Source: Bifidobacterium dentium JCM 1195 = DSM 20436 (GTDB lineage: Bacteria > Actinomycetota > Actinomycetes > Actinomycetales > Bifidobacteriaceae). Taken from it: a DNA stretch of 64,000 bases. The stretch covers positions 992,001 through 1,056,000 of the forward strand of contig NZ_AP012326.1 of the NCBI RefSeq assembly GCF_001042595.1, read 5' to 3'. This document shows positions 1 through 64,000 of this stretch, piece by piece. Under the pieces are notes generated by a model. It had not been told where the DNA came from. It did no database searches and was given only the letters and a program-made list of their open reading frames with translations. Each line of letters opens with the position of its first letter. Position 1 is the stretch's first letter. The position numbers and the translations under genes were made by a program.

Positions 1-1
1 G

Positions 2-2725
2 GATATGCTGGAATCCATCGCCAACGCCATTGCGGTAGAGGGTATGGAATCGCTGTTGCCGGCGCTCGTCGACGACATGGAATCGGTGCAGGGCATGTTG
101 CCGCCGAATGCGCTGATCATGCTTTCCGATCCGGAAAAACTGCGCAGAGGCGCCGATGATCTGGCCAAAACCGCCAACGAGTTTCTGGCTGCCAGCTGGC
201 ATGTGGCCGCGTCCGGTCATGGTAGTGGTGCGCCCATCACCTTCGATCAGGCGAATTTTCTTGACTTCGAAGAGACCATAACGTCTCTTGCGTTCTCGCA
301 GCATGACGTTTGGAAACTCACCAGTTTCGGTGTGGATTCCAGTCTGCCCGGCCATGTACGAATCGATGCTTCGAATCCAGGCGAATATCGTGGTGACGAA
401 CACAAGGCCGCCTCCGGCATTGAGGGGCTGCTCGCAGCTGGCTATGACGTGACCATCACGGCAGCCGCACAAGGCACGTTGGCCCGCCTGAAACGCGCCA
501 TCAACGAAACCGGCATCACCAACTTCGAGTGCGTGCGATCCCGTGCCATCGACGGATTCGTGGATAATGCGGCGAAAACAGCATTGCTGACCGAGCGTGA
601 CCTGACCGGCCGCACTTCGGCTGCGGGCCAGGCCAAAACCCCGAAGCGCCGGCGCAAGGCCATCGATCTGATGGAACTGAAATCCGGCGATTACGTGGTG
701 CACGAGCAGCACGGCATCGGACGTTTCGTTGAAATGCGTCAACGTACTATCGGTACCGGCGCCAACAAAACCACCCGCGAATATCTGGTCATCGAATATG
801 CGCCGAACAAACGCGGCGCCCCGGCCGACAAACTGTTCATCCCCACCGACCAGCTCGATCAGATCAGCAAGTATATCGGCGCCGAGGCGCCGAAACTCAA
901 CAAACTGGGCGGTTCCGATTGGGCGGCCACCAAAGCCAAGGCACGTAAACACGTGCACGAGATCGCCGAGGATCTGGTCAAACTGTACTCGGCCCGCCAG
1001 CGTACGCCCGGTTACGCCTTCGGCAAAGACACGCCATGGCAAAAGGAACTGGAGGATGCCTTCCCGTATCAGGAGACCGCCGACCAGCTCACCACCATCG
1101 ACGAGGTCAAATCCGACATGGAACGATCCGTACCGATGGATCGTCTCATCTGCGGCGACGTCGGTTTCGGCAAGACGGAGATCGCCGTACGTGCCGCTTT
1201 CAAGGCGGTGCAGGATTCCAAACAGGTGGCCGTGCTCGTACCGACCACGCTGCTGGTGCAACAGCATTTCGAGACGTTCACCGAGCGCTATGAGGGCTTC
1301 CCGGTGAATGTGGCCGCAATGAGCCGATTCCAGACCGCCAAGGAAATCAACGACACCATTACGGGTCTGGAGGACGGCACCGTCGACGTGGTGATCGGCA
1401 CGCATAAGCTGCTCAATCCGAAAATCAAATTCAAGGATCTGGGACTCGTCATCATCGACGAGGAGCAACGGTTCGGCGTCGAGCATAAGGAGACGCTCAA
1501 GGCGTTGCGTACCAATGTGGACGTGCTGAGTCTGTCGGCAACGCCTATTCCACGAACGCTTGAGATGGCCGTCACCGGCATCCGTGAGATGTCCACACTG
1601 GCCACGCCTCCCGAGGATCGTCTGCCGGTGCTCACCTATGTCGGCGCATATGAGGATGCGCAGATCACCGCAGCCGTACGTCGAGAACTGCTACGTGGTG
1701 GCCAGGTCTTCTACGTGCACAATCGTGTGCAGGACATTGCGTCCGTCGCGGCGAAGATTCATGACCTCGTGCCGGAAGCGCATGTCGGCATTGCGCACGG
1801 CAAGATGGGGGAGAAGCAGCTCGATGGCGTGATCCGTGACTTCTGGCATCGTGACATCGATGTGCTGGTATGTACCACGATTATCGAGACTGGTCTTGAT
1901 ATCTCCAACGCAAACACGTTGATCGTCGATCATGCCGATCGTTTCGGTCTCAGTCAGCTGCACCAGCTGCGAGGACGAGTCGGACGCGGCCGTGAACGCG
2001 CCTACGCCTACTTCCTTTATGATCCGGCCAAGCCGATGACCCAGCAGTCGCATGACCGTCTTGCCACCATCGCGCAGAACACGGCGCTCGGTTCCGGTTT
2101 CGACGTGGCCATGAAGGATCTGGAGTTGCGTGGCACCGGTAATCTGCTTGGCGATGAGCAGAGCGGGCATATCGAGGGTGTGGGTTTCGACCTGTATGTG
2201 CGCATGGTCTCCGAGGCCGTGGAACAGTACAAGGAGCCGGAACGCACCGAATCGGTGGCCGTGAGCATCGACCTGCCGATCGAGGCGTCCATTCCGGTCG
2301 ACTATATCGATTCCGACAAGCTACGGCTTGAAGCCTATCGCAAGCTGGCCGCGGCCCGTACGGAAGGCGATCTCGAGGAACTGCGTGACGAGCTTGCCGA
2401 CCGTTATGGCAGGCCGCCGGCCGAATTCGGCGCATTGTTCGACGTGGCTCGATTGCGGGCCAAGGCGCGAAGGCTTGGCATCACCGAGATCATCGCACAG
2501 GGCCGTAATGTGCGTGTGGCCAAGTTCGAGCCGCGTGAATCCGTGCAGCTTCGCATGGCCAGGATCTACAAGGGCATCCAGTACAGACCGGTCACCAAGA
2601 CGTATCTGGTTCCCGCCCCCTTTGCAGGTTCGCTCGGGTCGAAGCCGATGGGCTCCGACGAGGTGGTGCAGTGGACGGATCAACTGTTGGACGACCTCGA
2701 TTGGTCTCCCACCCCTCGCAAGTGA
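2..2725 (+). CDS. mfd: Transcription-repair coupling factor Mfd (5' end outside window)
   Basis: SF2 ATPase that removes RNA polymerase stalled at DNA lesions and recruits the UvrAB excision machinery. The frame is open from the first complete codon at position 2. Family members are about 1150-1200 residues and about 907 are visible here, so the N-terminal quarter is missing and the ATG at 5 is internal. Visible in order: the end of the UvrB-like part, the CarD-like polymerase-binding domain (HEQHGIGRFVEM, about residue 235), Walker A GDVGFGKTE, the DEEQ box (DEEQRFG), motif SATPIPRTLEMA, motif GRVGRGRERAYAYF and the C-terminal TRCF domain. It ends about 120 bp before eno. Its partner uvrB is at 36.6 kb. 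Confidence 0.97.
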   Translation, partial: DMLESIANAIAVEGMESLLPALVDDMESVQGMLPPNALIMLSDPEKLRRGADDLAKTANEFLAASWHVAASGHGSGAPITFDQANFLDFEETITSLAFSQHDVWKLTSFGVDSSLPGHVRIDASNPGEYRGDEHKAASGIEGLLAAGYDVTITAAAQGTLARLKRAINETGITNFECVRSRAIDGFVDNAAKTALLTERDLTGRTSAAGQAKTPKRRRKAIDLMELKSGDYVVHEQHGIGRFVEMRQRTIGTGANKTTREYLVIEYAPNKRGAPADKLFIPTDQLDQISKYIGAEAPKLNKLGGSDWAATKAKARKHVHEIAEDLVKLYSARQRTPGYAFGKDTPWQKELEDAFPYQETADQLTTIDEVKSDMERSVPMDRLICGDVGFGKTEIAVRAAFKAVQDSKQVAVLVPTTLLVQQHFETFTERYEGFPVNVAAMSRFQTAKEINDTITGLEDGTVDVVIGTHKLLNPKIKFKDLGLVIIDEEQRFGVEHKETLKALRTNVDVLSLSATPIPRTLEMAVTGIREMSTLATPPEDRLPVLTYVGAYEDAQITAAVRRELLRGGQVFYVHNRVQDIASVAAKIHDLVPEAHVGIAHGKMGEKQLDGVIRDFWHRDIDVLVCTTIIETGLDISNANTLIVDHADRFGLSQLHQLRGRVGRGRERAYAYFLYDPAKPMTQQSHDRLATIAQNTALGSGFDVAMKDLELRGTGNLLGDEQSGHIEGVGFDLYVRMVSEAVEQYKEPERTESVAVSIDLPIEASIPVDYIDSDKLRLEAYRKLAAARTEGDLEELRDELADRYGRPPAEFGALFDVARLRAKARRLGITEIIAQGRNVRVAKFEPRESVQLRMARIYKGIQYRPVTKTYLVPAPFAGSLGSKPMGSDEVVQWTDQLLDDLDWSPTPRK

Positions 2726-2742
2726 GGATGTCCGCAGATGTA

Positions 2743-2756
2743 TGTGAGCGTTCACA
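2743..2756. promoter_or_regulatory. LacI-family operator upstream of eno
   Basis: TGTGAGCGTTCACA is a near-perfect 14-bp palindrome about 20 bp upstream of the eno -35 box. The same motif, in perfect form, precedes pyk at 39766. Its form matches operators of LacI-type global sugar regulators (AraQ in bifidobacteria). A site upstream of -35 suggests activation, which is inference. Confidence 0.7.
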
Positions 2757-2775
2757 TGATTCGTGTCGGAAAAGT

Positions 2776-2805
2776 TTGCGCTACGTCCACAAAACGCACT
2801 ATTCT
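2776..2805 (+). promoter_or_regulatory. Putative eno promoter
   Basis: TTGCGC (2776-2781) and TATTCT (2800-2805) are separated by 18 bp and lie about 40 bp upstream of the eno start. The operator at 2743 sits just upstream, which supports this as the regulated promoter. Confidence 0.5.
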
Positions 2806-2836
2806 AGGCATTGTCATCACAACCTAACGTTTATAA

Positions 2837-4144
<1,308 letters not shown>

Positions 4145-4173
4145 GACCGCGCTGGTAAGTGCTAATTGAAATG

Positions 4174-4208
4174 CCCGCCGCATCCCTCGTCGAATGCGGC
4201 GGGTATTT
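4174..4208 (+). terminator. Intrinsic terminator after eno
   Basis: CCCGCCGCAT (4174-4183) pairs with ATGCGGCGGG (4194-4203) and is followed by TATTTTC. The hairpin overlaps the 5' extension of the next reading frame, which argues against a divIC start before 4217. Confidence 0.85.
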
Positions 4209-4216
4209 TCATTGCT

Positions 4217-4777
4217 ATGAGTACAAAGACACGCAGGACCGGCAAAGGCAAGTCCAAGGCGAAAGGCACGGCCCGATATAGCAGCGCAGGGCCGATCGCT
4301 TTTTTCTTGTCATTGTTTATCGTGGCGTTGGGGGCCATCCAGTTGGTGTCAACCTTCCATACCTACGCATTGAATCTGGCGGAACTCAACGGGCTGAAAA
4401 AACAGGAGGCGTCGCTGATCGCCCAGAAGCAGGAGCTGGAGAACGACATTGCGAGATGGGATGACAAAGCCTATGTAACGGCTCAGGCCCGCGACCGTCT
4501 TGGATTCGTTTTTCCGGGGGAGCAGGCCATCCGGGTGCAGCATCCCGAAGCCGTGACCGGCGAAAGCGCCGCGAACGCCAATGACGCCTCACAGAGTAAG
4601 TCGCAGAAGACGTCGTTGCCGTGGTATAAGGAGATGGCTTATTCCTTCAAACAGGCCGATCAGGCCGATGACAAGAAGGCGGCTGCAAATGGCGGTACGA
4701 CGGAAAGCAACGGACAGCAAGACGAATCATCCGCAAATACACAGAACAACGACCAATCACAGTCAGGAGCGCAATAG
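4217..4777 (+). CDS. Septum formation initiator DivIC/FtsB family protein
   Basis: Small bitopic divisome protein of the FtsB/DivIC family, which links FtsQ and FtsL in septal peptidoglycan synthesis. It has 186 residues from the ATG at 4217. A basic N-terminus (STKTRRTGKGKSKAKG) precedes one membrane segment (about residues 30-50, IAFFLSLFIVALGAIQLVS). A coiled coil of the family type follows (about 58-85, LKKQEASLIAQKQELENDIA) with the motif ARDRLGFVFPGE. The tail is long, low-complexity and rich in D, N, Q and S, and is probably disordered. The earlier ATG at 4166 falls inside the eno terminator and was rejected. The stop overlaps the Shine-Dalgarno region of the next gene. Confidence 0.9.
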   Translation: MSTKTRRTGKGKSKAKGTARYSSAGPIAFFLSLFIVALGAIQLVSTFHTYALNLAELNGLKKQEASLIAQKQELENDIARWDDKAYVTAQARDRLGFVFPGEQAIRVQHPEAVTGESAANANDASQSKSQKTSLPWYKEMAYSFKQADQADDKKAAANGGTTESNGQQDESSANTQNNDQSQSGAQ

Positions 4778-4779
4778 GA

Positions 4780-5358
4780 GTGACACAGGACATGACGATC
4801 ATCGAACAAGCCGAAACCCTCGCGGCGAAGGTACTGGCCACCCCGGCGACCGATCAGGACATTGACACGGTGAACAAGCAGCTTGGTCGTTACCCGCGAG
4901 GCATGATCGCCGTCGGTGCCCGATGCGCGTGCGGACGCCCACTGGCTGTGGTGACCCGACCGTTGCTGCCTGGGGGAGTGCCCTTCCCTACGACCTGCTA
5001 TCTTACCGGCCCCGAAGCGGTGAAGGCCATTTCCCATATCGAGGCTGAAGGCAGGATGAAGGAATACAACGACCTGCTGGCCGAAGATGCGGAGGTAAAG
5101 GCTCAATATGAGCGGGCTCATGAGCTGTATTTGGCGTTCCGTCACGAGATCGCCAAAGCCGTAGGCGATAGCGAGGAGCATATCGAGGGCACCAGTGCGG
5201 GTGGTATGCCGGTGCGCGTCAAATGTTTGCACGCACTGCTGGCCCAGACGCTGGTTATGGGGCCGGGTGCCAATCCGATCGGTGATCTCGCCCTTCAAGC
5301 CATTCGTGACGAATTCGACCCGAACGTGTGCCGCTGTGCGGTCGATATCGAAGCGTGA
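4780..5358 (+). CDS. DUF501 domain protein
   Basis: Actinobacterial DUF501 protein of unknown function, constantly found between divIC and ppx. It has 192 residues. The cysteine-containing stretch GARCACGRPLAVV, followed by LPGGVPFPTTCYLT, is typical. Towards the C-terminus are VRVKCLHALLAQ and CRCAVDIEA. The conserved Cys/His residues could bind a metal or catalyse a reaction, but no activity is established. The start is GTG at 4780 with AGGAG at 4765-4769; ATG at 4792 is an alternative. It begins 2 bp after divIC ends, so translation is probably coupled. Confidence 0.9.
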   Translation: MTQDMTIIEQAETLAAKVLATPATDQDIDTVNKQLGRYPRGMIAVGARCACGRPLAVVTRPLLPGGVPFPTTCYLTGPEAVKAISHIEAEGRMKEYNDLLAEDAEVKAQYERAHELYLAFRHEIAKAVGDSEEHIEGTSAGGMPVRVKCLHALLAQTLVMGPGANPIGDLALQAIRDEFDPNVCRCAVDIEA

Positions 5359-5391
5359 ACGTAAACCATAGTGAAAACCCAAGGTGAGAAG

Positions 5392-6387
5392 ATGAAGTCT
5401 GTTACCGTTGCCGGCATCGATTGCGGCACGAACTCAATCCGTTTGAAGGTCTCCCGTGTGGATGAGAACGGCGTGGAAGACATCGTGCCCCGCATTCTGC
5501 GCGTAATCCGCCTGGGGCAGGATGTCGACAAGACCCACCGTTTCGCCGATGAGGCGTTGGAACGTGCCTATGCGGCCGCTCGTGAGTTCGCCGGGATATT
5601 GGCTGAACATCCGGTCGATGGCATTCGCTTCGTGGCTACTTCGGCCACTCGCGACGCCGAGAATCGTGAAGAGTTTGAGGATGCCATCGAGCGTATTCTC
5701 GGCGTCCGTCCGGAAGTCATTCCCGGAACGGAAGAAGCCGATCTGAGTTTCCTTGGTGCGACGAGCATCGTACGCAGGGATGTCGAAGCCCCATATCTGG
5801 TGGTCGATCTGGGCGGAGGCTCCACCGAACTGGTGCTGGGCGGTGACGGTGTGACCAAGCCGGTCACGCAGGTGCAGGCGGCCTTCTCCATGAACATCGG
5901 CTCGGTACGCATGACCGAACGCCATCTCAGGAACGATCCGCCGACCGAAGCGCAGATCGACGAAGCCATCCAAGATATCGACGAGCACATCGACGAAGCA
6001 TTCCGGACCGTTCCCGCAGGCAAGGCACGCACCATCATCGGCGTGTCGGGCACGGTGACTACGATGACCGCACTGTCGATGGGGCTGACCGAATACGATC
6101 ATTCCGTGGTCGACGGAGCACGCTGCACCCTTGAGGATGCATTCGCGGTGGATGACAGGTTCCTGCGCATGCCGCGTGAGGAGCGTTTGACTTACAAGAC
6201 CATTCATCCCGGTCGTGTGGATGTGGTCGGTGGTGGTGCGCTGGTGTGGAGTCGCGTGCTCGCCAGGGTTTCCGAGGCGGCGCAGGCCGACCATGGTCAG
6301 GCCATCGATTCCTTCATGGCCAGCGAACATGGCCTGCTTGACGGTATCGTGCTGGATTACGGCACCAGATTGCTTGCTGCGCGCTGA
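5392..6387 (+). CDS. ppx: Ppx/GppA family exopolyphosphatase
   Basis: Member of the ASKHA-fold phosphatases that release phosphate from polyphosphate or hydrolyse pppGpp. It has 331 residues from the ATG at 5392, which is preceded by AAGGTGAG; the upstream GTG at 5371 lacks a ribosome binding site. Visible are the phosphate-1 motif AGIDCGTNSIRL, the phosphate-2/catalytic motif VVDLGGGSTEL and the adenosine-type loop GVSGTVTTMTAL. It is the short form without an HD domain, the usual actinobacterial Ppx1-like type. It follows DUF501 by about 30 bp. Whether polyphosphate or (p)ppGpp is the substrate cannot be read from the sequence. Confidence 0.93.
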   Translation: MKSVTVAGIDCGTNSIRLKVSRVDENGVEDIVPRILRVIRLGQDVDKTHRFADEALERAYAAAREFAGILAEHPVDGIRFVATSATRDAENREEFEDAIERILGVRPEVIPGTEEADLSFLGATSIVRRDVEAPYLVVDLGGGSTELVLGGDGVTKPVTQVQAAFSMNIGSVRMTERHLRNDPPTEAQIDEAIQDIDEHIDEAFRTVPAGKARTIIGVSGTVTTMTALSMGLTEYDHSVVDGARCTLEDAFAVDDRFLRMPREERLTYKTIHPGRVDVVGGGALVWSRVLARVSEAAQADHGQAIDSFMASEHGLLDGIVLDYGTRLLAAR

Positions 6388-6398
6388 CGTGGCATAAT
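6370..6398 (+). promoter_or_regulatory. Putative promoter of tRNA-Leu(UAA)
   Basis: TTGCTT (6370-6375), 17-bp spacer, CATAAT (6393-6398). It overlaps the last codons of ppx and lies 30 bp before the mature tRNA. Confidence 0.55.
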
Positions 6399-6428
6399 AT
6401 CTTCGCATCGTCCTTTCGGGGACGATAT

Positions 6429-6508
6429 GCCTCCATGGCGAAATCGGTATACGCAGTCGACTTAAAATCGACCTCTTCGGATTGTGGGTTCGAGTCCCAC
6501 TGGAGGCA
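6429..6508 (+). tRNA. tRNA-Leu (anticodon UAA)
   Basis: The acceptor strand GCCTCCA (6429-6435) pairs with TGGAGGC (6501-6507), with discriminator A at 6508. The anticodon stem GTCGA/TCGAC encloses the loop CTTAAAA, giving anticodon TAA. A class II variable arm and the T arm GTGGG-TTCGAGT-CCCAC are present. CCA is not encoded. Confidence 0.97.
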
Positions 6509-6590
6509 CGGAAAAGCAGGTGGCAGTGACTCCGAGCCAAGCTGGGCAATGCCATGTGATTGATATCCGCCGATGAATGTGCAATGTGGC

Positions 6591-6620
6591 TCCAACATGG
6601 ATTGGCGTATCCATGTTGGA
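6591..6620. repeat. Perfect 12-bp inverted repeat downstream of tRNA-Leu
   Basis: TCCAACATGGAT and ATCCATGTTGGA with a 6-nt spacer. There is no T-run, so it could be a processing or termination hairpin of the tRNA transcript, or an operator for the following membrane-protein gene. Confidence 0.5.
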
Positions 6621-6695
6621 CTGAATACGAAACATACCGTTATTACACTGACTGGCGTTGATAACCCGTAGATTCCATACGAACGGAAAAATGAC

Positions 6696-7265
6696 ATGAC
6701 GTCGAAAGATACCAGACCAGTAATCGAACAGCCCGCCACCGATATTCCGCTGATGCTGTCGCAGGCAATCATCATCGGCGGGGTGCTTTGCATCGGCGAG
6801 GTGATATGCTCCCCGCTGTACTACACGTTGCTGAAAAGCTCTCTGGCGTTGTTGCCATGGGCTTTGGAAGCATGTTTCATGGCGGTGGCCTTCACCTATG
6901 TCGTCGGTTTCGCGCTGCTGTGGTGCTCCGAGTCGTTCACCTTCAAACTACGCGAGAAATTCCGTGCTTTCGGATACGCCGCCGTGGGACTTATCGGCTA
7001 TGGCGTATGGAGTCTGCTGGTCTTTACCGCAACCATCAATTCCGTATTGGCCAACGTAGGTGAATCCGTGCTCACCAACGGGCAGGTCGGGGCCATTGCG
7101 CTCAATGGCGCGGCATTGGGCTTCATCGCGTTTTTGCTGGCGAAACTGCTGGATGTCGAACTCGCCAATCGCAAGGGCATGGCCATCGCTATGCTCATTG
7201 CGGAAATTGTGGTTGGCCTTGTAGGGCTGCTTATCATGATTCGCATGTTCTCTGTGCTGTACTGA
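6696..7265 (+). CDS. Hypothetical multi-pass membrane protein
   Basis: 189 residues with about five hydrophobic segments (around residues 18-45, 50-75, 90-115, 130-155 and 160-185) and a short soluble N-terminus. I do not recognise a family. The start is ATG at 6696; the ATG at 6691 is out of frame and stops at once, and the ribosome binding site is weak. It lies between tRNA-Leu and the L-serine dehydratase gene. The 38-bp gap to sdaA would allow co-transcription, and a transport-related role is only a guess from that neighbour. Confidence 0.75.
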   Translation: MTSKDTRPVIEQPATDIPLMLSQAIIIGGVLCIGEVICSPLYYTLLKSSLALLPWALEACFMAVAFTYVVGFALLWCSESFTFKLREKFRAFGYAAVGLIGYGVWSLLVFTATINSVLANVGESVLTNGQVGAIALNGAALGFIAFLLAKLLDVELANRKGMAIAMLIAEIVVGLVGLLIMIRMFSVLY

Positions 7266-7303
7266 ATGTCCGGATTCGTACGGCTGTCGTTCAGGAAGGC
7301 AGG

Positions 7304-8767
7304 GTGCTCGTGTTCAGCATTCTTGAAATGTTCAAGATTGGTGTTGGTCCAAGTTCCTCGCATACCGTCGGACCCATGGTCGCGGCTCATGAATTCGTGA
7401 CCGCGCTGGAACGTGACGGTTCCCTCGAACGGGTAGGTCGCGTGCGAACCGTGCTGTATGGATCCTTGGCGCTTACCGGATTGGGGCATGGTACCGATAG
7501 AGCCACAGTGGCCGGGCTGGAAGGCAATATGCCGCAAAGCGTCGATACTGACCATGTGAACACCATTCGGCAGGAATGCGAGCGGTCGGGTGAGCTGTCG
7601 CTGAACGGCACGCATCGTATTCCGTTCGACTACGCGCATGATGTGGTGATGGATGTGTGGCATCGTATGGCGGCCCATCCCAATGGCATGCGATTCCAGG
7701 CCTTCGATGCGTACGACAATCTGATCGAGGAACAGGTTTGGTATTCCATCGGGGGAGGATTCGTCCGTCGAGGATCCGTCGAGGATCCGATGATCGGCAT
7801 CCACGATCGGCCTCCGGCAGGAAGCGCCTTTTCGGAACGGGACGATGATTCTTCCATTGATACCGCCGCAGTACCATATCCCTTCACGACCTGCGACGAG
7901 CTGATCGCATTGTGCGACGAGCATCATATGAACATCGCCGACATGGTGTGGGCCAATGAGACGGCCATGCGTTCGGCGGTGCAGGTGCGCAGCGAGCTGG
8001 ATAACGTGTGGCGTGTGATGCGTCGATGCGTGCAGCATGGCTGCAACACCCTGGAGACGGTGCTTCCCGGCGGGCTCGAAGTGCCGCGCAGGGCACCGAA
8101 GATGTATGCCAGGCTTGCGTCCAACAGCGATGTGCTTGGCAGTGACCGCCGCCGTGCGGATGCCGTACTCGAATCGTCCGATGCGGCATGGGTCGATCTG
8201 TTCGCGCTGGCGGTATCGGAGGAGAATGCCGGCGGCGGCAGAATCGTCACCGCACCCACCAACGGCGCCGCAGGCGTCATACCGGCCGTGCTGCACTACT
8301 ACTGGCATTTCGTCGATCATGCCGGTGAGGAAGGCGTGGTCACCTTTCTGCTTACCGCAGGAGCGATCGGTTATCTGTTCAAACGCAATGCCTCAATCTC
8401 CGGCGCCGAAGTCGGATGCCAAGGGGAGGTCGGAACGGCTTGTTCCATGGCGGCGGCAGGACTGTGTGCCGTGATGGGAGGTACGCCGCGACAGGTTGAG
8501 AACGCCGCCGAAATCGGCATCGAACATAATCTGGGATTGACTTGCGATCCGGTCGGCGGACTTGTGCAGATTCCCTGCATCGAACGCAACGCTATGGCCG
8601 CCAACACCGCCATCAATGCGGTGCGCATGGCCATGTTGGGGGATGGCACGCATATCGTCAGTCTCGATCAGGCCATCAAGACCATGAAGGATACCGGTGA
8701 GGACATGATGGCCAAATATAAGGAGACCTCGAGGGGTGGTCTGGCGGTCAACGTCGTTGAATGCTAG
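7304..8767 (+). CDS. sdaA: L-serine ammonia-lyase (iron-sulfur type)
   Basis: Deaminates L-serine to pyruvate and ammonia; cytoplasmic with an oxygen-sensitive [4Fe-4S] cluster. It has 487 residues as a single chain with the beta domain first (EMFKIGVGPSSSHTVGPM) and the alpha domain after it. Candidate cluster cysteines lie in EVGCQGEVGTACSM, GLTCDPVGG and VQIPCIERN. GTG at 7304 is taken as the start, with AGGAAGG at 7293-7299; GTG at 7310 has better spacing and would remove only two residues. Both are compatible with the family N-terminus. There is no visible partner gene. Confidence 0.95.
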   Translation: MLVFSILEMFKIGVGPSSSHTVGPMVAAHEFVTALERDGSLERVGRVRTVLYGSLALTGLGHGTDRATVAGLEGNMPQSVDTDHVNTIRQECERSGELSLNGTHRIPFDYAHDVVMDVWHRMAAHPNGMRFQAFDAYDNLIEEQVWYSIGGGFVRRGSVEDPMIGIHDRPPAGSAFSERDDDSSIDTAAVPYPFTTCDELIALCDEHHMNIADMVWANETAMRSAVQVRSELDNVWRVMRRCVQHGCNTLETVLPGGLEVPRRAPKMYARLASNSDVLGSDRRRADAVLESSDAAWVDLFALAVSEENAGGGRIVTAPTNGAAGVIPAVLHYYWHFVDHAGEEGVVTFLLTAGAIGYLFKRNASISGAEVGCQGEVGTACSMAAAGLCAVMGGTPRQVENAAEIGIEHNLGLTCDPVGGLVQIPCIERNAMAANTAINAVRMAMLGDGTHIVSLDQAIKTMKDTGEDMMAKYKETSRGGLAVNVVEC

Positions 8768-8818
8768 TTTGAATTAGTGCTAATCTAAGTGGCATTGTGT
8801 TTTTCAAGGAGGTTCATC

Positions 8819-9226
8819 ATGGCATCTGAAATGCCTACCGCAACCGGCGAATTCGGCGATCGTCCGGCGTTCGAGTTCCCGTCCGAGACCGCCCCGGCCG
8901 GTCTGAAGGTCGTGGAGCTGTTCGAAGGCAACGGGCCGATGGTCCGCCGCGGCGATACCGTTACCGTGAACTACCATGGTGTGGTCTGGGGCAAGGACAC
9001 TCCGTTCGATTCCAGTTTCGACCGTCATCAGCCGGCCAGCTTCGGCATTGGCGTGGGGCAGGTCATCAAGGGCTGGGATCAGACCGTTCCGGGGCATAAT
9101 GTCGGCTCCCGCCTTATGGTCTCCATTCCGCCGGAGTATGGTTACGGCTCTCGTGGCGTGCCACAGGCCGGTATCGGTGGTGACGACACCTTGGTGTTCG
9201 TAATCGACATCATCTCCACCCGCTGA
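8819..9226 (+). CDS. FKBP-type peptidyl-prolyl cis-trans isomerase
   Basis: Proline isomerase and folding helper; cytoplasmic since no signal peptide is seen. It has 135 residues with one FKBP domain. Signature segments are GDTVTVNYHGVVW, PFDSSF, FGIGVGQVIKGWD, GSRLMVSIPPEYGYG and DDTLVFVIDI, which form the active-site pocket. The ATG at 8819 follows a perfect AAGGAGG (8806-8812); the longer frame from 8789 would place the ribosome binding site inside the gene. It is followed by greA about 40 bp later, and both probably belong to one transcript ending at the terminator at 9781. Confidence 0.96.
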   Translation: MASEMPTATGEFGDRPAFEFPSETAPAGLKVVELFEGNGPMVRRGDTVTVNYHGVVWGKDTPFDSSFDRHQPASFGIGVGQVIKGWDQTVPGHNVGSRLMVSIPPEYGYGSRGVPQAGIGGDDTLVFVIDIISTR

Positions 9227-9266
9227 CAACCGGGTATCATTCTTCCAAGGTCAAGGAGGACGCAAT

Positions 9267-9746
9267 ATGGCCGAAGAAAAGACGCTGCTGCTCACGCAGG
9301 AAGCCTATGACAAGATGAAAGAAGAGCTCGCTTGGCGTGAAGGCGAGTATCGTGACGAAATTCTCTCCAAGGTCTCCGCGGCTCGTGCCGAAGGCGATCT
9401 GAGTGAAAACGGCGGCTATCAGGCGGCTCGTGAGGCTCAGCGTGTAAATCAGGGCCGTATCGACGAGCTGACCGTCAAATTGCGCAATGCGAAGATCCTG
9501 ACCGCCCCCAAGGAGGGTGAGGTCGGCGATGGCTCCGTGGTGACGCTTGAACTCAACGGCCGTGAATTGGTCTATGTGCTGGGAACGCGCGATCTTTCCA
9601 TCGCCACCGACTATGACATCATCAGTCCGGAATCGCCGATCGGTGCGGCCATCAATGGTGCGCATGCCGGCGATACCGTGTCGTACACGGCTCCGAACGG
9701 CCGCGAGATTTCCGTGACCATCAAGGACGCCAAGCCGCTCGTCTGA
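9267..9746 (+). CDS. greA: Transcription elongation factor GreA
   Basis: Binds the secondary channel of RNA polymerase and stimulates cleavage of backtracked RNA. It has 159 residues, the normal size. The N-terminal coiled coil carries the acidic tip (RAEGDLSENGGYQAAREAQ), and the C-terminal FKBP-like domain carries SPESPIGAAINGAHAGD. AAGGAGG precedes the ATG. The conserved DLSEN tip residues are intact, so cleavage activity is expected. Confidence 0.97.
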   Translation: MAEEKTLLLTQEAYDKMKEELAWREGEYRDEILSKVSAARAEGDLSENGGYQAAREAQRVNQGRIDELTVKLRNAKILTAPKEGEVGDGSVVTLELNGRELVYVLGTRDLSIATDYDIISPESPIGAAINGAHAGDTVSYTAPNGREISVTIKDAKPLV

Positions 9747-9780
9747 ATGCGGTGAGCACGTCGCCAATGTGATGTACGAA

Positions 9781-9819
9781 GAGCGGGTCCCGTCGAAACA
9801 TGACGGAACCCGCTCCTTT
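9781..9819. terminator. Terminator between greA and the convergent hlyIII-type gene
   Basis: GAGCGGGTCCCGTC (9781-9794) pairs with GACGGAACCCGCTC (9802-9815), followed by CTTTA. It lies between convergent genes and could work in both directions. Confidence 0.8.
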
Positions 9820-9863
9820 AGTATGTGCAGCCGTCATACGGCCACTGGCCACGAACCGGCAGG

Positions 9864-10760
9864 CTATGCCATAATCGTCCACAATTGCACGATCACCATG
9901 TAGATGGCCACCATGTGGCAGGCATATCCGGCTACGGTCCCCAGATGGAAGATTTCATGGAACCCAAACACCTTCGGCCATGGGTCGGGTTTTCTCAGGC
10001 CGTAGACGATGGCTCCGGCGATATAGCAGGCGCCGCCGGCGGCAAGCAGCACCACGACTGCAGGCCCGGCATACGGGGAAATCCAGAACAGACCCATGAA
10101 GGCGACGCCGGAAACGCCGAAGAAGATGTAGACGATCACATACAACCAACGCGGCGCACTGATCCAGATCACATGGATGACCAGCGCCACGATGGTGCAC
10201 GTCCACATGCCGATGATGATGGAGTCGCGCCAAAATGAGCTGAGGGCGAACGAGACGGGAGTGTATGTTCCCGCGATCAGCAGAAAGATGTTCATGTGGT
10301 CGATGCGACGCAATACGTCGGTGACCCGAGGCGACCAGTCACCCAGATGATAGCAGGCGGAATTGCCGAACAGTACCAACGAGCAGGTCATGAACACCGC
10401 GCACGCCCATTTCAGGCCCGTCCCGTGTGCCAGGCAGATCAGTACGATGCCGGCCGCCAATGCCAATGGTGCGGCGATGGCGTGAAGCCAGCCACGCAAC
10501 ATGGGTTTGGGGCGTCCGTGCACGTCAAGGCGGATCTTGCGTTCGATTTCCGCGGGGACGATGCCTTCGACCTTCGCCGCATGCGCTTCACCTTTGGCGA
10601 TGATCAGCTTGGCTTTCTCGTCGGCCTTTCGTCGGATGTTCTCGGCCTGATTGCGTGCCTTGATTCGAATCACGTCCGCTTTGGCCTGCAACGCCTGTTC
10701 TCGCGCTTCGCTAATTGCGGCGCGTTTTGCCTCTATCTCTGCTTCGGTGGGTTTCGCCAT
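9864..10760 (-). CDS. Hemolysin III family (PAQR-like) membrane protein with coiled-coil extension
   Basis: Seven-pass membrane protein of the HlyIII/YqfA/PAQR superfamily. The family motifs are visible: NSACYHLGDW, DHMNIFLLIAGTYTP and, near the C-terminus, FHLGTVAGYACHM, whose histidines form a putative zinc site. The protein has 298 residues, about 75 more than the usual 210-220. The extra part is a charged, Ala/Glu/Lys/Arg-rich helix (about residues 1-70) that looks like a cytoplasmic coiled coil. GGAGG lies 7 nt before the ATG on the reverse strand. The upstream region, shared with a divergent sensor kinase, carries the nested palindromes at 10775. The biochemical role is unproven. Confidence 0.9.
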   Translation of the reverse strand: MAKPTEAEIEAKRAAISEAREQALQAKADVIRIKARNQAENIRRKADEKAKLIIAKGEAHAAKVEGIVPAEIERKIRLDVHGRPKPMLRGWLHAIAAPLALAAGIVLICLAHGTGLKWACAVFMTCSLVLFGNSACYHLGDWSPRVTDVLRRIDHMNIFLLIAGTYTPVSFALSSFWRDSIIIGMWTCTIVALVIHVIWISAPRWLYVIVYIFFGVSGVAFMGLFWISPYAGPAVVVLLAAGGACYIAGAIVYGLRKPDPWPKVFGFHEIFHLGTVAGYACHMVAIYMVIVQLWTIMA

Positions 10761-10774
10761 CGTGCGCCTCCACT

Positions 10775-10813
10775 ATATGTTACGGAACCGTAACCTACGT
10801 TACCGTAACATAT
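10775..10813. promoter_or_regulatory. Nested palindromes, probable operator between divergent genes
   Basis: The outer arms ATATGTTACGG (10775-10785) and CCGTAACATAT (10803-10813) are exact inverses. Inside lie GTTACGGAACCGTAAC (10779-10794) and GTTACCGTAAC (10799-10809). Four GTTACSG half-sites within 39 bp immediately upstream of the hlyIII-type start suggest a dimeric repressor such as a TetR-type protein, which is not encoded here. Confidence 0.6.
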
Positions 10814-10893
10814 GGATATGTCAAGCGGCATCTTCGCCATACCGACGGACCATGACGCGCGTATCCTCGTGTGCGTTGCGTATGATGGGGTGC

Positions 10894-12378
10894 ATGGCTG
10901 ATTTCTCACATATTCTGACGACTCGACCGGATTTCGATGACGAAGATCGCGAATGGCTGCATCATCTGGTGGCTGACTGGCAGGTAATCGCAGACCTGAG
11001 TTTTGCGGATCTGTTGCTGATTCTGCAGAACGGCGATGGGAAGTACATCATAGCCGAGCAATGCCGACCGTCCACGGTGATGAGTTTGAGGACCGACGAT
11101 GTGGTCGGCGACGAAGTGCCCGCGGATATGACCGGCGAACTCGATGCCGCCATGTGCTCCGAAACGGTGTTCCGTTCCACGGTGCTGCGCAAAGTCGGCA
11201 ACTCTACGGTCTGTAACGTGTATGCGCCCGTACGTCACAATGGCAAGACGCTCGGTCTGGTGGTTCGCGAAACCAATATGGCGACGCGCGAATCGAACGG
11301 CCGGTACGAATCCGAAAGCATCGGTGCAGGCAAGCAGTTGTATGAGATGATTCCGCGAGGTCAGTTCCCGTACCGTAACCCGATCATGAACCAGCGGCAT
11401 AACGCCCGTGTATCCGACGGCTTCATTGTGCTGACGGTTGACGGCATCGTACGTTACGCTTCTCCGAATGCCATCAGCTGCTTCCGTAGGCTCGGCTCGG
11501 TCAGCACGATGCAGGGGGAGTACCTCAGTGAGATCGGTACCAGACTGCTGCATGAGAACGATCCGGTGCTGGAGACGCTGCCGTTGGTCCTGAGCGGCAA
11601 GGCGGCGGTCGATTCCGAGCTGGACGCCAACAAGTCGGCGGTCTCGATGCGCTCATTGCCATTGATGGATACCAATGGACGCTGTGGCGGTATCGTGCTT
11701 TGCCGTGACGTCACCGAACTGCGTCGCCGTGAGAAGGAGTTGCAGACCAAGGATGCGACCATCTCCGAAATCCATCATCGTGTGAAAAACAATCTGCAGG
11801 CGGTTTCCGCGCTGCTCAGGTTGCAGGCACGCAAGACCAAGTCCGAAGAGGTCAAGAAAGAGCTGAAGGAGGCCCAGCGTCGTGTGCAGACCATCGCCAT
11901 GGTGCACGAGGGCCTGAGCCAGACCGCCGACGAGATCGTGGACTATGACAAGGTCATTTCCAGCCTGTTGAAGATGGCCGTCGATTTGGCCACCATGCGC
12001 GACCAGCACATCAACATCGACTTCATCGGCAAGTTCGGCATGATGCCTGCGCAGGATGCCACGCCATTGTCGCTGGTGCTTACGGAATTGATCACCAACT
12101 CCGTGGAGCATGGCTTCGAGGGACGCAAGGATGGCCGTATTACGATTTCCGTGGGTCGTGGTGGCAACAACCTCAATGTTGTGGTCGAGGACGATGGTAC
12201 GGGTCTGGCCAACGAAGAACATGATGGCATGGCACGTTCCTCCGGTTCCGGGTTGGGCACACAAATCATCAACACCTTCGTCACCAATGATTTTGGCGGC
12301 ACCGTGCGTTGGGAGCCACGCCATGGCGGGGGCACCCGGGTGGTGCTGGATATGAAGCTGCGTGCGGCCCAGGACTGA
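10894..12378 (+). CDS. pdtaS: PdtaS-type sensor histidine kinase
   Basis: Cytosolic sensor kinase of the actinobacterial PdtaS type, which normally phosphorylates an ANTAR-domain antiterminator (PdtaR) encoded elsewhere. It has 494 residues from the ATG at 10894. Layout: an N-terminal GAF-like domain (about 1-150, WQVIADLSFADLLL), a PAS domain (about 165-285), a HisKA_2 dimerisation segment with phospho-acceptor histidine (EIHHRVKNNLQAVSALLRLQ) and a HATPase domain (LTELITNSVEHG, EDDGTGL, GSGLGTQI). The longer frame from 10651 lacks a ribosome binding site and antisense-overlaps hlyIII, so it was rejected. No membrane segment is present. Confidence 0.92.
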   Translation: MADFSHILTTRPDFDDEDREWLHHLVADWQVIADLSFADLLLILQNGDGKYIIAEQCRPSTVMSLRTDDVVGDEVPADMTGELDAAMCSETVFRSTVLRKVGNSTVCNVYAPVRHNGKTLGLVVRETNMATRESNGRYESESIGAGKQLYEMIPRGQFPYRNPIMNQRHNARVSDGFIVLTVDGIVRYASPNAISCFRRLGSVSTMQGEYLSEIGTRLLHENDPVLETLPLVLSGKAAVDSELDANKSAVSMRSLPLMDTNGRCGGIVLCRDVTELRRREKELQTKDATISEIHHRVKNNLQAVSALLRLQARKTKSEEVKKELKEAQRRVQTIAMVHEGLSQTADEIVDYDKVISSLLKMAVDLATMRDQHINIDFIGKFGMMPAQDATPLSLVLTELITNSVEHGFEGRKDGRITISVGRGGNNLNVVVEDDGTGLANEEHDGMARSSGSGLGTQIINTFVTNDFGGTVRWEPRHGGGTRVVLDMKLRAAQD

Positions 12379-12407
12379 CCCGGGACGAGCTGTACCGAAA
12401 AAAACGA

Positions 12408-12448
12408 AAGGCCGGTCGGATTCAATCCTTGTGAATCCGACCGGCCTT
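12408..12448. terminator. Bidirectional terminator between pdtaS and whiB1
   Basis: A perfect 17-bp stem, AAGGCCGGTCGGATTCA (12408-12424) with TGAATCCGACCGGCCTT (12432-12448), stands between convergent genes. An A-run on its left supplies a U-tract for the reverse direction. Confidence 0.85.
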
Positions 12449-12480
12449 ATGATTACGATCGATGTGGGCCGAAAACCGTG

Positions 12481-12759
12481 TCAGACCTGCATCTGCATAG
12501 CCTGGGAACGGCGTGCCCGCATGGCACGACGCTTCAGGGCGCGGCGCTCATCCTCACTGAGGCCTCCCCAAACGCCATAATCCTGGTTGGTGTCGAGCGC
12601 GCACTTCAGGCACGCATCAATCACCTTGCAGGTACGGCAGACGGCTTTGGCCTCTTCAATTTGCTGATAGGCGGCACCGGTGTTACCGACCGGGAAAAAC
12701 AGCTCCGGATCCTTGTCACGGCACGCGGCCTTGGCTCGCCAGTCAAAAGCACTGCTCAT
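12481..12759 (-). CDS. whiB1: WhiB-family iron-sulfur regulator (WhiB1-like)
   Basis: Small [4Fe-4S] transcription factor that binds the primary sigma factor and responds to redox or NO. It has 92 residues from the ATG at 12759, preceded by AGGAGGAAGG. Four cysteines are present: one in AACRDKDPELFFP, two in VCRTCKVIDAC and the last of that run, followed by the GVWGG turn and a basic tail (ERRALKRRAMRARR). The match to mycobacterial WhiB1 is close. The longer frame to 12834 adds residues lacking a ribosome binding site. Its position next to cell-envelope genes fits a regulator of growth or division. Confidence 0.93.
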   Translation of the reverse strand: MSSAFDWRAKAACRDKDPELFFPVGNTGAAYQQIEEAKAVCRTCKVIDACLKCALDTNQDYGVWGGLSEDERRALKRRAMRARRSQAMQMQV

Positions 12760-12843
12760 ATATTCGCCTTCCTCCTGCCTTAGTGGCACTGTAAGTCTGT
12801 TACTCAGATAACCACGAATCACACGACTTTTCAAGAGTCCTTG

Positions 12844-14667
12844 CTAAAAAGAATCACTCGGGTCTGCGAAATCCTTCCGTTCCACGCACTGGACAAGACA
12901 GGCCGACGCCTGACGTATGAACACTGCACGGCCGGCGATCATGTAATCATCGGGTTCGAATCCATCCAGTATCGGGCCCGGAATGCCGTTCATCAGGTCA
13001 TTGGTCCGATCTCCGGTCGGGAACACGATACGGGTGGGGCATCGGTCAGCGAGTACGGCATTCGGCTTCTCCACGGCGCAGATTACGGTGACATCGGGAT
13101 CCGCCAATGCCATGCGCAGGTCGTTGGCCGCATCATCGGTGCGAAATGGATCGAGCAGATCGTCGGCGTCGTCCACGAACCAGGCAAGACGCCCGTGGCC
13201 TTCGGAAACGTAGGTATCGCGCGTATGCCGGGCATCATGGTTTTCCCTGCCGGTATGGTAGACGTTCCGTATCTTGTAGGTGTATCGCACCATGCGCATG
13301 CCGCTCAGATACAACTGCGATGCGCAATGCAGCAGAAGATTCGTCTTGCCGCGGCCATAGGCGCCGATGATGGCGATATTGCCGTGAGCGATGTCCAGGG
13401 AGATAGGCTCGACGACGACGCCGTTATCCGCCAGTGCGAACGGTATGCCATGCCAAGGTTCATCGCCGAGCATCCGCAAATCCCGCATGGTCACATGTTC
13501 GGCGAGCGGTGCCGAAAAGAGAGGTTGTTGGAGCGTGCATCCATGGAAGCGTGCGGCGGTGTCGATGGCATCGACCAATGTCTCAACATGACGTACCGCA
13601 CTGCAACGGAACCCCATGACTCGTTGGCCGTCATGGCAGTAGGCGCCTCCCGGCATGGAGGGACTGATGTCTGCGGCGGCATTGGTGCCGATCAATTCGT
13701 GGGATTGCATCCGATCGGTGACTCGTAGGCAGACGTTCAGCGAGATATTGGCCTTCATGTCGGCATGCACCTGCCCCACGGGATTCTGGGTACAGACGAT
13801 CAGATGCATGCCCAGCGACCGCCCCAACGAGGCGAGCCGATTGAGTCGTTGCATGTAGTCGGGCAGCCGATCGCGCAGGGCATGGAATTCATCGATGACC
13901 ACCACGAGCCGTGCCGGTGGATGCTTCAGTTGATTGATGTGCGATACCCGCTCCTCACTGACCAGCGCCTCACGCCGTATCAGTTCCCGTTCGATGGCGT
14001 TCAAGGCACGTATGGCATGCGATAGGTCGAGATCGCATACGTTGCCGACGGTATGGGGCAGATGCTCCAACATGTTGAACGTCGATCCGCCCTTGAAATC
14101 AAGAAAGACGAAATGCAATGCCTCCGGACTGTACCGTATGGACAGTGCCATGCACCAACTGATGAGCAGAGCGGACTTTCCCGATCCGGTGGTGCCGGCC
14201 ACCATGGCATGAGGTCCGGCGTGAACCAGATCGATCGCGAACGGTGCATGAGCAGTCATGCCGATGTCGCAGCCGGAGGAATTGGTCTCGAACCAGCGGC
14301 GTACTATGCTACGCCATATCAACGGATCGTCATCGAGATGATGCAATTGCTCGAAGTCGATGCAGGGAATTCGTGAGAGATCGGACGACGACCGGCTCGA
14401 TTGCCAGGCCACGTCGGGCGATGTCTGGCTGTTGGAGATGCCGGTATCCGCCTGCGACGTCGCCTGACGGGCACGTCTCGACCGTATCGCCATCACGGCC
14501 AGCGACAGTGCGCTGCCGAGCAATCCCGGAGCAAGCATCAGCACATACAGCCAGTGACGTTGCATGCACATGATGATCAGCATGACGAACTGCGCCAGTA
14601 CCGGAGTGGACCAACTGAGCAACATGAGCCGGTCATCGTCGAGTTGGGGATGGTGAGCGTTGTTCAT
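12844..14667 (-). CDS. FtsK/SpoIIIE-type ATPase with two nucleotide sites (EccC-like)
   Basis: Membrane-anchored motor ATPase with 607 residues. Two adjacent membrane helices near the N-terminus (about residues 18-60) are followed by an FtsK/SpoIIIE domain with Walker A AGTTGSGKSALL (about residue 158) and Walker B RLVVVIDEFHAL. A second, divergent ATPase domain has the loop GAYGRGKT (about 432). Two tandem ATPase domains behind a two-helix anchor resemble EccC/EssC of type VII secretion, but no WXG100 or other ESX gene is in the window, so a DNA translocase is also possible. The start is uncertain: ATG at 14667 has no clear ribosome binding site, and TTG at 14703 is an alternative. It lies downstream of two LCP genes. 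Confidence 0.85.
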   Translation of the reverse strand: MNNAHHPQLDDDRLMLLSWSTPVLAQFVMLIIMCMQRHWLYVLMLAPGLLGSALSLAVMAIRSRRARQATSQADTGISNSQTSPDVAWQSSRSSSDLSRIPCIDFEQLHHLDDDPLIWRSIVRRWFETNSSGCDIGMTAHAPFAIDLVHAGPHAMVAGTTGSGKSALLISWCMALSIRYSPEALHFVFLDFKGGSTFNMLEHLPHTVGNVCDLDLSHAIRALNAIERELIRREALVSEERVSHINQLKHPPARLVVVIDEFHALRDRLPDYMQRLNRLASLGRSLGMHLIVCTQNPVGQVHADMKANISLNVCLRVTDRMQSHELIGTNAAADISPSMPGGAYCHDGQRVMGFRCSAVRHVETLVDAIDTAARFHGCTLQQPLFSAPLAEHVTMRDLRMLGDEPWHGIPFALADNGVVVEPISLDIAHGNIAIIGAYGRGKTNLLLHCASQLYLSGMRMVRYTYKIRNVYHTGRENHDARHTRDTYVSEGHGRLAWFVDDADDLLDPFRTDDAANDLRMALADPDVTVICAVEKPNAVLADRCPTRIVFPTGDRTNDLMNGIPGPILDGFEPDDYMIAGRAVFIRQASACLVQCVERKDFADPSDSF

Positions 14668-14760
14668 GACGGCAGTCTGGACGCCGCCACGAACAAGGAG
14701 CAAGTCGAATCGGGGGTTGTGGTCGGAGGACGTGGGTTATCCACATCCTCCGGCGTGTCG

Positions 14761-16143
14761 TCAGCTTTGCTCGGCCAGCGTTCCCACGGTGCCGGAGGCA
14801 TGCTTGCCCGTTGCGAGCTGCGAGAACAGATCGAGATTCTTCTGCTCATCGAGCAGTACGCTCGAGCCGACGCCGTCGACATAATAATCGGGATCCGTCC
14901 AATACACGCTTCCCGAGATGCCCTTGTCTCCGGATGCGCTCTTGAACGCCAACGCCATGCGCAGCAGGGAAGCGGTGGAAGCCTTCTCATCCACCGTCAC
15001 GGAACTCAATGCGGCCTGGGCCACGGTTTTGGCCTTGGCGAAGTTCATCAGGGTCTGTCGGGACGCGGCCTTTTTGACGATGGCGTTAATGACCTGTCGT
15101 TGCCGCGCCGCGCGGCCGAAATCACCTTGTGCATCGGCGTAACGCATACGGGAGAACGCCAAAGCGGTGTTGCCGTCCGCGGTATGGCAGCCGGCGGTCC
15201 AATTCAGACTCGAATACGGATCGTCCACATCTTGGTCGTAGCACAGTTCGACCCCGCCAAGCGCGTCCACGACCTTGACCAGGCCACCAAACTGGATCAA
15301 CGCGACATGGTTGATCTTCTGTCCGGTGATGTCCTCGACCTCGTTGACCAATTGCTTGCCGCTATACAGCTGGGCGACGGCATTGATTTTCATATACTGC
15401 TGATCGATCTCCACCAAGGAATCGCGAGGAATGGAAATCAGCGACGAAGGGCCTGACGCCGGTTTGGTCAGTACCAGAATCGTATCGGTGCGAAAACCGG
15501 TGACCTCTCCGGTGTCGCCGGTGGTGCCGTCTCGTTCGTCGGATCCGAGAATGAGCCAGCTTTCCCCAGCCGTATCAGCCTTGCTTGTGAGCCAGGATTT
15601 CTTGTTGAGCTGGCCGTCCACCCAGTTCCAAGCGGAGAAAACGGACAGTCCGAGCGCCATGATCAGCACCAACAGGACCGTGAGTGCTATGCGGCCGGGA
15701 TTATGGCGGTTGCGTGACTTCATCTTTACGGCCGATGCCGTGCCTGCGGAGACTCCCCGTGCAGCGGGGGCGGAGGATGCCCTGCTGATCTGAGTCGTTC
15801 CCCGCACCTGCCCTGTTCGCGCGTTTGCCGGAGCGAATGAGGCTGGGGTTTGGCTCGCATGCGTCCGGTCACCATGTGATTGGGTGTCGCGGTTTGAGGG
15901 AGTGATGCGGCGAGGGGCATTGGAAGGACGGGTCGCGGACGGTTGGAAACTACGTGGGACGTCACCTGACACACCCGTGCCGGAACGCGCCGGCTTCGCA
16001 GCAGGGGAAAAGCTGGGAATCTGCGAAGCCGCACCTTGGGCCGCCGGCTTGCGTGACTGTGATGTCGATTTTCGACGCCCTGCGGACGGAATGAAGCTTG
16101 GCGGTGTCCCGTGCGGCTCCGTGCCGCCGGTTTCTTCGGTCAT
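14761..16143 (-). CDS. LytR-CpsA-Psr (LCP) family cell-wall ligase
   Basis: Transfers undecaprenyl-linked glycopolymers to peptidoglycan on the outer face of the membrane. It has 460 residues from the ATG at 16143 (GGAGGA 5 nt upstream). A long disordered, Ser/Pro/Arg-rich cytoplasmic N-terminus (about 1-150) is followed by one membrane helix (IALTVLLVLIMALGLSVFSA). The LCP domain carries GSDERDGTTGDTGEVTGFRTD, SIPRDSLVEID, INHVALIQFGGLVKVVDALGG and FSRMRYADAQGDFGRAARQR; the conserved Asp and Arg residues are present. A second LCP gene lies directly upstream on the same strand, suggesting paralogues with different acceptors. Confidence 0.94.
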   Translation of the reverse strand: MTEETGGTEPHGTPPSFIPSAGRRKSTSQSRKPAAQGAASQIPSFSPAAKPARSGTGVSGDVPRSFQPSATRPSNAPRRITPSNRDTQSHGDRTHASQTPASFAPANARTGQVRGTTQISRASSAPAARGVSAGTASAVKMKSRNRHNPGRIALTVLLVLIMALGLSVFSAWNWVDGQLNKKSWLTSKADTAGESWLILGSDERDGTTGDTGEVTGFRTDTILVLTKPASGPSSLISIPRDSLVEIDQQYMKINAVAQLYSGKQLVNEVEDITGQKINHVALIQFGGLVKVVDALGGVELCYDQDVDDPYSSLNWTAGCHTADGNTALAFSRMRYADAQGDFGRAARQRQVINAIVKKAASRQTLMNFAKAKTVAQAALSSVTVDEKASTASLLRMALAFKSASGDKGISGSVYWTDPDYYVDGVGSSVLLDEQKNLDLFSQLATGKHASGTVGTLAEQS

Positions 16144-16212
16144 AGTTCCTCCAGTACGAATCGTCCCTACACCCATTTACACCGAGTGGAACCGGGAAGA
16201 GTCGTCAACGGC

Positions 16213-17604
16213 CTAGTTCTTTGCCGGAACGGCACATACCGTGGCATTCAGATAACGGTCTGCGATGCCGATGTACTGACCGGTGGTTGCATCATGAATC
16301 GAACCATCTTCCGGATCGACGGTGCCGCCGGTGTTCGGGTCGATCAGTGTGCCGTCGGCTCGGGTGATGAGGCCGGTCGTCGCGTCGGGGGTTTCGGTGG
16401 ATTGCGCCTGTTCGCCGGAATTCTCATCGGTGTTCTGGGATTCAGTGGTGCCGTCGGTGGTCGTCGAATCAGTGCTGGTTGCGTTTGTCTCGGTTGATTC
16501 GAAGAGCGACTTGCCTTCACGCATCTTGGCCCATACTTCGTCGGCGTTATCGGCCCAAACGGATCGGTTTGGATCGGACGGCGCCGCGACCACTGGGACG
16601 GTCTGCGTGTACAGGTGCGACATGTTGAAGTTCTTCAGGCTCATGGCCAGGCCGACCAGAGCGGCGGTGTCGGCCATGCCTTCGGAGATATTGAGGGATT
16701 CCAGTGCGGATTTCGCCAACTGGTACAGCTGTGCCGTATCCGTGAACAGGTTCTTGCTCAGGGCTTCGCTCATCAACTGTTTGATCAGATACTGCTGGCG
16801 CGTGGTGCGGGCGGTATCCGAACCATCTCCCAAGGTGTAGCGGGTACGGGCGTACTGCGTGGCCTGAGTGCCGTCGAGATGCTGCATACCCTTTGACAGC
16901 TGCAACGTGGAGTAGGGGTCATCGATATCCTGCGGCACGCAGATGTCGACGCCGCCGATGGCATCGATCATCTTCACCAGACCGGCGAAATCGACGACGA
17001 TGAAATTCTGGATGTTAAGGCCGGTCAGACTGTTCACGGCGTTTAGCGTGCAGCTGGCCGCAGAGGCCAGATCGCCGCCGGTCTGGTATGCGCCGGCGAA
17101 GATCGAGTTGAACATCACGCCGTATTGCGCGGGAATGGTGCCCTTGGAAGTCTCACATTGTGGAACGTCGACCAAGGAATCGCGGGGGATGGATACCAGA
17201 TTGATGGCCGAGCGGTCGGCGGAAATCTGCAGCATCATGGCAGTGTCGGCCTGATGATTGCCCGTCATGTCGCCGCCGATGGCCTGGTTCCCCTCACCGT
17301 CACGCGAGTCCTGACCGAGTAGCAGGATTTCGATCGGCTTGCCGGAATTCGGATCGATGATGGTCGGTTCGGCCGACACGGATCCTTGTCCGATCACATC
17401 CACCTTCTGGTGCTGAATGACATTGTCCACGTCCAGCCATGTCGCGGCGGCTGCGGTTCCCGCGAACACCAGCATGGCCACGATGACCGATGCGACCACG
17501 GTCCGCGCGCGATGCTGCACGCGGTACCCGAGGCTGTGCCTTGGATTGGAGTCGCGCAGGCCATTGATGTTAGGAAGCTTGTTGCCGGCAGGAGAAGAGG
17601 TCAC
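16213..17604 (-). CDS. LytR-CpsA-Psr (LCP) family cell-wall ligase
   Basis: Second LCP protein, 463 residues, starting at GTG 17604 with AGGAAGG 7 nt upstream; the ATG at 17664 lacks a ribosome binding site. It has a short cytoplasmic N-terminus, one membrane helix (about 34-54) and then the LCP domain with LLGQDSRDGEGN, SIPRDSLVDVP, LNIQNFIVVDFAGLVKMIDA and YARTRYTLGDGSDTARTTRQ. The C-terminus is a Thr/Ser/Asp-rich linker and a short tail with repeated glycine and aspartate. It is transcribed divergently from whiB2 across a 270-bp region and is probably co-transcribed with the LCP gene at 14761. Confidence 0.94.
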   Translation of the reverse strand: MTSSPAGNKLPNINGLRDSNPRHSLGYRVQHRARTVVASVIVAMLVFAGTAAAATWLDVDNVIQHQKVDVIGQGSVSAEPTIIDPNSGKPIEILLLGQDSRDGEGNQAIGGDMTGNHQADTAMMLQISADRSAINLVSIPRDSLVDVPQCETSKGTIPAQYGVMFNSIFAGAYQTGGDLASAASCTLNAVNSLTGLNIQNFIVVDFAGLVKMIDAIGGVDICVPQDIDDPYSTLQLSKGMQHLDGTQATQYARTRYTLGDGSDTARTTRQQYLIKQLMSEALSKNLFTDTAQLYQLAKSALESLNISEGMADTAALVGLAMSLKNFNMSHLYTQTVPVVAAPSDPNRSVWADNADEVWAKMREGKSLFESTETNATSTDSTTTDGTTESQNTDENSGEQAQSTETPDATTGLITRADGTLIDPNTGGTVDPEDGSIHDATTGQYIGIADRYLNATVCAVPAKN

Positions 17605-17804
17605 GGTATCGCCTTCCTGATCTTGAAGTACTCGCGTCGATCGTTCGACGCACCCTGAAAACATATAACACTACTAAAGCATGTGATTATAGGCCCATCA
17701 CATGAGATTCACCGATTCTACGGCAAATCACCTTATCCGCGTGGACAAGAAGGAAGGGTGTACCACATCACGCCGAAAGCAAGGGTATTGACACGTCATG
17801 AAAT

Positions 17805-17833
17805 TTGACAAAAGCAAATTGCATGTGTGTAAT
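17805..17833 (+). promoter_or_regulatory. Promoter of whiB2-like gene
   Basis: TTGACA (17805-17810), 17-bp spacer, TGTAAT (17828-17833): near-consensus sigma-70 type, 45 bp before the ATG. The 17605-17878 gap between divergent genes holds this promoter and no gene. Confidence 0.7.
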
Positions 17834-17878
17834 TTATGACGTTGCAGAAGGTGCACATTATAGATAAAGGAGGGACGC

Positions 17879-18178
17879 ATGTGGGGCGTTGTCGGCGATT
17901 CCTCCGAAAATCCGCTTGCTGAACTATGGGGGCTGTTCAAGCAGGATGATGATGTGTCATGGCAGCACAAGGCGTTATGCTCGCAAACCGATCCGGAAGC
18001 GTTCTTCCCTGAAAAAGGCGGTTCCACCAGAGACGCCAAGCGGGTATGCGCACAATGCGAGGTTCGTGAACAATGCCTCAAATGGGCCATCGACCATGAC
18101 GAACGGTTCGGCATCTGGGGCGGCATGAGCGAACGTGAACGTCGTCGGTACAAGAAAGAACGTAGGGAGCGTGCGTGA
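17879..18178 (+). CDS. WhiB-family iron-sulfur regulator (WhiB2/WhmD-like)
   Basis: 99-residue Wbl protein. Cluster cysteines are in ALCSQTDPEAFFP, VCAQCEVREQC and the last of these, followed by the GIWGG turn and a very basic end (ERRRYKKERRER). AAAGGAGG (17866-17873) precedes the ATG. The N-terminal extension before the first cysteine fits the WhiB2/WhmD subgroup, which controls septation in mycobacteria and streptomycetes; the assignment rests on similarity from memory. It lies directly upstream of the large glycosyltransferase, the same neighbourhood seen in other actinobacteria. Confidence 0.9.
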   Translation: MWGVVGDSSENPLAELWGLFKQDDDVSWQHKALCSQTDPEAFFPEKGGSTRDAKRVCAQCEVREQCLKWAIDHDERFGIWGGMSERERRRYKKERRERA

Positions 18179-18210
18179 CGCATGGCGTTCCGCATGCGTA
18201 CACTTGAGCT

Positions 18211-21200
18211 ATGAGTTCCATTGCCAGCAGCGATATTCAAGAGACCGTGACCGGCCTGCTGAACAGCAGGCCATATTCTCATCGTCAGGATGTCGATGCA
18301 TCCGTCGCCGCGGTGATAACGGTAGAGGAGGATCTGCGCTTCTTTCCGTCCACCTTCACCGCAGTGCTGTCGCAGCGGATGTTGCCAGGCACCATTGTGG
18401 TGGTGGACTGCACCGGCGGAATCATGCAGCCCATGCAGATGTCCTTCGAAATCATTCCCTCCCCGGCAGGACCGATCATCGAAATGCCGGAGGGCAAGAC
18501 CGTCCGCGTGGTGCTGCTTGGCGTCAAGGGCGCGACCTCCTTCTCGAATGCCGTTGTGCGCGGGATCGGCAAGATCGATCTTGATCCATCGGTGCAGGCC
18601 CTGTGGCTGATGCACGACGATTCCAGGCCTGCCGATGAATACTGCCTGGAATCGTTGCTGGATGCCTGGCGCAATACTCCCACGGCATCGCTGCTTGGTG
18701 CCAAACAGCTTGACTGGCAGGGCGAGACGTTGCACGACGTCGGTCTGTATGCCGGTAACCATGATGTCACATCCTTGGTGGTGGATGGCGAACCCGATCA
18801 GGAACAATATGATGGGCGACAGGACGTGTTCGCGGTCGATCTGGCAGGCGCTTTGGTGCCGTTGTCCACATTGCGATCCACCGAAGGCATCAACCCATGG
18901 TTCACCACATATGGGGAATCCATTGATTTCTGCCGACGCATATGTCTGGGCGGCGGTCGTGTGGTGGTGGTTCCCAAGGCCCGGATCGCCCACAGGAGAG
19001 CACGGTTCGAGGGTGTGAGGACCAAGGACGGACAGCCGTTGGATGATGAGGACCGCATCGATCCGTATATGGGCGTGGTCGTATCCGAAACCCGATATTC
19101 CTACACGGATCGGCATCGTTCCTGGTGGCCGTTGTTGTGGCTGTGGTCCATCGTACAGTCGTTGGGACTCGCAATACTGTGTCTGACTCGCAAGCGGCCA
19201 TATGAGGCATGTTGTACGTTGGCGTTGCCGTGGAGGACCTTGTGGCGCCTGCCTTCGGCGTTGCGTGCGCGAGGCGAGGTACGCAGGCAAAGCAAGGTTT
19301 CGATGAAGTCATTGTCCACGTTGCAGGTGACCCGCCAGCAGATCGCACAGTGGCGTGACCGTCGCCAGGCATTCCTTGATCAGCGCAATGTCGTGGTACT
19401 CAGTCCTCTTGCCAAGGAGCATCTGCGCAGAAGACTCGTCCGTCGTTGGTCTTTCGCCCTGATCGCTGCGATCATCGCATTCGCATGGATCGCCATACCG
19501 TACTGGAATGTATTGCGCGAAGTATGCTCCGGTGCGGTCATGTATTCCGATACACTGCTGCCCACGTCGGCGAAGTTTTCGCAATTGGTCGAAACGGCGA
19601 CCACATCATGGGCCTATGCCTCCGGTACCGGGATCAGTGCGCCGAGTGCCCCATGGCTGCTGATATTGGTGTGCGTGTCGGTGTTAACCGCGGGCCATGT
19701 CGCGGCGGCCGTCGCAGTGGTGTTCTTCCTGTCCGCCCCATTGTGCGTGATGTCGTTCTGGGCTTTGGCGGGCGTTTTCACCCGATCGGATACGGTACGC
19801 TCCGTGACCGCATTGGCTTGGTTCGCGTTCGCAGTGGCACTGGGCATCTACCGCGACGCCGATGTCGCCATGATGACGGTGATGGTGTTCCTGCCGGCGG
19901 CATTCGCCTTCTCATTCCGCGCGGTGGGTATGTATCGTACGGAGGAGCCGACGCAACCCCATGCTTCGGTGCAGGCCGCCGCAATCGCCGCACTGTGCTT
20001 CATTCCGGTGGTCGCCGCCGAACCGCAACTGCTCTTGCCGCTGATGGCGTCGTTCCTGCTGTTCCTGATGCTGGTGCGCAGCCACAGGCCGGCATTGTTG
20101 CTGATTCCGTTGCCCGCGGCCTTTGTGTGCGCCCCTACGTTGGTGAATGCGGTGCGTTTCGCTACCGTCGGATCGTGGCGGCAGATTTTCGGCAGCATCA
20201 TGCTTCCGGATTCCGCGCACGATGGCTCTCCTGCGATACTCAACCTGTCCGATGTGCTTTCCCGCGCGTTCGGCATCTCCACGGTGCCGAAGGGCGTTTG
20301 GGGAGCGTTGATGCTGGTGTTGCTGGCCATGCTGGTGTTGCTGGCCGTAGTCTCGTTGTTCCTTCCTTTTGCCCTGCGTGTTTCGCGCATGATGTGGGTG
20401 GTATCGCTCGCCGGATTCGTGACAGCACTGCTCTCCGCAGCGGTGGCGGTAGCGGTTGACGCGGACGGTGTCGTGGCCGGCTCGGTGTTGCCGGGTGTCT
20501 CTTTCATGATGATGGGCGTGCTGGCCTGCGTCTGTCTTGTTGCCGGCGGTGCCGTACAGCGTTTCGTGTCATTACGCGAATCGGCGAGCGGTGCGGTGCA
20601 GATCGAAACGCGGCATCGTGTGCTGCCGACCGTAATCCGCACGGCACGCATCGCCTTGGTATGCCTGCTGCTCGCCTCAGTGGTGGCCTGCATGGGTTTT
20701 GACTGGTTTGAACATGATCGGAACCGGGTGCATACGAGCCGTTCGGGATTGCCTATGGTGGCTGCGGATTACCTTGAGCAACGGTCCGACCATCGTGTGC
20801 TCGCTCTGCGTGCCGACGGCGCCAATCATGTCAGCTACACCGTGATGCGTACACAGTCCGGCGATCTGATCGACAGTTCCCCGGCGCAACGCATCGAAAT
20901 GGTTGCAGGCCGTGTCGACGATGCCAATGCGCGCATCGCCAAGGACAGCGCGCGCCTGCTTTCGAACGCCGATGCCGATGCCATCGCCGATTTGAGCGCG
21001 TTGGGCTTCGGCGGCATCTATGTGGTGCGTGCCGACGACAACGCGTCCCAGAAGGAGTCAGCCGATCAGCTGAGTGCGAACATCGGCGCATCCGACGGCA
21101 CGCAAAGTGTGGTGAGTTCCGAGCAAGGCACCTATTACCGCCTTACCATTCAGGACTCGGCCAAACAGCATGTCAACGGTTCGGGAATCAGAACGGCAAC

Positions 21201-21309
21201 AAGCAGCCCATGGCGTTTCGCATGGCTGTGGTGCATGGGCGTCATTATCGCGTTGTACTGCCTGGTAGCTGCGCCCCGTATCCGTCATCGCAATCAGGAG
21301 GCAGCATGA
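18211..21309 (+). CDS. Large membrane glycosyltransferase, family 2-like
   Basis: 1032-residue polytopic protein. The N-terminal 280 residues look like a GT-A fold family 2 domain (AAVITVEEDLRFFPSTFTAV; acidic metal motif in LWLMHDDSRPADEY). Further on, more than ten hydrophobic helices run from about residue 305 to 850. An extracytoplasmic domain (about 860-1000) follows, and a last helix lies near 1010-1025. The role is probably transfer of sugars to a cell-wall or lipid-linked glycan; donor and acceptor are unknown. The stop overlaps the next ATG (ATGA at 21306), indicating coupled translation with the DUF5719 protein. It starts 32 bp after the WhiB2-like gene. Confidence 0.88.
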   Translation: MSSIASSDIQETVTGLLNSRPYSHRQDVDASVAAVITVEEDLRFFPSTFTAVLSQRMLPGTIVVVDCTGGIMQPMQMSFEIIPSPAGPIIEMPEGKTVRVVLLGVKGATSFSNAVVRGIGKIDLDPSVQALWLMHDDSRPADEYCLESLLDAWRNTPTASLLGAKQLDWQGETLHDVGLYAGNHDVTSLVVDGEPDQEQYDGRQDVFAVDLAGALVPLSTLRSTEGINPWFTTYGESIDFCRRICLGGGRVVVVPKARIAHRRARFEGVRTKDGQPLDDEDRIDPYMGVVVSETRYSYTDRHRSWWPLLWLWSIVQSLGLAILCLTRKRPYEACCTLALPWRTLWRLPSALRARGEVRRQSKVSMKSLSTLQVTRQQIAQWRDRRQAFLDQRNVVVLSPLAKEHLRRRLVRRWSFALIAAIIAFAWIAIPYWNVLREVCSGAVMYSDTLLPTSAKFSQLVETATTSWAYASGTGISAPSAPWLLILVCVSVLTAGHVAAAVAVVFFLSAPLCVMSFWALAGVFTRSDTVRSVTALAWFAFAVALGIYRDADVAMMTVMVFLPAAFAFSFRAVGMYRTEEPTQPHASVQAAAIAALCFIPVVAAEPQLLLPLMASFLLFLMLVRSHRPALLLIPLPAAFVCAPTLVNAVRFATVGSWRQIFGSIMLPDSAHDGSPAILNLSDVLSRAFGISTVPKGVWGALMLVLLAMLVLLAVVSLFLPFALRVSRMMWVVSLAGFVTALLSAAVAVAVDADGVVAGSVLPGVSFMMMGVLACVCLVAGGAVQRFVSLRESASGAVQIETRHRVLPTVIRTARIALVCLLLASVVACMGFDWFEHDRNRVHTSRSGLPMVAADYLEQRSDHRVLALRADGANHVSYTVMRTQSGDLIDSSPAQRIEMVAGRVDDANARIAKDSARLLSNADADAIADLSALGFGGIYVVRADDNASQKESADQLSANIGASDGTQSVVSSEQGTYYRLTIQDSAKQHVNGSGIRTATSSPWRFAWLWCMGVIIALYCLVAAPRIRHRNQEAA

Positions 21310-22841
21310 GCCGTCATTCTCGTACCCGTACAGGTGTGGCCTTGCGGGTGGCGCTCGCAACCGTGTCGACGGTGATCATCATCGCATTGATGGTCGTATC
21401 GCTGGTCTACCGTCCTTCTTGGCTGAATCCTGATTCATCCGCGATCTCACGATCATTGGTGTCCCATACCGTAAGCCCGACGCAGTTGGAGACATATTGC
21501 CCGGCTCGCATGACCATAGCCGATACCGAAGCCTATGGCGACAGCGAATATCAGGCATCCAACGGCAATGTCGCATCCTCCGTGCGATACACGGCGTTCG
21601 GATCAGTGTTCCGTTCGTCGGCGCTTACGTTGGGATCGGAGGACACGTCATCCGCAACGACGTTGAGTAAGCAGGATGCAAACGATGATGACGAAATCTT
21701 CGTGGCTTCCGGCAACGTCGATGACGGCGCCAAACTGCAGGATACCCGTCTGCTGGCTTCCAGCGACGGTACCGGAGCCGTCTCGTCGGTGATGTCGTGG
21801 GCCACCGACGGTGATTTGAAAGGCGTTTCCGCAGCCTCCTGCGTGGCACCTGCACTGGAACAATCGTTCCTGGTGACCGGCACTCAGGCAGGCATGACCC
21901 AGCAGCTGGTGGTGGCGAATCCGTCCGCCAAGGCCACTTCGCTGACGGTTAAGGTGTGGGGTGCGGATGCCTCGGGCGCATTGGCCCTATCCACGGGTTC
22001 CACGCTTACCGTGGCGGCGAATGGTGAGACGGTGATGAATCTTGCGGCCGCAGCTGCCAAGCAGGATGCGCTGTACGTTACGGTGTCCAGCGATGAGACA
22101 CCGGTTGCGGCGATCGTTCGCAGCATCGCCATGGATGGCCTGACGGCCAAGGGCTCTGACTATGCGGTCGCCAACAACACGGCATCGAAGAAGCTGGGAT
22201 TCGGCGCACTGAACGAAGGCGATGCGGTGAAACTGTACCTGTTCGCCCGCCGGAGCGCCGATGTCACGGTTTCTTGGGTGGATGGCAAAGGACTCAAGCA
22301 GGCGCATCGGCAGACCATCGAAGGCGATCGGGCGTCGGTCATCGACCTGGGCGACGTGCCCAAGGGGGTGACGGGCATCATCATCAGCTCCAGCCAACCG
22401 ATTTCCGTCTCCGCGAAGATCGATGACGACGGCAACGACGGGCAATCCGATTTTGCATTGGTGAATGCGGCAAGTCCGTCGCATGTCTCCGCTGTGGCGA
22501 TACCCGATCAGGCTTCGGCGAAACTGGGTGTCATGAATGCTTCCGATCAGGAAGCATCCGCCGTGCTGCGCTGCTATGACGCAGACGGCAAGCGAATCGA
22601 CGAACGCACCATCACCCTGAAGGCGGGGGCGGCCACGATGTTGGATCTTGCGGATGTCGATGGTACCGTGGCGGCCGTGAGCCTGAACGATGACGACGGG
22701 GCCATGGTATGGAACGGACGCATCGGGCAGGAAGACGTGGCAAAAGCCAAGATGGCGGGCCTGTCCATCATCTCGCCCGTCGATTTGAAGGAGACGAAGG
22801 AGCGGATCTGGGCCAACGCCGACATGACCGTCGTACGGTAA
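21306..22841 (+). CDS. DUF5719 family exported protein
   Basis: 511 residues from ATG 21306, with GGAGG at 21297 and a 4-bp overlap with the glycosyltransferase gene. One N-terminal membrane anchor (VALATVSTVIIIALMVVSLV) is followed by an extracytoplasmic domain rich in beta-strand-like Val/Thr/Ala segments with repeated patterns such as TSLTVKVWGADASG. DUF5719 proteins accompany this glycosyltransferase in many actinobacteria and presumably act with it at the cell surface; no catalytic motif is evident. Confidence 0.85.
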   Translation: MSRHSRTRTGVALRVALATVSTVIIIALMVVSLVYRPSWLNPDSSAISRSLVSHTVSPTQLETYCPARMTIADTEAYGDSEYQASNGNVASSVRYTAFGSVFRSSALTLGSEDTSSATTLSKQDANDDDEIFVASGNVDDGAKLQDTRLLASSDGTGAVSSVMSWATDGDLKGVSAASCVAPALEQSFLVTGTQAGMTQQLVVANPSAKATSLTVKVWGADASGALALSTGSTLTVAANGETVMNLAAAAAKQDALYVTVSSDETPVAAIVRSIAMDGLTAKGSDYAVANNTASKKLGFGALNEGDAVKLYLFARRSADVTVSWVDGKGLKQAHRQTIEGDRASVIDLGDVPKGVTGIIISSSQPISVSAKIDDDGNDGQSDFALVNAASPSHVSAVAIPDQASAKLGVMNASDQEASAVLRCYDADGKRIDERTITLKAGAATMLDLADVDGTVAAVSLNDDDGAMVWNGRIGQEDVAKAKMAGLSIISPVDLKETKERIWANADMTVVR

Positions 22842-22845
22842 TGAC

Positions 22846-23286
22846 CTACATACCCCAGTCAGGATCGATTTCTTCGGGACGTCGGCCGTAAAGTTCAGCC
22901 AAACGCGAGACCACTTCGTCACGGATGGCGAACTGCAGATCCATGCGGCTGCGTGCGTGGGACTGCAGCGGCATGCGGTAGAGCACAATGCGAGGCGGTA
23001 TGCCATGATCAGCGGGGAAACACTGCGATCCGAAGTGAGGCACGGCCTCCCAAGGGGCGGGATCGGACGGCGGCACATCCTCGACGGCGAACTGCACGGG
23101 AGCTACCAATTCCGGCCATGCGCCATTAAGACGTCGAATCTGCGCCACCACCATATCGTCGAACATGCCGCTTCTCGTACGATATCGAGGCAGACGCGTA
23201 CCGAACATAGGCGTTCGAATGCCCCTTCCATGACGATTGCGGTACACTGTAGACTCCCAAGGCAGTTGATGCATAGCCTCTACCAT
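22846..23286 (-). CDS. Metallopeptidase-like protein without HExxH (PF06262-related)
   Basis: 146 residues, convergent with the DUF5719 gene. The N-terminal RNRHGRGIRTP and the core FAVEDVPPSD...RIVLYRMP are typical of actinobacterial zincin-like metallopeptidase-family proteins. At the position of the usual HExxH helix the sequence reads RDEVVSRLAELYG, so the zinc ligands are absent and peptidase activity is unlikely. The same loss is known in this actinobacterial subgroup. ATG at 23286 or 23274 could start the gene; neither has a strong ribosome binding site. Confidence 0.75.
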   Translation of the reverse strand: MVEAMHQLPWESTVYRNRHGRGIRTPMFGTRLPRYRTRSGMFDDMVVAQIRRLNGAWPELVAPVQFAVEDVPPSDPAPWEAVPHFGSQCFPADHGIPPRIVLYRMPLQSHARSRMDLQFAIRDEVVSRLAELYGRRPEEIDPDWGM

Positions 23287-23355
23287 AGCAAGGCGGAGGT
23301 CGTGTCGTGCGCTACCATAATGACATTGGTCCAGCGCGGGGAAGGAAGGCATACA

Positions 23356-24171
23356 TTGGCGGTGGTTTCAGTACCGATGTGGAACGACGTGGATGTCGAC
23401 GCCCTGTGTTCCGGTGCCCGTGTGGTGGCCTTCGACCTTGACAATACGCTGGCGCGCTCGAAAAAACCCATGAAGGATGACATGGCCGAGCGATTCTCGC
23501 TCCTCACCACGCTGATTCCCGTGGCCGTGGTCTCAGGCGGGAAATACGCCTTGGTGACCAGTCAGATCACCGACCGCCTGACTGCCGAGGCCAATCGATT
23601 CCATCTGCATCTGATGCCGACCAGTGGTACCCGGTATTATCGCTGGGACGGCGGGGCTTGGGAACAAGTCTTCGCCCGTGACCTCAGTAGCGAGGATCGC
23701 GCCAAGGCCATAGCATCCCTGGAACGCAACGCCAAGGCGCAAGGTGTGTGGTCCGGCACTCCGTGGGGGGAGCGTATCGAGGACCGTGGTAGCCAGATCA
23801 CTTTCTCCGCACTCGGGCAGAATGCACCCGTGGAGGCGAAGGAGGCATGGGACCCCACCAATGAGAAGAAGAATCGCCTTGCGCAGGCGGTCGCTACCGA
23901 TCTGCCGCATTTGGCGGTACGTTCAGGAGGCTCTACCAGCGTCGATATCTCCGCGCGCGGCATCGACAAATCATTCGCGGTGCAAGAATTGGCGCGGATT
24001 CTCGGCATAGACGTGCATCAGATCATCTTCGTGGGAGACCGCATGGATCCCGATGGCAACGATTATCCGGCCGCAGTGGCGGGTACGCGTGCCGTACGCG
24101 TCACCGGGCCCGCCGACACCGTGATGCTGTGTGACGACATCATCGAATCCCTGCGTGGGCAAGCCGGGTGA
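23356..24171 (+). CDS. HAD-superfamily hydrolase (class IIB)
   Basis: Phosphatase of the HAD superfamily, 271 residues. Motif I is FDLDNTLARSKK, motif II VAVVSGGK, and motif IV GDRMDPDGNDYPA. The cap type resembles Cof/phosphomannomutase-like class IIB enzymes acting on sugar phosphates; the substrate is unknown. TTG at 23356 is chosen because AGGAAGG lies at 23343-23349; GTG 23362 and ATG 23377 are alternatives. Longer upstream frames would antisense-overlap the metallopeptidase-like gene. It is followed 4 bp later by comF. Confidence 0.85.
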   Translation: MAVVSVPMWNDVDVDALCSGARVVAFDLDNTLARSKKPMKDDMAERFSLLTTLIPVAVVSGGKYALVTSQITDRLTAEANRFHLHLMPTSGTRYYRWDGGAWEQVFARDLSSEDRAKAIASLERNAKAQGVWSGTPWGERIEDRGSQITFSALGQNAPVEAKEAWDPTNEKKNRLAQAVATDLPHLAVRSGGSTSVDISARGIDKSFAVQELARILGIDVHQIIFVGDRMDPDGNDYPAAVAGTRAVRVTGPADTVMLCDDIIESLRGQAG

Positions 24172-24175
24172 TCGC

Positions 24176-24913
24176 ATGGGGGAGGCGGCGCGCATGGCGG
24201 CGATGATCGCCGACCTGATGTTCCCCAGAGGTTGCGCAGGATGTGACTGCCCGGATGCCGTGTTATGCGTGGAATGCCGGAAACTGTTCCACCAACATGT
24301 GGAGCGATCCTTGCCAGGCGTTGTGATGGATCGCTGGTTTGCCTGCGGTTGGTATCGCGGTTCCGTACGTCGCGCGATTCTGTCGTGGAAGGACCATGGT
24401 GATGAGGAATGTGACGGGCCGCTATGCGAGATGCTGCACGACCTCGCGCGATCCTGTGGGCTGATTGATCTGCTTCGTGGCGGAGTGCCATACGATGGCC
24501 CCATTCTGATTATTCCGGCGCCATCATCCCGACATTCTGTACGTCAACGTGGACGCAGACATATGATGCAGCTCGCCAAACGTCTGGCCCGCGACGTTCG
24601 GAGGACAGGCCTTTCGGCAAAGGCTTGCAACGCATTGGAAAGCAGAGGGGTAACACGCAGGTCGGTGCAGATGCAAGGCGTCGTTCAGCGTTCCCGGCGA
24701 TTGAAGGGCCATGTTACCGTCCGATCGGGAATCGATGTACGTGGCGTGCCCGTTGTGTTGATTGACGACATCATCACATCCGGTACCACGATGCGTCGCT
24801 GCGTCGAGGTTTTGCAACAGGCCGGCGCGACCGTGGTCACCGTGCTGGCGTTGGCTTACACGCCGCCCTGCGGATCGACGCAGGAAAACGATCACTCGTC
24901 ATCGGCGGTGTGA
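24176..24913 (+). CDS. comF: ComF family phosphoribosyltransferase-like protein
   Basis: 245 residues. An N-terminal four-cysteine zinc ribbon (CAGCDC...LCVEC) and a C-terminal type I phosphoribosyltransferase domain with the PRPP loop VVLIDDIITSGTTM define ComF, which is required for DNA uptake in competent bacteria. In non-competent actinobacteria its role is unclear. The ATG at 24176 lies 4 bp after the HAD gene, suggesting one transcript. The last 22 bp overlap convergently with the histidine kinase gene. Confidence 0.9.
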   Translation: MGEAARMAAMIADLMFPRGCAGCDCPDAVLCVECRKLFHQHVERSLPGVVMDRWFACGWYRGSVRRAILSWKDHGDEECDGPLCEMLHDLARSCGLIDLLRGGVPYDGPILIIPAPSSRHSVRQRGRRHMMQLAKRLARDVRRTGLSAKACNALESRGVTRRSVQMQGVVQRSRRLKGHVTVRSGIDVRGVPVVLIDDIITSGTTMRRCVEVLQQAGATVVTVLALAYTPPCGSTQENDHSSSAV

Positions 24914-25968
24914 TATTTCGGCAGGGTGATTTCAAAATCGGCGCCACGTTGGTCATCGACCACGCGTACGGTACCGCCATGCAGCTGTGCCGCCCATCGG
25001 GCGATCGACAGTCCCAGTCCGGTGCCGCCCGATTCGGTGCCGGGACCGGTTTTGCCTTTGACGAAGCGGCGGAAGATGTCGGATCGTGCCTCTTGCGGAA
25101 TCTGCGAGCCAAAATTGACCACATTGGTCACGATGGTACCGAAATCCTTGTTCTCATGCGCCTCGATGAGCACCGTGGTGTCATCGGCGGAATGCTTGAG
25201 CGCATTGGCGATGATGTTGGTGAACAGCTGGCGCAGGCGATCCTGGTCACCCTCCATCTCGATGTTGGCGGGTATGTGCATTTCGATGTCATGCGCATGG
25301 CCGGCATCCGCTATCTCCAACGGTTCCACGGTTTCGTCAATGAAATCACGGAAATTGAACTTTTCGATCTGGAGACTGGCCGCGCCGGCCTCCATGCGCG
25401 ACAGATCCAGCAGAAACGCGATGAGGTCGGACAGGCGGTGCGTCTGATTCAGGATGCTTTCCAGATTGGCCGGCGTAGGCTCGACCACGCCGTCGGCCAT
25501 GTTTTCGACCATGGCCTGCAACGCCGAGACCGGAGTGCGCAATTCATGGCTGACGTTCGCTACCATATCTCGGCGCATCTGGTCGGCATGCTGCAGTTCC
25601 TCGGCCATCTCGTTGAAGGAGATGGCCAACTGGCCGACTTCGTCGCGGCTGTTCGAATCGACATGCACGCGCACGGTGTAATCGCCATCGGCCATGGCCT
25701 CGGCGGCGTCTCGCATCTGACGCAACGGAGAGGTAAGCCCCCGGGAGAAGAAATAGGTGATGCCCAAAGCCACGGCAAGCGTAATCGGCATGGCGATCCA
25801 TACGCTTAGGCCTACTTTAAGCAGGAACCAGGCCATGATGAACGCGATGGCCGTAGCGATGACGATCAACACGCTCAGTTCGATTTTCAACGAGGACAGC
25901 AAACCAATGGGGCGTTCGGTCTCCAATGGATTGACCGAACGCCCCTTATTCGAATCGGAAGTACGCAT
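24892..25968 (-). CDS. Sensor histidine kinase (two-component system)
   Basis: Membrane sensor kinase with 358 residues. Two hydrophobic helices (about 23-45 and 48-70) with almost no external loop are followed by a HAMP domain (SRGLTSPLRQMRDAAEAMADGD), the HisKA motif VSHELRTPVSALQAM, the N box, and the ATP-lid GTGLGLSIARWAAQLHGG. The missing sensor loop means it must sense in the membrane or through another protein. It starts 11 bp after its response regulator and is surely co-transcribed with it. The overall type resembles PhoR/SenX3-like kinases; the stimulus is unknown. Confidence 0.93.
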   Translation of the reverse strand: MRTSDSNKGRSVNPLETERPIGLLSSLKIELSVLIVIATAIAFIMAWFLLKVGLSVWIAMPITLAVALGITYFFSRGLTSPLRQMRDAAEAMADGDYTVRVHVDSNSRDEVGQLAISFNEMAEELQHADQMRRDMVANVSHELRTPVSALQAMVENMADGVVEPTPANLESILNQTHRLSDLIAFLLDLSRMEAGAASLQIEKFNFRDFIDETVEPLEIADAGHAHDIEMHIPANIEMEGDQDRLRQLFTNIIANALKHSADDTTVLIEAHENKDFGTIVTNVVNFGSQIPQEARSDIFRRFVKGKTGPGTESGGTGLGLSIARWAAQLHGGTVRVVDDQRGADFEITLPKYHTADDE

Positions 25969-25979
25969 ATTACCGCATA

Positions 25980-26702
25980 CTACTGCTCCGGTGGCTCGAA
26001 TGCATAGCCGACGCCATGTACGGTGCGAATGGTCTGCGAACCCAGCTTGTGGCGCAATGCCTTGACATGCGAGTCCACGGTGCGGGTGCCGGAGGCATCC
26101 ACCCAGTCCCACACTTCTTCGAGCAGCTTCTCACGGGTGAGCACGGACTTGGGCTTGCGGGCCAGCGTGGCCAACAGGTCGAATTCCGTGGGAGTCAGAT
26201 GCACCTGCTCGCCATTGACGGTGACGATGCGTTGCGCCGGATCGATGACCAGCGAACCGAAATCGAGGATCTTCTCGTTTTCGGAGTTCTTCGCGATGAC
26301 CTTGGCACGGTCTACGCGGCGAAGCAACGCCTTGCAGCGTGCGATGAGCTCGCGCATGGAGAACGGCTTGGTCATGTAGTCATCGGCTCCGGCACCGAGA
26401 CCGATGACCTTATCGGCCTCGTCGTCCCGCGCCGTCAGGATCAGCACGGGAACCGGACGTTCCGCCACGATGCGCTTGGTCGCTTCAAGACCGTCCATCA
26501 CCGGCAACATGATGTCCATGATCACCAGATCGGGACGTAGCTGCGTGGCAGCCTGTACGGCGCTCGCGCCGTCGGAGGCCACGCGGGCCGTCCATCCTTC
26601 CGCGGTAATGCGCTGCGCGATGGCAGTGGCCAACGTTGGTTCATCCTCGACCACCAAAACGGTACGTGGGGTGGCCGAAGGTCGTGCTGATGTGTTGAGC
26701 AT
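25980..26702 (-). CDS. OmpR-family response regulator
   Basis: 240 residues. The receiver domain has an acidic pocket (VVEDEPTLA), a phospho-acceptor aspartate in LVIMDIMLPVMDG, and LILTARDD; the winged-helix DNA-binding domain carries PTEFDLLATLARKPKSVLTR and DSHVKALRHKLG. It acts with the kinase encoded just downstream. It lies 15 bp after glgB ends on the same strand, so glgB, regulator and kinase might share a transcript, although they are probably functionally separate. Confidence 0.95.
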   Translation of the reverse strand: MLNTSARPSATPRTVLVVEDEPTLATAIAQRITAEGWTARVASDGASAVQAATQLRPDLVIMDIMLPVMDGLEATKRIVAERPVPVLILTARDDEADKVIGLGAGADDYMTKPFSMRELIARCKALLRRVDRAKVIAKNSENEKILDFGSLVIDPAQRIVTVNGEQVHLTPTEFDLLATLARKPKSVLTREKLLEEVWDWVDASGTRTVDSHVKALRHKLGSQTIRTVHGVGYAFEPPEQ

Positions 26703-26717
26703 AGCGATCCGCCTTTC

Positions 26718-28973
26718 TCAGAGTTCTGGCTTCAAGAATACTGCGCCCAAAGCCGGAACGGTGATGGTTGCGGACCAATCGCGCGAATGGTATTCGCCTT
26801 CGACCGCTTCGAACGTGCCGTTATGGATGTCGGATCCGCCGTAAATCTTGTCGTCGGTGGTCAGCACCTCGGTCCACTTGCCACCCTTGGTGAGCGGCAC
26901 CTGGTAATCCTGCCAGGCTTCGCCGGAGAAGTTCACGACGACGACCATCTGCTCGCCATCCTTGCCGATTCGCACAAAGCTTAACGTATTGTGGTCGGCA
27001 TCATCGCTGGTGAGCCACTGGAAGCCGGCCGGTTCGAAATCCTGGCTCCACAGTGCAGGCGATTCCTTATAGAGCGCATTGAGATCGGCGACGAGCTTCT
27101 TCACGCCGCGATGATCGGGCCAATTGAGCGCATCCCAATCCACGGAGCCGTCATGGTCCCACTCGCCATACTGGGCCACCTCGTTGCCCATGAAGGACAG
27201 GTTCTTGCCCGGATGGGCCCACTGGTAGGCGAACAGGGCGCGTACACCGGCATAACGTTGCCAGTCGTTGCCTGGCATCTTGCCGAATACCGAACCCTTG
27301 CCGTATACGACCTCGTCATGGCTGATGGGCAGCACATAATGCTCGGAATACGCGTAGACCATGGAGAAGGTGATCTCGTTATGATGCCACTTGCGGTTGA
27401 TGGGCTCCTCGTGCAGATATTGCAGGGTGTCATGCATCCAGCCCATATTCCACTTGAGGCCGAAGCCGAGGCCTCCGGCATCGGTCGGTGCGGTGATGCC
27501 GGGGTATGCGGTGGATTCTTCGGCGATCATCATGATGCCGGGATTGTTCTTATATGCGGTGGCGTTGGCTTCCTTGAGGAAATCGATGGCCTCAAGGTTT
27601 TCGCGGCCGCCGTAGATGTTCGGATGCCACTGGCCCGGCTCACGGCTGTAATCGAGGTACAGCATCGACGAGACCGCGTCCACGCGCAGCGCGTCGACAT
27701 GATACTCGTCCAGCCAGAAGCAGGCGTTGGCCACCAGGAAGTTGCGCACTTCGCGGCGCCCGAAATTGAACACGTAGGTGCCCCAGTCCGGGTGCTCGCC
27801 ACGCATCGGGTCCGGATCTTCATACAACGGGGTACCGTCGAAACGGCCCAATGCGAACGCATCCTTCGGGAAGTGGGCCGGAACCCAATCCATGATTACG
27901 CCGATGCCGGCCTCATGGAGTTTGTCGACCAGATATTTGAAGTCGTCCGGGCCGCCGAGTCTGGAGTCGACCGCGTAATAGCCAGTGACCTGATAGCCCC
28001 AGGAGCCGGAGAACGGGTGCTCGGCCAGCGGCATGAACTCCACATGGGTGAAGCCCTCTTCGGCCACGTACGGTACGAGTTTGTCGGCCAACTCGCGGTA
28101 GTTGTGCACATCCTTGCGCCAGCTGCCTGCGTGCACCTCATAGATGCTGACAGGGCCGTTGTGCGGATCGGTGACGGCGCGCTTGGCCATCCACGCCTCA
28201 TCATGCCATTCATGTTCGGAGTCGACCACGACGGAGCCGGTACGCGGCGGAATCTCATGCGAGCGCTCCATCGGGTCGGCCTTCATTGTCCACTCGTTGT
28301 TGGCGTTGAGAATCTCGTACTTGTAGATCTCACCGTCGCCGACACCTGGCACGAACAATTCCCAGACGCCTGAGGAACCCAGCTCGCGCATGGCGTGCGT
28401 ACGGCCGTTCCAACCGTTGAAGTCGCCGACCACGCGTACGGCATGCGCATTCGGAGCCCATACGGTGAATGCGGTGCCGACCACCTGTTCGCCGGGCGTA
28501 CCATCCGCGGAACCCATGGGATCGTCGTAGCGCAGCACATGCGCGCCGAGAGCCTCCCACAACCGTTCGTGACGGCCTTCGCCGAACAGGTACATATCCA
28601 TGTCGCCGATGGTGGGCAGGTAACGGTACGGATCGTCGGACACCACCACGGTACCGTCTTCGTATTCAGTGCGGATGCGGTAGTCCGGCACACCATAGCT
28701 GTCATCGTTCCGAATCGCCTTGACGAGGGCTATGAACACGCCATTGAATTCATGAACCGCCTCGGTCTCGGCGTTCTGCGTGATGATCGTCACGGATTTC
28801 GCCAGCGGACGCAACACGCGGATCGTGACGACATCCTCGTGCTTGTCGGACCCGAGATGCCCGCCGAGCACCTCATGCGGATTGTAAAACGTACCGTTGC
28901 TTACTGCATCCAGGTCGCCCTGAGCAACAGGAACGGCAACGACATCTTCTTTGATCTTGGATTCTGTAGCCAT
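26718..28973 (-). CDS. glgB: 1,4-alpha-glucan branching enzyme
   Basis: Introduces alpha-1,6 branches during glycogen synthesis. It has 751 residues with an N-terminal extension and CBM48 module ([22 protein letters not shown]), then the GH13 barrel with [16 protein letters not shown] (nucleophile aspartate), [11 protein letters not shown] (acid glutamate) and [14 protein letters not shown], and finally a C-terminal all-beta domain. All catalytic residues are present. It is divergent from carD across a 137-bp gap. Confidence 0.97.
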
Positions 28974-29045
28974 GGCAAAAGTGTAAGCACGATTGGTCGA
29001 AAAATGGCTTCGTGTCGCGCTTTATTTTCATTTTTTCGCTGGTTT

Positions 29046-29074
29046 TTGGACAAGTCCATGCCGGATGGCACAAT
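29046..29074 (+). promoter_or_regulatory. Putative carD promoter
   Basis: TTGGAC (29046-29051), 17-bp spacer, CACAAT (29069-29074), in the gap between divergent glgB and carD. Confidence 0.45.
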
Positions 29075-29110
29075 AATTCGGGTTTTGTGTAAGCTTTTCA
29101 CGGAGGATTC

Positions 29111-29707
29111 ATGGGTTACAAGGTCGGCGACATGGTCGTCTATCCACGTCACGGCGCTGCGAAGGTGGAGGCCATAACCGAGCGGACGGTCAAGGGGGTT
29201 ACCCGTGAATACCTGCAGCTGTCGGTATTGTCGTCTGACGGTTTGGTCATCAATGTTCCGGTGGACAACGCCAAAAAAGTCGGCGTGCGCGACATCGTCG
29301 ATGCCAACGAGGTGGCGAAGGTCTTTGAGATCCTGCGCACTCCGATCATCGAAAAGGAAATGAACTGGTCCCGTCGTTACAAGCTGAACGTCGAGAAGAT
29401 CGCCACCGGTGACGTCAACAAGATCGCCGAAGTGGTGCGTGATCTGGCGCAGCGGGACGTGGATGAGCATGGTCTGTCCGCCGGTGAGAAGCGTATGCTT
29501 ACGAAAGCCCGTAGCATCCTCACCTCCGAGATCTCATTATCTGAGCATCTCGAGGAAGGCGAGGCCCAACGCCTGCTTGACGTGAATCTGGGGTACGAAG
29601 CTCCGCAGCCAGGAGACGACCAGCATCACACCGAAGCCCCGCAGGAGGCCGCGATGGATACGTTGGCCCGTGTTGAGGCCGAAGGCAAGAAGTCCAAGAA
29701 GAAGTAA
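29111..29707 (+). CDS. carD: CarD family transcriptional regulator
   Basis: RNA polymerase-binding protein that stabilises open promoter complexes, notably at rRNA promoters. It has 198 residues. An N-terminal Tudor-like polymerase interaction domain (MGYKVGDMVVYPRHGAAKVE) is followed by a helical DNA-binding domain with the conserved tryptophan region (EMNWSRRYKLNVEKI), then an acidic and lysine-rich tail of about 40 residues, longer than in mycobacterial CarD (about 162). The ribosome binding site is CGGAGGA. ispF follows 9 bp later; the ispD gene often found between carD and ispF is absent here. Confidence 0.96.
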   Translation: MGYKVGDMVVYPRHGAAKVEAITERTVKGVTREYLQLSVLSSDGLVINVPVDNAKKVGVRDIVDANEVAKVFEILRTPIIEKEMNWSRRYKLNVEKIATGDVNKIAEVVRDLAQRDVDEHGLSAGEKRMLTKARSILTSEISLSEHLEEGEAQRLLDVNLGYEAPQPGDDQHHTEAPQEAAMDTLARVEAEGKKSKKK

Positions 29708-29716
29708 GGCTCTCTG

Positions 29717-30193
29717 ATGCGCATCGGTCAAGGTTTCGACGCCCATCGATTCGCTGATTCCAATGCAGGCAGGCCGTTATGGCTTGCCTGTTTGCATTGG
29801 GAGGGTGATGGCATAGCGGGTGATTCCGATGGTGACGTCGTCGCACATGCGCTGATCGACGCATTGCTGGCAGCCGCGCACCTTGGTGATATCGGAACGT
29901 TGTTCGGCGTGGGCGAAAATTCCGACGGTGCCGGCAAACATGGTGCCGAAATGCTGCGTACCGCTGTCGGCTATCTGAAGGACCATGGTATGCGGCCGAT
30001 AAGTGCCAGCGTGGTAATCATCGCCAATCGCCCGAAGATCGGCACGCGTCGCATGGAGGCGGAAGCGGTGTTGTCTGCAGCGATCGGTTGCGAGGTGTCG
30101 GTGACGGCCACCACTACGGATGGCATGGGATTCACCGGTTCGGGGGAGGGCGTAGCCGCCATCGCCAACGCCCTTGTGGAACCGGTGGAGTAG
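29717..30193 (+). CDS. ispF: 2-C-methyl-D-erythritol 2,4-cyclodiphosphate synthase
   Basis: Fifth enzyme of the MEP isoprenoid pathway, which forms the cyclic diphosphate and releases CMP. It has 158 residues, the normal size. The metal site DxH motif is in RIGQGFDAHRF and its third ligand in DGDVVAHALIDALLAAAHLGD. The C-terminal ATTTDGMGFTGSGEG is the nucleotide-binding segment. It is co-directional with carD, 9 bp apart. It converges with the metal transporter genes, whose nearest stop lies only 2 bp away. Confidence 0.96.
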   Translation: MRIGQGFDAHRFADSNAGRPLWLACLHWEGDGIAGDSDGDVVAHALIDALLAAAHLGDIGTLFGVGENSDGAGKHGAEMLRTAVGYLKDHGMRPISASVVIIANRPKIGTRRMEAEAVLSAAIGCEVSVTATTTDGMGFTGSGEGVAAIANALVEPVE

Positions 30194-30195
30194 GG

Positions 30196-31032
30196 CTATC
30201 TTCTATTCAGCGCACCCACTGCCTTGGTAATGGCCCAGAACAAGGTGGAGATGGTCACGATGATGAAGCTCGGGGGAGCTGGGAACATCGCGGACAGGAT
30301 CAAGCCGCCCCAGATGGAGACCAGGCAGATCGCACTGGCGATGACCATCGCTTTGAACGGCGAACCCGCGAGAATGTTCGCGGTCGCGGCAGGGGTGATG
30401 ACCAATGCGAAAATCAGCAACGTACCCACGGCGGGCACGGCGATGGTAATCACGCCGGCCATGATCGCCATGAACGCGATGTTCATCAGGCCGACGGGCA
30501 CGCCCTTGGCCTGAGCCACCTGCTCATCCAATGAGCTGAACAGCAGTGGACGGTAGATGAGCGCCAACACCGCCAACAGCACGATGTCGAAGACGGCGAA
30601 GCCGATGATCTGGCCGGTGGTGATGGTCAGAATCGATCCGAATAGAATCGACTGCATCTGTTGCGAGGCGGAACTTGAGAGTCTGGCAAAAAACAGACCC
30701 ATGCCAGTGGCGAAGGCCAACACAGTGCCGGTGGCGATTTCGCGTTGCGACGCCTTCTTGCCGAGGGCTCCGATGACCAAAGCCCCGCCGAGAGCGAATA
30801 TCCCCATGCCGACGGAGACCGGCAGTCCAATCAATATCGCACCGGTGGCTCCAGGCAGTCCGATATGCGCCAAGGCGTGCGAAGCGAATGTGGAATGGCG
30901 TGCGATGGTGAAGTATCCCATCACACCCGCAGCCAGGGCGATGCACAATCCGGCGAGAAATGCGTTGGCCATGAATGGTGCCGTCAGCGTCGACATCCAG
31001 TCCGGGTCGAATGCGAATGCGGTGTGGCTCAT
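30196..31032 (-). CDS. Metal (Zn/Mn) ABC transporter permease
   Basis: Integral membrane subunit of an ABC-3 family importer, 278 residues with about eight helices. Typical parts are ARHSTFASHALAHIGLPGATG and the cytoplasmic coupling stretch near KASQREIATG. It overlaps the upstream ATPase gene by 4 bp, so the two are translationally coupled. With the ATPase and the lipoprotein at 32057 it forms a complete importer; zinc or manganese is the likely substrate. Confidence 0.93.
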   Translation of the reverse strand: MSHTAFAFDPDWMSTLTAPFMANAFLAGLCIALAAGVMGYFTIARHSTFASHALAHIGLPGATGAILIGLPVSVGMGIFALGGALVIGALGKKASQREIATGTVLAFATGMGLFFARLSSSASQQMQSILFGSILTITTGQIIGFAVFDIVLLAVLALIYRPLLFSSLDEQVAQAKGVPVGLMNIAFMAIMAGVITIAVPAVGTLLIFALVITPAATANILAGSPFKAMVIASAICLVSIWGGLILSAMFPAPPSFIIVTISTLFWAITKAVGALNRR

Positions 31033-31916
31033 GCGTGTTGCCTCTTTCCGGTGTGCTGGTGGAATTGCGCGACCTCTTTGGGATCGTGTGCGTCGACGAT
31101 TGCGTTCCTAGGTTCGTCGTCGCTGGGTGTCACGAACATGTCTCCCTGCGGCGTGGTGACCACCTGCACGGTGGTGCCGTACAAGTGGGTGAGCAGTTCC
31201 GAGTCCAATACCTCGTTCATGCGTGCATAATGCGGGTGTCCGTCAAGCAGATACACGGCACCGGTAAGAATCGGCAACAGCATGTTGAGGTCATGGGCGA
31301 CCACCTGAATGGTCATGCCGAGTTCTCGATTGAGTTTGGCAAGTACATGCACGGTGGCTCGCTGGCTGGCCAGATCGAGGTTGGCGAGCGGCTCGTCGAG
31401 CATCAGTAGCTGCGGGTCGCTCACCAATGCCTGGGCGATGGCCGCACGTTGGCGCAATCCACCCGACAATTCGGAAAGCCGGTATGAGGCCTTGTCGAGA
31501 AGACCGACGAATTCCATGGCTTTGCGGGCCTTCTCACGTTGGGCGCGCGTGACGGGATGAATGCCGAAACGAGTGCCGGTCAAGCCAAGCAATACCGATT
31601 GTTCGGCGGTGAGATTCGACTCGATGTCGACGGCATAGCTTTGCGGTACGTAGCCGATGTGCTGATTCATGGCACCGGCCGGTTTGCCGAGCACCGTGAT
31701 GCTGCCGGCCGTGGTATCGATCAGACCAAGTTCGGCCTTCATCATCGTGGTCTTGCCTGCGCCGTTGGTGCCCACGATGGCGGTGACCGAACCGCTGGGA
31801 ATGCTGAATGAGCCATGCCGCCAGATCACACGTCCGCCACGTTTGACGCAGGCATCCTTGAATACAATCGCGGCTTGCGGTGCCTGCCCGTCGGGAGAGT
31901 CGGTGCCATCGTGCAT
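31029..31916 (-). CDS. Metal (Zn/Mn) ABC transporter ATP-binding protein
   Basis: Energises the importer. It has 295 residues from the ATG at 31916 (AAAGGAG 6 nt upstream). Walker A is VGTNGAGKTTM, the Q-loop YVPQSYAVD, the signature LSGGLRQRAAIAQAL, Walker B LLMLDEP, and the H-loop VVAHDL. The usual proximal glycine of Walker A (GPNGAGKS) is a threonine here but the lysine is kept. A 17-bp palindrome at 31966 lies just upstream and probably binds a metal-dependent repressor. Confidence 0.95.
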   Translation of the reverse strand: MHDGTDSPDGQAPQAAIVFKDACVKRGGRVIWRHGSFSIPSGSVTAIVGTNGAGKTTMMKAELGLIDTTAGSITVLGKPAGAMNQHIGYVPQSYAVDIESNLTAEQSVLLGLTGTRFGIHPVTRAQREKARKAMEFVGLLDKASYRLSELSGGLRQRAAIAQALVSDPQLLMLDEPLANLDLASQRATVHVLAKLNRELGMTIQVVAHDLNMLLPILTGAVYLLDGHPHYARMNEVLDSELLTHLYGTTVQVVTTPQGDMFVTPSDDEPRNAIVDAHDPKEVAQFHQHTGKRQHA

Positions 31917-31965
31917 GAAAAGCTCCTTTATGATGTCGTTTCCGTTCGTATCATGACAAACAGTG

Positions 31966-31982
31966 TTGACAACCATTCTCAA
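31966..31982. promoter_or_regulatory. Probable metalloregulator operator (Zur/Fur/MntR type)
   Basis: TTGACAA-CCA-TTCTCAA is a 17-bp imperfect palindrome (6 of 7 paired positions) 50 bp upstream of the ATPase-permease pair. Read on the reverse strand, a TTGTCA box inside it could serve as -35 with TACGAA downstream. Which metal regulator binds cannot be decided. Confidence 0.45.
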
Positions 31983-32056
31983 TAAGAGGGGGTGTTTCCC
32001 GTAATGATCGCGGGAAGCACCATCCTTAAGGCGAGCCTTGGAATGCGTCTGCGGCG

Positions 32057-33103
32057 TTATTTGCCGGGATCCGGCTGTGACTCCTCCGTCGCATTTTCGG
32101 ATGGCGAGGCCGATTCGGATGATTCGCTCGGCGATGACGTCGCGTTTTCGGAGGAATCGTCTTCGGCATCGGTCGTCGCCATCGTTTCCGTCAGGGATGT
32201 GACCAGCGACAGGATCCAGGAGGTCAGGCTCGACTGATCGGCCGGCATCTGTTCCGTGACGTCGAATACCGGAACGTCGGACTTCTGTGCGGTGCCGGTC
32301 AGCAGATTCGTGGCATCGCTGGCTTCCTGCACGTTGTTGACCAGCAGGTCGACCTGATGCTTTTCCAGCAATTCCTGGAAGGCCTGTAGATCGGCCGGCG
32401 CCGGTTCCGCGTCGGAGGCGGCCGATTGCGCATATCCTTCGGGGGTCTTGTCATCAAAGCCCATATCGCTCAGCAGATAGTATGCGACCGCTTCGGTGGC
32501 CGCATATGTGGCGCCTTTATGCGTGCTGCTGAAGGTTTTCATCGCCTTCTCGACCTTGCTCTCCCGTTTGTTCCACGCGGAAAGCTTGCCTGCGAAGTAT
32601 TTCTTCCGTGCCGGCATGATGCGGCTGTAGGTGTCGGCCAGCTCCTTGGCCATGGCGTTGCGGGCGTCGTTGGAGAACCACAGGTGAGGATTGTCCCCCT
32701 CCATGGCTCCGACCATTTGCGCCGCAGATACGCTGACGGTGCCCTTCGTCAGATTCTTCGTGGCCCAGGCGTCATAGCCGGCTCCGTTGGAGACGACGAC
32801 CTGTGCCTTCTGAAGAGCGGCGACATCGGCGGTCTTGGGCTCGAAATCATGGGCGTCCACGGAGGTCGAGTTCAGAATGGAAGTCACCTTCACATAGGTT
32901 CCGCCGATCTGCTCCGCAAGGGAGCCCCATTGATTGACCGATGCGACTACGGTGATGGGGGAGGTCTGCTCGCTCGTCGAAGCCGAAGCGGTCGGTCGCT
33001 CGTCCGGCGAATCGTGGCCGAAGCAGGCGGTGGCGCCGAACACCATGCACATGACGATGCCGGCGGCAACGGTACGTAGGAGGGAACGCTGATGCAGACG
33101 CAT
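32057..33103 (-). CDS. Metal (Zn/Mn)-binding lipoprotein of ABC importer
   Basis: Solute-binding protein of the cluster A-I (ZnuA/PsaA) type. It has 348 residues from the ATG at 33103, with AGGAAGAAGG upstream. A lipoprotein signal with lipobox VFGATAC ends near residue 24. Metal ligands are visible as histidines in SVDAHDFEPKTAD and GDNPHLWFSND, and a glutamate in ATEAVAYYLLSDMG. His-His-Glu is closer to the manganese-type site than the three-histidine ZnuA site, so Mn and Zn are both possible. The C-terminus is an acidic Ser/Glu/Pro tail instead of the usual His-rich loop. Confidence 0.92.
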   Translation of the reverse strand: MRLHQRSLLRTVAAGIVMCMVFGATACFGHDSPDERPTASASTSEQTSPITVVASVNQWGSLAEQIGGTYVKVTSILNSTSVDAHDFEPKTADVAALQKAQVVVSNGAGYDAWATKNLTKGTVSVSAAQMVGAMEGDNPHLWFSNDARNAMAKELADTYSRIMPARKKYFAGKLSAWNKRESKVEKAMKTFSSTHKGATYAATEAVAYYLLSDMGFDDKTPEGYAQSAASDAEPAPADLQAFQELLEKHQVDLLVNNVQEASDATNLLTGTAQKSDVPVFDVTEQMPADQSSLTSWILSLVTSLTETMATTDAEDDSSENATSSPSESSESASPSENATEESQPDPGK

Positions 33104-33244
33104 GCTGGAATGCCTTCTTCCTAAAATCATCCCGGTCGTGTTCGTCTCGCGAACGTGCGCACGACTTCCGACTGAAACCAAGATAGCCTACGATACATGC
33201 AAACGCCAATAGGCCAAGGTCATCTACACGAAGGGAACGCCCGT

Positions 33245-34120
33245 ATGGCAACGAAAATCGACGGCAAGATGATATCCGCACGCATCAAGGAGGACCTTGC
33301 TCGGCGGGTCGCCGCATTGAAGCAGCGGGGCGTCGAACCGGGATTGGGGACCATTCTGGTCGGTTCCGACCCGGGTTCGGTCAAATACGTCGCCGGCAAG
33401 CATGCCGACTGCGCCGAGATCGGCGTGACGTCCATCAAGCGCGAATTGCCTGCGGATGCCACCTTCGATCAGATTGCGGCGGCGGTGAATGAACTGAACG
33501 CCGACCCCGCCTGCACCGGCTACATCGTGCAGTTGCCGTTGCCGAAAGGCATTGACGAAAACGCCGTCATCGACCTGATCGATCCGAAAAAGGACGCGGA
33601 CGGCATGCATCCCTACAATCTGGGCGAGCTGGTGTTGCATCCCCGTGGCGAGATCGCCACGCCGTTGCCGTGCACGCCACGTGGCGTCATCGAACTGCTT
33701 GGAGCCTATGACATCGATCTGAATGGCAAGGAGGTATGCGTGCTTGGGCGCGGCATCACCATCGGCCGCACCATTGGACTGATGCTCACGCGCAAGGAAG
33801 TCAATGCCACGGTCACGCTATGCCATACCGGTACCAAGGACGTGCGAGACCACATGCGTCGCGCCGATGTGATCGTGGCCGCGATGGGTTCCGCCGCGTT
33901 CGTCAAACCGGACGACATCAAGGAAGGGGCGGTGCTTGTCGATGTTGGCGTCTCCCGAGTATTCGATGAGGAGGCCGGCCGTTACCGTGTCAGGGGTGAT
34001 ATCGACAAAGCCTGTTACGAGAAGGCCTCGGCCTATACGCCGAATCCAGGGGGAGTGGGTCCGATGACCCGTGCCATGCTGCTGGAGAACGTGGTCGAAA
34101 TGGCCGAACGCCGGCACTGA
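33245..34120 (+). CDS. folD: Bifunctional methylenetetrahydrofolate dehydrogenase/cyclohydrolase
   Basis: Interconverts 5,10-methylene-, 5,10-methenyl- and 10-formyl-tetrahydrofolate with NADP. It has 291 residues from the ATG at 33245 (GAAGGGAA upstream); the frame from 33197 lacks a ribosome binding site. Signature parts are [15 protein letters not shown] with the catalytic lysine, [25 protein letters not shown] (nucleotide binding) and [16 protein letters not shown]. Transcribed divergently from the metal lipoprotein gene. Confidence 0.96.
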
Positions 34121-34275
34121 GAGAGCAAGCCGATTATTTCGGGCGTGTCGCGTGAAGATTCCGCTCGTTTTTGTGCACGGTCTCCTGTAGACTTAAGTTT
34201 TGTGTGTGCTGTACGCGCACCCGGTATAACTGAAGAACGATTTTATCCATCCACTATTTGTAAGAAACCAAATTA

Positions 34276-35748
34276 ATGGCAGAGAACAATAACGAAGTCG
34301 CCAAGGTCGCCATCAACGACATCGGCACCGAAGAGGACTTCATCAAGGCAGTCGATTCCACCATCAAGAACTTCGATGATGGTGATCTGGTCGAAGGTAC
34401 CGTCGTCAAGGTCGATCACGACGAGGTGCTGCTCGACATCGGCTACAAGACCGAGGGCGTCATTCCCTCCCGTGAGCTTTCCATCAAGAAGGACGTTGAT
34501 CCTGACGAAGTCGTCGAGGTCGGCGACACCATCGAGGCTCTTGTCGTCACCAAGGAAGACAAGGAAGGCCGTCTGATCCTGTCCAAGAAGCGTGCACAGT
34601 ACGAGCGCGCCTGGGGCGATATCGAGAAGATCAAGGAAGCCGATGGCGTTGTCGAAGGTACCGTCATCGAAGCCGTCAAGGGCGGCCTTATCGTCGACAT
34701 CGGCCTGCGTGGCTTCCTGCCGGCATCGCTGGTCGAAATGCGTCGCGTGCGCGACCTGTCCCCGTACATTGGCCAGAAGATCAAGGCCAAGATTCTCGAG
34801 CTCGACAAGAACCGCAACAACGTGGTCCTTTCCCGTCGTCAGTACCTCGAAGAGACCCAGTCCGAAGTGCGTGAGACCTTCCTGTCTCAGCTCAAGAAGG
34901 GCCAGATTCGTGAAGGCGTCGTGTCCTCCATCGTCAACTTCGGCGCATTCGTCGATCTGGGCGGCGTTGACGGCCTGATTCACGTTTCCGAGCTGTCCTG
35001 GAAGCACATCGACCACCCGTCCGAGGTCGTCAAGGTCGGCGATAAGGTCACCGTCGAGGTGCTCGACGTCGATCTCGACCGTGAGCGCATCTCCCTGTCC
35101 CTCAAGGCCACCCAGGAAGATCCGTGGCAGCGCTTCGCTCGCACCCACGTTCCTGGCCAGATCGTCAAGGGCAAGGTCACCAAGATCGTTCAGTTCGGTG
35201 TCTTCATCTCCGTCGAAGACGGCATCGAAGGCCTCGTGCACATCTCCGAGCTGGCCAACCGCCACGTGGAGAACCCGGAGACCGTCGTCAAGCCGGGCGA
35301 AGAGGTCTTCGTCAAGGTGATCGACGTCGATCTTGATCGTCGCCGCATCTCCCTGTCCCTCAAGCAGGCCAACGACTCCGTCGATCCGGCTTCCGAGGAC
35401 TTCGATCCGGCTCTGTACGGCATGCCGGCAGAGTACGACGAGCAGGGCAACTACAAGTATCCGGAAGGCTTCGACCCGGCAACCAACGAGTGGATCGCTG
35501 GTTACGAGAAGCAGCGTGAGGAGTGGGAGGCCCAGTACGCGGCAGCCCACGACCTGTGGGAGCAGCACAAGGAGTTCGTCGCCAAGGAACTCGAGAACGC
35601 AGCCGCTTCCGCCGCCGAGGACGGCCAGGCTCCGAAGGAAGAGAAGGTCGAAGAGGTGTCCAACTACTCCTCCGAGAACACTTCCGCCGGTACCCTTGCC
35701 GACTCCGACCAGCTCGCCGCTCTGCGCGACCAGCTGCTCGGCAAGTGA
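34276..35748 (+). CDS. rpsA: 30S ribosomal protein S1
   Basis: RNA-binding ribosomal protein that recruits mRNA. It has 490 residues with four S1 (OB-fold) domains at about 34-105, 120-186, 205-275 and 292-362, the usual actinobacterial layout, followed by an acidic C-terminal tail of about 120 residues. Repeated signatures such as GVVSSIVNFGAFVDLGGVDG and GLVHISEL mark the domains. The start ATG has no Shine-Dalgarno sequence (TTTGTAAGAAACCAAATTA precedes it), as in other rpsA genes. Extreme codon bias indicates high expression. A possible promoter is TTGTGT (34200) and TATAAC (34225). Confidence 0.98.
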   Translation: MAENNNEVAKVAINDIGTEEDFIKAVDSTIKNFDDGDLVEGTVVKVDHDEVLLDIGYKTEGVIPSRELSIKKDVDPDEVVEVGDTIEALVVTKEDKEGRLILSKKRAQYERAWGDIEKIKEADGVVEGTVIEAVKGGLIVDIGLRGFLPASLVEMRRVRDLSPYIGQKIKAKILELDKNRNNVVLSRRQYLEETQSEVRETFLSQLKKGQIREGVVSSIVNFGAFVDLGGVDGLIHVSELSWKHIDHPSEVVKVGDKVTVEVLDVDLDRERISLSLKATQEDPWQRFARTHVPGQIVKGKVTKIVQFGVFISVEDGIEGLVHISELANRHVENPETVVKPGEEVFVKVIDVDLDRRRISLSLKQANDSVDPASEDFDPALYGMPAEYDEQGNYKYPEGFDPATNEWIAGYEKQREEWEAQYAAAHDLWEQHKEFVAKELENAAASAAEDGQAPKEEKVEEVSNYSSENTSAGTLADSDQLAALRDQLLGK

Positions 35749-35788
35749 TTGGCCTGTGCTGACGGGCAACCGTTAGGCAGATGACTTC

Positions 35789-35819
35789 AAACCCCGTACC
35801 TATGTGGTGCGGGGTTTTT
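35789..35819 (+). terminator. Intrinsic terminator after rpsA
   Basis: AAACCCCGTAC and GTGCGGGGTTTTT form a stem followed by a T-run, about 40 bp after the rpsA stop. Confidence 0.9.
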
Positions 35820-35942
35820 CGCTGCCATAATCTTCTTCCCGTCACTCCGATGGATATCATGCATACCTTCCATCGCCGTGAGCGGAGCATGTTGAGCCCG
35901 GAGCATTGCACCGCCTTGCCGGTGTCCGTTCGACTCGGCACA

Positions 35943-36575
35943 ATGACAGATGTGACGATTCGAATTGGTCTGACTGGCGGCATCGCAGCCGGCAAAAGTA
36001 CGGTATCCGCCCATCTGTGCGATCTTGGTGCGTTCGTCATTGATTATGACGAGCTGGCTCGTGAGGTGGTTGCCCCGGGAAGCGAGGGGCTGCGTCGAAT
36101 CGTTGATTCTTTCGGTGCGGATGCGCTGGATGAGCGGGGCGAGCTGAATCGTGCGTGGATGGCGGAACAAGTGTTTTCAGGCCAGACTTCGGCGGGGATG
36201 CGGAAACGGCTCGACGACATCGAACATCCGCTGATCTATCAGTTGGCGTTGCGCAGGGAGCGTGAGGCAATGGCGGCGAACCCGCAGGCCGTGATCGTGC
36301 ATGATGTTCCGCTGTTGGCTGAGGTCATCGACGACATGCCGGTGCGTTTCGACCATATCGTCACCGTCGAGGCGCCGGAGGATATGCGTGTGAGACGGAT
36401 GATGGCGACCCGGAACATGAGCGAGGAACAGGCCTGGGCGCGTGTCGGCCATCAATCCTCGGCACAGGAACGCATGGCCATCGCCGATGTGGTCATCGAC
36501 GCCACACATAATATAGAACGTATGTTCGAAGATGTTGATAGACTGTACGCACAGTGGCGCTTGGAAGCAAGGTGA
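35943..36575 (+). CDS. coaE: Dephospho-CoA kinase
   Basis: Last step of coenzyme A synthesis: phosphorylates the ribose 3'-OH of dephospho-CoA. It has 210 residues from the ATG at 35943. P-loop [27 protein letters not shown] and the LID region with [16 protein letters not shown] are visible. The frame from 35781 would overlap the rpsA terminator, so the shorter start is preferred although its ribosome binding site is poor. It sits 5 bp before uvrB, consistent with one transcript. Confidence 0.95.
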
Positions 36576-36580
36576 TCGGC

Positions 36581-38692
36581 ATGGGATTCGAAATCGAACG
36601 TGTAGACAAACCGTTTGTGGTCAAATCACCATATCGGCCGTCAGGAGACCAGCCGAAGGCCATTGAGGAGCTGGCCACCCGTATCGAAAACGGTGAGAAC
36701 GATGTGGTGCTTATGGGCGCTACGGGAACCGGCAAAACGGCTACCACCGCATGGCTGATCGAACGGTTGCAACGCCCGACGCTCATCATCGAGCCGAACA
36801 AGACGCTCGCTGCACAGCTGTGCGCCGAGTTCCGCGAGCTCATGCCCGACAACGCAGTGAGCTATTTCGTCTCCTATTACGACTACTACCAGCCTGAAGC
36901 CTACATTCCACAGACCGACACCTATATTGAAAAGGACTCCAACATCAATGACGATGTGGAGCGGCTGCGTCATGCGGCCACCGCGAACCTGCTGACACGG
37001 CGTGATTGCGTGGTCGTGGCCACCGTCTCCTGCATCTACGGCTTGGGCACCCCGGAAGAGTATGCCGGCCGCATGCTGTTTCTCAAGGAAGGCCAGCAGA
37101 TAGATCGCGACGAGCTGTTGCGCATGTTCGTGTCGATGCAGTACAAGCGTAACGACATCGCCTTCACCCGCGGCACCTTTCGAGTGCGTGGTGACACCGT
37201 CGAAATCATTCCGGTATATGAGGAACTCGCCATCCGCATAGAATTTTTCGGCGATGAAATCGACCATATCTCGACCCTGCATCCCCTGACCGGCGACGTG
37301 ATCGATCACGAGCCGCAGGTGCACATCTTCCCGGCCTCGCATTATGTGGCCGGACCTGAACGCATGGAGCGTGCACTGGCCACCATCAAGGAGGAACTCG
37401 ACCAACGTGTGGCCGAATTGCGTAAGCAGGGCAAGGAACTCGAGGCGCAGCGCCTCACCATGCGCACCACATATGATCTGGAAATGCTCACCCAAGTGGG
37501 TGTATGTTCCGGCGTGGAGAATTATTCCCGTCATTTTGACGGGCGCGAACCCGGTACCCCGCCGCACACCCTGCTCGATTTCTTTCCCGACGACTTCCTG
37601 CTGGTCATCGACGAATCACATGTCACCGTGCCGCAGATCGGTGCCATGTACGAGGGGGATGCCAGCAGAAAACGTACCTTGGTGGAGCACGGCTTCCGTC
37701 TGCCCTCCGCAATGGACAATCGTCCGCTCAAATGGCCGGAATTTCTGCAACGCGTCGGCCAGACCGTATATCTGTCCGCGACGCCGGGCGATTACGAACT
37801 GGGTCTGAGCGATGGTGTGGTGGAACAGATCATCCGTCCGACAGGCCTTGTTGATCCGAAGATCGACGTACGGCCCGTGGAAGGGCAGATCGACGATCTT
37901 CTGGCCGAAATCAAGGATCGTGTCGCCAGGAACGAACGTGCGCTCGTCACCACGCTCACCAAGAAGATGGCCGAGGACCTTACCGATTATCTGTTGGAAC
38001 GCGGCATCAAGGTCGAATACCTGCATTCCGACGTCGATACGTTACGCCGAGTCGAACTGTTGCGTGAACTACGCGAAGGTAAGATCGACGTCATCGTCGG
38101 CATCAATCTGTTGCGGGAAGGCCTCGATCTGCCGGAGGTCTCGCTGGTGGCGATTCTCGATGCCGACAAGGAAGGATTCCTGCGCTCCTATCGTTCGCTG
38201 ATTCAGACCATCGGCCGTGCCGCACGAAATGTGTCCGGCACCGTCATCATGTATGCCGATGACGTCACCGAAGCCATGCACAAGGCCATCGATGAAACCA
38301 ACCGTCGCCGTGACATTCAGATTGCCTACAACAAGGAGCATGGCATCGATCCGAAACCGTTGATCAAAAAGATCAGCGACGTCAACGATATGTTGGCCAA
38401 GGAGGACGTCGATACGCAGACCTTGCTCGGCACCGGCTACCGTAACGCCGACAAGGCGGGCAATTCGCATCTGGGCGTGCCGACCTTCGACAGGAGCGAA
38501 TCCGACAAGCGCCATGAGGAGATACTTAAGGCCGGCCTGCCGGCACAGGATCTCGCCGACCTTATCCGTCAGCTCTCCGACCAGATGCATACGGCGGCCG
38601 AACAACTCCAATTCGAGCTTGCGGCACGTCTGCGTGACGAAATCAGGGATCTGAAGAAGGAGCTGCGGCAGATGACCGAGGCCGGCAAATGA
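36581..38692 (+). CDS. uvrB: Excinuclease ABC subunit B
   Basis: Damage-verification helicase of nucleotide excision repair, which works with UvrA and UvrC. It has 703 residues from the ATG at 36581 (AAGGTGATC upstream; GTG 36554 and 36572 are alternatives). Walker A is [12 protein letters not shown], the beta-hairpin [16 protein letters not shown] is intact, and the helicase motifs include [15 protein letters not shown] and QTIGRAARN. The C-terminal UVR motif that binds UvrC ([12 protein letters not shown]) is complete. It lies in the same window as mfd, but 34 kb away. Confidence 0.97.
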
Positions 38693-38731
38693 TGTTCGTC
38701 CGGTCATGTGGCTTACGTACCATGGGGAATT

Positions 38732-39715
38732 ATGGCTGAAACCCCTCTTGCATTCATGATCGTCACATTTGTGACGCTTGGTATCTTCTTCATCGTCGAT
38801 TTGTTCGTGATCGGTCGCAAGCCACATGTGCCCTCCACCAAGGAATGCGTGCAGCATATCGCTTTTTTCGTGGTCATGGCATTGATTTTCGGCGGATTGA
38901 TGTGGTACTTTGCGGGTGCCAAGCCGGCCATTGAATTCTATTCGGGCTGGCTTACCGAGTACTCCCTAAGCATCGATAACCTGTTCGTGTTCGTCATCAT
39001 CATGTCGAATTTCGCCGTGCCGAAACGGCTGCAGAAATTCGTGCTGTCCGTTGGCATCGCCGTCGCCCTCATACTGCGCGGTTGCTTCATTCTGGTCGGT
39101 GCGGCCATTATCTCCCGCTTCACGTGGGTGTTCTTTCTGTTCGGCGCGTTCCTTATCGTCACCGCCGTCAAACTCGTCGCCGGAGAAGAGGAGGACGAGG
39201 AATACCACGAGAACGGACTGATTCGCGCGCTGCACAAGGTCATCAGGATCACCGATGAATATGACGGCGAAAAACTGCGTACCGTGAAGAACGGAGTCAA
39301 GTACTGGACACCGATGCTCATCGTGTTTCTGACCATCGGTACCACGGATGTGATGTTCGCCTTCGACTCGATTCCGGCCATCTTCGGACTGACCAAGGAC
39401 CCGTTCATTGTGTTCACCTCCAATGTGTTCGCATTGCTTGGTCTGCAACAGCTGTATTTCCTGCTTGGCGAGTTGCTCGACAAGCTGGTCTATCTGCCGC
39501 TTGGTCTGTCCGTCGTGCTCGGCTTCATCGGCGTGAAGCTCATCATGGAGGCCATGCACGGCAATTCCCTGCCGTTCGTCAACGGCGGAAGGCCCGTTCA
39601 CTGGGTTCCGGAAGTGCCGACATGGCTGTCCTTGGCCGTGATCGTCGTGGCCATAGGAGGTTCCGCGCTGGCCAGTGTGCTGAAGATGCGATCCGTGGAG
39701 GCCAACGCCCGGTGA
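38732..39715 (+). CDS. TerC family integral membrane protein
   Basis: 327 residues, about nine membrane helices. TerC-family features are the acidic intramembrane residues in LTEYSLSIDNLFVFVIIMSNF and TTDVMFAFDSIPAIFGLTKDPF. Members are linked to tellurite resistance and to manganese export or metalation of exported enzymes; which applies here is unknown. ATG 38732 is preceded by ATGGGGAA; GTG 38708 is possible. A long charged cytoplasmic loop (EEEDEEYHENG) lies in the middle. Confidence 0.92.
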   Translation: MAETPLAFMIVTFVTLGIFFIVDLFVIGRKPHVPSTKECVQHIAFFVVMALIFGGLMWYFAGAKPAIEFYSGWLTEYSLSIDNLFVFVIIMSNFAVPKRLQKFVLSVGIAVALILRGCFILVGAAIISRFTWVFFLFGAFLIVTAVKLVAGEEEDEEYHENGLIRALHKVIRITDEYDGEKLRTVKNGVKYWTPMLIVFLTIGTTDVMFAFDSIPAIFGLTKDPFIVFTSNVFALLGLQQLYFLLGELLDKLVYLPLGLSVVLGFIGVKLIMEAMHGNSLPFVNGGRPVHWVPEVPTWLSLAVIVVAIGGSALASVLKMRSVEANAR

Positions 39716-39765
39716 CTGGTCGGTGAACGGCATGAAAACTGAGGTTTTCGTTCTCCCGACAAAAA

Positions 39766-39815
39766 TGTGAGCGCTCACAACACGCCTCTGTCCGGAGTGG
39801 AAGTGAGCGCTTTTT
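39766..39815. promoter_or_regulatory. Tandem LacI-family operators upstream of pyk
   Basis: TGTGAGCGCTCACA (39766-39779) is a perfect 14-bp palindrome. A second, degenerate copy AGTGAGCGCTTTTT lies at 39802-39815, two helical turns downstream. A -10-like TAAACT follows at 39821. The motif equals the eno site at 2743, so both lower-glycolysis genes probably answer to one regulator (AraQ-like). Confidence 0.7.
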
Positions 39816-39888
39816 GCTAGTAAACTATGCCATTGGAAACAGGGTCGTCAGATCCAAATCAAATTAGAACAGGAATAGGCAGGCATAC

Positions 39889-41331
39889 ATGCGTAAAGCC
39901 AAGATCGTAGATACCATCGGTCCCGCTACCGAGTCTCTGGAAGGCATCACCAGCCTCGTCGAAGCAGGTATGGACGTTGCTCGTCTGAACCGCTCCCATG
40001 GCACTCCTGAAGACCACCTGAAGGTCTACAACAACCTTCGTGCAGCCGCCAAGGCCACCGGTCGCAATGTTGCCGCACTGGTCGATCTGCAGGGCCCGAA
40101 GATTCGTTGCGGTTGGTTCAAGAAGAACGCCGAAGGCGAAGACAAGGTTCAGCTGACCGAAGGCCAGGAGTTCGTCATCACCACCGATGACATCGAAGGC
40201 GACGAGCACATCACCTCCACCACCTTCAAGGGTCTGCCGGGCGATTGCCACGCCGGCGATCCGATTCTGATCGATGACGGCAAGGTCCGTCTCGAGGTCA
40301 CCAAGGTCGAGGGCAACAACGTGTACACCAAGGTCGTTGTGGCCGGACCGGTTTCCAGCCACAAGGGCATCAATCTGCCGGGTGTCGCCGTGTCTCTGCC
40401 GGCACTGACCGAAAAGGATGAGGCCGATCTGCGTTGGGCCATCCAGACCGGTGCCGACATCATCGCCATGTCCTTCGTGCGTTTCGCCACCGACATCGAT
40501 CGTGCCCATGAGATCATGGACGAGGAAGGACGCCGCATTCCGGTCGTCGCCAAGATCGAAAAGCCGCAGGCTCTTGAGAACCTCGAAGAGATCGTCAAGG
40601 CTTTCGACGGCATCATGGTCGCCCGTGGTGACATGGCCGTCGAGTGCCCGCTCGAAGAGGTCCCGCTGGCTACCAAGCGTTGCATCGAGCTCGCACGCCA
40701 GTATGCCAAGCCGGTCATCGTGGCCACCGAGGTCCTCGGCTCCATGGTCAACTCCCCGGTCCCGACCCGTGCAGAGGCCTCCGACTGCGCCAACGCCATT
40801 CTGGACGGCGCCGACGCCACCATGACCTCCAACGAGACCGCCGTCGGCAAGTATCCGGCGGTCACCGTGAACACCATGAGCCGTATTTCCTCCTTCGCCA
40901 CCGAACACGGTTTCGACCGTATCCCGGAGCTGAAGAACCTGGACATGTCCTCCACCGGCGCAGTGTCCTCCGCTGCCGTCGATCTGGCCGACAAGCTCAA
41001 CGCCAAGGCCATTGTCGCCTACACCCAGACCGGTTCCACCGTGCATCGCGTCTCCCGCGAGCGTCCGGCCACCCCGATCTACGGCATCACCAACAACGAG
41101 CACACCTATCACTGGCTGGCCCTGTCCTGGGGCACTGAGTCCTTCCTGCTCGATGAGGATTACCATGACAAGTCCCGCAAGGACCTGATGATCTTCACCG
41201 ACAAGATCCTCAAGGATGCCGGCAAGGTCGTCGATGGCGACAAGATCGTCGTGCTGAGCTCCGCTCAGGGCGAGCACCAGCCGGGCCGTACCGACTCCAT
41301 CTACGTCCACACCGTCGGTGCCTGCGACTGA
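39889..41331 (+). CDS. pyk: Pyruvate kinase
   Basis: Transfers phosphate from phosphoenolpyruvate to ADP, the final ATP-forming step of glycolysis. It has 480 residues. Visible are the N-terminal RKAKIVDTIGPATES, the substrate motif MDVARLNRSHG, the catalytic-lysine segment PVVAKIEKPQALENLEE, MVARGDMAVE (Mg/K site), and SNETAVGKYP. The C-terminal allosteric domain is complete. Codon bias is strong. The upstream region carries two operators shared in sequence with eno. Confidence 0.98.
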   Translation: MRKAKIVDTIGPATESLEGITSLVEAGMDVARLNRSHGTPEDHLKVYNNLRAAAKATGRNVAALVDLQGPKIRCGWFKKNAEGEDKVQLTEGQEFVITTDDIEGDEHITSTTFKGLPGDCHAGDPILIDDGKVRLEVTKVEGNNVYTKVVVAGPVSSHKGINLPGVAVSLPALTEKDEADLRWAIQTGADIIAMSFVRFATDIDRAHEIMDEEGRRIPVVAKIEKPQALENLEEIVKAFDGIMVARGDMAVECPLEEVPLATKRCIELARQYAKPVIVATEVLGSMVNSPVPTRAEASDCANAILDGADATMTSNETAVGKYPAVTVNTMSRISSFATEHGFDRIPELKNLDMSSTGAVSSAAVDLADKLNAKAIVAYTQTGSTVHRVSRERPATPIYGITNNEHTYHWLALSWGTESFLLDEDYHDKSRKDLMIFTDKILKDAGKVVDGDKIVVLSSAQGEHQPGRTDSIYVHTVGACD

Positions 41332-41359
41332 GATCGGAACAGGGCGACTGACTGATTGA

Positions 41360-41404
41360 CATCAGAGGAGCTCCTACCACATCCTGGTAGGAGCTCCTCT
41401 GATG
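41360..41404. terminator. Long hairpin terminator between pyk and the NUDIX gene
   Basis: A perfect 20-bp stem (41360-41379 with 41385-41404) and a 5-nt loop, located between convergent genes. No long T-run follows, so termination efficiency is uncertain. Confidence 0.75.
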
Positions 41405-41455
41405 TCTGTGCCGGGTTCTTGGGCGATGGCGTATGCTACGGGGCGTGCATGGACG

Positions 41456-42064
41456 TTATTCGTTCAATCCTTCGGCCAGATTGTCCGGCCCGCAGTGCAG
41501 CCGCAGGATGGCGATGATGGTCTTAGCGTCGACAATCGTGCCGTTGATGACCATGTCGTATGCCTCATCCAACGAAAAGAGACGCACTTCCGCACGTGGC
41601 GTTTCCGGACCGAGCTTGCTACGGTCGGACGGCGTCAGTCCTGTGGCCAGAAACAGCGCCGTATGTTGGTTGGAGGAACTTGGCGTATTGATGAAACGAG
41701 AGAACTGGCTGAACCGTTCCGCCTCGAATCCCGCTTCTTCGCGTAGCTTGCGTGCGGCCACATCCAATGGGCGCTCGTCAGGGGAAAGGGCATGTCCCGC
41801 CGGAATTTCCAGCGTCCAACGGTGGGTGGGAATGCGGTACTGTTCCACCAGTGGAATTTGTCCGTCTTCGGTGACGGCAAGCACGCCAACGGTGTCTCCA
41901 CCGTTCTCCTGAACCAAGTAACGCTCGAAATGGCCGACCTCGGATGAATTGAACGCAACGTGATCCACATTGAAATAATGGCTTGCGACAATTTGTTTGC
42001 GGACTTCCTCTTTGACCGGGGCGGTGCGCCATGGATCGAAGCGACGATAGGTCTCATTGCTCAT
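41456..42064 (-). CDS. NUDIX hydrolase (ADP-ribose pyrophosphatase-like)
   Basis: 202 residues from ATG 42064 with AAGGAGG upstream. The fold and length fit ADP-ribose or nucleoside-diphosphate-sugar pyrophosphatases. The Nudix box is GHALSPDERPLDVAARKLRE followed by EAGF. The canonical RExxEE reads RKLREE, so the first glutamate is lysine while the metal-binding EE pair is kept; there is also one extra residue in the box. Activity is therefore likely but perhaps altered. It is the last chromosomal protein gene before the tRNA attachment site. Confidence 0.88.
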   Translation of the reverse strand: MSNETYRRFDPWRTAPVKEEVRKQIVASHYFNVDHVAFNSSEVGHFERYLVQENGGDTVGVLAVTEDGQIPLVEQYRIPTHRWTLEIPAGHALSPDERPLDVAARKLREEAGFEAERFSQFSRFINTPSSSNQHTALFLATGLTPSDRSKLGPETPRAEVRLFSLDEAYDMVINGTIVDAKTIIAILRLHCGPDNLAEGLNE

Positions 42065-42206
42065 ATGTGCCCTCCTTACAGGGGATGTGCAATCACTTGC
42101 CATTGTAAGCCGAAAGCGATCGATAACGCAGAGGGCGAAAACGTGTTCCGCGACGTGGTCGACCGGATGAATCGTGGTGAGAAGGTTCGCGACACCGCCG
42201 AAGGTT

Positions 42207-42234
42207 TTGCAAAATCCCCTTCATGTGGTATAGT
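42207..42234 (+). promoter_or_regulatory. Promoter of tRNA-Leu(CAA)
   Basis: TTGCAA (42207-42212), 16-bp spacer, TATAGT (42229-42234), 18 bp before the tRNA. Confidence 0.7.
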
Positions 42235-42850
42235 TCCATAACTGTGCGCAAGCCCCTGTATCCCAATTGGTAGAGGAAGCAGCCTCAAAATCTGCGCAGT
42301 GTGGGTTCGAGTCCCACCGGGGGCACCCAAAACGGGATCTCGCGGAGAAGCGGGAACCCATGGCCCCGGGGCCGATCAGATCGGCGTCCAGGGAAGCCAT
42401 CACGAACGCGCGAGGTCCGACGGCCCCGTGCGTTTTGTTTTCTTCGCCTCCTTCCGGTTGCCTGTAGTATCGTGCCATACCCGCACCAGCTGAGGCGCTG
42501 CCGGAGGCACTGACAAGCTCATGTTGAGAATTATCACTTGGCGCATCATGCGCCAAGTGATAATCCCGATAGGCAGGCTCCTCGAAGAGATAGTCTTTGA
42601 GAGCCGTCGGAGAGACGAGAACGTAGAACGGCAGACTGAAGTACGTGGCCGCATTTGCGATATCCGCAGAAGTCCATTCAGCTTTGTTGTTCAGCTTGCG
42701 ACTGACTGATGCTTGGGCGAGACCTAAAGCGGCAGCAAAATCGCTTTGACTTTTCTCGGGGAATCGGGCTAGCAGCATTCTTATGTTGTTACGGACGATT
42801 CTCTGCATATCTTGCGCAGCTTGTGTTTGATTATTTTCTTTCTTTTGCAT
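42221..42850 (-). CDS. XRE-family repressor whose frame runs through the tRNA
   Basis: Helix-turn-helix protein with 209 residues from the ATG at 42850. The N-terminal HTH (KSQSDFAAALGLAQASVSRK) is followed by a Ser/Ala/Gly-rich linker. The last 35 residues are simply the antisense translation of tRNA-Leu (WDSNPHCADFEAAS is the tRNA itself), and the stop lies in host DNA. The functional protein probably ends earlier or has a C-terminus that depends on integration. It is divergent from the second XRE gene and is the likely master repressor of the element. Confidence 0.75.
   Translation of the reverse strand: MQKKENNQTQAAQDMQRIVRNNIRMLLARFPEKSQSDFAAALGLAQASVSRKLNNKAEWTSADIANAATYFSLPFYVLVSPTALKDYLFEEPAYRDYHLAHDAPSDNSQHELVSASGSASAGAGMARYYRQPEGGEENKTHGAVGPRAFVMASLDADLIGPGAMGSRFSARSRFGCPRWDSNPHCADFEAASSTNWDTGACAQLWNYTT
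42252..42325 (+). tRNA. tRNA-Leu (anticodon CAA), integration site
   Basis: The acceptor GCCCCTG pairs with CGGGGGC, discriminator A at 42325, T arm GTGGG-TTCGAGT-CCCAC. The anticodon loop CTCAAAA gives CAA. The total is only 74 nt with a 5-nt variable loop (class I length), unusual for leucine, and the top anticodon-stem pair is C-T. The element starts directly after the 3' end, so this tRNA is the likely attachment site. Confidence 0.85.
42530..42564. repeat. Perfect 35-bp palindrome inside the XRE repressor gene
   Basis: ATTATCACTTGGCGCAT (42530-42546) and ATGCGCCAAGTGATAAT (42548-42564) are exact inverses separated by one base. It is located in the repressor linker region about 200 bp from the attachment site. 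It could be a transcription terminator hairpin without a T-run or a binding site for an integrase or directionality factor. Confidence 0.85.
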
Positions 42851-42901
42851 GCAATCAATTCTAAACACACCAATTTGATATTTTGACTGAAGCTGTTATT
42901 G

Positions 42902-42920
42902 TTATACGCATGACGTATAA
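42902..42920. promoter_or_regulatory. Inverted repeat over the start codon of the second XRE gene
   Basis: TTATACG-CATGA-CGTATAA is a perfect 7-bp inverted repeat whose 5-nt spacer contains the ATG (42910). Its position in the short region between divergent XRE genes fits an operator for self-repression or a lambda-like switch. Confidence 0.6.
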
Positions 42921-43143
42921 AACACTCTCACATCGTATTGAATTTCTGAGGAGAGAACGGCACATGAATCAAGCTGAGTTCGGAAGACTCCTAGGCATAA
43001 CCCAGGCGACAGCATCGCGGAAACTGAATGGTCAGATACCGTTCAGTACTGATGAGGTACTTCGCTGTGCGATTGTCTTTGGCGTGTCTACGGAAGCCTT
43101 GTACGGCCGAGAAGACCTTGAAGATCTCAAACAGCCTGTCTAG
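42910..43143 (+). CDS. XRE-family HTH regulator (Cro-like)
   Basis: 77-residue single-domain HTH protein. The recognition region is QAEFGRLLGITQATASRKL, close to that of the divergent repressor (ASVSRKL versus ATASRKL), so both may read similar operators. No ribosome binding site precedes the ATG at 42910 and the operator covers it, so a leaderless transcript is possible. It is the first gene of the rightward transcript and probably acts as the antirepressor/Cro partner. Confidence 0.8.
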   Translation: MTYKTLSHRIEFLRRERHMNQAEFGRLLGITQATASRKLNGQIPFSTDEVLRCAIVFGVSTEALYGREDLEDLKQPV

Positions 43144-43171
43144 CGAACGAGAACAGAGAAGGAGAAGAAAA

Positions 43172-43558
43172 ATGCGCACCAAGGAAAAACTGTGGCTGCA
43201 GGCCCGTGTTACGGATTCGGAACCCACGAACGGGGAACTGATCGGACTGACGATCCTCAACATCGACACGGGACACCCGAAAGTCGACCACGCGATCTTC
43301 AAACCACTGAAACCAACGACACACTGGGACGAACGCCTCACCGGGGGAATCACCAAGGAAGACGCAGGAATCCACCTGCCATTCAGCTTCTACCAGCCGG
43401 AAATCCAACACATGATGGACCAAGCGGAAGGATTCGAAGGACCGAACATCGTCCGGGACCTCGGATTCCTCCAAGCGCAAGGCATCAGACCCCCCGTGAC
43501 CGCATGGATCAGACAGACCGAGCAGGAGCCACGACGGAAACGCACGCGACACAACTGA
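43172..43558 (+). CDS. Short DnaQ-fold exonuclease-like protein
   Basis: 128 residues; AGAAGGAGAAG precedes the ATG. I see two of three motifs of the DEDD exonuclease family: an ExoI-like DSEPTNGELIGLTIL (family form DTETTG...EIIEIG), a GGITKEDA segment like the family GIT.ED, and an ExoII-like PNIVRDLGFLQAQGI (family form YNxxFDLGFL). ExoIII is missing because the chain ends with a basic tail. It may be a truncated or regulatory relative of the complete exonuclease encoded at 62284. This comparison was made by eye. Confidence 0.65.
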   Translation: MRTKEKLWLQARVTDSEPTNGELIGLTILNIDTGHPKVDHAIFKPLKPTTHWDERLTGGITKEDAGIHLPFSFYQPEIQHMMDQAEGFEGPNIVRDLGFLQAQGIRPPVTAWIRQTEQEPRRKRTRHN

Positions 43559-43571
43559 ACAGGCAACAGAC

Positions 43572-43643
43572 GTCCGTGAACGAATTGCAGTTCGCAACGG
43601 GCGATGAACCAGATCCAACCAACAACCAGCAGACGAAAGGAGG
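43572..43643 (+). repeat. Hairpin leader repeat, copy 1
   Basis: CCGT...ACGG (43574-43577/43597-43600) encloses CGAA-TTGCAG-TTCG (43581-43594). The shared 17-mer CGATGAACCAGATCCAA follows at 43602-43618, and then AAAGGAGG at 43636. Copy 2 is at 44112. Paired bases differ between copies but remain complementary. Confidence 0.7.
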
Positions 43644-43648
43644 ACGGC

Positions 43649-44107
43649 ATGACACGGCCACGACAATCACAAGACGCGACAGACATGACGGTGGCCATTC
43701 ACCGCGGCCACCACATCACGCATATACGCGAAGCCGGCCTCCTCGAACAGGGAGGGGAGCAGCAGACGCTCCAACAAGGCCACGTCCGCACGCTCCGATT
43801 CCGTCAAACCGCATCCGGTGGCATCAAAACCGGGACGATGCTCCTGCACGACACGGAGCCAGCAATCATAGGCGCGTGCGGCCCGCTCGACCGGAGGAAC
43901 GGAACCCAAGGGATCCTCGAACACGACGGCCGCGACGGCATACCACATCCCGCAAGAGGAACAATCCTCAAGAAGACCGACGGTGCGGGCAGACGGCCAT
44001 CCGCCGGACACACGCCACCCGGAATCCTCACACATCAGCCTCACCATCCAGAACGAACTTCGATATCACTCCAACCACCGAACGCGGAGCCGATAACGAA
44101 CCGATAG
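43649..44107 (+). CDS. Doubtful small protein gene
   Basis: AAAGGAGG (43636-43643) with an ideal spacing to ATG 43649 suggests a 152-residue protein, but the composition is odd (rich in His, Gln, Gly and Arg; almost no Lys, Phe or Tyr) and no family is recognised. The exactly antisense frame (43667-44047, minus strand) has a more natural composition and slightly better codon-position GC, but lacks a good ribosome binding site. Only one of the two is likely real. The gene lies between the two leader repeats. Confidence 0.35.
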   Translation: MTRPRQSQDATDMTVAIHRGHHITHIREAGLLEQGGEQQTLQQGHVRTLRFRQTASGGIKTGTMLLHDTEPAIIGACGPLDRRNGTQGILEHDGRDGIPHPARGTILKKTDGAGRRPSAGHTPPGILTHQPHHPERTSISLQPPNAEPITNR

Positions 44108-44111
44108 AAAA

Positions 44112-44222
44112 GCCCGCACACGAGTTGCAGCTCACATGCGGGCGATGAACCAGATCCAAATAACCACTTTCAGTCCCTAGGTAACCAGCCGAGAGACCGA
44201 ATCCAATCAAAAGAAAGGAGGT
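44112..44222 (+). repeat. Hairpin leader repeat, copy 2
   Basis: GCCCGCA (44112-44118) pairs with TGCGGGC (44137-44143). The inner GAG-TTGCAG-CTC and the 17-mer CGATGAACCAGATCCAA (44144-44160) match copy 1, and AAAGGAGG follows at about 44215 with no start codon nearby. Read on the minus strand, the stem is followed by TTTTC and could end transcription. Together with 44223-44380 this is the untranslated leader of the next gene. Confidence 0.7.
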
Positions 44223-44380
44223 ACAGACCGAAGACAGGAACAAAGCCCGATCATCAGACATCCAGACCACCCAACCGTGATGGAGGGGTTCGGTTCAGAT
44301 ACCAACCCCAAGGAAACCAACACAACCATCAATCCACAAGGGGTTAATGCCGATCAATCCCTAGAAAAGGAGTCAATACC

Positions 44381-45616
44381 ATGACTGATTATTTCACACT
44401 CGACAACGATGACGCCACCCGATATCCGGAATCCACGCAAAACGAAAACGGATTCCGGACCGTGATCGACGCGGAGGTCGTGGATGCCGACGAGATCCTG
44501 GACGACGGGACCGGTCTCGACGCGCCCGAACCCATCCGCCTCATTGACGAGCCCATGGAAGACGACACGGACGAAGTGGACGACAATCCCGTCGCGGCAT
44601 TGGCCGACACGTTCCCCGTCCAGGTCAAGCCCCTGGCCGCGGGCGAGAGCGCGTTCAACGAGGAAGAGGCCCGCAGAAGGACCGAGGAACTCAAGGTCAA
44701 GCTCCTGCACGCCCTCGAAGCCCAATACGACCTCATCCAAGCCGCCCAAGCCGCGTTCGAGGGACACATCTGGGTCGCGATCGGCTACCCGCAAGGCATG
44801 CCGGGATGGGAAGAATACTGCAAGGACCATTTCACCTCCGACCAGATCCGTGTGACCGGGCAGGCGCGCACCGACCTGATCCTCGGATTCGATCCGAGCA
44901 AGATCAGCAACCGCGGCATCGCCGCACTGCTCGGAGTCCATCACTCGACGGTTGATCGTGCGATCACGAAAGCCGGCCGTGAGAAGGCACGCAAGTTCGT
45001 CGGCGCGGACGGCAAGGTCTACAGCACCGACACGCTCACCAGCGAGGAGACCGCCGAACTCGCATGGCGGCTGAAGCAGGAAGGCAAGACCCAGAACGAG
45101 ATCGCGCAGGAACTCGGCAAAAGCCAGTCCACCATCAGCACCGCGATCAGCCGCGAACACAACCGTCTCATGAGCGAAGGCCTCAAAGCCGTAGCCAAAC
45201 CCGAAAGCGACGAATTCATCCACGCGGACGACGACGAGATCATCGACACATCCGACCAGCTCGGCGAGGAATTCGACCAGGACGTCATCACCACCATGAC
45301 CCGAGACATCGCCAACCTCGCCGAAGCGATCGACGAGGTCATCAACGACCTCGAATCCGACGAATGGAAACCCGGCAGCCTGCTCGTGTCCACCATCATG
45401 GAGAAAAGCAACCGCAGGCTCATGCACTTCTACGACGCGTTCTGCAAACTCCTACGCCTGCACTACATCCAATCCGACGACCTGTACGACGGCGACGACA
45501 ACAAATACGACATGTTCCTCGAAATGATCATGTTCATCCGCAAAACCATCGAAAGCATCGAGAACGACCGCGAGGACGAAGCCGGGGAATTCGACTTCTC
45601 CAAATTCGAGGACTGA
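44381..45616 (+). CDS. HTH (ParB-like) DNA-binding protein
   Basis: 411 residues; AAAAGGAGT precedes the ATG. An acidic N-terminus (about 1-85) leads to a helical region (LLHALEAQYDLIQAAQAAF). Two helix-turn-helix segments follow: NRGIAALLGVHHSTVDRAI and KTQNEIAQELGKSQSTISTA. The C-terminus is acidic and ends EFDFSKFED. The layout suggests a plasmid partition or global regulator (KorB/ParB-like), but no ParB nuclease-like box is seen and no parA is adjacent. Part of the second HTH is repeated in the broken gene at 61139. Confidence 0.75.
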   Translation: MTDYFTLDNDDATRYPESTQNENGFRTVIDAEVVDADEILDDGTGLDAPEPIRLIDEPMEDDTDEVDDNPVAALADTFPVQVKPLAAGESAFNEEEARRRTEELKVKLLHALEAQYDLIQAAQAAFEGHIWVAIGYPQGMPGWEEYCKDHFTSDQIRVTGQARTDLILGFDPSKISNRGIAALLGVHHSTVDRAITKAGREKARKFVGADGKVYSTDTLTSEETAELAWRLKQEGKTQNEIAQELGKSQSTISTAISREHNRLMSEGLKAVAKPESDEFIHADDDEIIDTSDQLGEEFDQDVITTMTRDIANLAEAIDEVINDLESDEWKPGSLLVSTIMEKSNRRLMHFYDAFCKLLRLHYIQSDDLYDGDDNKYDMFLEMIMFIRKTIESIENDREDEAGEFDFSKFED

Positions 45617-45707
45617 CACCGACGACCGTCGAACCCCGGGGCGTGCCCGCGCAGGGAACGCGCACGCCCCGCAAGGCCAACGCTGACACACGAGAAGGAA
45701 GGACACC

Positions 45708-46943
45708 ATGAACGACACCAACAGCAACACCAGACCGGAAACGGACCGCACAAGCGTGAGGATGTGGCCCGGCATCACCGCCGGACTCGTCATCGGCCTG
45801 ATCGCCTTCATCCTCAGCTTCGACGCATTGCGCCTCGTATTCGTCTCCTGCGGCATCAACCCGTACCTCAGCTGGGGAGGACCCGTCTGCGTGGACGGCA
45901 CGATCCTGTTGTGCACGTGGGCCACATGGGGCTTCAAGAAAGGCCACATCCGCGGCGGCTGGTACCCATGGGCGGGACTCGTCCTGTTCTCCGGCTGCTC
46001 GATCGGCGGCAACGCATTGCACGCCCTCATCAACAACGGGCTCGAACTGCCCGCATGGGCGCCGGCCACCATCATGAGCATCCCACCCGTCGCGATGCTG
46101 TACGCCACCCACCTGATCGTCATCATCGCCGGCGACCGGCTCGACAAGGTCAACGCCCTCATCGGACGAACCCTCGACGACACGGAAACGAAGACCCCGA
46201 CCGAACCCATGACGGCATCCACGGCCGAACCACTCACGACGCCGTCGTCGGCGCCGGTCCCGCCCGCGCCGGCAACGCCCGCATACGAAACGGTTCCGCC
46301 TGCATACGAGCCGGCCACGGTGGAGAAACCGAATCTGAGGGACTTCGCATGGAGCGCACCCACCCCCGCCGACCTCGCCATCGACGACACGGAGGCCGAT
46401 GCCTCCCCAAAAGCCGTTGAGGCGAACGCCACGGCCGACGCCTCCACCACCGAAAACCCCGCACTCGACATCCAGGCCGATCCCCGGACCATGCCGGAGA
46501 CCGAACACACGCCGACCATGACGGAACCGGCCGCACCGGAACCGCAGGACGAACCCGAACCGGAATCCGTGAGCGTCGAACCCGAACCGGAATCCGGGGA
46601 AACGGCCGGGAACATCGACGGCCCCGACACCGTCACCGTCGAACCATCGGCCGAGACGACACGGGAAGGCGAAGCCGACCCCACGCAGGAGAAAGCGGCG
46701 GACGACACGGACAGCGAACGGACCGGGGAACAGGAGCCGGAACCACTGCCGGCACCCTTGGCGGCGTTGAGCAGGAACGAGGCAAGGGACGCCGCCAAAT
46801 GGCTCGCATGGGCCGACCGCATGCACGAGCAGGGACTCCCGCTCAACTGGCAGACCGCGCAGGACGCCGGAATCGTGTCCAGCACCAGCACCGCGAAACG
46901 ACGACTGCGCGTCTACAGGCAAGCCTACCCGGACCGGTTCTAG
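45708..46943 (+). CDS. DUF2637 (SpdB-like) membrane protein with HTH-like tail
   Basis: 411 residues. Four membrane helices (about 18-40, 50-70, 78-105 and 110-135) form the DUF2637 region, with WGGPVCVDGTILL and GCSIGGNALHAL as typical parts. A long Pro/Glu/Thr-rich linker (about 150-345) follows, then a C-terminal helical domain (about 350-411, LPLNWQTAQDAGIVSSTSTA) that resembles an HTH. DUF2637 proteins are characteristic of actinobacterial conjugative plasmids (SpdB spread proteins) and phages. Coupling a membrane part to DNA binding could anchor the element. AAGGAAGG precedes the ATG. Confidence 0.82.
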   Translation: MNDTNSNTRPETDRTSVRMWPGITAGLVIGLIAFILSFDALRLVFVSCGINPYLSWGGPVCVDGTILLCTWATWGFKKGHIRGGWYPWAGLVLFSGCSIGGNALHALINNGLELPAWAPATIMSIPPVAMLYATHLIVIIAGDRLDKVNALIGRTLDDTETKTPTEPMTASTAEPLTTPSSAPVPPAPATPAYETVPPAYEPATVEKPNLRDFAWSAPTPADLAIDDTEADASPKAVEANATADASTTENPALDIQADPRTMPETEHTPTMTEPAAPEPQDEPEPESVSVEPEPESGETAGNIDGPDTVTVEPSAETTREGEADPTQEKAADDTDSERTGEQEPEPLPAPLAALSRNEARDAAKWLAWADRMHEQGLPLNWQTAQDAGIVSSTSTAKRRLRVYRQAYPDRF

Positions 46944-46991
46944 GCCGGGGATGCGCAGCAAAAGGGAAGAGACCGGGAAGGAAACACCACC

Positions 46992-47795
46992 ATGACAGGC
47001 CATGTCTACGTCTCCGACAGCGATCGGGAGTTCCGGGCCGTGTACGGCGTCACACCAAGCGAGGTCGACGAGGCCATCGAGGAGAACCGCAGCCGCATCA
47101 TCAAGAAGCTCAACGAGTGGGGCCAGGTCTGGGCCGTCGACGAGATCGTCATGAACATCTGGCAGGAACTCATCGAGGGCGGACTGAAACGATGGGCCGC
47201 ATACGCGGACCGCAGACCGTTGGGCGCGTTCGTCAACAGCCTCGTCGACCAGAAGATCGGCGAATGGATGAACACCGACCGGCCCAAATACCGGTCGGGC
47301 ATGACCTACGCGCCCCAGAACCGCCGCCACAGGAACAACACCCATGACGGGAACGGCGGGCCGGCCGACGAACCGGACGCGGAAAGGATCCGCCGCCAGC
47401 TCAGGGCCGAAATCCGTGCCGCGGCCCGTGACAGGCTGTGCGAGCCGGACGACGTGTTCGGCACCGATGACGGTGACATGATCGGCGCCCCCGCCGGCGA
47501 CAAGGCCAGCTGGCAGGAATGGCAGATCGGCGAGGGAACGCAGGAACAGGCCCACGTGTCCGACGACTACCGGGCGGCCATGCGCGCCCTGTCCTACAAG
47601 GTCTGCGCCAAAGCGGGCAAGAAAGCCTGGAGGATCCTCGTCCAGCAGGCCATGCAGGCCACGGGACCACAGGGCGACAGTCTGCGTCGTGAGATCCGCC
47701 ACTGGCTCGAAAGCCGCCATTACGGCCACGACCCTTCGTTCGACGACTACCCGTACATCCTCAAAACCATCGACAGGCACAGGAGGAACCACTGA
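46992..47795 (+). CDS. Possible sigma-factor-like protein
   Basis: 267 residues, AAGGAAAC upstream. The stretch VDEIVMNIWQELIEGGLKRW followed by GAFVNSLVDQKIGEW looks like region 2 of extracytoplasmic-function sigma factors (family form EDIVQEVFL...FRAWLYRIARN). A charged linker follows, then a helical C-terminus (YKVCAKAGKKAWRILVQQAM) where region 4 would be, though a clear HTH is not visible. Could direct transcription of element genes; this is inference from pattern only. Confidence 0.5.
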   Translation: MTGHVYVSDSDREFRAVYGVTPSEVDEAIEENRSRIIKKLNEWGQVWAVDEIVMNIWQELIEGGLKRWAAYADRRPLGAFVNSLVDQKIGEWMNTDRPKYRSGMTYAPQNRRHRNNTHDGNGGPADEPDAERIRRQLRAEIRAAARDRLCEPDDVFGTDDGDMIGAPAGDKASWQEWQIGEGTQEQAHVSDDYRAAMRALSYKVCAKAGKKAWRILVQQAMQATGPQGDSLRREIRHWLESRHYGHDPSFDDYPYILKTIDRHRRNH

Positions 47796-47806
47796 GGCGA
47801 ATCGTC

Positions 47807-48181
47807 ATGGCCCTCGCAGGAGGCGGAGGCGTTCCCACCATGAATCGGCGGATGACGGCGCCGTGCGACGTGGGCATATACGCCGGCCGGGATCTTCCTT
47901 TCCGACATCCACGGGCCGGCCACGTGACCGGTGACGGCGCCTCCGCATACGGCATGGCCTGCATCCCCTCGATCAACGAGAACCTCGAAAAGCGACCGAC
48001 ACGAACAAGGAGAACGAATGAGCATCAACGCGATCGCATGGGCGAACGATTCCAAACCGGCCGGACCCGTGGAGAAACCCACGCCCATCGGCCCGGCCCG
48101 CCACACGGCCGCCAACGGCACCACCAGACACTGACCACGGAAACCGGAAAACAGCATACATCAAGGAGCATGCCATCATGA
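47807..48181 (+). CDS. Doubtful small protein gene
   Basis: Frame of 124 residues (ATG 47807, or 47840 after a purine-rich GGAGGCGGAGG). The first 65 residues have good codon-position GC (GIYAGRDLPFRHPRAG); the rest is low-complexity and overlaps the small gene at 48018. The stop overlaps the initiator start (ATGA at 48178). No family is recognised. Only the first half may be coding, as a remnant. Confidence 0.3.
   Translation: MALAGGGGVPTMNRRMTAPCDVGIYAGRDLPFRHPRAGHVTGDGASAYGMACIPSINENLEKRPTRTRRTNEHQRDRMGERFQTGRTRGETHAHRPGPPHGRQRHHQTLTTETGKQHTSRSMPS
48018..48134 (+). CDS. 38-residue protein resembling the N-terminus of the initiator
   Basis: AAGGAG precedes ATG 48018. The first residues, MSINAIAWANDSKPAGP, parallel MSVRAVSWAIDQAPVGG of the initiator 160 bp downstream, and both fit the common start of HTH replication proteins. 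It stops at 48134 before any HTH. Probably a remnant of a duplicated or replaced initiator gene. Confidence 0.5.
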   Translation: MSINAIAWANDSKPAGPVEKPTPIGPARHTAANGTTRH

Positions 48182-49461
48182 GCGTCAGAGCGGTGTCCTG
48201 GGCCATCGACCAAGCCCCGGTAGGAGGCAACACCACGGCCCGGATGATCCTCGTCAGCCTCGCCGACAAAGCCGACGAGTACGGCAGGGACGCGTACAAA
48301 TACGTCTCCGCCATCGCGGACAGCATCCGCAAGTCCGACAGCACCGTCTCGAGGAACCTCGCATGGATGGAGGAGATCGGCGTCATCGAACGCGGCAACC
48401 AGCATCTCGTCGACTCGTATCCGGAATACGCGAGACCCATCGTCTACGACCTGCGCCTCGACCTCGTGCAGGAGCCCACCGAAAGGCAGACCAAGAAGGG
48501 CCGGCCCGGCCGGCCACGCAAGACCGTCAAGGACCCGAAACCGGCCAGCGAACATACGCCCTCCCAACAAGAGGACAACACCCGGAGAAAAGACGATGAT
48601 GTCCCGAAAGCCAATGATTCCAACGAAAATAAAACCCTCACCCAAAATAGGACCGGGTTTTTCCCGCAAGAGACGACAGCCGGAAACCCGGTCGCACCGG
48701 TGCACCCACCCCGGTCGCATCAGTGCACCCACCCCGGTCGCACCGGTGCACTACATAACGTCCTAAAACACCCTAAAACAAATAACCCCACTGTCCCTAC
48801 GGGACATCTCCCCGCGGAGGAGACGGATCGGGCGGACGGCGGGAGGGAAGACGAACCGCGGGCCGATGCCGCCGTGACGGTGCTCGACCGGCTCGCCCTG
48901 ATGCGTTCGAAGCTCGGACTGTCCACCCCGGCCACGACCAAGACGGATCTTCGTGACATCGGCAGGCTCATCGCCCGCGTCACCGAAGCGAACGGCGGCG
49001 ACATCGCAAAATCGCTCCCGCTCGTCCTCGCCGTGATCGACTGGATGCCCGCGAACACGTTCTGGCTGCGCCGCATCCTGACCGGACGTGATCTGAACGG
49101 CAACTGGGACAAGATCGCCAACGACTACGCCGTCGACCGGATCGAGGAGACCCGCCGGCACGACGAAGAGGCACTCGACCGCGGCCGGCCTGCCGCCACG
49201 AAACCGGCACACGTCCCGGACGGGCATGTGTCCCGCCACGTGCACACCGCGTTCTGCGGGCACGTCCTCGCCGACATGCGGCCGCACGAAGGCGAATACG
49301 ACCACGAAGGAAGCCTGCGGGCCGGCAATCCCAGCGAATGGTGGATTGCCTGCGACAGGCACGCGGACGAGCTCAACCGACGAGACGGCATCGAGGAAGC
49401 TGCCCGAGAGACTTCGATGCAACGGGACGCGACCAGACCCACGGAAAGGGCAAAGCCATGA
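48178..49461 (+). CDS. Replication initiator-like HTH protein with internal origin
   Basis: 427 residues; AAGGAG upstream. The N-terminal winged helix (TARMILVSLADKADEYGRDA, KSDSTVSRNLAWMEEIGVIE) is of the type found in phage and plasmid initiators (lambda O, DnaD-like). A basic, Pro-rich middle segment (about 100-200) has no fold and corresponds to DNA with three iterons and an AT-rich tract (48688-48795). The C-terminal part (about 225-330) is a helical domain (TKTDLRDIGRLIARVTEANG), possibly for helicase loading. The tail contains Cys/His residues (HTAFCGH). Overlaps the next gene by 4 bp. Confidence 0.75.
   Translation: MSVRAVSWAIDQAPVGGNTTARMILVSLADKADEYGRDAYKYVSAIADSIRKSDSTVSRNLAWMEEIGVIERGNQHLVDSYPEYARPIVYDLRLDLVQEPTERQTKKGRPGRPRKTVKDPKPASEHTPSQQEDNTRRKDDDVPKANDSNENKTLTQNRTGFFPQETTAGNPVAPVHPPRSHQCTHPGRTGALHNVLKHPKTNNPTVPTGHLPAEETDRADGGREDEPRADAAVTVLDRLALMRSKLGLSTPATTKTDLRDIGRLIARVTEANGGDIAKSLPLVLAVIDWMPANTFWLRRILTGRDLNGNWDKIANDYAVDRIEETRRHDEEALDRGRPAATKPAHVPDGHVSRHVHTAFCGHVLADMRPHEGEYDHEGSLRAGNPSEWWIACDRHADELNRRDGIEEAARETSMQRDATRPTERAKP
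48688..48795. other. Probable replication origin: three 23-bp iterons plus AT-rich stretch
   Basis: Three head-to-tail 23-bp units begin at 48688, 48711 and 48734, each starting CCGGTCGCA and containing GTGCAC; units 1 and 3 include the palindrome GCACCGGTGC. An AT-rich tract with the direct repeat CCTAAAACA (48762 and 48772) follows. Since 23 is not a multiple of 3, the units are read in different frames, so conservation is at DNA level. Location inside the initiator gene parallels the lambda origin in gene O. Confidence 0.75.
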
Positions 49462-50150
49462 CACGAGAAACACCGGATGACGAGCTTCGCGCCGTCAACC
49501 AGAAAAACCAGACCGGCAAGGCCGCGATCCACGCGCTTCGAAGAGGATCGCCGCCACCGGTCCGATCCCGAATCACGCCTCGAATATCCAAGACCCAATC
49601 GGAAAAGACGGACACGCGGACCATCCCGCGAAACATTCCAGGAAACCGATCGAAGGAGCACGATGATGGGATCCGTCCGACATATGCCATCATGCCGGAT
49701 GAAAGCCCGTCCGCCGCGGCAGTGGACGCATTCGGCGCATCCCGCATCCCTGAACGGAACCGTACCCCGACTGCCCGTGACCGCATGGAAAAACCATTGA
49801 AAAGGAGGACGAAACAGGATATGGGAATGCATCTGGAAGCCTTCTGGGAGCCGGACAGGGTCGACGCACACACCGACAGACCGGTCGAAGGGTCGCGAAT
49901 GCTCTGCCACCTGGCCGTGACCATTGCCATGCCGGCCGATGACATGTCCGTGATCATGGACGGCGATCGGATCGACATGACCATGACGCTCACCCCGGAG
50001 CAGATGATGCGCGTGGGGGAATTCCTGACCGTCCAGGCCGGACGTGCCGGCGAGTACCTGCACCGTTACCGGTATCCCGATATGCCTGGCGGCATCGCTC
50101 CTGGCGCCTATATCCGCATTCCCTTCGACTTGGAAGGGGCGGGACGATGA
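49458..50150 (+). CDS. Hypothetical protein (start uncertain)
   Basis: ATGA overlap with the initiator supports a start at 49458 (230 residues). The N-terminal half is basic, low-complexity and probably disordered. The C-terminal 110 residues (from ATG 49821, preceded by AAAGGAGG 12 nt away) are well structured: VTIAMPADDMSVIMDGD and LTPEQMMRVGEFLTVQAG. The real protein may be just that domain. Its end overlaps the next gene (ATGA at 50147), and that neighbour has a similar strand-then-helix pattern, so the two may be distant paralogues. Confidence 0.6.
   Translation: MTRETPDDELRAVNQKNQTGKAAIHALRRGSPPPVRSRITPRISKTQSEKTDTRTIPRNIPGNRSKEHDDGIRPTYAIMPDESPSAAAVDAFGASRIPERNRTPTARDRMEKPLKRRTKQDMGMHLEAFWEPDRVDAHTDRPVEGSRMLCHLAVTIAMPADDMSVIMDGDRIDMTMTLTPEQMMRVGEFLTVQAGRAGEYLHRYRYPDMPGGIAPGAYIRIPFDLEGAGR
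49729..49769. repeat. Dispersed repeat copy A (cargo flank)
   Basis: About 40 bp with the core CGCATCCCTGAACGG, repeated with a few differences at 51251-51292. The two copies flank the segment holding the 50147 gene and the reverse-strand gene at 50463. Confidence 0.6.
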
Positions 50151-50494
50151 CGGGTCGGGACATCATGGTGGCCGTCGTCCCGTGGCCGACACGCATCGAC
50201 GGCGATGCCGGCGATCCGGAGCGTTCCGGGATGCGGGCGGACGGGAGGCTCGCCTACATGCTCACGGTCGAGGGGGACACGGCCGCGGGCGCGCAGGCCG
50301 TGTCCGTCAGGAGGGGCGTGACGACCATGACGGTCGGACCCTTGGACGCGGACCAGCTCAGGAGGCTGGGGCGGACGCTCATCCGCAAGGCTGACGAGCA
50401 TGACCGCCTGCTGGCACGGTTCAGGGATTCCGACGACGCGTTCGGCCTGCGCGCGCAGACAGTCAGCCTATGCGAGATGACGGTCCACCCGTGA
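50147..50494 (+). CDS. Hypothetical protein
   Basis: 115 residues, translationally coupled to the previous gene by ATGA. The pattern is beta-rich (YMLTVEGDTAAGAQAVSVRR) followed by an amphipathic helix (LDADQLRRLGRTLIRKADEHD), resembling the C-terminal domain of the gene before. No family recognised. The end overlaps convergently by 32 bp with the reverse-strand gene at 50463. Confidence 0.65.
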   Translation: MTGRDIMVAVVPWPTRIDGDAGDPERSGMRADGRLAYMLTVEGDTAAGAQAVSVRRGVTTMTVGPLDADQLRRLGRTLIRKADEHDRLLARFRDSDDAFGLRAQTVSLCEMTVHP

Positions 50495-51158
50495 TCTCAT
50501 GCCTCCGGAAGTCAGCCAGAGTCAGAGGAAAATCAGCGCGGCTGGCATCAGGGTCAGCGGACCAACATGTCGAAACATCCATCGATCTGCAAAGTTCCGC
50601 TATCTCCCGCCCAAGCCAACGCAATGTCTTACGGTAATTTGTCTCGGACTGATGCCTACCGGGCGGGTTCTGTCTCCATCCACACCAGTAGACCTTGTCC
50701 GATTCCTCCACGCCCTTCCTATATACAGCGGGAAGATCCAAGGCCGTGCGAATCCGATGCGCGCTCCAATGTGAGGAAACATCGAACGAGGAAGATTGCA
50801 CGTGGTCCAGGAATTTTCTCGCGCTCCAGGGATTTCCGCTAGGGTGGCCAGTGATGCCGAGAATGCGCATGAGATCCCCAATGCCGTTTCCAATATAGGG
50901 GTCGGTGAATAATATCCCAGTGCCACGGTTCATGCGCACTCGATAGATGTGCGCCCAAGACATCGTTCCCATGGAGCCATCCGGAACGTAGGCGACCATC
51001 AACGGACAGTAGGCGCCGTGCCCGTCATATTCGAGAGGATCCGAAGAATAGAACGCTTCAAAACATGCGCCGCCATCACGGAAGCGCCATCTGAAACGGG
51101 TCGCGTTGTATTCATGGAGGACAAAGCCGCTCACTCTGGTTAGGATGGGAAGATCCAT
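50463..51158 (-). CDS. Uncharacterised cargo protein on the reverse strand
   Basis: 231 residues from ATG 51158 (GGGAG upstream; TTG 51173 also possible). It is the only reverse-strand gene between 43 and 56 kb and has lower GC than its neighbours, so it looks acquired separately. The N-terminal half is beta-rich with Trp/Tyr (RFRWRFRDGGACFEAFYSSD). The C-terminus has the pattern DKVYWCGWRQN...KTLRWLG...STCW, which reminds me of a family of uncharacterised proteins (possibly DUF6037), but I am not sure. It stands next to a Fic gene, so a stress or defence role is possible. Confidence 0.7.
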   Translation of the reverse strand: MDLPILTRVSGFVLHEYNATRFRWRFRDGGACFEAFYSSDPLEYDGHGAYCPLMVAYVPDGSMGTMSWAHIYRVRMNRGTGILFTDPYIGNGIGDLMRILGITGHPSGNPWSARKFLDHVQSSSFDVSSHWSAHRIRTALDLPAVYRKGVEESDKVYWCGWRQNPPGRHQSETNYRKTLRWLGREIAELCRSMDVSTCWSADPDASRADFPLTLADFRRHEITGGPSSRIG

Positions 51159-51250
51159 AGGCGCCACTCCCAATCAAACATGGCCGATATCGGCAAGCAT
51201 ATATCGACTTATAGTCCGAAAACGGTCCAACGGAGCGGAAGCGATAGCCC

Positions 51251-51292
51251 CATTCATCGCACTCACGCATCCCTGAACGGGACCATACCCCG
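51251..51292. repeat. Dispersed repeat copy B (cargo flank)
   Basis: Second copy of the repeat at 49729. It lies about 110 bp before the Fic start, in the non-coding gap 51159-51404 that also serves as leader of fic. Confidence 0.6.
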
Positions 51293-51404
51293 GGTACCTA
51301 AAACCGAACCGGAAAACGAAAAGGATCCCGACGGCCATAAGGGCGGGAAGTAGCCGATGAAACCGGATACCATGGATATGAAAACAAGCCGAAGGAGCAT
51401 GACA

Positions 51405-52367
51405 ATGGGCAGCAGGATCGTGGAACGACTCATATCGGAAAGGGATGCGCGATACTCCAACGGCATCTACGTGGCCACCCAACTGCAGTTCGCGTGGAAC
51501 TCCAACCACATGGAGGGATCCACCCTCACGCCGAAGCAGACCGCCCAGATCTTCAACACCGGAACGTTCACCATGGACGGGACGGAACGCGTCAGCGTCG
51601 ATGACGCGATCGAGACCAGGAACCACTTCATCGCGTTCCGCTGGATCCTCGACCATGCCGACGAGCCCGTGGACAAGGACCTCGTCTGCCACCTGCACGC
51701 CATACTCAAGAACGGCACAAGACAGGCCGACGAACCCGTATACAACGTCGGAGGATACAAGACGGAACCCAACATCATCGGCGACATGTCCGCGCCGGCG
51801 TGCGTGGCCCTGCCCGAAGACGTTCCACAGACGATGGACAGACTGTTCGACATCTACGCGCATCTCGAGGACGATCCCTATCAAATAGCCCGCGCGCATT
51901 GGATGTTCGAGAAGATACACCCCTTCTCCGACGGCAACGGCAGGGTCGGCCGGCTCGTCATGTTCAAGGAGCTGCTGCGCATCGACGCCCTGCCCGCCAT
52001 CATCCACGACTCGCTGCACGACAGGTACACGCACAACATGAGCAAGTTCCCCGAGGAACCCGGATGGCTCGTGGACCTGATCCTTTTCGAAAGGGACCTG
52101 TATCGCAGCAAGGTCCTGGACCGTGTGCGGGCGGACGTCGACTACACGTACAACGACCGGTGGAGCGAATCGGACCATACCATCCAGCTGCGGGAGGACA
52201 CGGAATTCAAGAACGCGTTGGAGGCCCGGTCGAAAAGCACCGTCGACCAACTCCAGGAGGATATGGACGACCTGCTCTGGGGCGGTCCGGCGAACCTGCC
52301 GTATCCGACCGCGGAACAAGCCCCGCAGACCGGAACCGACACCACCGGGAACGGGATCGAACCATAG
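51405..52367 (+). CDS. Fic family protein (class II, self-inhibited)
   Basis: Fic-domain enzyme that usually attaches AMP to target proteins. It has 320 residues from ATG 51405 (AAGGAG at 51392-51397). The catalytic motif HPFSDGNGRVGR is complete. The inhibitory helix motif SNHMEG (form S/T-x3-E-G/N) lies in the N-terminal part (about residue 40), which defines class II enzymes regulated in cis. A C-terminal helical/winged tail follows. Targets are unknown; such genes are frequent cargo of mobile elements, where they act as toxins or modulators. Confidence 0.92.
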   Translation: MGSRIVERLISERDARYSNGIYVATQLQFAWNSNHMEGSTLTPKQTAQIFNTGTFTMDGTERVSVDDAIETRNHFIAFRWILDHADEPVDKDLVCHLHAILKNGTRQADEPVYNVGGYKTEPNIIGDMSAPACVALPEDVPQTMDRLFDIYAHLEDDPYQIARAHWMFEKIHPFSDGNGRVGRLVMFKELLRIDALPAIIHDSLHDRYTHNMSKFPEEPGWLVDLILFERDLYRSKVLDRVRADVDYTYNDRWSESDHTIQLREDTEFKNALEARSKSTVDQLQEDMDDLLWGGPANLPYPTAEQAPQTGTDTTGNGIEP

Positions 52368-52920
52368 CCAGGCCGATGCCGGTGACCTCTACGACGAGGA
52401 TCCCCGGTGTCATACCCGAATAAACGAATCCGACGGGAAGGACACGAAATCGGATGGAAACGTCACCCTCGTGATGGCCGACGGGGCCACCGTCTCGATC
52501 GGATCCGGAACGGGCATGGGCGGACCCGAATGCACGGCCAAAGCCGGGCGCCAGCCCAGCATCCCCGAACGCCGGACCATGGACCATCGGACGAGGAACG
52601 ACGAATGAAATCGGACCGGCCGCCCATAGCCCGGCGCCCATAGGGCCGATACATCCCTCCAAGGTGACGAAACCCGCTACGCGCGCCGCCATACCCGTTC
52701 CCGACGACCATCCCGACATGGACGGGAAACAAGCATGCGGTCCCGTCCCGTTCCGGATGACGCGACGAGCGGGAGCATGACCCGGTATCTTCGCCATATC
52801 GGGGCGGGACGGCGTGGACATGACATGGGACGGAACCTCCCGACCAACGGCACCAAGGAAGACTCCGTACCCTCCCATCTCAACGCATTCACCGCAACCC
52901 GAACGGAGGGAAGACAACAC
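52368..52920. other. 553-bp stretch without a convincing gene
   Basis: Several short overlapping frames exist. The best is an open frame around 52430-52608 with a natural-looking segment (VTLVMADGATVSIGSGTGMG) but no start codon with a ribosome binding site; a 12-residue frame overlaps its stop (ATGA at 52605). Possibly the remnant of a small gene. The right part is the leader of the next gene. Confidence 0.4.
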
Positions 52921-53628
52921 ATGTCCGAAAACGCGCAGACCATGACGGAATTCACATTCGCGCCAGGCGAGAAAAACATCGTCGGCGACAGGTTCAGTCC
53001 CAGCGTCATCATCTTCTGGCTCAAGACCTCGATCGCCGCGTCCAGCACCCGGATCCAATACAAGGCCCCGAACACCCTGTTCGGCCTGATCCCGTTGGGA
53101 GCGTCCACCAAGACCATCCCGTTGCGCAACGTCGCCAGCGTGGACACCAACACGAAATTCAACCTGGGAAGCCTCGTATGGGGCCTGATCTTCCTGTTCG
53201 TCGGATTCGGCATGTTCGACTCCAACGCGACGGCGGCGATCATCCTCCTGCTTATCGCCGCCGCGAACCTCGCGAACGTGATGAGCGCGAGCCTGGTATT
53301 CCGCGACCCGAGCGGCGGGGCGAACGCCATCACCGCGAGCGTGCTCGAGAAGGACAGGCTCATGGGCCTCGCCCAGGAGATCCAGGCGCTGGTGTTCACC
53401 GACACGGACCAGCTACGCCACGAGGAAAGCATGCACATGGCCGAAAAGCAGTACGAGGCGCAAACCAACAGCGTACTCATCCAGCAGCGGATGCTCGCCA
53501 ACCAGCAGAACCGACCCGTCCAGGCGCCCGCATCCACCGACCCGGACACGGAACCGGCGCGGACACCCGAACCGAATGAAAAGGAACCCCACGCCGACAC
53601 GGACCAGCAGGATCGGCACACGATCTGA
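52921..53628 (+). CDS. Membrane protein with PH-like region
   Basis: 235 residues from ATG 52921 (GGAGGGAAG upstream). The N-terminal part (about 8-85) looks like a beta-rich PH-like domain (SSTRIQYKAP, TIPLRNVASVDTNTKF). Two membrane helices follow (about 88-120), then a second beta part (SASLVFRDPSGG), a helix (LAQEIQALVF) and a Gln/Pro-rich disordered tail. Such proteins occur in conjugative and plasmid elements without known function. A terminator follows. Confidence 0.7.
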   Translation: MSENAQTMTEFTFAPGEKNIVGDRFSPSVIIFWLKTSIAASSTRIQYKAPNTLFGLIPLGASTKTIPLRNVASVDTNTKFNLGSLVWGLIFLFVGFGMFDSNATAAIILLLIAAANLANVMSASLVFRDPSGGANAITASVLEKDRLMGLAQEIQALVFTDTDQLRHEESMHMAEKQYEAQTNSVLIQQRMLANQQNRPVQAPASTDPDTEPARTPEPNEKEPHADTDQQDRHTI

Positions 53629-53653
53629 AACGATCCCACCCACACGAAACACG

Positions 53654-53687
53654 AGGGGCGTGACCCGATACGGGCCACGCCCCTTTC
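53654..53687 (+). terminator. Intrinsic terminator
   Basis: AGGGGCGTG (53654-53662) pairs with CACGCCCCT (53676-53684), followed by TT. It ends the 52921 transcript and separates it from the small-gene operon. Confidence 0.75.
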
Positions 53688-53881
53688 CCATATCCGAAGC
53701 CAGCGTCAGGAAGGCAAGACCGACACGAAAGAAAAAAGGGGAGAAGACCCACCGTTATCGACCCCCGCAAACGTGAATCCATAGGAGCATGACCCGTTGC
53801 CACGCAAGGACGGACGAGACAGGCCCCACGGCATGGACGACATGCCGGACCATCGGCATAAGGGAAGGAAGAATCCCGAAC

Positions 53882-54265
53882 ATGGAAGACAGAACAGCCG
53901 AACTGACCGACCGGACGGTGAACTTCGCGACGGCCCTCGCCGCACGGGCGCGGACCACGGACCCACTGGACGGAACCGGCGCCACGCGCGGCGTGAACGC
54001 GGCATACGCGCACATGAGCAGGACCATGACGGAACTCGGCATCCATATCCCGCAAGAAGCGCCCCTCCCGCAACCCGGGCCCGGGGAATACGCGGCCACG
54101 GCCGAGAACCTCTACCATGACCTGATCGCCGGCAGGCCCTCGGCCGGTTCCACGGACGGACACGTCCTCATCCGCCTCGCCCAGGCCGTCAACCGCGCAT
54201 GGGCGGAACTCACCCTCGCAAACGGAACGTCACAGGCATTCCATGCCGGCGACATCGACGGATGA
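53882..54265 (+). CDS. Hypothetical protein, first gene of small-gene operon
   Basis: 127 residues from ATG 53882 with AAGGAAGAA upstream. Alanine-rich and mostly helical (LTDRTVNFATALAARART, VLIRLAQAVNRAWAEL). No family recognised. It is the first of nine genes joined by ATGA overlaps or nearly so (53882-56522), which must be one transcript. Confidence 0.7.
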   Translation: MEDRTAELTDRTVNFATALAARARTTDPLDGTGATRGVNAAYAHMSRTMTELGIHIPQEAPLPQPGPGEYAATAENLYHDLIAGRPSAGSTDGHVLIRLAQAVNRAWAELTLANGTSQAFHAGDIDG

Positions 54266-54474
54266 AGGACGACGAGATGGTGAAGACCCTCGAGGCCCTG
54301 ACGCACCTGGCCGGACAACTCGACGGGATCGTCCGCAACGAGCTCGAGACACGCGAAGCCATCGCCCGGATGAACGGACAACTCGACATCATCCGCATCC
54401 AGATCGGACGACTCGACCCACACACCGCCACACGCGTCCACGGACGCCACGCACGAGGAAGGAACAACGCATGA
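54262..54474 (+). CDS. Hypothetical small coiled-coil protein
   Basis: 70 residues, starting inside the previous stop (ATGA at 54262). The predicted helix is amphipathic (LTHLAGQLDGIVRNELETR, MNGQLDIIRIQIGRL) and may dimerise. The tail is basic. Its stop overlaps the next ATG. No family recognised. Confidence 0.65.
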   Translation: MKDDEMVKTLEALTHLAGQLDGIVRNELETREAIARMNGQLDIIRIQIGRLDPHTATRVHGRHARGRNNA

Positions 54475-54710
54475 CCGACACGCGCACCTGCACCCTCTGC
54501 AGCTGGCCCACCGACCGGGAACACAGCGGCACATACATACTCACCCTCGTACAGACCAGCGGCGGAATCAACAGCCAACGCCGGGAACTGACCATCTGCG
54601 ACCACTGCCTTGAACACCGCGACACCATCGCGACCATCGGCCGCGGCCGCGAAGGCAGAACCGCGATCACCGTGAACGGATACGTCCGAGGGAAAGGAGC
54701 CAGACAATGA
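54471..54710 (+). CDS. Small zinc-finger protein (two CxxC pairs)
   Basis: 79 residues, coupled by ATGA at both ends; GGAAGG upstream. CTLC near the N-terminus and CDHC about 40 residues later form a probable zinc ribbon, with beta-like residues between them (GTYILTLVQTSGG). The role is probably nucleic-acid or protein binding. Confidence 0.7.
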   Translation: MTDTRTCTLCSWPTDREHSGTYILTLVQTSGGINSQRRELTICDHCLEHRDTIATIGRGREGRTAITVNGYVRGKGARQ

Positions 54711-54886
54711 CAGCCTCACCGACGCCACGCGCCGACGACATGGTCAGGAACCAGGCCGTGGCAAGCCTCATGCGCCAGGAACTGACCGACGAGACACCGG
54801 CCGAAAGCTACTGCCTGGGCTACATGGCCGCATGGCATGACGCGATCGACTTCTGCATCCGGATCGAGAAGGAGCTGGAACGATGA
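54707..54886 (+). CDS. 59-residue hypothetical protein
   Basis: Starts at ATG 54707, inside the previous stop, with AAAGGAG upstream, and ends at 54886 overlapping the next start. Helical (SLMRQELTDETPAESYCLGY, AAWHDAIDFCIRIEKELER). Below common length cut-offs but clearly part of the overlapped gene chain. Confidence 0.65.
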   Translation: MTASPTPRADDMVRNQAVASLMRQELTDETPAESYCLGYMAAWHDAIDFCIRIEKELER

Positions 54887-55368
54887 CCCGAAAGACCTTC
54901 ACCAGCGAAGAGACGGCCATCCTGCGGACAAGCCCGGCGGTGATCAGGACCACCAGCCGCAGGATCACCTACGCCTCGTGGTTCCGCCGGTACGCCGTCG
55001 TCATGAGCCGGCGCGGGGAACGTCCCTCCGACATCTTCCGCGGCGTCGGGCTCGATCCGGGGATCCTCGGCACGAAACGCATCGAACGGTGCATGAACAG
55101 GTGGCGTACGGAATACGCCGGCACCGAGTTCGGCCCGCACGAGGTCGACGGGCTCCTCGGACATGCCGGCAGGTCGGACGCGGAAGGCCTCCTGGAGTCG
55201 CTGGACCGCATGAACGACCAGCTCGACTGCCTCGCCGCATGCGTGAACGTGGTCATCGCCCATACGCGTGACGTCATCGACGGCATGGACGCCACGCGCA
55301 ACGCCATGACGGCCGCGAAACGGCAGTCCGCCCGGCTGCGCGACGCCATCCAGGCCGACAGGCGCTGA
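54883..55368 (+). CDS. HTH-domain protein (KRIERC type)
   Basis: 161 residues, ATGA-coupled. The N-terminal 75 residues (FTSEETAILRTSP, GLDPGILGTKRIERCMNRWR) match a helix-turn-helix type known from transposase-derived regulators, in which a GFDP.ILG.KRIE motif recurs. The C-terminal half is a long helix (LLESLDRMNDQLDCLAACVN). The gene at 56050 shares the IGxKRIERCxxRWR signature, so these are paralogues within one operon. Confidence 0.7.
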   Translation: MTRKTFTSEETAILRTSPAVIRTTSRRITYASWFRRYAVVMSRRGERPSDIFRGVGLDPGILGTKRIERCMNRWRTEYAGTEFGPHEVDGLLGHAGRSDAEGLLESLDRMNDQLDCLAACVNVVIAHTRDVIDGMDATRNAMTAAKRQSARLRDAIQADRR

Positions 55369-55416
55369 CAAAGAAACCACATGACCGAGTCCGTCACCAT
55401 CCCCGGAAAGGAAACC

Positions 55417-55856
55417 ATGAAGGACCACGTCAAACCCAACGGCCCGATCCCGTCCGACACCCATCCGCGCGTGGAACACCGAAGCCGGAAAACGAAAGGA
55501 CCGGAAGAAAACCCGACCATGACGCAGGCAACCCTCCCGACCATGAACGCAACCGGCTCGACCATCCCGACGGGACCGCGACCGGCTCGACCATCCCGAC
55601 GGGACCGCGAGGGGACCATAGGCCGGAAGACATCGAACTATGCGACAGGATCGCCAGACAGATGCGCCGGCACAACCTCGCCCACAGGAACGAGGAAGGA
55701 GACGCGTTCTGCTGGTGCGGCCTACGGTTCGCGACCCTCGACGGACTCTACCGGCACTGCGCCCGCCACTACCTCGAAACCATGGACGGCCGGACGGACA
55801 TCACGACGGACGGCCGTCAGACGGCCCGGAAAACCAAGGAAAGGAAAACGACATGA
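55417..55856 (+). pseudogene. C2H2 zinc-finger protein gene frameshifted by a 29-bp tandem duplication
   Basis: AAAGGAAA precedes ATG 55417. The first part is read in one frame up to TGSTIPTGPR. The next 29 bp are an exact repeat of the preceding 29 bp, which shifts the frame, and the reading continues sensibly only in another frame (GDHRPEDIELCDRIARQ). That part holds a C2H2-like finger, FCWCGLRFATLDGLYRHCARH. Removing one copy restores a single frame of about 136 residues ending at 55856, where ATGA couples to the next gene. The C-terminal part alone could start at ATG 55662. Confidence 0.7.
55552..55609 (+). repeat. Exact 29-bp tandem duplication
   Basis: Copies at 55552-55580 and 55581-55609 are identical. 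The length is not a multiple of three, so gain or loss of one unit switches the reading frame of the zinc-finger gene. Confidence 0.95.
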
Positions 55857-56053
55857 AAGACATGAAAGACGAGACGCCGGCCGCATGCCCCATCGCATGC
55901 CCATACTGCCATGCCAACGCGGGATTCGACCGTGAACGCATGAACGGGATCAGGACCGATGAAACGACGCATGCCACATGCCACGCATGCGGCGGACGCT
56001 ACCGTATCCAACCGGTTCACCGCTACCTCGTGGACAAGGAGCCCGAACGATGA
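55853..56053 (+). CDS. Small zinc-ribbon protein
   Basis: 66 residues, starting inside the stop of the zinc-finger gene (ATGA at 55853) with AAGGAAAA upstream. Two cysteine pairs (CPYCHANAG and TCHACGGRYRI) make a zinc ribbon. The stop overlaps the next ATG at 56050. Probably nucleic-acid binding. Confidence 0.72.
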   Translation: MKDMKDETPAACPIACPYCHANAGFDRERMNGIRTDETTHATCHACGGRYRIQPVHRYLVDKEPER

Positions 56054-56334
56054 GAATCACCTTCGACGGGAACGACAGAGCCCACCTCACGGGCCTCAAG
56101 GCCGTGGACCGTTGCGGCGAGACGCGCATCCGCCGGAACCACGGCTTCGCCGAGGAGACCATCCGACGCGTCAGGGCCGGCGGATCGCCCGCACGCCCGT
56201 TCGAACGGGCCGGCCGCGGGCCGAAGATCATCGGACGCAAACGCATCGAACGATGCATCGCCCGTTGGAGGGCCGCCCGGCCCGAAGGAAACGACGTCCA
56301 CGAAACCACGGAAGAAGAAGAGGGGAAGGCATGA
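56050..56334 (+). CDS. HTH-like protein (KRIERC type), short paralogue
   Basis: 94 residues, ATGA-coupled at both ends. It contains IIGRKRIERCIARWR, closely related to ILGTKRIERCMNRWR in the protein encoded at 54883, but the region before it differs and is rich in Arg/Gly. Acidic C-terminus (TTEEEEGKA). Likely a DNA-binding relative. Confidence 0.68.
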   Translation: MRITFDGNDRAHLTGLKAVDRCGETRIRRNHGFAEETIRRVRAGGSPARPFERAGRGPKIIGRKRIERCIARWRAARPEGNDVHETTEEEEGKA

Positions 56335-56522
56335 GGAACGACGATCCTGTCATGAAGGCCATCATCCTGCTGGCCGCCAGCATCCTGTCCATCATCCTCA
56401 CGCTTGCGGGCTGCGTCATCGCCCCGGGCCTCGGATGGCTGTGGCTCGTCATGCTCGTGACCTTCATCGCCGCGGCGGGCTTCTGCATCCGGACCATCAT
56501 CGGACGACGACCCCGCCGATAA
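56331..56522 (+). CDS. Small membrane protein, last gene of operon
   Basis: 63 residues, ATGA-coupled to the previous gene. Two hydrophobic helices (AIILLAASILSIILTLAG and LWLVMLVTFIAAAGFC) and a basic C-terminus. No family can be assigned. The hairpin at 56713 terminates the operon; 56523-56712 holds no gene. Confidence 0.68.
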   Translation: MRNDDPVMKAIILLAASILSIILTLAGCVIAPGLGWLWLVMLVTFIAAAGFCIRTIIGRRPRR

Positions 56523-56712
56523 CGCGACGGCGACACGTGGACATGACGGGACGGGAAAGACGCCTGTCGGCGATCCAGGACTCTCAAAGACAGAAAACAG
56601 GCGACATGCGGCCGCGCCACATGCATGACAGACCCACGGTACGCAGCCAGGCCGCCAGCCGCCCGTTCCCGCCCGCATGCCCCTGTCTCGCCGGGGCATG
56701 CGCATATGCGTC

Positions 56713-56748
56713 GACGGCCCTCCACCGCAAGCCAGGTGGAGGGCCGTC
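56713..56748. terminator. Hairpin terminator between convergent genes
   Basis: GACGGCCCTCCACC (56713-56726) pairs perfectly with GGTGGAGGGCCGTC (56735-56748). It lies between the small-gene operon and the reverse nuclease gene. Confidence 0.75.
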
Positions 56749-56785
56749 GTCATTTCCTCCGCACGGGAGCCGGCGGAACGCGCGG

Positions 56786-57664
56786 TCAGTCCCGACCGTC
56801 GGATCCCGGGTATCCGATGATCCGCTCGTCGACCAATCCGCGCAAACCGTCGCCGATCCGCTCCACATCCAACAGCCAGGCCGTGTCCAGGCGCGGATTC
56901 CACAACCCCAGCCGGCGGATCGACCTGTAGACGGGATAGCGCGAATGCAGGCCCATCCGCCAATACGTCAGGACCTGCAGCGTGCCCATGGGGGTCGGAG
57001 GCCGCTTCGAGACCTTGAAATCCCATAACGTGTCGCATGTGAGGAAATCACCGTCGCCGGAGGTTATCAGATCCGTGTAGCCGCCATCGAAACGGAAATC
57101 ACGCCACACCACAGGACCGTACTCGTCGAGGAACGCGAGACTGCGGGCGACCATGCGCGACAGGTTCCAGCACGTCGGCCCGTCCACGTCGATACGCCGC
57201 GGCCGCCAGCCCCCGGGACCATGCCTGGACGCGCGGTCGTAATCCAACAGCATGCACGCGGCACGGATCGACCCGCCGGAGAATCCATCCACCATGGAAA
57301 CGAGCCGTTCCGCCCTGGCGCCGTCACCCACCAGCCGTGCGCCCGTCAAAGGGATGCGGAACGCGTCGCGCACATCGGATCCCGTCATGGCGCGCGTCAT
57401 GTAATCCACATACAGGCCGGCGATGTCGGCGGGCACGGTCTCCGCCACACGGTCATGCAGGGGTATGGGATCGTCCATCACGCGACGGGAGAACAGGGAG
57501 ACCGGCAGCAATCCGCCCGGAGGCTGATGCCACGCATGCACGCGCGCGACCACGCTCATCGGATGCAGCCTGCGACGCAGATCCGTCTCGCGTCGTTCGG
57601 CCTCCATCATCTCCTCGGCTGACCGCAAATCGAAACCATACGCGTCCGCATCGCGATAAATCAT
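56786..57664 (-). CDS. PD-(D/E)XK (RecB-like) nuclease family protein
   Basis: 292 residues from ATG 57664 (GAGGGT upstream). The C-terminal half shows a RecB/Cas4-type nuclease pattern: GGYTDLIT, then 12 residues later WDFKVSK (the D-x-K core), then QVLTYW (the Q-x3-Y motif). The N-terminal 130 residues are helical. It is on the reverse strand with its own promoter region, so it looks like cargo. Could act in DNA processing or in defence against invading DNA; targets are unknown. Family identification was by eye. Confidence 0.7.
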   Translation of the reverse strand: MIYRDADAYGFDLRSAEEMMEAERRETDLRRRLHPMSVVARVHAWHQPPGGLLPVSLFSRRVMDDPIPLHDRVAETVPADIAGLYVDYMTRAMTGSDVRDAFRIPLTGARLVGDGARAERLVSMVDGFSGGSIRAACMLLDYDRASRHGPGGWRPRRIDVDGPTCWNLSRMVARSLAFLDEYGPVVWRDFRFDGGYTDLITSGDGDFLTCDTLWDFKVSKRPPTPMGTLQVLTYWRMGLHSRYPVYRSIRRLGLWNPRLDTAWLLDVERIGDGLRGLVDERIIGYPGSDGRD

Positions 57665-57955
57665 GTGACCCTCACGCGGGAACGGGGGAGGAGAACGCCG
57701 ATGGACGATAGGACCGGCGGCACGTGGCTTGCCGGGAAGCCCGGCACCGTTCCGAAAGCCTCTTCGCCATGCCCCGGTCCGCTTTCGGGCCGCTCGAAGA
57801 CGGTGTCGTTTCCGGATTTTCCGGGAGGATGGGGAGGATTCTCCGGGACGAAGGTGAACGTGGACATCCGAACAACCATCGCACATCCCGATTGTCATTC
57901 GAAAGACAGCCCCGGAGAAGCCCTGCGGCCATGCTACACAGTCATATCCCGAAAA

Positions 57956-58288
57956 TGGCCGACACGTCCCGTGCAACGGTGCGCCACACCACGCTCGAAA
58001 CCGCATGCAAACTCGCCCTCGCGCTCGGAGTACGCGTCGAGGACCTCCTCGAGAACGATGCGCGCGAAAGCATCGACAAATGGCATAGTCCCGCCATCCC
58101 CGGCATCCGAGAGCAACATGAACGCGACCGACGACCGGACGGAATAGGGCCCAAAGGCTGCCGGGCCTCATCACCGTTCGGATCCGGAGACATGGAATTC
58201 AAGCCCTTCGAACCGTTCGAGCCATTCGACTGGAGCAACGAAGAAGAGGACGAGACCGAGAAGGATATCAAGGGCAAGAAGAAAGGCA
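57956..58288 (+). pseudogene. Decayed XRE-like regulator
   Basis: The segment DTSRATV joined directly to HTTLETACKLALALGVRVEDL looks like two halves of an XRE domain with the middle deleted. An acidic/Lys-rich tail (FDWSNEEEDETEKD) follows, and no stop occurs before the terminator at 58289 in any frame. There is no ribosome binding site at ATG 57956. The antisense frame codes a hydrophobic stretch but has no start support. The rest of 57665-58502 holds no gene I can support. Confidence 0.4.
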
Positions 58289-58345
58289 AGGGCTCGGATG
58301 GCATGGGACTTCGCACTCCCATGCCATCCGAGCCCTCCCTTTTTA
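58289..58345 (+). terminator. Strong intrinsic terminator
   Basis: A perfect 19-bp stem (58289-58307 with 58318-58336), a 10-nt loop and a following TTTTTAT tract. Confidence 0.88.
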
Positions 58346-58502
58346 TGTTCCCTCGTCCCAATCATTGCCGATGCGTCTTTACTTGGCCTCCGCCGATCCT
58401 CCCGCATGCGAAAGAACCGCACCTTCCGCTCATCGAATCTGAATTTCTCCAGTCCACCAATCGGAGTCGGTTCAGAATGGGTGGCACTCTTACGTCCTCG
58501 TG

Positions 58503-58883
58503 TCAATCAACGTAAATAAATGATTGTGGAGCACTCTTCACCTCGGGCGCATACTCCGACAAGGTTCGGGGCCTGCCAAAACGGCGCACGGATCGCAGTT
58601 CGATGGCATAGGCCGTCTCCCTGCCGGCAAAGTAATCCATGAACCGATCATGGCTGATGCCACCATACCTGTTCGTGCGCTTCCAGATGTCCTCCGGAGT
58701 GGATTCCATGATGCCGCCTATCCGTGCCTCGGCCACAACCCTGCATTGCGGTCTGGTCGCATAGATGACGAGGATATCCACATCCTTACGTTTGAATATC
58801 CGACGGCGGAACTCATAGATCTTCTCTCCGGAGAGGATCTTTTCAGCGTACTCCGGCTTAACCGACAACAGGGCCTTCACCAT
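58503..58883 (-). CDS. ASCH-domain protein
   Basis: 126 residues, reverse strand. MVKALLSVKPEYAEKILSGE, EFRRRIFKRKDVDILVIYA and the C-terminal APQSFIYVD are hallmarks of ASCH (PUA-like) proteins, thought to bind RNA or modified bases. In many bacteria this subtype sits beside an acetyltransferase or an HTH gene. AGAGG precedes the ATG. It overlaps the end of a short upstream frame (58858-59025) by 26 bp. Confidence 0.85.
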   Translation of the reverse strand: MVKALLSVKPEYAEKILSGEKIYEFRRRIFKRKDVDILVIYATRPQCRVVAEARIGGIMESTPEDIWKRTNRYGGISHDRFMDYFAGRETAYAIELRSVRRFGRPRTLSEYAPEVKSAPQSFIYVD

Positions 58884-59025
58884 TAGCCTCTCCCATCCTG
58901 AGAATCGTTTCGAATGGATGTTCGTTAATTACCACGCGGGTTAGTCGCTCGTTGGCATTGATGACCTGCGCGCTGATGAGTCCTTCCCGGTTGGGACGAT
59001 GGTTGAGGGGAAAGCCGAACAGCAT
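58858..59025 (-). CDS. 55-residue protein, perhaps the 3' end of a lost gene
   Basis: ATG 59025 without a ribosome binding site, natural composition (LISAQVINANERLTRVVINE), overlapping the ASCH gene. ASCH genes of this type often follow a partner gene, so this may be the surviving C-terminus of that partner, truncated when the structured segment at 59222 was formed or inserted. Confidence 0.4.
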   Translation of the reverse strand: MLFGFPLNHRPNREGLISAQVINANERLTRVVINEHPFETILRMGEANGEGPVVG

Positions 59026-59221
59026 CGAAATCACTCATCGGTGTTCCCCACCGTTCCGGAAATTCTCAAGTCCCTTCCCGTCTTCGGCTTCCATCATCCG
59101 ACTCTTTCTGGACGGTCCGCAATCATGCCATCACGCCGTAAACGGACCCTCCGCCTGTGGCTCCGGGACCATCCCGACAACGGACCGTGCCCCGCCATGC
59201 CCTGGCGCGGCGGGGCCGGGA

Positions 59222-59405
59222 AACGGAACGGCACGCAGGCGTGCCGCCATCCTGTGATTTTCTTTCGGACCGTTCGGCTACGCCGAATGATCGTAACGGC
59301 CTGCCGCGTCCGCGCCACGCATCCCGAACTTCGTTCGGCGTGCTCGCGGACGCTGCGGCCGTCAGCGCTGACGCTCGACCAAACGGTCCGAAAGAAAAAA
59401 ATCAG
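59222..59405 (+). ncRNA. Structured non-coding element, copy A
   Basis: AACGGAACGG leads into the hairpin GGCACGC-AG-GCGTGCC (59230-59245). The long-range helix GATTTTCTTTCGGACCGTT (59256-59274) with AACGGTCCGAAAGAAAA and more (59382-59403) encloses 107 nt containing a second nested helix (59298-59314 with 59345-59360). Conserved unpaired TCGGCTA (59274) and CGCTCGACCAA (59372) recur in copy B. It lies in the 408-bp gap 59026-59433 and ends about 20 nt before the AAGGAGG of the DUF4192 gene, so it could be its leader or an independent RNA. Base changes against copy B keep pairing. Confidence 0.6.
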
Positions 59406-59433
59406 GGACTAACCGGATTCAAGGAGGTTCATC

Positions 59434-60045
59434 ATGAACGACACCGCAGCCATGACCATCAAACAGACCGCCGAGGAGTTCGCACGCGCGAGGGAACGGC
59501 ACGATTGGCGGGAAATCGCGGGCGAGTGGTTCGAAGCTCCCGTCAGGAGATGGATCGGAACCCTCGACGCCGACGGCGAGCCGGAAGACGATACGGGGGA
59601 CGCCATCACCCTCGCCGTGGGCATGAGGGAATTCCTCTCCCTACGGGACGTCATGCTCGTCGCCGCCATCTGCGGGGAACGGACGGACTTCACCGCGGAC
59701 AGGGCCATCGACTTCCTCAGACGCCCGATGATAAGGAACAACGTCCGGTGGATGGAGAACATGCTCACCGAAACGTTCCACGGGTCGCAGGCGCCCGACC
59801 GGCAACGTTGCATGAAAGCCGTGGACCTCCTGCTCGCCCTCATCGACCGATTGGACGGCGAGGACGACGGATGGCAGGCGCAACCCTATGCGACCGTCGC
59901 ATACATCCTGTGGTGGCTCGGCGACGAACGCGCCCTGCCCATGGCCGTCCGCGCCCTCGCCTGCGACGAGGGATGCTCCCTCGCCATCATCGTGGCCAGC
60001 GCCATCCGTGCCGGCATCCACCCGGACCGCACGAACGCCGAATGA
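59434..60045 (+). CDS. DUF4192-like protein
   Basis: 203 residues; perfect AAGGAGG 6 nt before the ATG. Helical protein. The C-terminal ATVAYILWWLGDERALPMAV and SLAIIVASAIRAGI match the actinobacterial DUF4192 pattern (a helical-repeat region ending in a short-chain count of Ala/Leu helices). Function is unknown; DUF4192 genes are common on actinobacterial plasmids and phages. Flanked on both sides by the structured elements A and B. Confidence 0.7.
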   Translation: MNDTAAMTIKQTAEEFARARERHDWREIAGEWFEAPVRRWIGTLDADGEPEDDTGDAITLAVGMREFLSLRDVMLVAAICGERTDFTADRAIDFLRRPMIRNNVRWMENMLTETFHGSQAPDRQRCMKAVDLLLALIDRLDGEDDGWQAQPYATVAYILWWLGDERALPMAVRALACDEGCSLAIIVASAIRAGIHPDRTNAE

Positions 60046-60269
60046 CAGGCAATCCGGCCGCCCCCCGCACCGAGGCGGCCGGAACCGCCCCGGTGCCGTA
60101 TGACCGCGGGATCGACCCCGCGCCATACGGCATCCCGCGTCCCGCGTCGGCGGGCCGGAGGGGACGTATCCGCCTCCCCCTCCCGGACCTCCCTCACGGC
60201 CGGAAACCCGATGTTTCCGGACCTTCGCGAAACCCGCGGCCCGGGACCGGAGGCCCGGGCCACGCGTCC

Positions 60270-60467
60270 AACGGAACGGCACGCAGGCATGCCGCCGCCC
60301 AATGGTTTTTCTTTTTTGCCGGTCGGCTAAAGCCTTGGATCATATCGGCGTCGCGGAACCCGTCAAACCCGCCGCGCACGGTCCCAAGGGCCCGGGGCGT
60401 CGCGTTTGACGGAACCCGCCCGAGGCCGATAACGCTTCGCTTGACCAACCGGCCAAAAAGAAAAAAT
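60270..60467 (+). ncRNA. Structured non-coding element, copy B
   Basis: Same order as copy A: AACGGAACGG, the hairpin GGCACGC-AG-GCATGCC (one mismatch), and the long helix TTTTTCTTTTTTGCCGGT (60306-60323) with ACCGGCCAAAAAGAAAAAA (60448-60466). The conserved TCGGCTA (60323) and CGCTTGACCAA (60438) are present, with an inner 9-bp helix CCGTCAAAC/GTTTGACGG (60360/60404). The upstream part of the gap (60046-60269) also folds into several GC-rich hairpins, for example GTGCCGTATG...CATACGGCAT around 60092-60130, and holds no gene. It precedes the small membrane-protein gene at 60510. Confidence 0.6.
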
Positions 60468-60509
60468 CAAGGCCGCAACAGGACCCCAGCCAGGCGAAAG
60501 GAACAAGAA

Positions 60510-60710
60510 ATGTTCGGATTCCTCAACCTCCTCACACCGGACGACCGTGCGGAACTCGTCGGCAACATCCTCCTACTCATCGTCATCGCGATACCCACCG
60601 CCGTCGTAAACGCCGGCCGTATCCGCCGACGCATCACCCGCACATGGCGAATCCTCAGGAAAGGCACCTCCGCCACCCGCACCATCATCGGCCGAGCAGG
60701 CATCCGATAG
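60510..60710 (+). CDS. Small membrane protein
   Basis: 66 residues, AAAGGAAC upstream. One hydrophobic helix (LVGNILLLIVIAIPTAVV) follows a short N-terminus; the C-terminal half is strongly basic (RIRRRITRTWRILRKG) and cytoplasmic. No family recognised. Starts about 43 bp after structured element B. Confidence 0.6.
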   Translation: MFGFLNLLTPDDRAELVGNILLLIVIAIPTAVVNAGRIRRRITRTWRILRKGTSATRTIIGRAGIR

Positions 60711-60785
60711 GAAAAAGACACGTCGGGACGTCCGATATCAACGGGCGCCACCCGTGAAAAACCGGAACAAAGAAGGGCAAGAACA

Positions 60786-61145
60786 ATGTGCAACTACAAG
60801 CTGACCGTCACCATCAGCAAGTCCACCGACATCGTAGACGGCGGCGGCTGGGCCACCGGCATGACCTGGCGCAAGACCGTCATCCTCGAGGAATCCGAAC
60901 GGGCCGACGCCATCGCCCTGCGCGACCTGCTCAACGGCGGCAGACCCGCGACCGACGACCTGGGATACCTCATGTGGGACCGCTGCTACGGAATGTGCAA
61001 TCCGCAATGCTGGCAATGGGAACTCGCCTGCCGTCACAGCGCATGCGTCAACCAGATCCTGCGCAAGGCCGGCATCGACTGGCCCGAGGACGGTCTGCCC
61101 GACATCGACCTGCCAACCATCACCATCAACCTCGCGATATGCTAA
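60786..61145 (+). CDS. Hypothetical protein with clustered cysteines
   Basis: 119 residues; AGAAGGGC upstream. MCNYKLTVTISKS begins a beta-rich half, and a Cys/Trp-rich segment follows (YGMCNPQCWQWELACRHSAC), perhaps a metal site or disulfide cluster. No family recognised. Its stop overlaps the ATG of the following broken HTH gene. Confidence 0.68.
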   Translation: MCNYKLTVTISKSTDIVDGGGWATGMTWRKTVILEESERADAIALRDLLNGGRPATDDLGYLMWDRCYGMCNPQCWQWELACRHSACVNQILRKAGIDWPEDGLPDIDLPTITINLAIC

Positions 61146-61484
61146 CCGGAAAGGAGACCGCCGGACCCGCATGGCGGTTGAAGCAGGAGGGCAAGACCCA
61201 GAACGAGATCGCGGAAATGCTCGGCAAAAGCCAGTCCACCATCAGCACCGCGATCAGCCGCGAACGCAACCGTCGCATGGGCGAAAGCCCCGAACCGTCA
61301 AGGCCCGGCGACGAGACTCGCGGCATGAGTCAAACCCCGGTTCCCGACGGCGCATATGATCCCGTCATCCCGGCCGATCCGAGGTCGGGCGAAAAACAAC
61401 GCGGACGGGTCGGAAAACCTCATGAGGGAAGCGTACCGGCAGGGCGTCGCGCAGGCAATGAGCCAGTTCGGCATCGAAACCTGA
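61139..61484 (+). pseudogene. Frameshifted HTH gene, partial duplicate of the 44381 gene
   Basis: From ATG 61139 the frame encodes AWRLKQEGKTQNEIAEMLGK and SQSTISTAISRERNRRM, nearly identical to the second HTH of the protein encoded at 44381 (one Q-to-E/M stretch differs). The frame then stays open into the next gene. A sensible end exists only in another frame (KNNADGSENLMREAY...SQFGIET, stop 61484), reached by a shift near the A-run at 61392. Probably a sequence frameshift. The 61139 start overlaps the previous stop (ATGCTAA). Confidence 0.6.
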
Positions 61485-61526
61485 CGAATACCTTCGAAAT
61501 CACCATCATCGGAAAGGAAAGATCCT

Positions 61527-62270
61527 TTGGAAACCGAACGCATCATGGAACGCGTGCGCAGACTGCTCGCCCTCGCCAACGATCCGGCCGCGTCCGACAA
61601 CGAGCAGCGTATCGCCCTCGAACAGGCACAACGGCTCATGGACAGGCACGCCATCGAGCAATGGCAGCTCGAAAAGGACCACGACGACATCGAGATCATC
61701 CGCAAGAAGATCGACCTGGAAACGAATCCATGCAACCGTTTCATGGCCAGCCTCGCGTACATCGTGGCCCAAGGGAACCGCTGCCGTGCCACCTACTGGT
61801 TCCGCAAGGCCGGAAACGGCCGGAGCGTCATCACCGGAATCACGCTCTACGGCGTCCGCTCCGACGTCGACAAGACCGAGGCGATCTGGACCGCCATGGA
61901 AACCAGCCGCGCCGTCATGTGGCGGGAACGCGCCAGGACGACACGCAACGCGAAAGCGAACGCCGCCTGGAGGAACGGCTACTACCAGGGCTTCCAGGAG
62001 GAGATCGCCCACCGGTACGAGATCCTCCGCCGGGAAATGGAATCGGACGACACGGGCAGGGAACTGGTCGCCGTCCGCTCCGACCAGGTCGACGCGTGGA
62101 TCGAAGCCAACGTCACATTCGCCGCCAAGCACCCGAAACTGGCCGGGATCGCCCGGGCCAGCCGCGCCGCCTACCGGCATGGCCGCGAGGACGGATCACG
62201 ACAGGCGATCGGCCTGACGGAAACCGGCGGGACAAGCCAACGGACCCTGCAGGCAAGACGGAACCAGTGA
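61527..62270 (+). CDS. DUF2786 domain protein
   Basis: 247 residues. TTG 61527 is chosen as start (GGAAAGGAAAG upstream); ATG 61545 is the alternative. The N-terminal RVRRLLALANDPAASDNEQR and ALEQAQRLMDRHAIEQWQ are the DUF2786 signature (about 1-45). The rest is a helical DUF7168-like part with many Arg/Ala. Such proteins are common on actinobacterial plasmids and phages, without known function. The exonuclease gene follows 13 bp later. Confidence 0.8.
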   Translation: METERIMERVRRLLALANDPAASDNEQRIALEQAQRLMDRHAIEQWQLEKDHDDIEIIRKKIDLETNPCNRFMASLAYIVAQGNRCRATYWFRKAGNGRSVITGITLYGVRSDVDKTEAIWTAMETSRAVMWRERARTTRNAKANAAWRNGYYQGFQEEIAHRYEILRREMESDDTGRELVAVRSDQVDAWIEANVTFAAKHPKLAGIARASRAAYRHGREDGSRQAIGLTETGGTSQRTLQARRNQ

Positions 62271-62283
62271 AAGGAAACAACAC

Positions 62284-62922
62284 ATGTATTGGGATCGCTA
62301 CATCAACCGAAATAATCCACGTCGCATCGAACCACTCGACAAGCCGCTCGACACGTACGTGATGCTTGACACGGAAACCACGGGACTCCATCCCGAGGAA
62401 GGAGCCACGATCATCGAGATCGGCGCATTGCTCGTGACGCCGGGCAACGAGAACGCAAGGCCGAGGTTCGAGCAGCTGGTCGACCCGCAACGTCCATTGC
62501 CGGAATTCATCAGCCGACTCACCGGCATCAGCGACGGCATGCTTCGGGACAAGCCCACCGCCGATGCCGCGATGCTGCGCTTCCACCAATGGCTCGACGA
62601 CGTCTGGCCGACAGGGAAACCCTTGACCATCATCGCCCACAACGCCGAATTCGACATCGGCTTCCTTGACGCGGCCGAACGCGCCCATGATCCGGATGCG
62701 AACGAGTTCGACTGCCGTTGGCTGTGCACGAAGGAGATGAGCTGGGAGCTCAACCCGCGGAAACGCCATCACCGCGTCAGCGACCTGATCGTCGACTACC
62801 GCATCGGGGACGTCGAGGAACATCGCGCGCTGTCCGACGCGATCCAGGAGCAGATGATCTACCGGGCCCTGTGCCGGGAAGCGAGCATGCGAGGGAGGTG
62901 GGGACGGGAACGAGTCTCATGA
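62284..62922 (+). CDS. DnaQ-like 3'-5' exonuclease (DEDDh)
   Basis: 212 residues; GAAAGGAAAC upstream. Complete ExoI (MLDTETTGLHPEEGATIIEI), ExoII (IIAHNAEFDIGFLDAA) and ExoIII (HRALSDAIQEQMIY, with the catalytic His) motifs show an active proofreading-type or RNase T-type exonuclease resembling the polymerase III epsilon chain. With SSB downstream it suggests a replication or repair module of the element. A hairpin at 63031 ends the transcript. Confidence 0.9.
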   Translation: MYWDRYINRNNPRRIEPLDKPLDTYVMLDTETTGLHPEEGATIIEIGALLVTPGNENARPRFEQLVDPQRPLPEFISRLTGISDGMLRDKPTADAAMLRFHQWLDDVWPTGKPLTIIAHNAEFDIGFLDAAERAHDPDANEFDCRWLCTKEMSWELNPRKRHHRVSDLIVDYRIGDVEEHRALSDAIQEQMIYRALCREASMRGRWGRERVS

Positions 62923-63030
62923 CGGGTTGCCTCAAATGGTTGGCGTCATGCGTGCCGGCGCAGCGAACCTGATAGGCTGAAGACATGTATTCATCGGGGT
63001 CCCCGCCCGGGTCCTTTGAATATGGGGTTG

Positions 63031-63066
63031 TTTCAGGGGAGGATTCCATCCTCCCCTGAAATGTCT
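63031..63066 (+). terminator. Hairpin terminator after the exonuclease gene
   Basis: TTTCAGGGGAGGAT (63031-63044) pairs perfectly with ATCCTCCCCTGAAA (63048-63061) around a 3-nt loop, followed by TGTCTTT. The remainder of the 356-bp gap 62923-63278 holds no gene; its right part is the ssb leader. Confidence 0.8.
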
Positions 63067-63278
63067 TTCACGGGCCCCATCCCGATACTGATCCATTGCC
63101 GAGGGGAGCGAAGAGGCAACCCCAGACGGCCGATCGCAGGAAGGATCACAGGATCAAGACCCGCAAGCCACGGCATCCCAACCGGAAACAGCTTGCGGAC
63201 GATGATATCAGCGAGGATTGAAGTGGAGTGAATGAGCCCGTCAAAAGAGACGGGCCATCCACGAGGAAAGGATCCATC

Positions 63279-63758
63279 ATGGCAACCATCAACCAGATTC
63301 CCATGACCATCATGGGCAATCTCGTATCAGGCCTCGAACCCAAGCGCACGTCGGGCGGCAAAACCGTCGTCAACTTCCGGGTCGCGCAGACCAGCAGCAC
63401 CGAGAGGAACGGCAAATGGGAGGATGGCGCGACCACGTTCATCCGATGCGTGGCGTACGGTCCGATCGCCGAGCACATGACCGAGTCCGGGATGGGCAAG
63501 GGCACAAGGGTCGTCGTTACGGGACGATACGTGCAGCGTGACTATCAGACCGAGGCGGGGGAGAGACGCAGCGTCTACGAACTCGTTGCGGACGATATCG
63601 GGGCGTCGGTACGATACGCGACCGTCCGGATCACCAAGGTCAACGGAAACGCACAGCGGTCCGTACCGGCCCAACAACAGCCCCGGATGATGCGGACGGA
63701 TCCGTGGCCGGCCACGACCCAGGATCGGTTCGCGGAACCGCAGGAACCGAGCCTCTGA
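63279..63758 (+). CDS. ssb: Single-stranded DNA-binding protein
   Basis: 159 residues from ATG 63279 (GAAAGGA upstream). OB-fold with NFRVAQTSSTERNGKWEDG and FIRCVAYGPIAEHM, GKGTRVVVTGRYVQRDY and the strand VYELVADDIGASVRY. The C-terminal tail is Gln/Pro-rich and ends EPQEPSL, lacking the acidic DDxPF tip that recruits partner proteins in chromosomal SSB. Likely a second, element-specific SSB for its own replication or transfer. Confidence 0.92.
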   Translation: MATINQIPMTIMGNLVSGLEPKRTSGGKTVVNFRVAQTSSTERNGKWEDGATTFIRCVAYGPIAEHMTESGMGKGTRVVVTGRYVQRDYQTEAGERRSVYELVADDIGASVRYATVRITKVNGNAQRSVPAQQQPRMMRTDPWPATTQDRFAEPQEPSL

Positions 63759-63775
63759 ATCAGGAAGCCGAGAAT

Positions 63776-63811
63776 CGAGCCCATGACGTGTCCCGAAACG
63801 TCATGGGCTCG
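63776..63811. terminator. Hairpin after ssb
   Basis: CGAGCCCATGACGT (63776-63789) pairs with ACGTCATGGGCTCG (63798-63811). No T-run, but it lies right behind ssb and no supported gene follows up to the window end. Confidence 0.6.
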
Positions 63812-63868
63812 AATCGTCCGTGGACTCACCGCGGAGACACCGACCGTTTACGGGCCCCTGGTGGACCT

Positions 63869-64000
63869 GACCGATATCGAACCAATGGACCCATGCGACC
63901 CGGGCCATTCGGACCGTGGGCTAAAACCAGTGAAGCAATGTGAACCGAACCGATATCGGACCGGTCGAACGTGACCCGTCCTCCCCGGACCGATCGATAT
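63869..64000. repeat. Repeated CCGATATCG-type motifs at the window end
   Basis: GACCGATATCGAACC (about 63869), AACCGATATCGGACC (about 63948) and GGACCGATCGATAT (63987-64000) share a palindromic core. They may be binding sites of an element protein or part of a larger array continuing outside. The short frame at 63783 starts inside the ssb hairpin and was not accepted. Confidence 0.4.

Follow-up and report, generated by a model that had tools for sequence, protein, structure and literature searches.

Structured DNA elements with promoter boxes as candidate single-stranded promoters in conjugative elements of Bifidobacteriaceae

In the Frpo mechanism, as set out in the relevant passages of two articles, single-stranded DNA folds into a promoter with −35 and −10 boxes that serves leading-region genes (PMC11541004, PMC9849209); such passages give early expression from single-stranded DNA as documented in F and as a proposal in the case of ColIb-P9, and the mechanism is so far known chiefly from plasmids of the E. 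coli type. Passages of a further article mention Frpo for Gram-negative plasmids only (PMC12614216), and titles and abstract openings of the open-access literature on single-stranded DNA promoters in Gram-positive bacteria, Actinobacteria and Bifidobacterium report no such elements. The nearest Gram-positive analogue among those found is EGeRS1 of the Bacillus plasmid pLS20, whose authors, in the passages concerned, regarded a single-stranded DNA promoter as highly unlikely for reasons that include the strand (PMC8708921).

Here we describe a family of structured elements represented by two copies, A and B, in the window (the whole stretch of 64,000 nucleotides analysed, from Bifidobacterium dentium JCM 1195 = DSM 20436). 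A preliminary description of this DNA had taken them for structured non-coding elements. Selection on structure is borne out by the data below, yet the evidence points to a structure that belongs to the DNA of the strand opposite the genes, where it holds a sigma-70-type promoter, rather than to RNA. Judging by folding models and comparative evidence, we consider it quite likely that the elements act as single-stranded DNA promoters for the leading-region genes of conjugative elements, similar to Frpo/ssi in function and unrelated to them in sequence.

Two copies in an integrated conjugative element

Copies A and B lie inside a conjugative element integrated at a tRNA-Leu gene (42252-42325; the anticodon was called Leu by eye from the sequence, without a tRNA tool). 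The left end of the element is marked by 24 bp at the tRNA-Leu end (42304..42327, plus strand) that recur exactly ~72.6 kb further on, adjoining the integrase gene, and the element runs for ~72.6 kb from 42304 to about 114930, past the end of the window, with the integrase gene at its far end. Besides the integrase it encodes a coupling protein, a TrwC-type relaxase with helicase domains and SSB. A gene with cell-surface antigen I/II domains is found in the same element (L322:1225-5334).

The gene between the two copies (59434..60045, plus strand) starts with an ATG 34 nt past the stem of copy A, preceded by a Shine-Dalgarno sequence at 59421-59427. Its assignment to DUF4192 in the preliminary description was right as to the match, which is present, and somewhat generous as to its strength, since 26.8 bits fall just under the Pfam cut-off of 27.8. 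Behind copy B, a 66-aa gene (60510..60710, plus strand) starts 44 nt past the stem, with a Shine-Dalgarno-like sequence at 60497-60503, and is followed by co-directional genes for a 119-aa protein, a DUF2786 protein, a DnaQ-type exonuclease and SSB (60786..63758, plus strand). The relaxase gene comes after that for SSB, beyond the window and in the same direction. To the left of copy A, an ASCH-domain gene occupies 58503-58883 on the opposite (minus) strand.

Both copies are predicted to form hairpins on the minus strand (T-strand), at 59259..59400 for A and 60308..60466 for B. The two related structured elements described earlier, each with the long helix and the shared anchors, are confirmed at the places given. 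The arms are 95% complementary in copy A (59258-59277/59379-59398) and 90% in copy B (60306-60326/60445-60465), the window contains two instances of the anchors CGGCTA...CGNTYGACCAA as opposed to 0.01 expected, and the plus-strand RNA folds of A and B are better than 200 of 200 shuffles (z −6.1 and −3.8). The common order of parts proposed earlier holds for anchors and helix; the small AACGGAACGGCACGC hairpin, in contrast, is a flanking one, outside the core covered by the model, and lies at 59229..59246 by copy A, on the side distal to the gene, and at 60277..60294 by copy B (no strand assigned). GC-rich hairpins are also seen at 60046-60300 and in the left flanks of other copies, directly on the non-gene side, and the flank hairpins of several copies are preceded by an AACGGARCGGC-like sequence; insulator, terminator or single-stranded DNA shield are candidate roles for these GC-rich hairpins. 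Rfam at the gathering score returned only two tRNAs for the whole window and, at E ≤ 5 within 58900-60800, two chance-like matches far below the cut-off, GOLLD, ROOL and HEARO being among the families with no gathering-score match, in keeping with the earlier statement that no named RNA class has these parts.

Within copy B (all on the minus strand), the outer helix consists of a template-side arm that includes the pyrimidine tract (60445..60466) and of the other arm at 60308..60326. A −35-like TTGACG (60361..60366) is separated by 16 nt from a −10-like TATGAT (60339..60344). Opposite the −10, the template arm carries a GCGAAGC mini-hairpin (60434..60440) that is paired in the consensus structure, though copy B's own best DNA fold leaves it unpaired, and immediately beyond the −10 the non-template arm has a second consensus mini-hairpin (60325..60334). 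Spacing from the −10 would place the RNA start near 60448 on the plus strand. Copy A has a −10-like TACGAT (59290..59295, minus strand), in which one pair has gone from A-T to G-C with both sides altered, the pairing partner changing from GGTCA to GGTCG; no TTGAC stands at the place of the −35. Copy B is a full family member, and copy A, with structure and −10 but without a −35, may be weak, decayed or differently read.

Relatives and conserved pairing

Through a DUF2786 homologue we reached the gut scaffold MT839575, where a third copy lies close to syntenic genes. Anchor patterns then revealed copies in further genomes, and MT837197, likewise a human-gut scaffold, holds another. A covariance model built from six copies (R1) matched 13 of 112 genomes of the genus at E ≤ 0.05 (one marginal, E 0.048), with 11 matches in a single genome; copy B, part of its seed, scored 152 bits, and copy A, which is not, scored 87. 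With the second model (R2, from 26 copies), which gave 100.8 bits for A and 139.5 for B, matches at E ≤ 0.01 were obtained in 24 of 189 family genomes, spread over four of 16 genera; 22 of the 24 are firm and two lie at E of about 0.003. Across a phylum sample of 396 genomes R2 recovered the own genome and one partial match (E 0.005). All these wide model searches used stricter filters, which lose weak matches. An exact pattern search of named genomes gave 14 loci, all in Bifidobacterium (aquikefiri, biavatii, rousetti, tibiigranuli, psychraerophilum, subtile, tissieri and one MAG).

Out of 91 R2 matches, 52 were kept, after removal of 32 complementary-strand duplicates, four copies truncated by contig ends and three weak ones (L317 5871 and 3246; L237 1784), and merging of identical copies left 44 distinct complete ones. 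A partial copy at the start of MT839575 (L187:1-160), before an SSB gene, was excluded because the scaffold start repeats an internal stretch and may be misassembled. The 44 copies form 17 clusters, and since copies and loci are mutually related, the counts below overstate the independent evidence. One genome shows divergent weak matches that keep TTGACG and have other outer arms (L239:1514-1665, 5879-6026 and 6682-6828), perhaps a second subfamily.

A scan of 187 records for the helix gave it nowhere but in the window and in the own genome's loci; seven other loci each had a single match with 10-11 of the 14 pairs, which we regard as chance. With copy A as query, DNA similarity searches returned a single short match among plasmids and two among genomes of the genus; copy E returned one short match among plasmids and, among phages, the two gut scaffolds. 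The loose anchor pattern had at least 120 matches in viral contigs, where further patterns gave 0, 7 and 0, the seven being without a model match, and where no DUF4192 homologue was confirmed; DUF4192, present in 111 of 112 genus genomes, is too widespread to guide a search.

Pairing is conserved throughout the family. Across 43 distinct rows, aligned so as to fit the structure, standard pairs make up 94.0% of cells as compared to 77.7 in shuffles, 33 of 44 pairs are altered on both sides (20.2 in shuffles), and both-side-changed cells number 248 (64.1 in shuffles); with the structure slid along the alignment, the maxima are 20 pairs and 54 cells. A MAFFT alignment of the first six copies already contained eight both-side-changed pairs, and 19 representatives less than 80% identical, counted for Watson-Crick pairs only, retain 33 pairs vs. 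16.6 and 120 cells vs. 28.9. The pairing-preserving changes in the long helix, noted at first between A and B, are real and recur across 43 distinct relatives, and the preliminary description's own test of structural selection, namely covariation among further homologues, came out in its favour. The minus strand supports the structure somewhat better, as some of its conserved T.G/G.T wobbles become C.A/A.C mismatches on the plus strand: paired columns of the minus (model) strand hold 43 G.T vs. 19 A.C (22 vs. 11 in the representatives), an excess that may be favoured because the model was built on that strand. GNA and GNNA loops give unusually stable DNA mini-hairpins, and the GC[loop]GC mini-hairpin of the template arm has the loop GAA in 14, GAAA in 11, GAGA in eight and GATA in two of the 44 copies, the other nine having a different one or none.

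Promoter boxes, downstream genes and polarity

The motif TTGAC[A/G]-N15-17-TAnnnT occurs on the strand opposite the genes (model strand, T-strand) in 40 of 44 copies, as against 0.035 expected from Markov sequences, and on the gene strand in none of the 44; 26 of the copies had also served to build R2. In the 40, copy B included, the boxes are placed for transcription into the downstream gene from a single-stranded DNA template; copy A, with its −35 absent, is one of the four copies that lack full boxes. Its relative at MT837197 14-155 likewise has no −35; in G060 the −10 is replaced by TGTGAT, and in G040 it has been lost. The fifth base of the −10 differs from A in 14 of the 40 boxes, mostly as TATGCT. 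While spacer and outer-helix pairs vary, the boxes vary little, and in DNA folds of the 40 box-bearing copies the mean pairing probability per base is 0.61-1.0 for the −35 and 0.55-0.77 for the −10. Judged by prediction and covariation, the strand would form an intrastrand hairpin that makes up a duplex promoter.

A looser count (up to three mismatches to TTGACA/TATAAT) gave 38 of 44 copies on the model strand (1.4 expected) and 12 of 44 on the gene strand (2.8 expected). The gene-strand sites are of several kinds and in several places, copy B included, whose site at the stem reads TTGACC-15-AAAAAT, so that an ordinary promoter towards the gene is possible in some copies. Weak gene-strand sites are seen in the window (59290-60466) and in L243-L245 and L247, one example among them being TTGACC-18-TATCCT before DUF4160-type genes. 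Our first idea, a plus-strand stem promoter (TTGACC, AAAAAT), was dropped because the opposite strand carries TTGACG-16-TATGAT, although such gene-strand sites do exist in some copies.

Downstream of the stem, 32 of 44 copies have a start codon with a Shine-Dalgarno match and an open reading frame of at least 60 aa within 110 nt, mostly at 25-49 nt; by the rule used, the other 12 have no start codon with such a match. Start codons lie on the gene side in 30 of 42 cases, compared to nine of 42 on the other side. Eight of 20 first genes match Pfam at E ≤ 0.01 (including a weak DUF4192, DUF3846, DUF4160 and ChlI) and 12 match nothing. PADLOC, run on ten proteins, returned exonuclease-type matches for the DnaQ-like protein and one weak Cas3 match.

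In all 31 copies that could be scored, from 21 loci, the gene strand points to the nearest relaxase gene, itself on that strand, over 1.5-11.1 kb; several of these loci are near-identical, hence the 21 do not amount to 21 independent cases. For 16 of the 21, the relaxase was located only after the polarity had been proposed. The count covers contigs with a relaxase hit (leaving aside G152, G160 C16, G068 C5/C7/C16 and two scaffolds) and takes the nearer relaxase where a contig has two (G130, G140); it omits G040, which lay outside the PF03432 search, and G141, whose contig of 42,795 bases has the relaxase at the opposite end and would agree only as a circle. The relaxases near copies are of both the TrwC type and the MobA/VirD2 type. 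Such polarity is as expected for a leading region in which the transferred strand serves as template. YATCCTG sites, examined as marks of oriT/nic, were inconsistent across loci, and with nic not pinpointed the transferred strand is deduced from the position of the relaxase. A GTCGCTGCGCTGGC block common to five of 16 loci (L185, L310, L306, L307, L311) lies upstream of the relaxase gene, in L185 just before mobC, and is a candidate oriT.

Proposed mechanism, rival readings and known systems

The transferred strand, transcription, its timing and its shut-off are what we infer for these elements, as follows. Transfer would begin between the relaxase gene and the leading genes, which would enter the recipient first, making the transferred strand the model strand and the template for the genes. 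The strand complementary to the genes would thus arrive in the recipient single-stranded, and each element in it would fold into a long imperfect hairpin, the 3′ arm (with TTGACG-16-TATGAT in copy B) serving as the non-template and the 5′ arm as the template strand of a promoter duplex. Within this duplex the −35 would be mostly well paired and the −10 held less firmly, at a junction that allows a GNA/GNNA mini-hairpin to be extruded from the template arm. Starting from this duplex, RNA polymerase would run along the 5′ arm into the adjoining gene, so that DUF4192-, DUF3846- and DUF4160-like and nameless establishment genes and, further on, SSB could be made while the second strand is still absent. 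In double-stranded DNA the boxes point away from the gene, and early expression would therefore switch off; there, the same boxes could drive real transcription the opposite way. It seems to us reasonably likely that actinobacterial conjugative elements possess their own, independently evolved single-stranded DNA promoters, arranged in regulons of up to ~eleven copies, with the −10 at a mini-hairpin junction, and, as part of the same reading and with the same likelihood, that strandedness is the switch: on towards the genes in single-stranded DNA, away from them in double-stranded DNA.

The boxes are also good sigma-70 matches in double-stranded DNA, and flank hairpins beside the element could terminate an RNA made from there, so that the elements might be promoters directed away from the gene, yielding an antisense or regulatory RNA, with a helix that is incidental or serves that RNA. 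We think this unlikely, because it does not account for paired changes that extend through all 150 nt, including the spacer and the −10, for the location upstream of start codons on the opposite strand (30/42 vs. 9/42) or for the polarity towards the relaxase. Comparably unlikely is a structured 5′ leader of an mRNA, or an ordinary double-stranded promoter-operator, in a place comparable to that of EGeRS1 in pLS20: the elements are stable as RNA folds too, lie closely upstream of ribosome binding sites, recur before several genes and, on the gene strand, show weak sites resembling promoters in excess of expectation (12/44 vs. 2.8). These sites, however, are heterogeneous, whereas the opposite strand has one conserved box pair (38/44 in the same count); G.T exceeds A.C (43 vs. 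19) on that other strand, the reverse of what G.U pairs of an mRNA would give, albeit with a model built there; and Rfam has no match.

A start of primer formation or complementary-strand replication (ssi/sso) on the transferred single strand, in place of a gene promoter, would draw on the ability of single-stranded hairpins that contain promoter boxes to prime synthesis; both uses, promoter and priming, are reportedly named for Frpo in the title of Masai and Arai 1997. Eleven matches in one genome and a gene distance of mostly 25-49 nt are more than a replication start needs, which makes this improbable as a sole function, though the two roles are not exclusive. Of the functions guessed at in the preliminary description, a single-strand origin came closest in that the function is one of single strands, the best reading being a single-stranded DNA promoter. 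Another of its suggestions, a miniature transposon or attC-like recombination site, has the long inverted arms and several copies on its side and is nevertheless a poor fit that we give hardly any credence: orientation to the relaxase is uniform in 31 of 31 testable copies, the distance to the start codon is mostly the same, and compensating changes keep the arms complementary among copies less than 80% identical.

If the single-stranded promoter reading is true, early expression from single-stranded DNA would be a more general principle, reached in Bifidobacteriaceae by a non-homologous family; leading regions and transfer polarity would become readable from sequence, with a gene list (DUF4192, DUF3846, DUF4160 and nameless genes) that may aid establishment in a new host. 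Covariation defines the geometry tightly enough for it to be tested in a single in vitro reaction.

The elements share with Frpo/ssi of F and ColIb-P9, as described in passages of the two articles, a structured single-stranded DNA with −35 and −10 boxes upstream of leading genes such as ssb and the presence of more than one copy per element (PMC11541004, PMC9849209). In F, too, most leading genes point to the tra end, and there are two repeated structured segments, one just before ssb. R2 found no match in 17.5 kb of F including the leading region, and the repeated F segments have no box site with up to three mismatches, only TTGACG-17-TTTTGT (four mismatches) on the T-strand; the likeness to F is therefore one of function and layout, not of sequence. 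The bifidobacterial elements measure ~150 nt and the F segments are longer (an alignment of 559 columns). Unlike Frpo, the present family mostly has TTGACG-16-TATGAT or a near form, with the mini-hairpin junction at the −10, and occurs in Bifidobacteriaceae with TrwC-type and MobA/VirD2-type relaxases.

EGeRS1 is, according to passages of the pLS20 article, likewise GC-rich, structured, repeated and upstream of Gram-positive establishment genes; it is longer (about 300-600 nt), has no putative promoter in its structure and has the transferred strand as non-template, whereas the present family has conserved boxes and a polarity that would suit the transferred strand, as placed by us, being the template (PMC8708921). 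Samuel et al. 2024, in the passages available, sought −35 and −10 boxes in folded leading-region DNA as we did and proposed the same mechanism; they report no significant Frpo similarity in the islands of S. pneumoniae (Gram-positive) or of an insect metagenome, and a more sensitive search that gave candidates in the insect island, those passages stating none for S. pneumoniae. By comparison, the family described here is supported by covariation and by 21 loci of one polarity.
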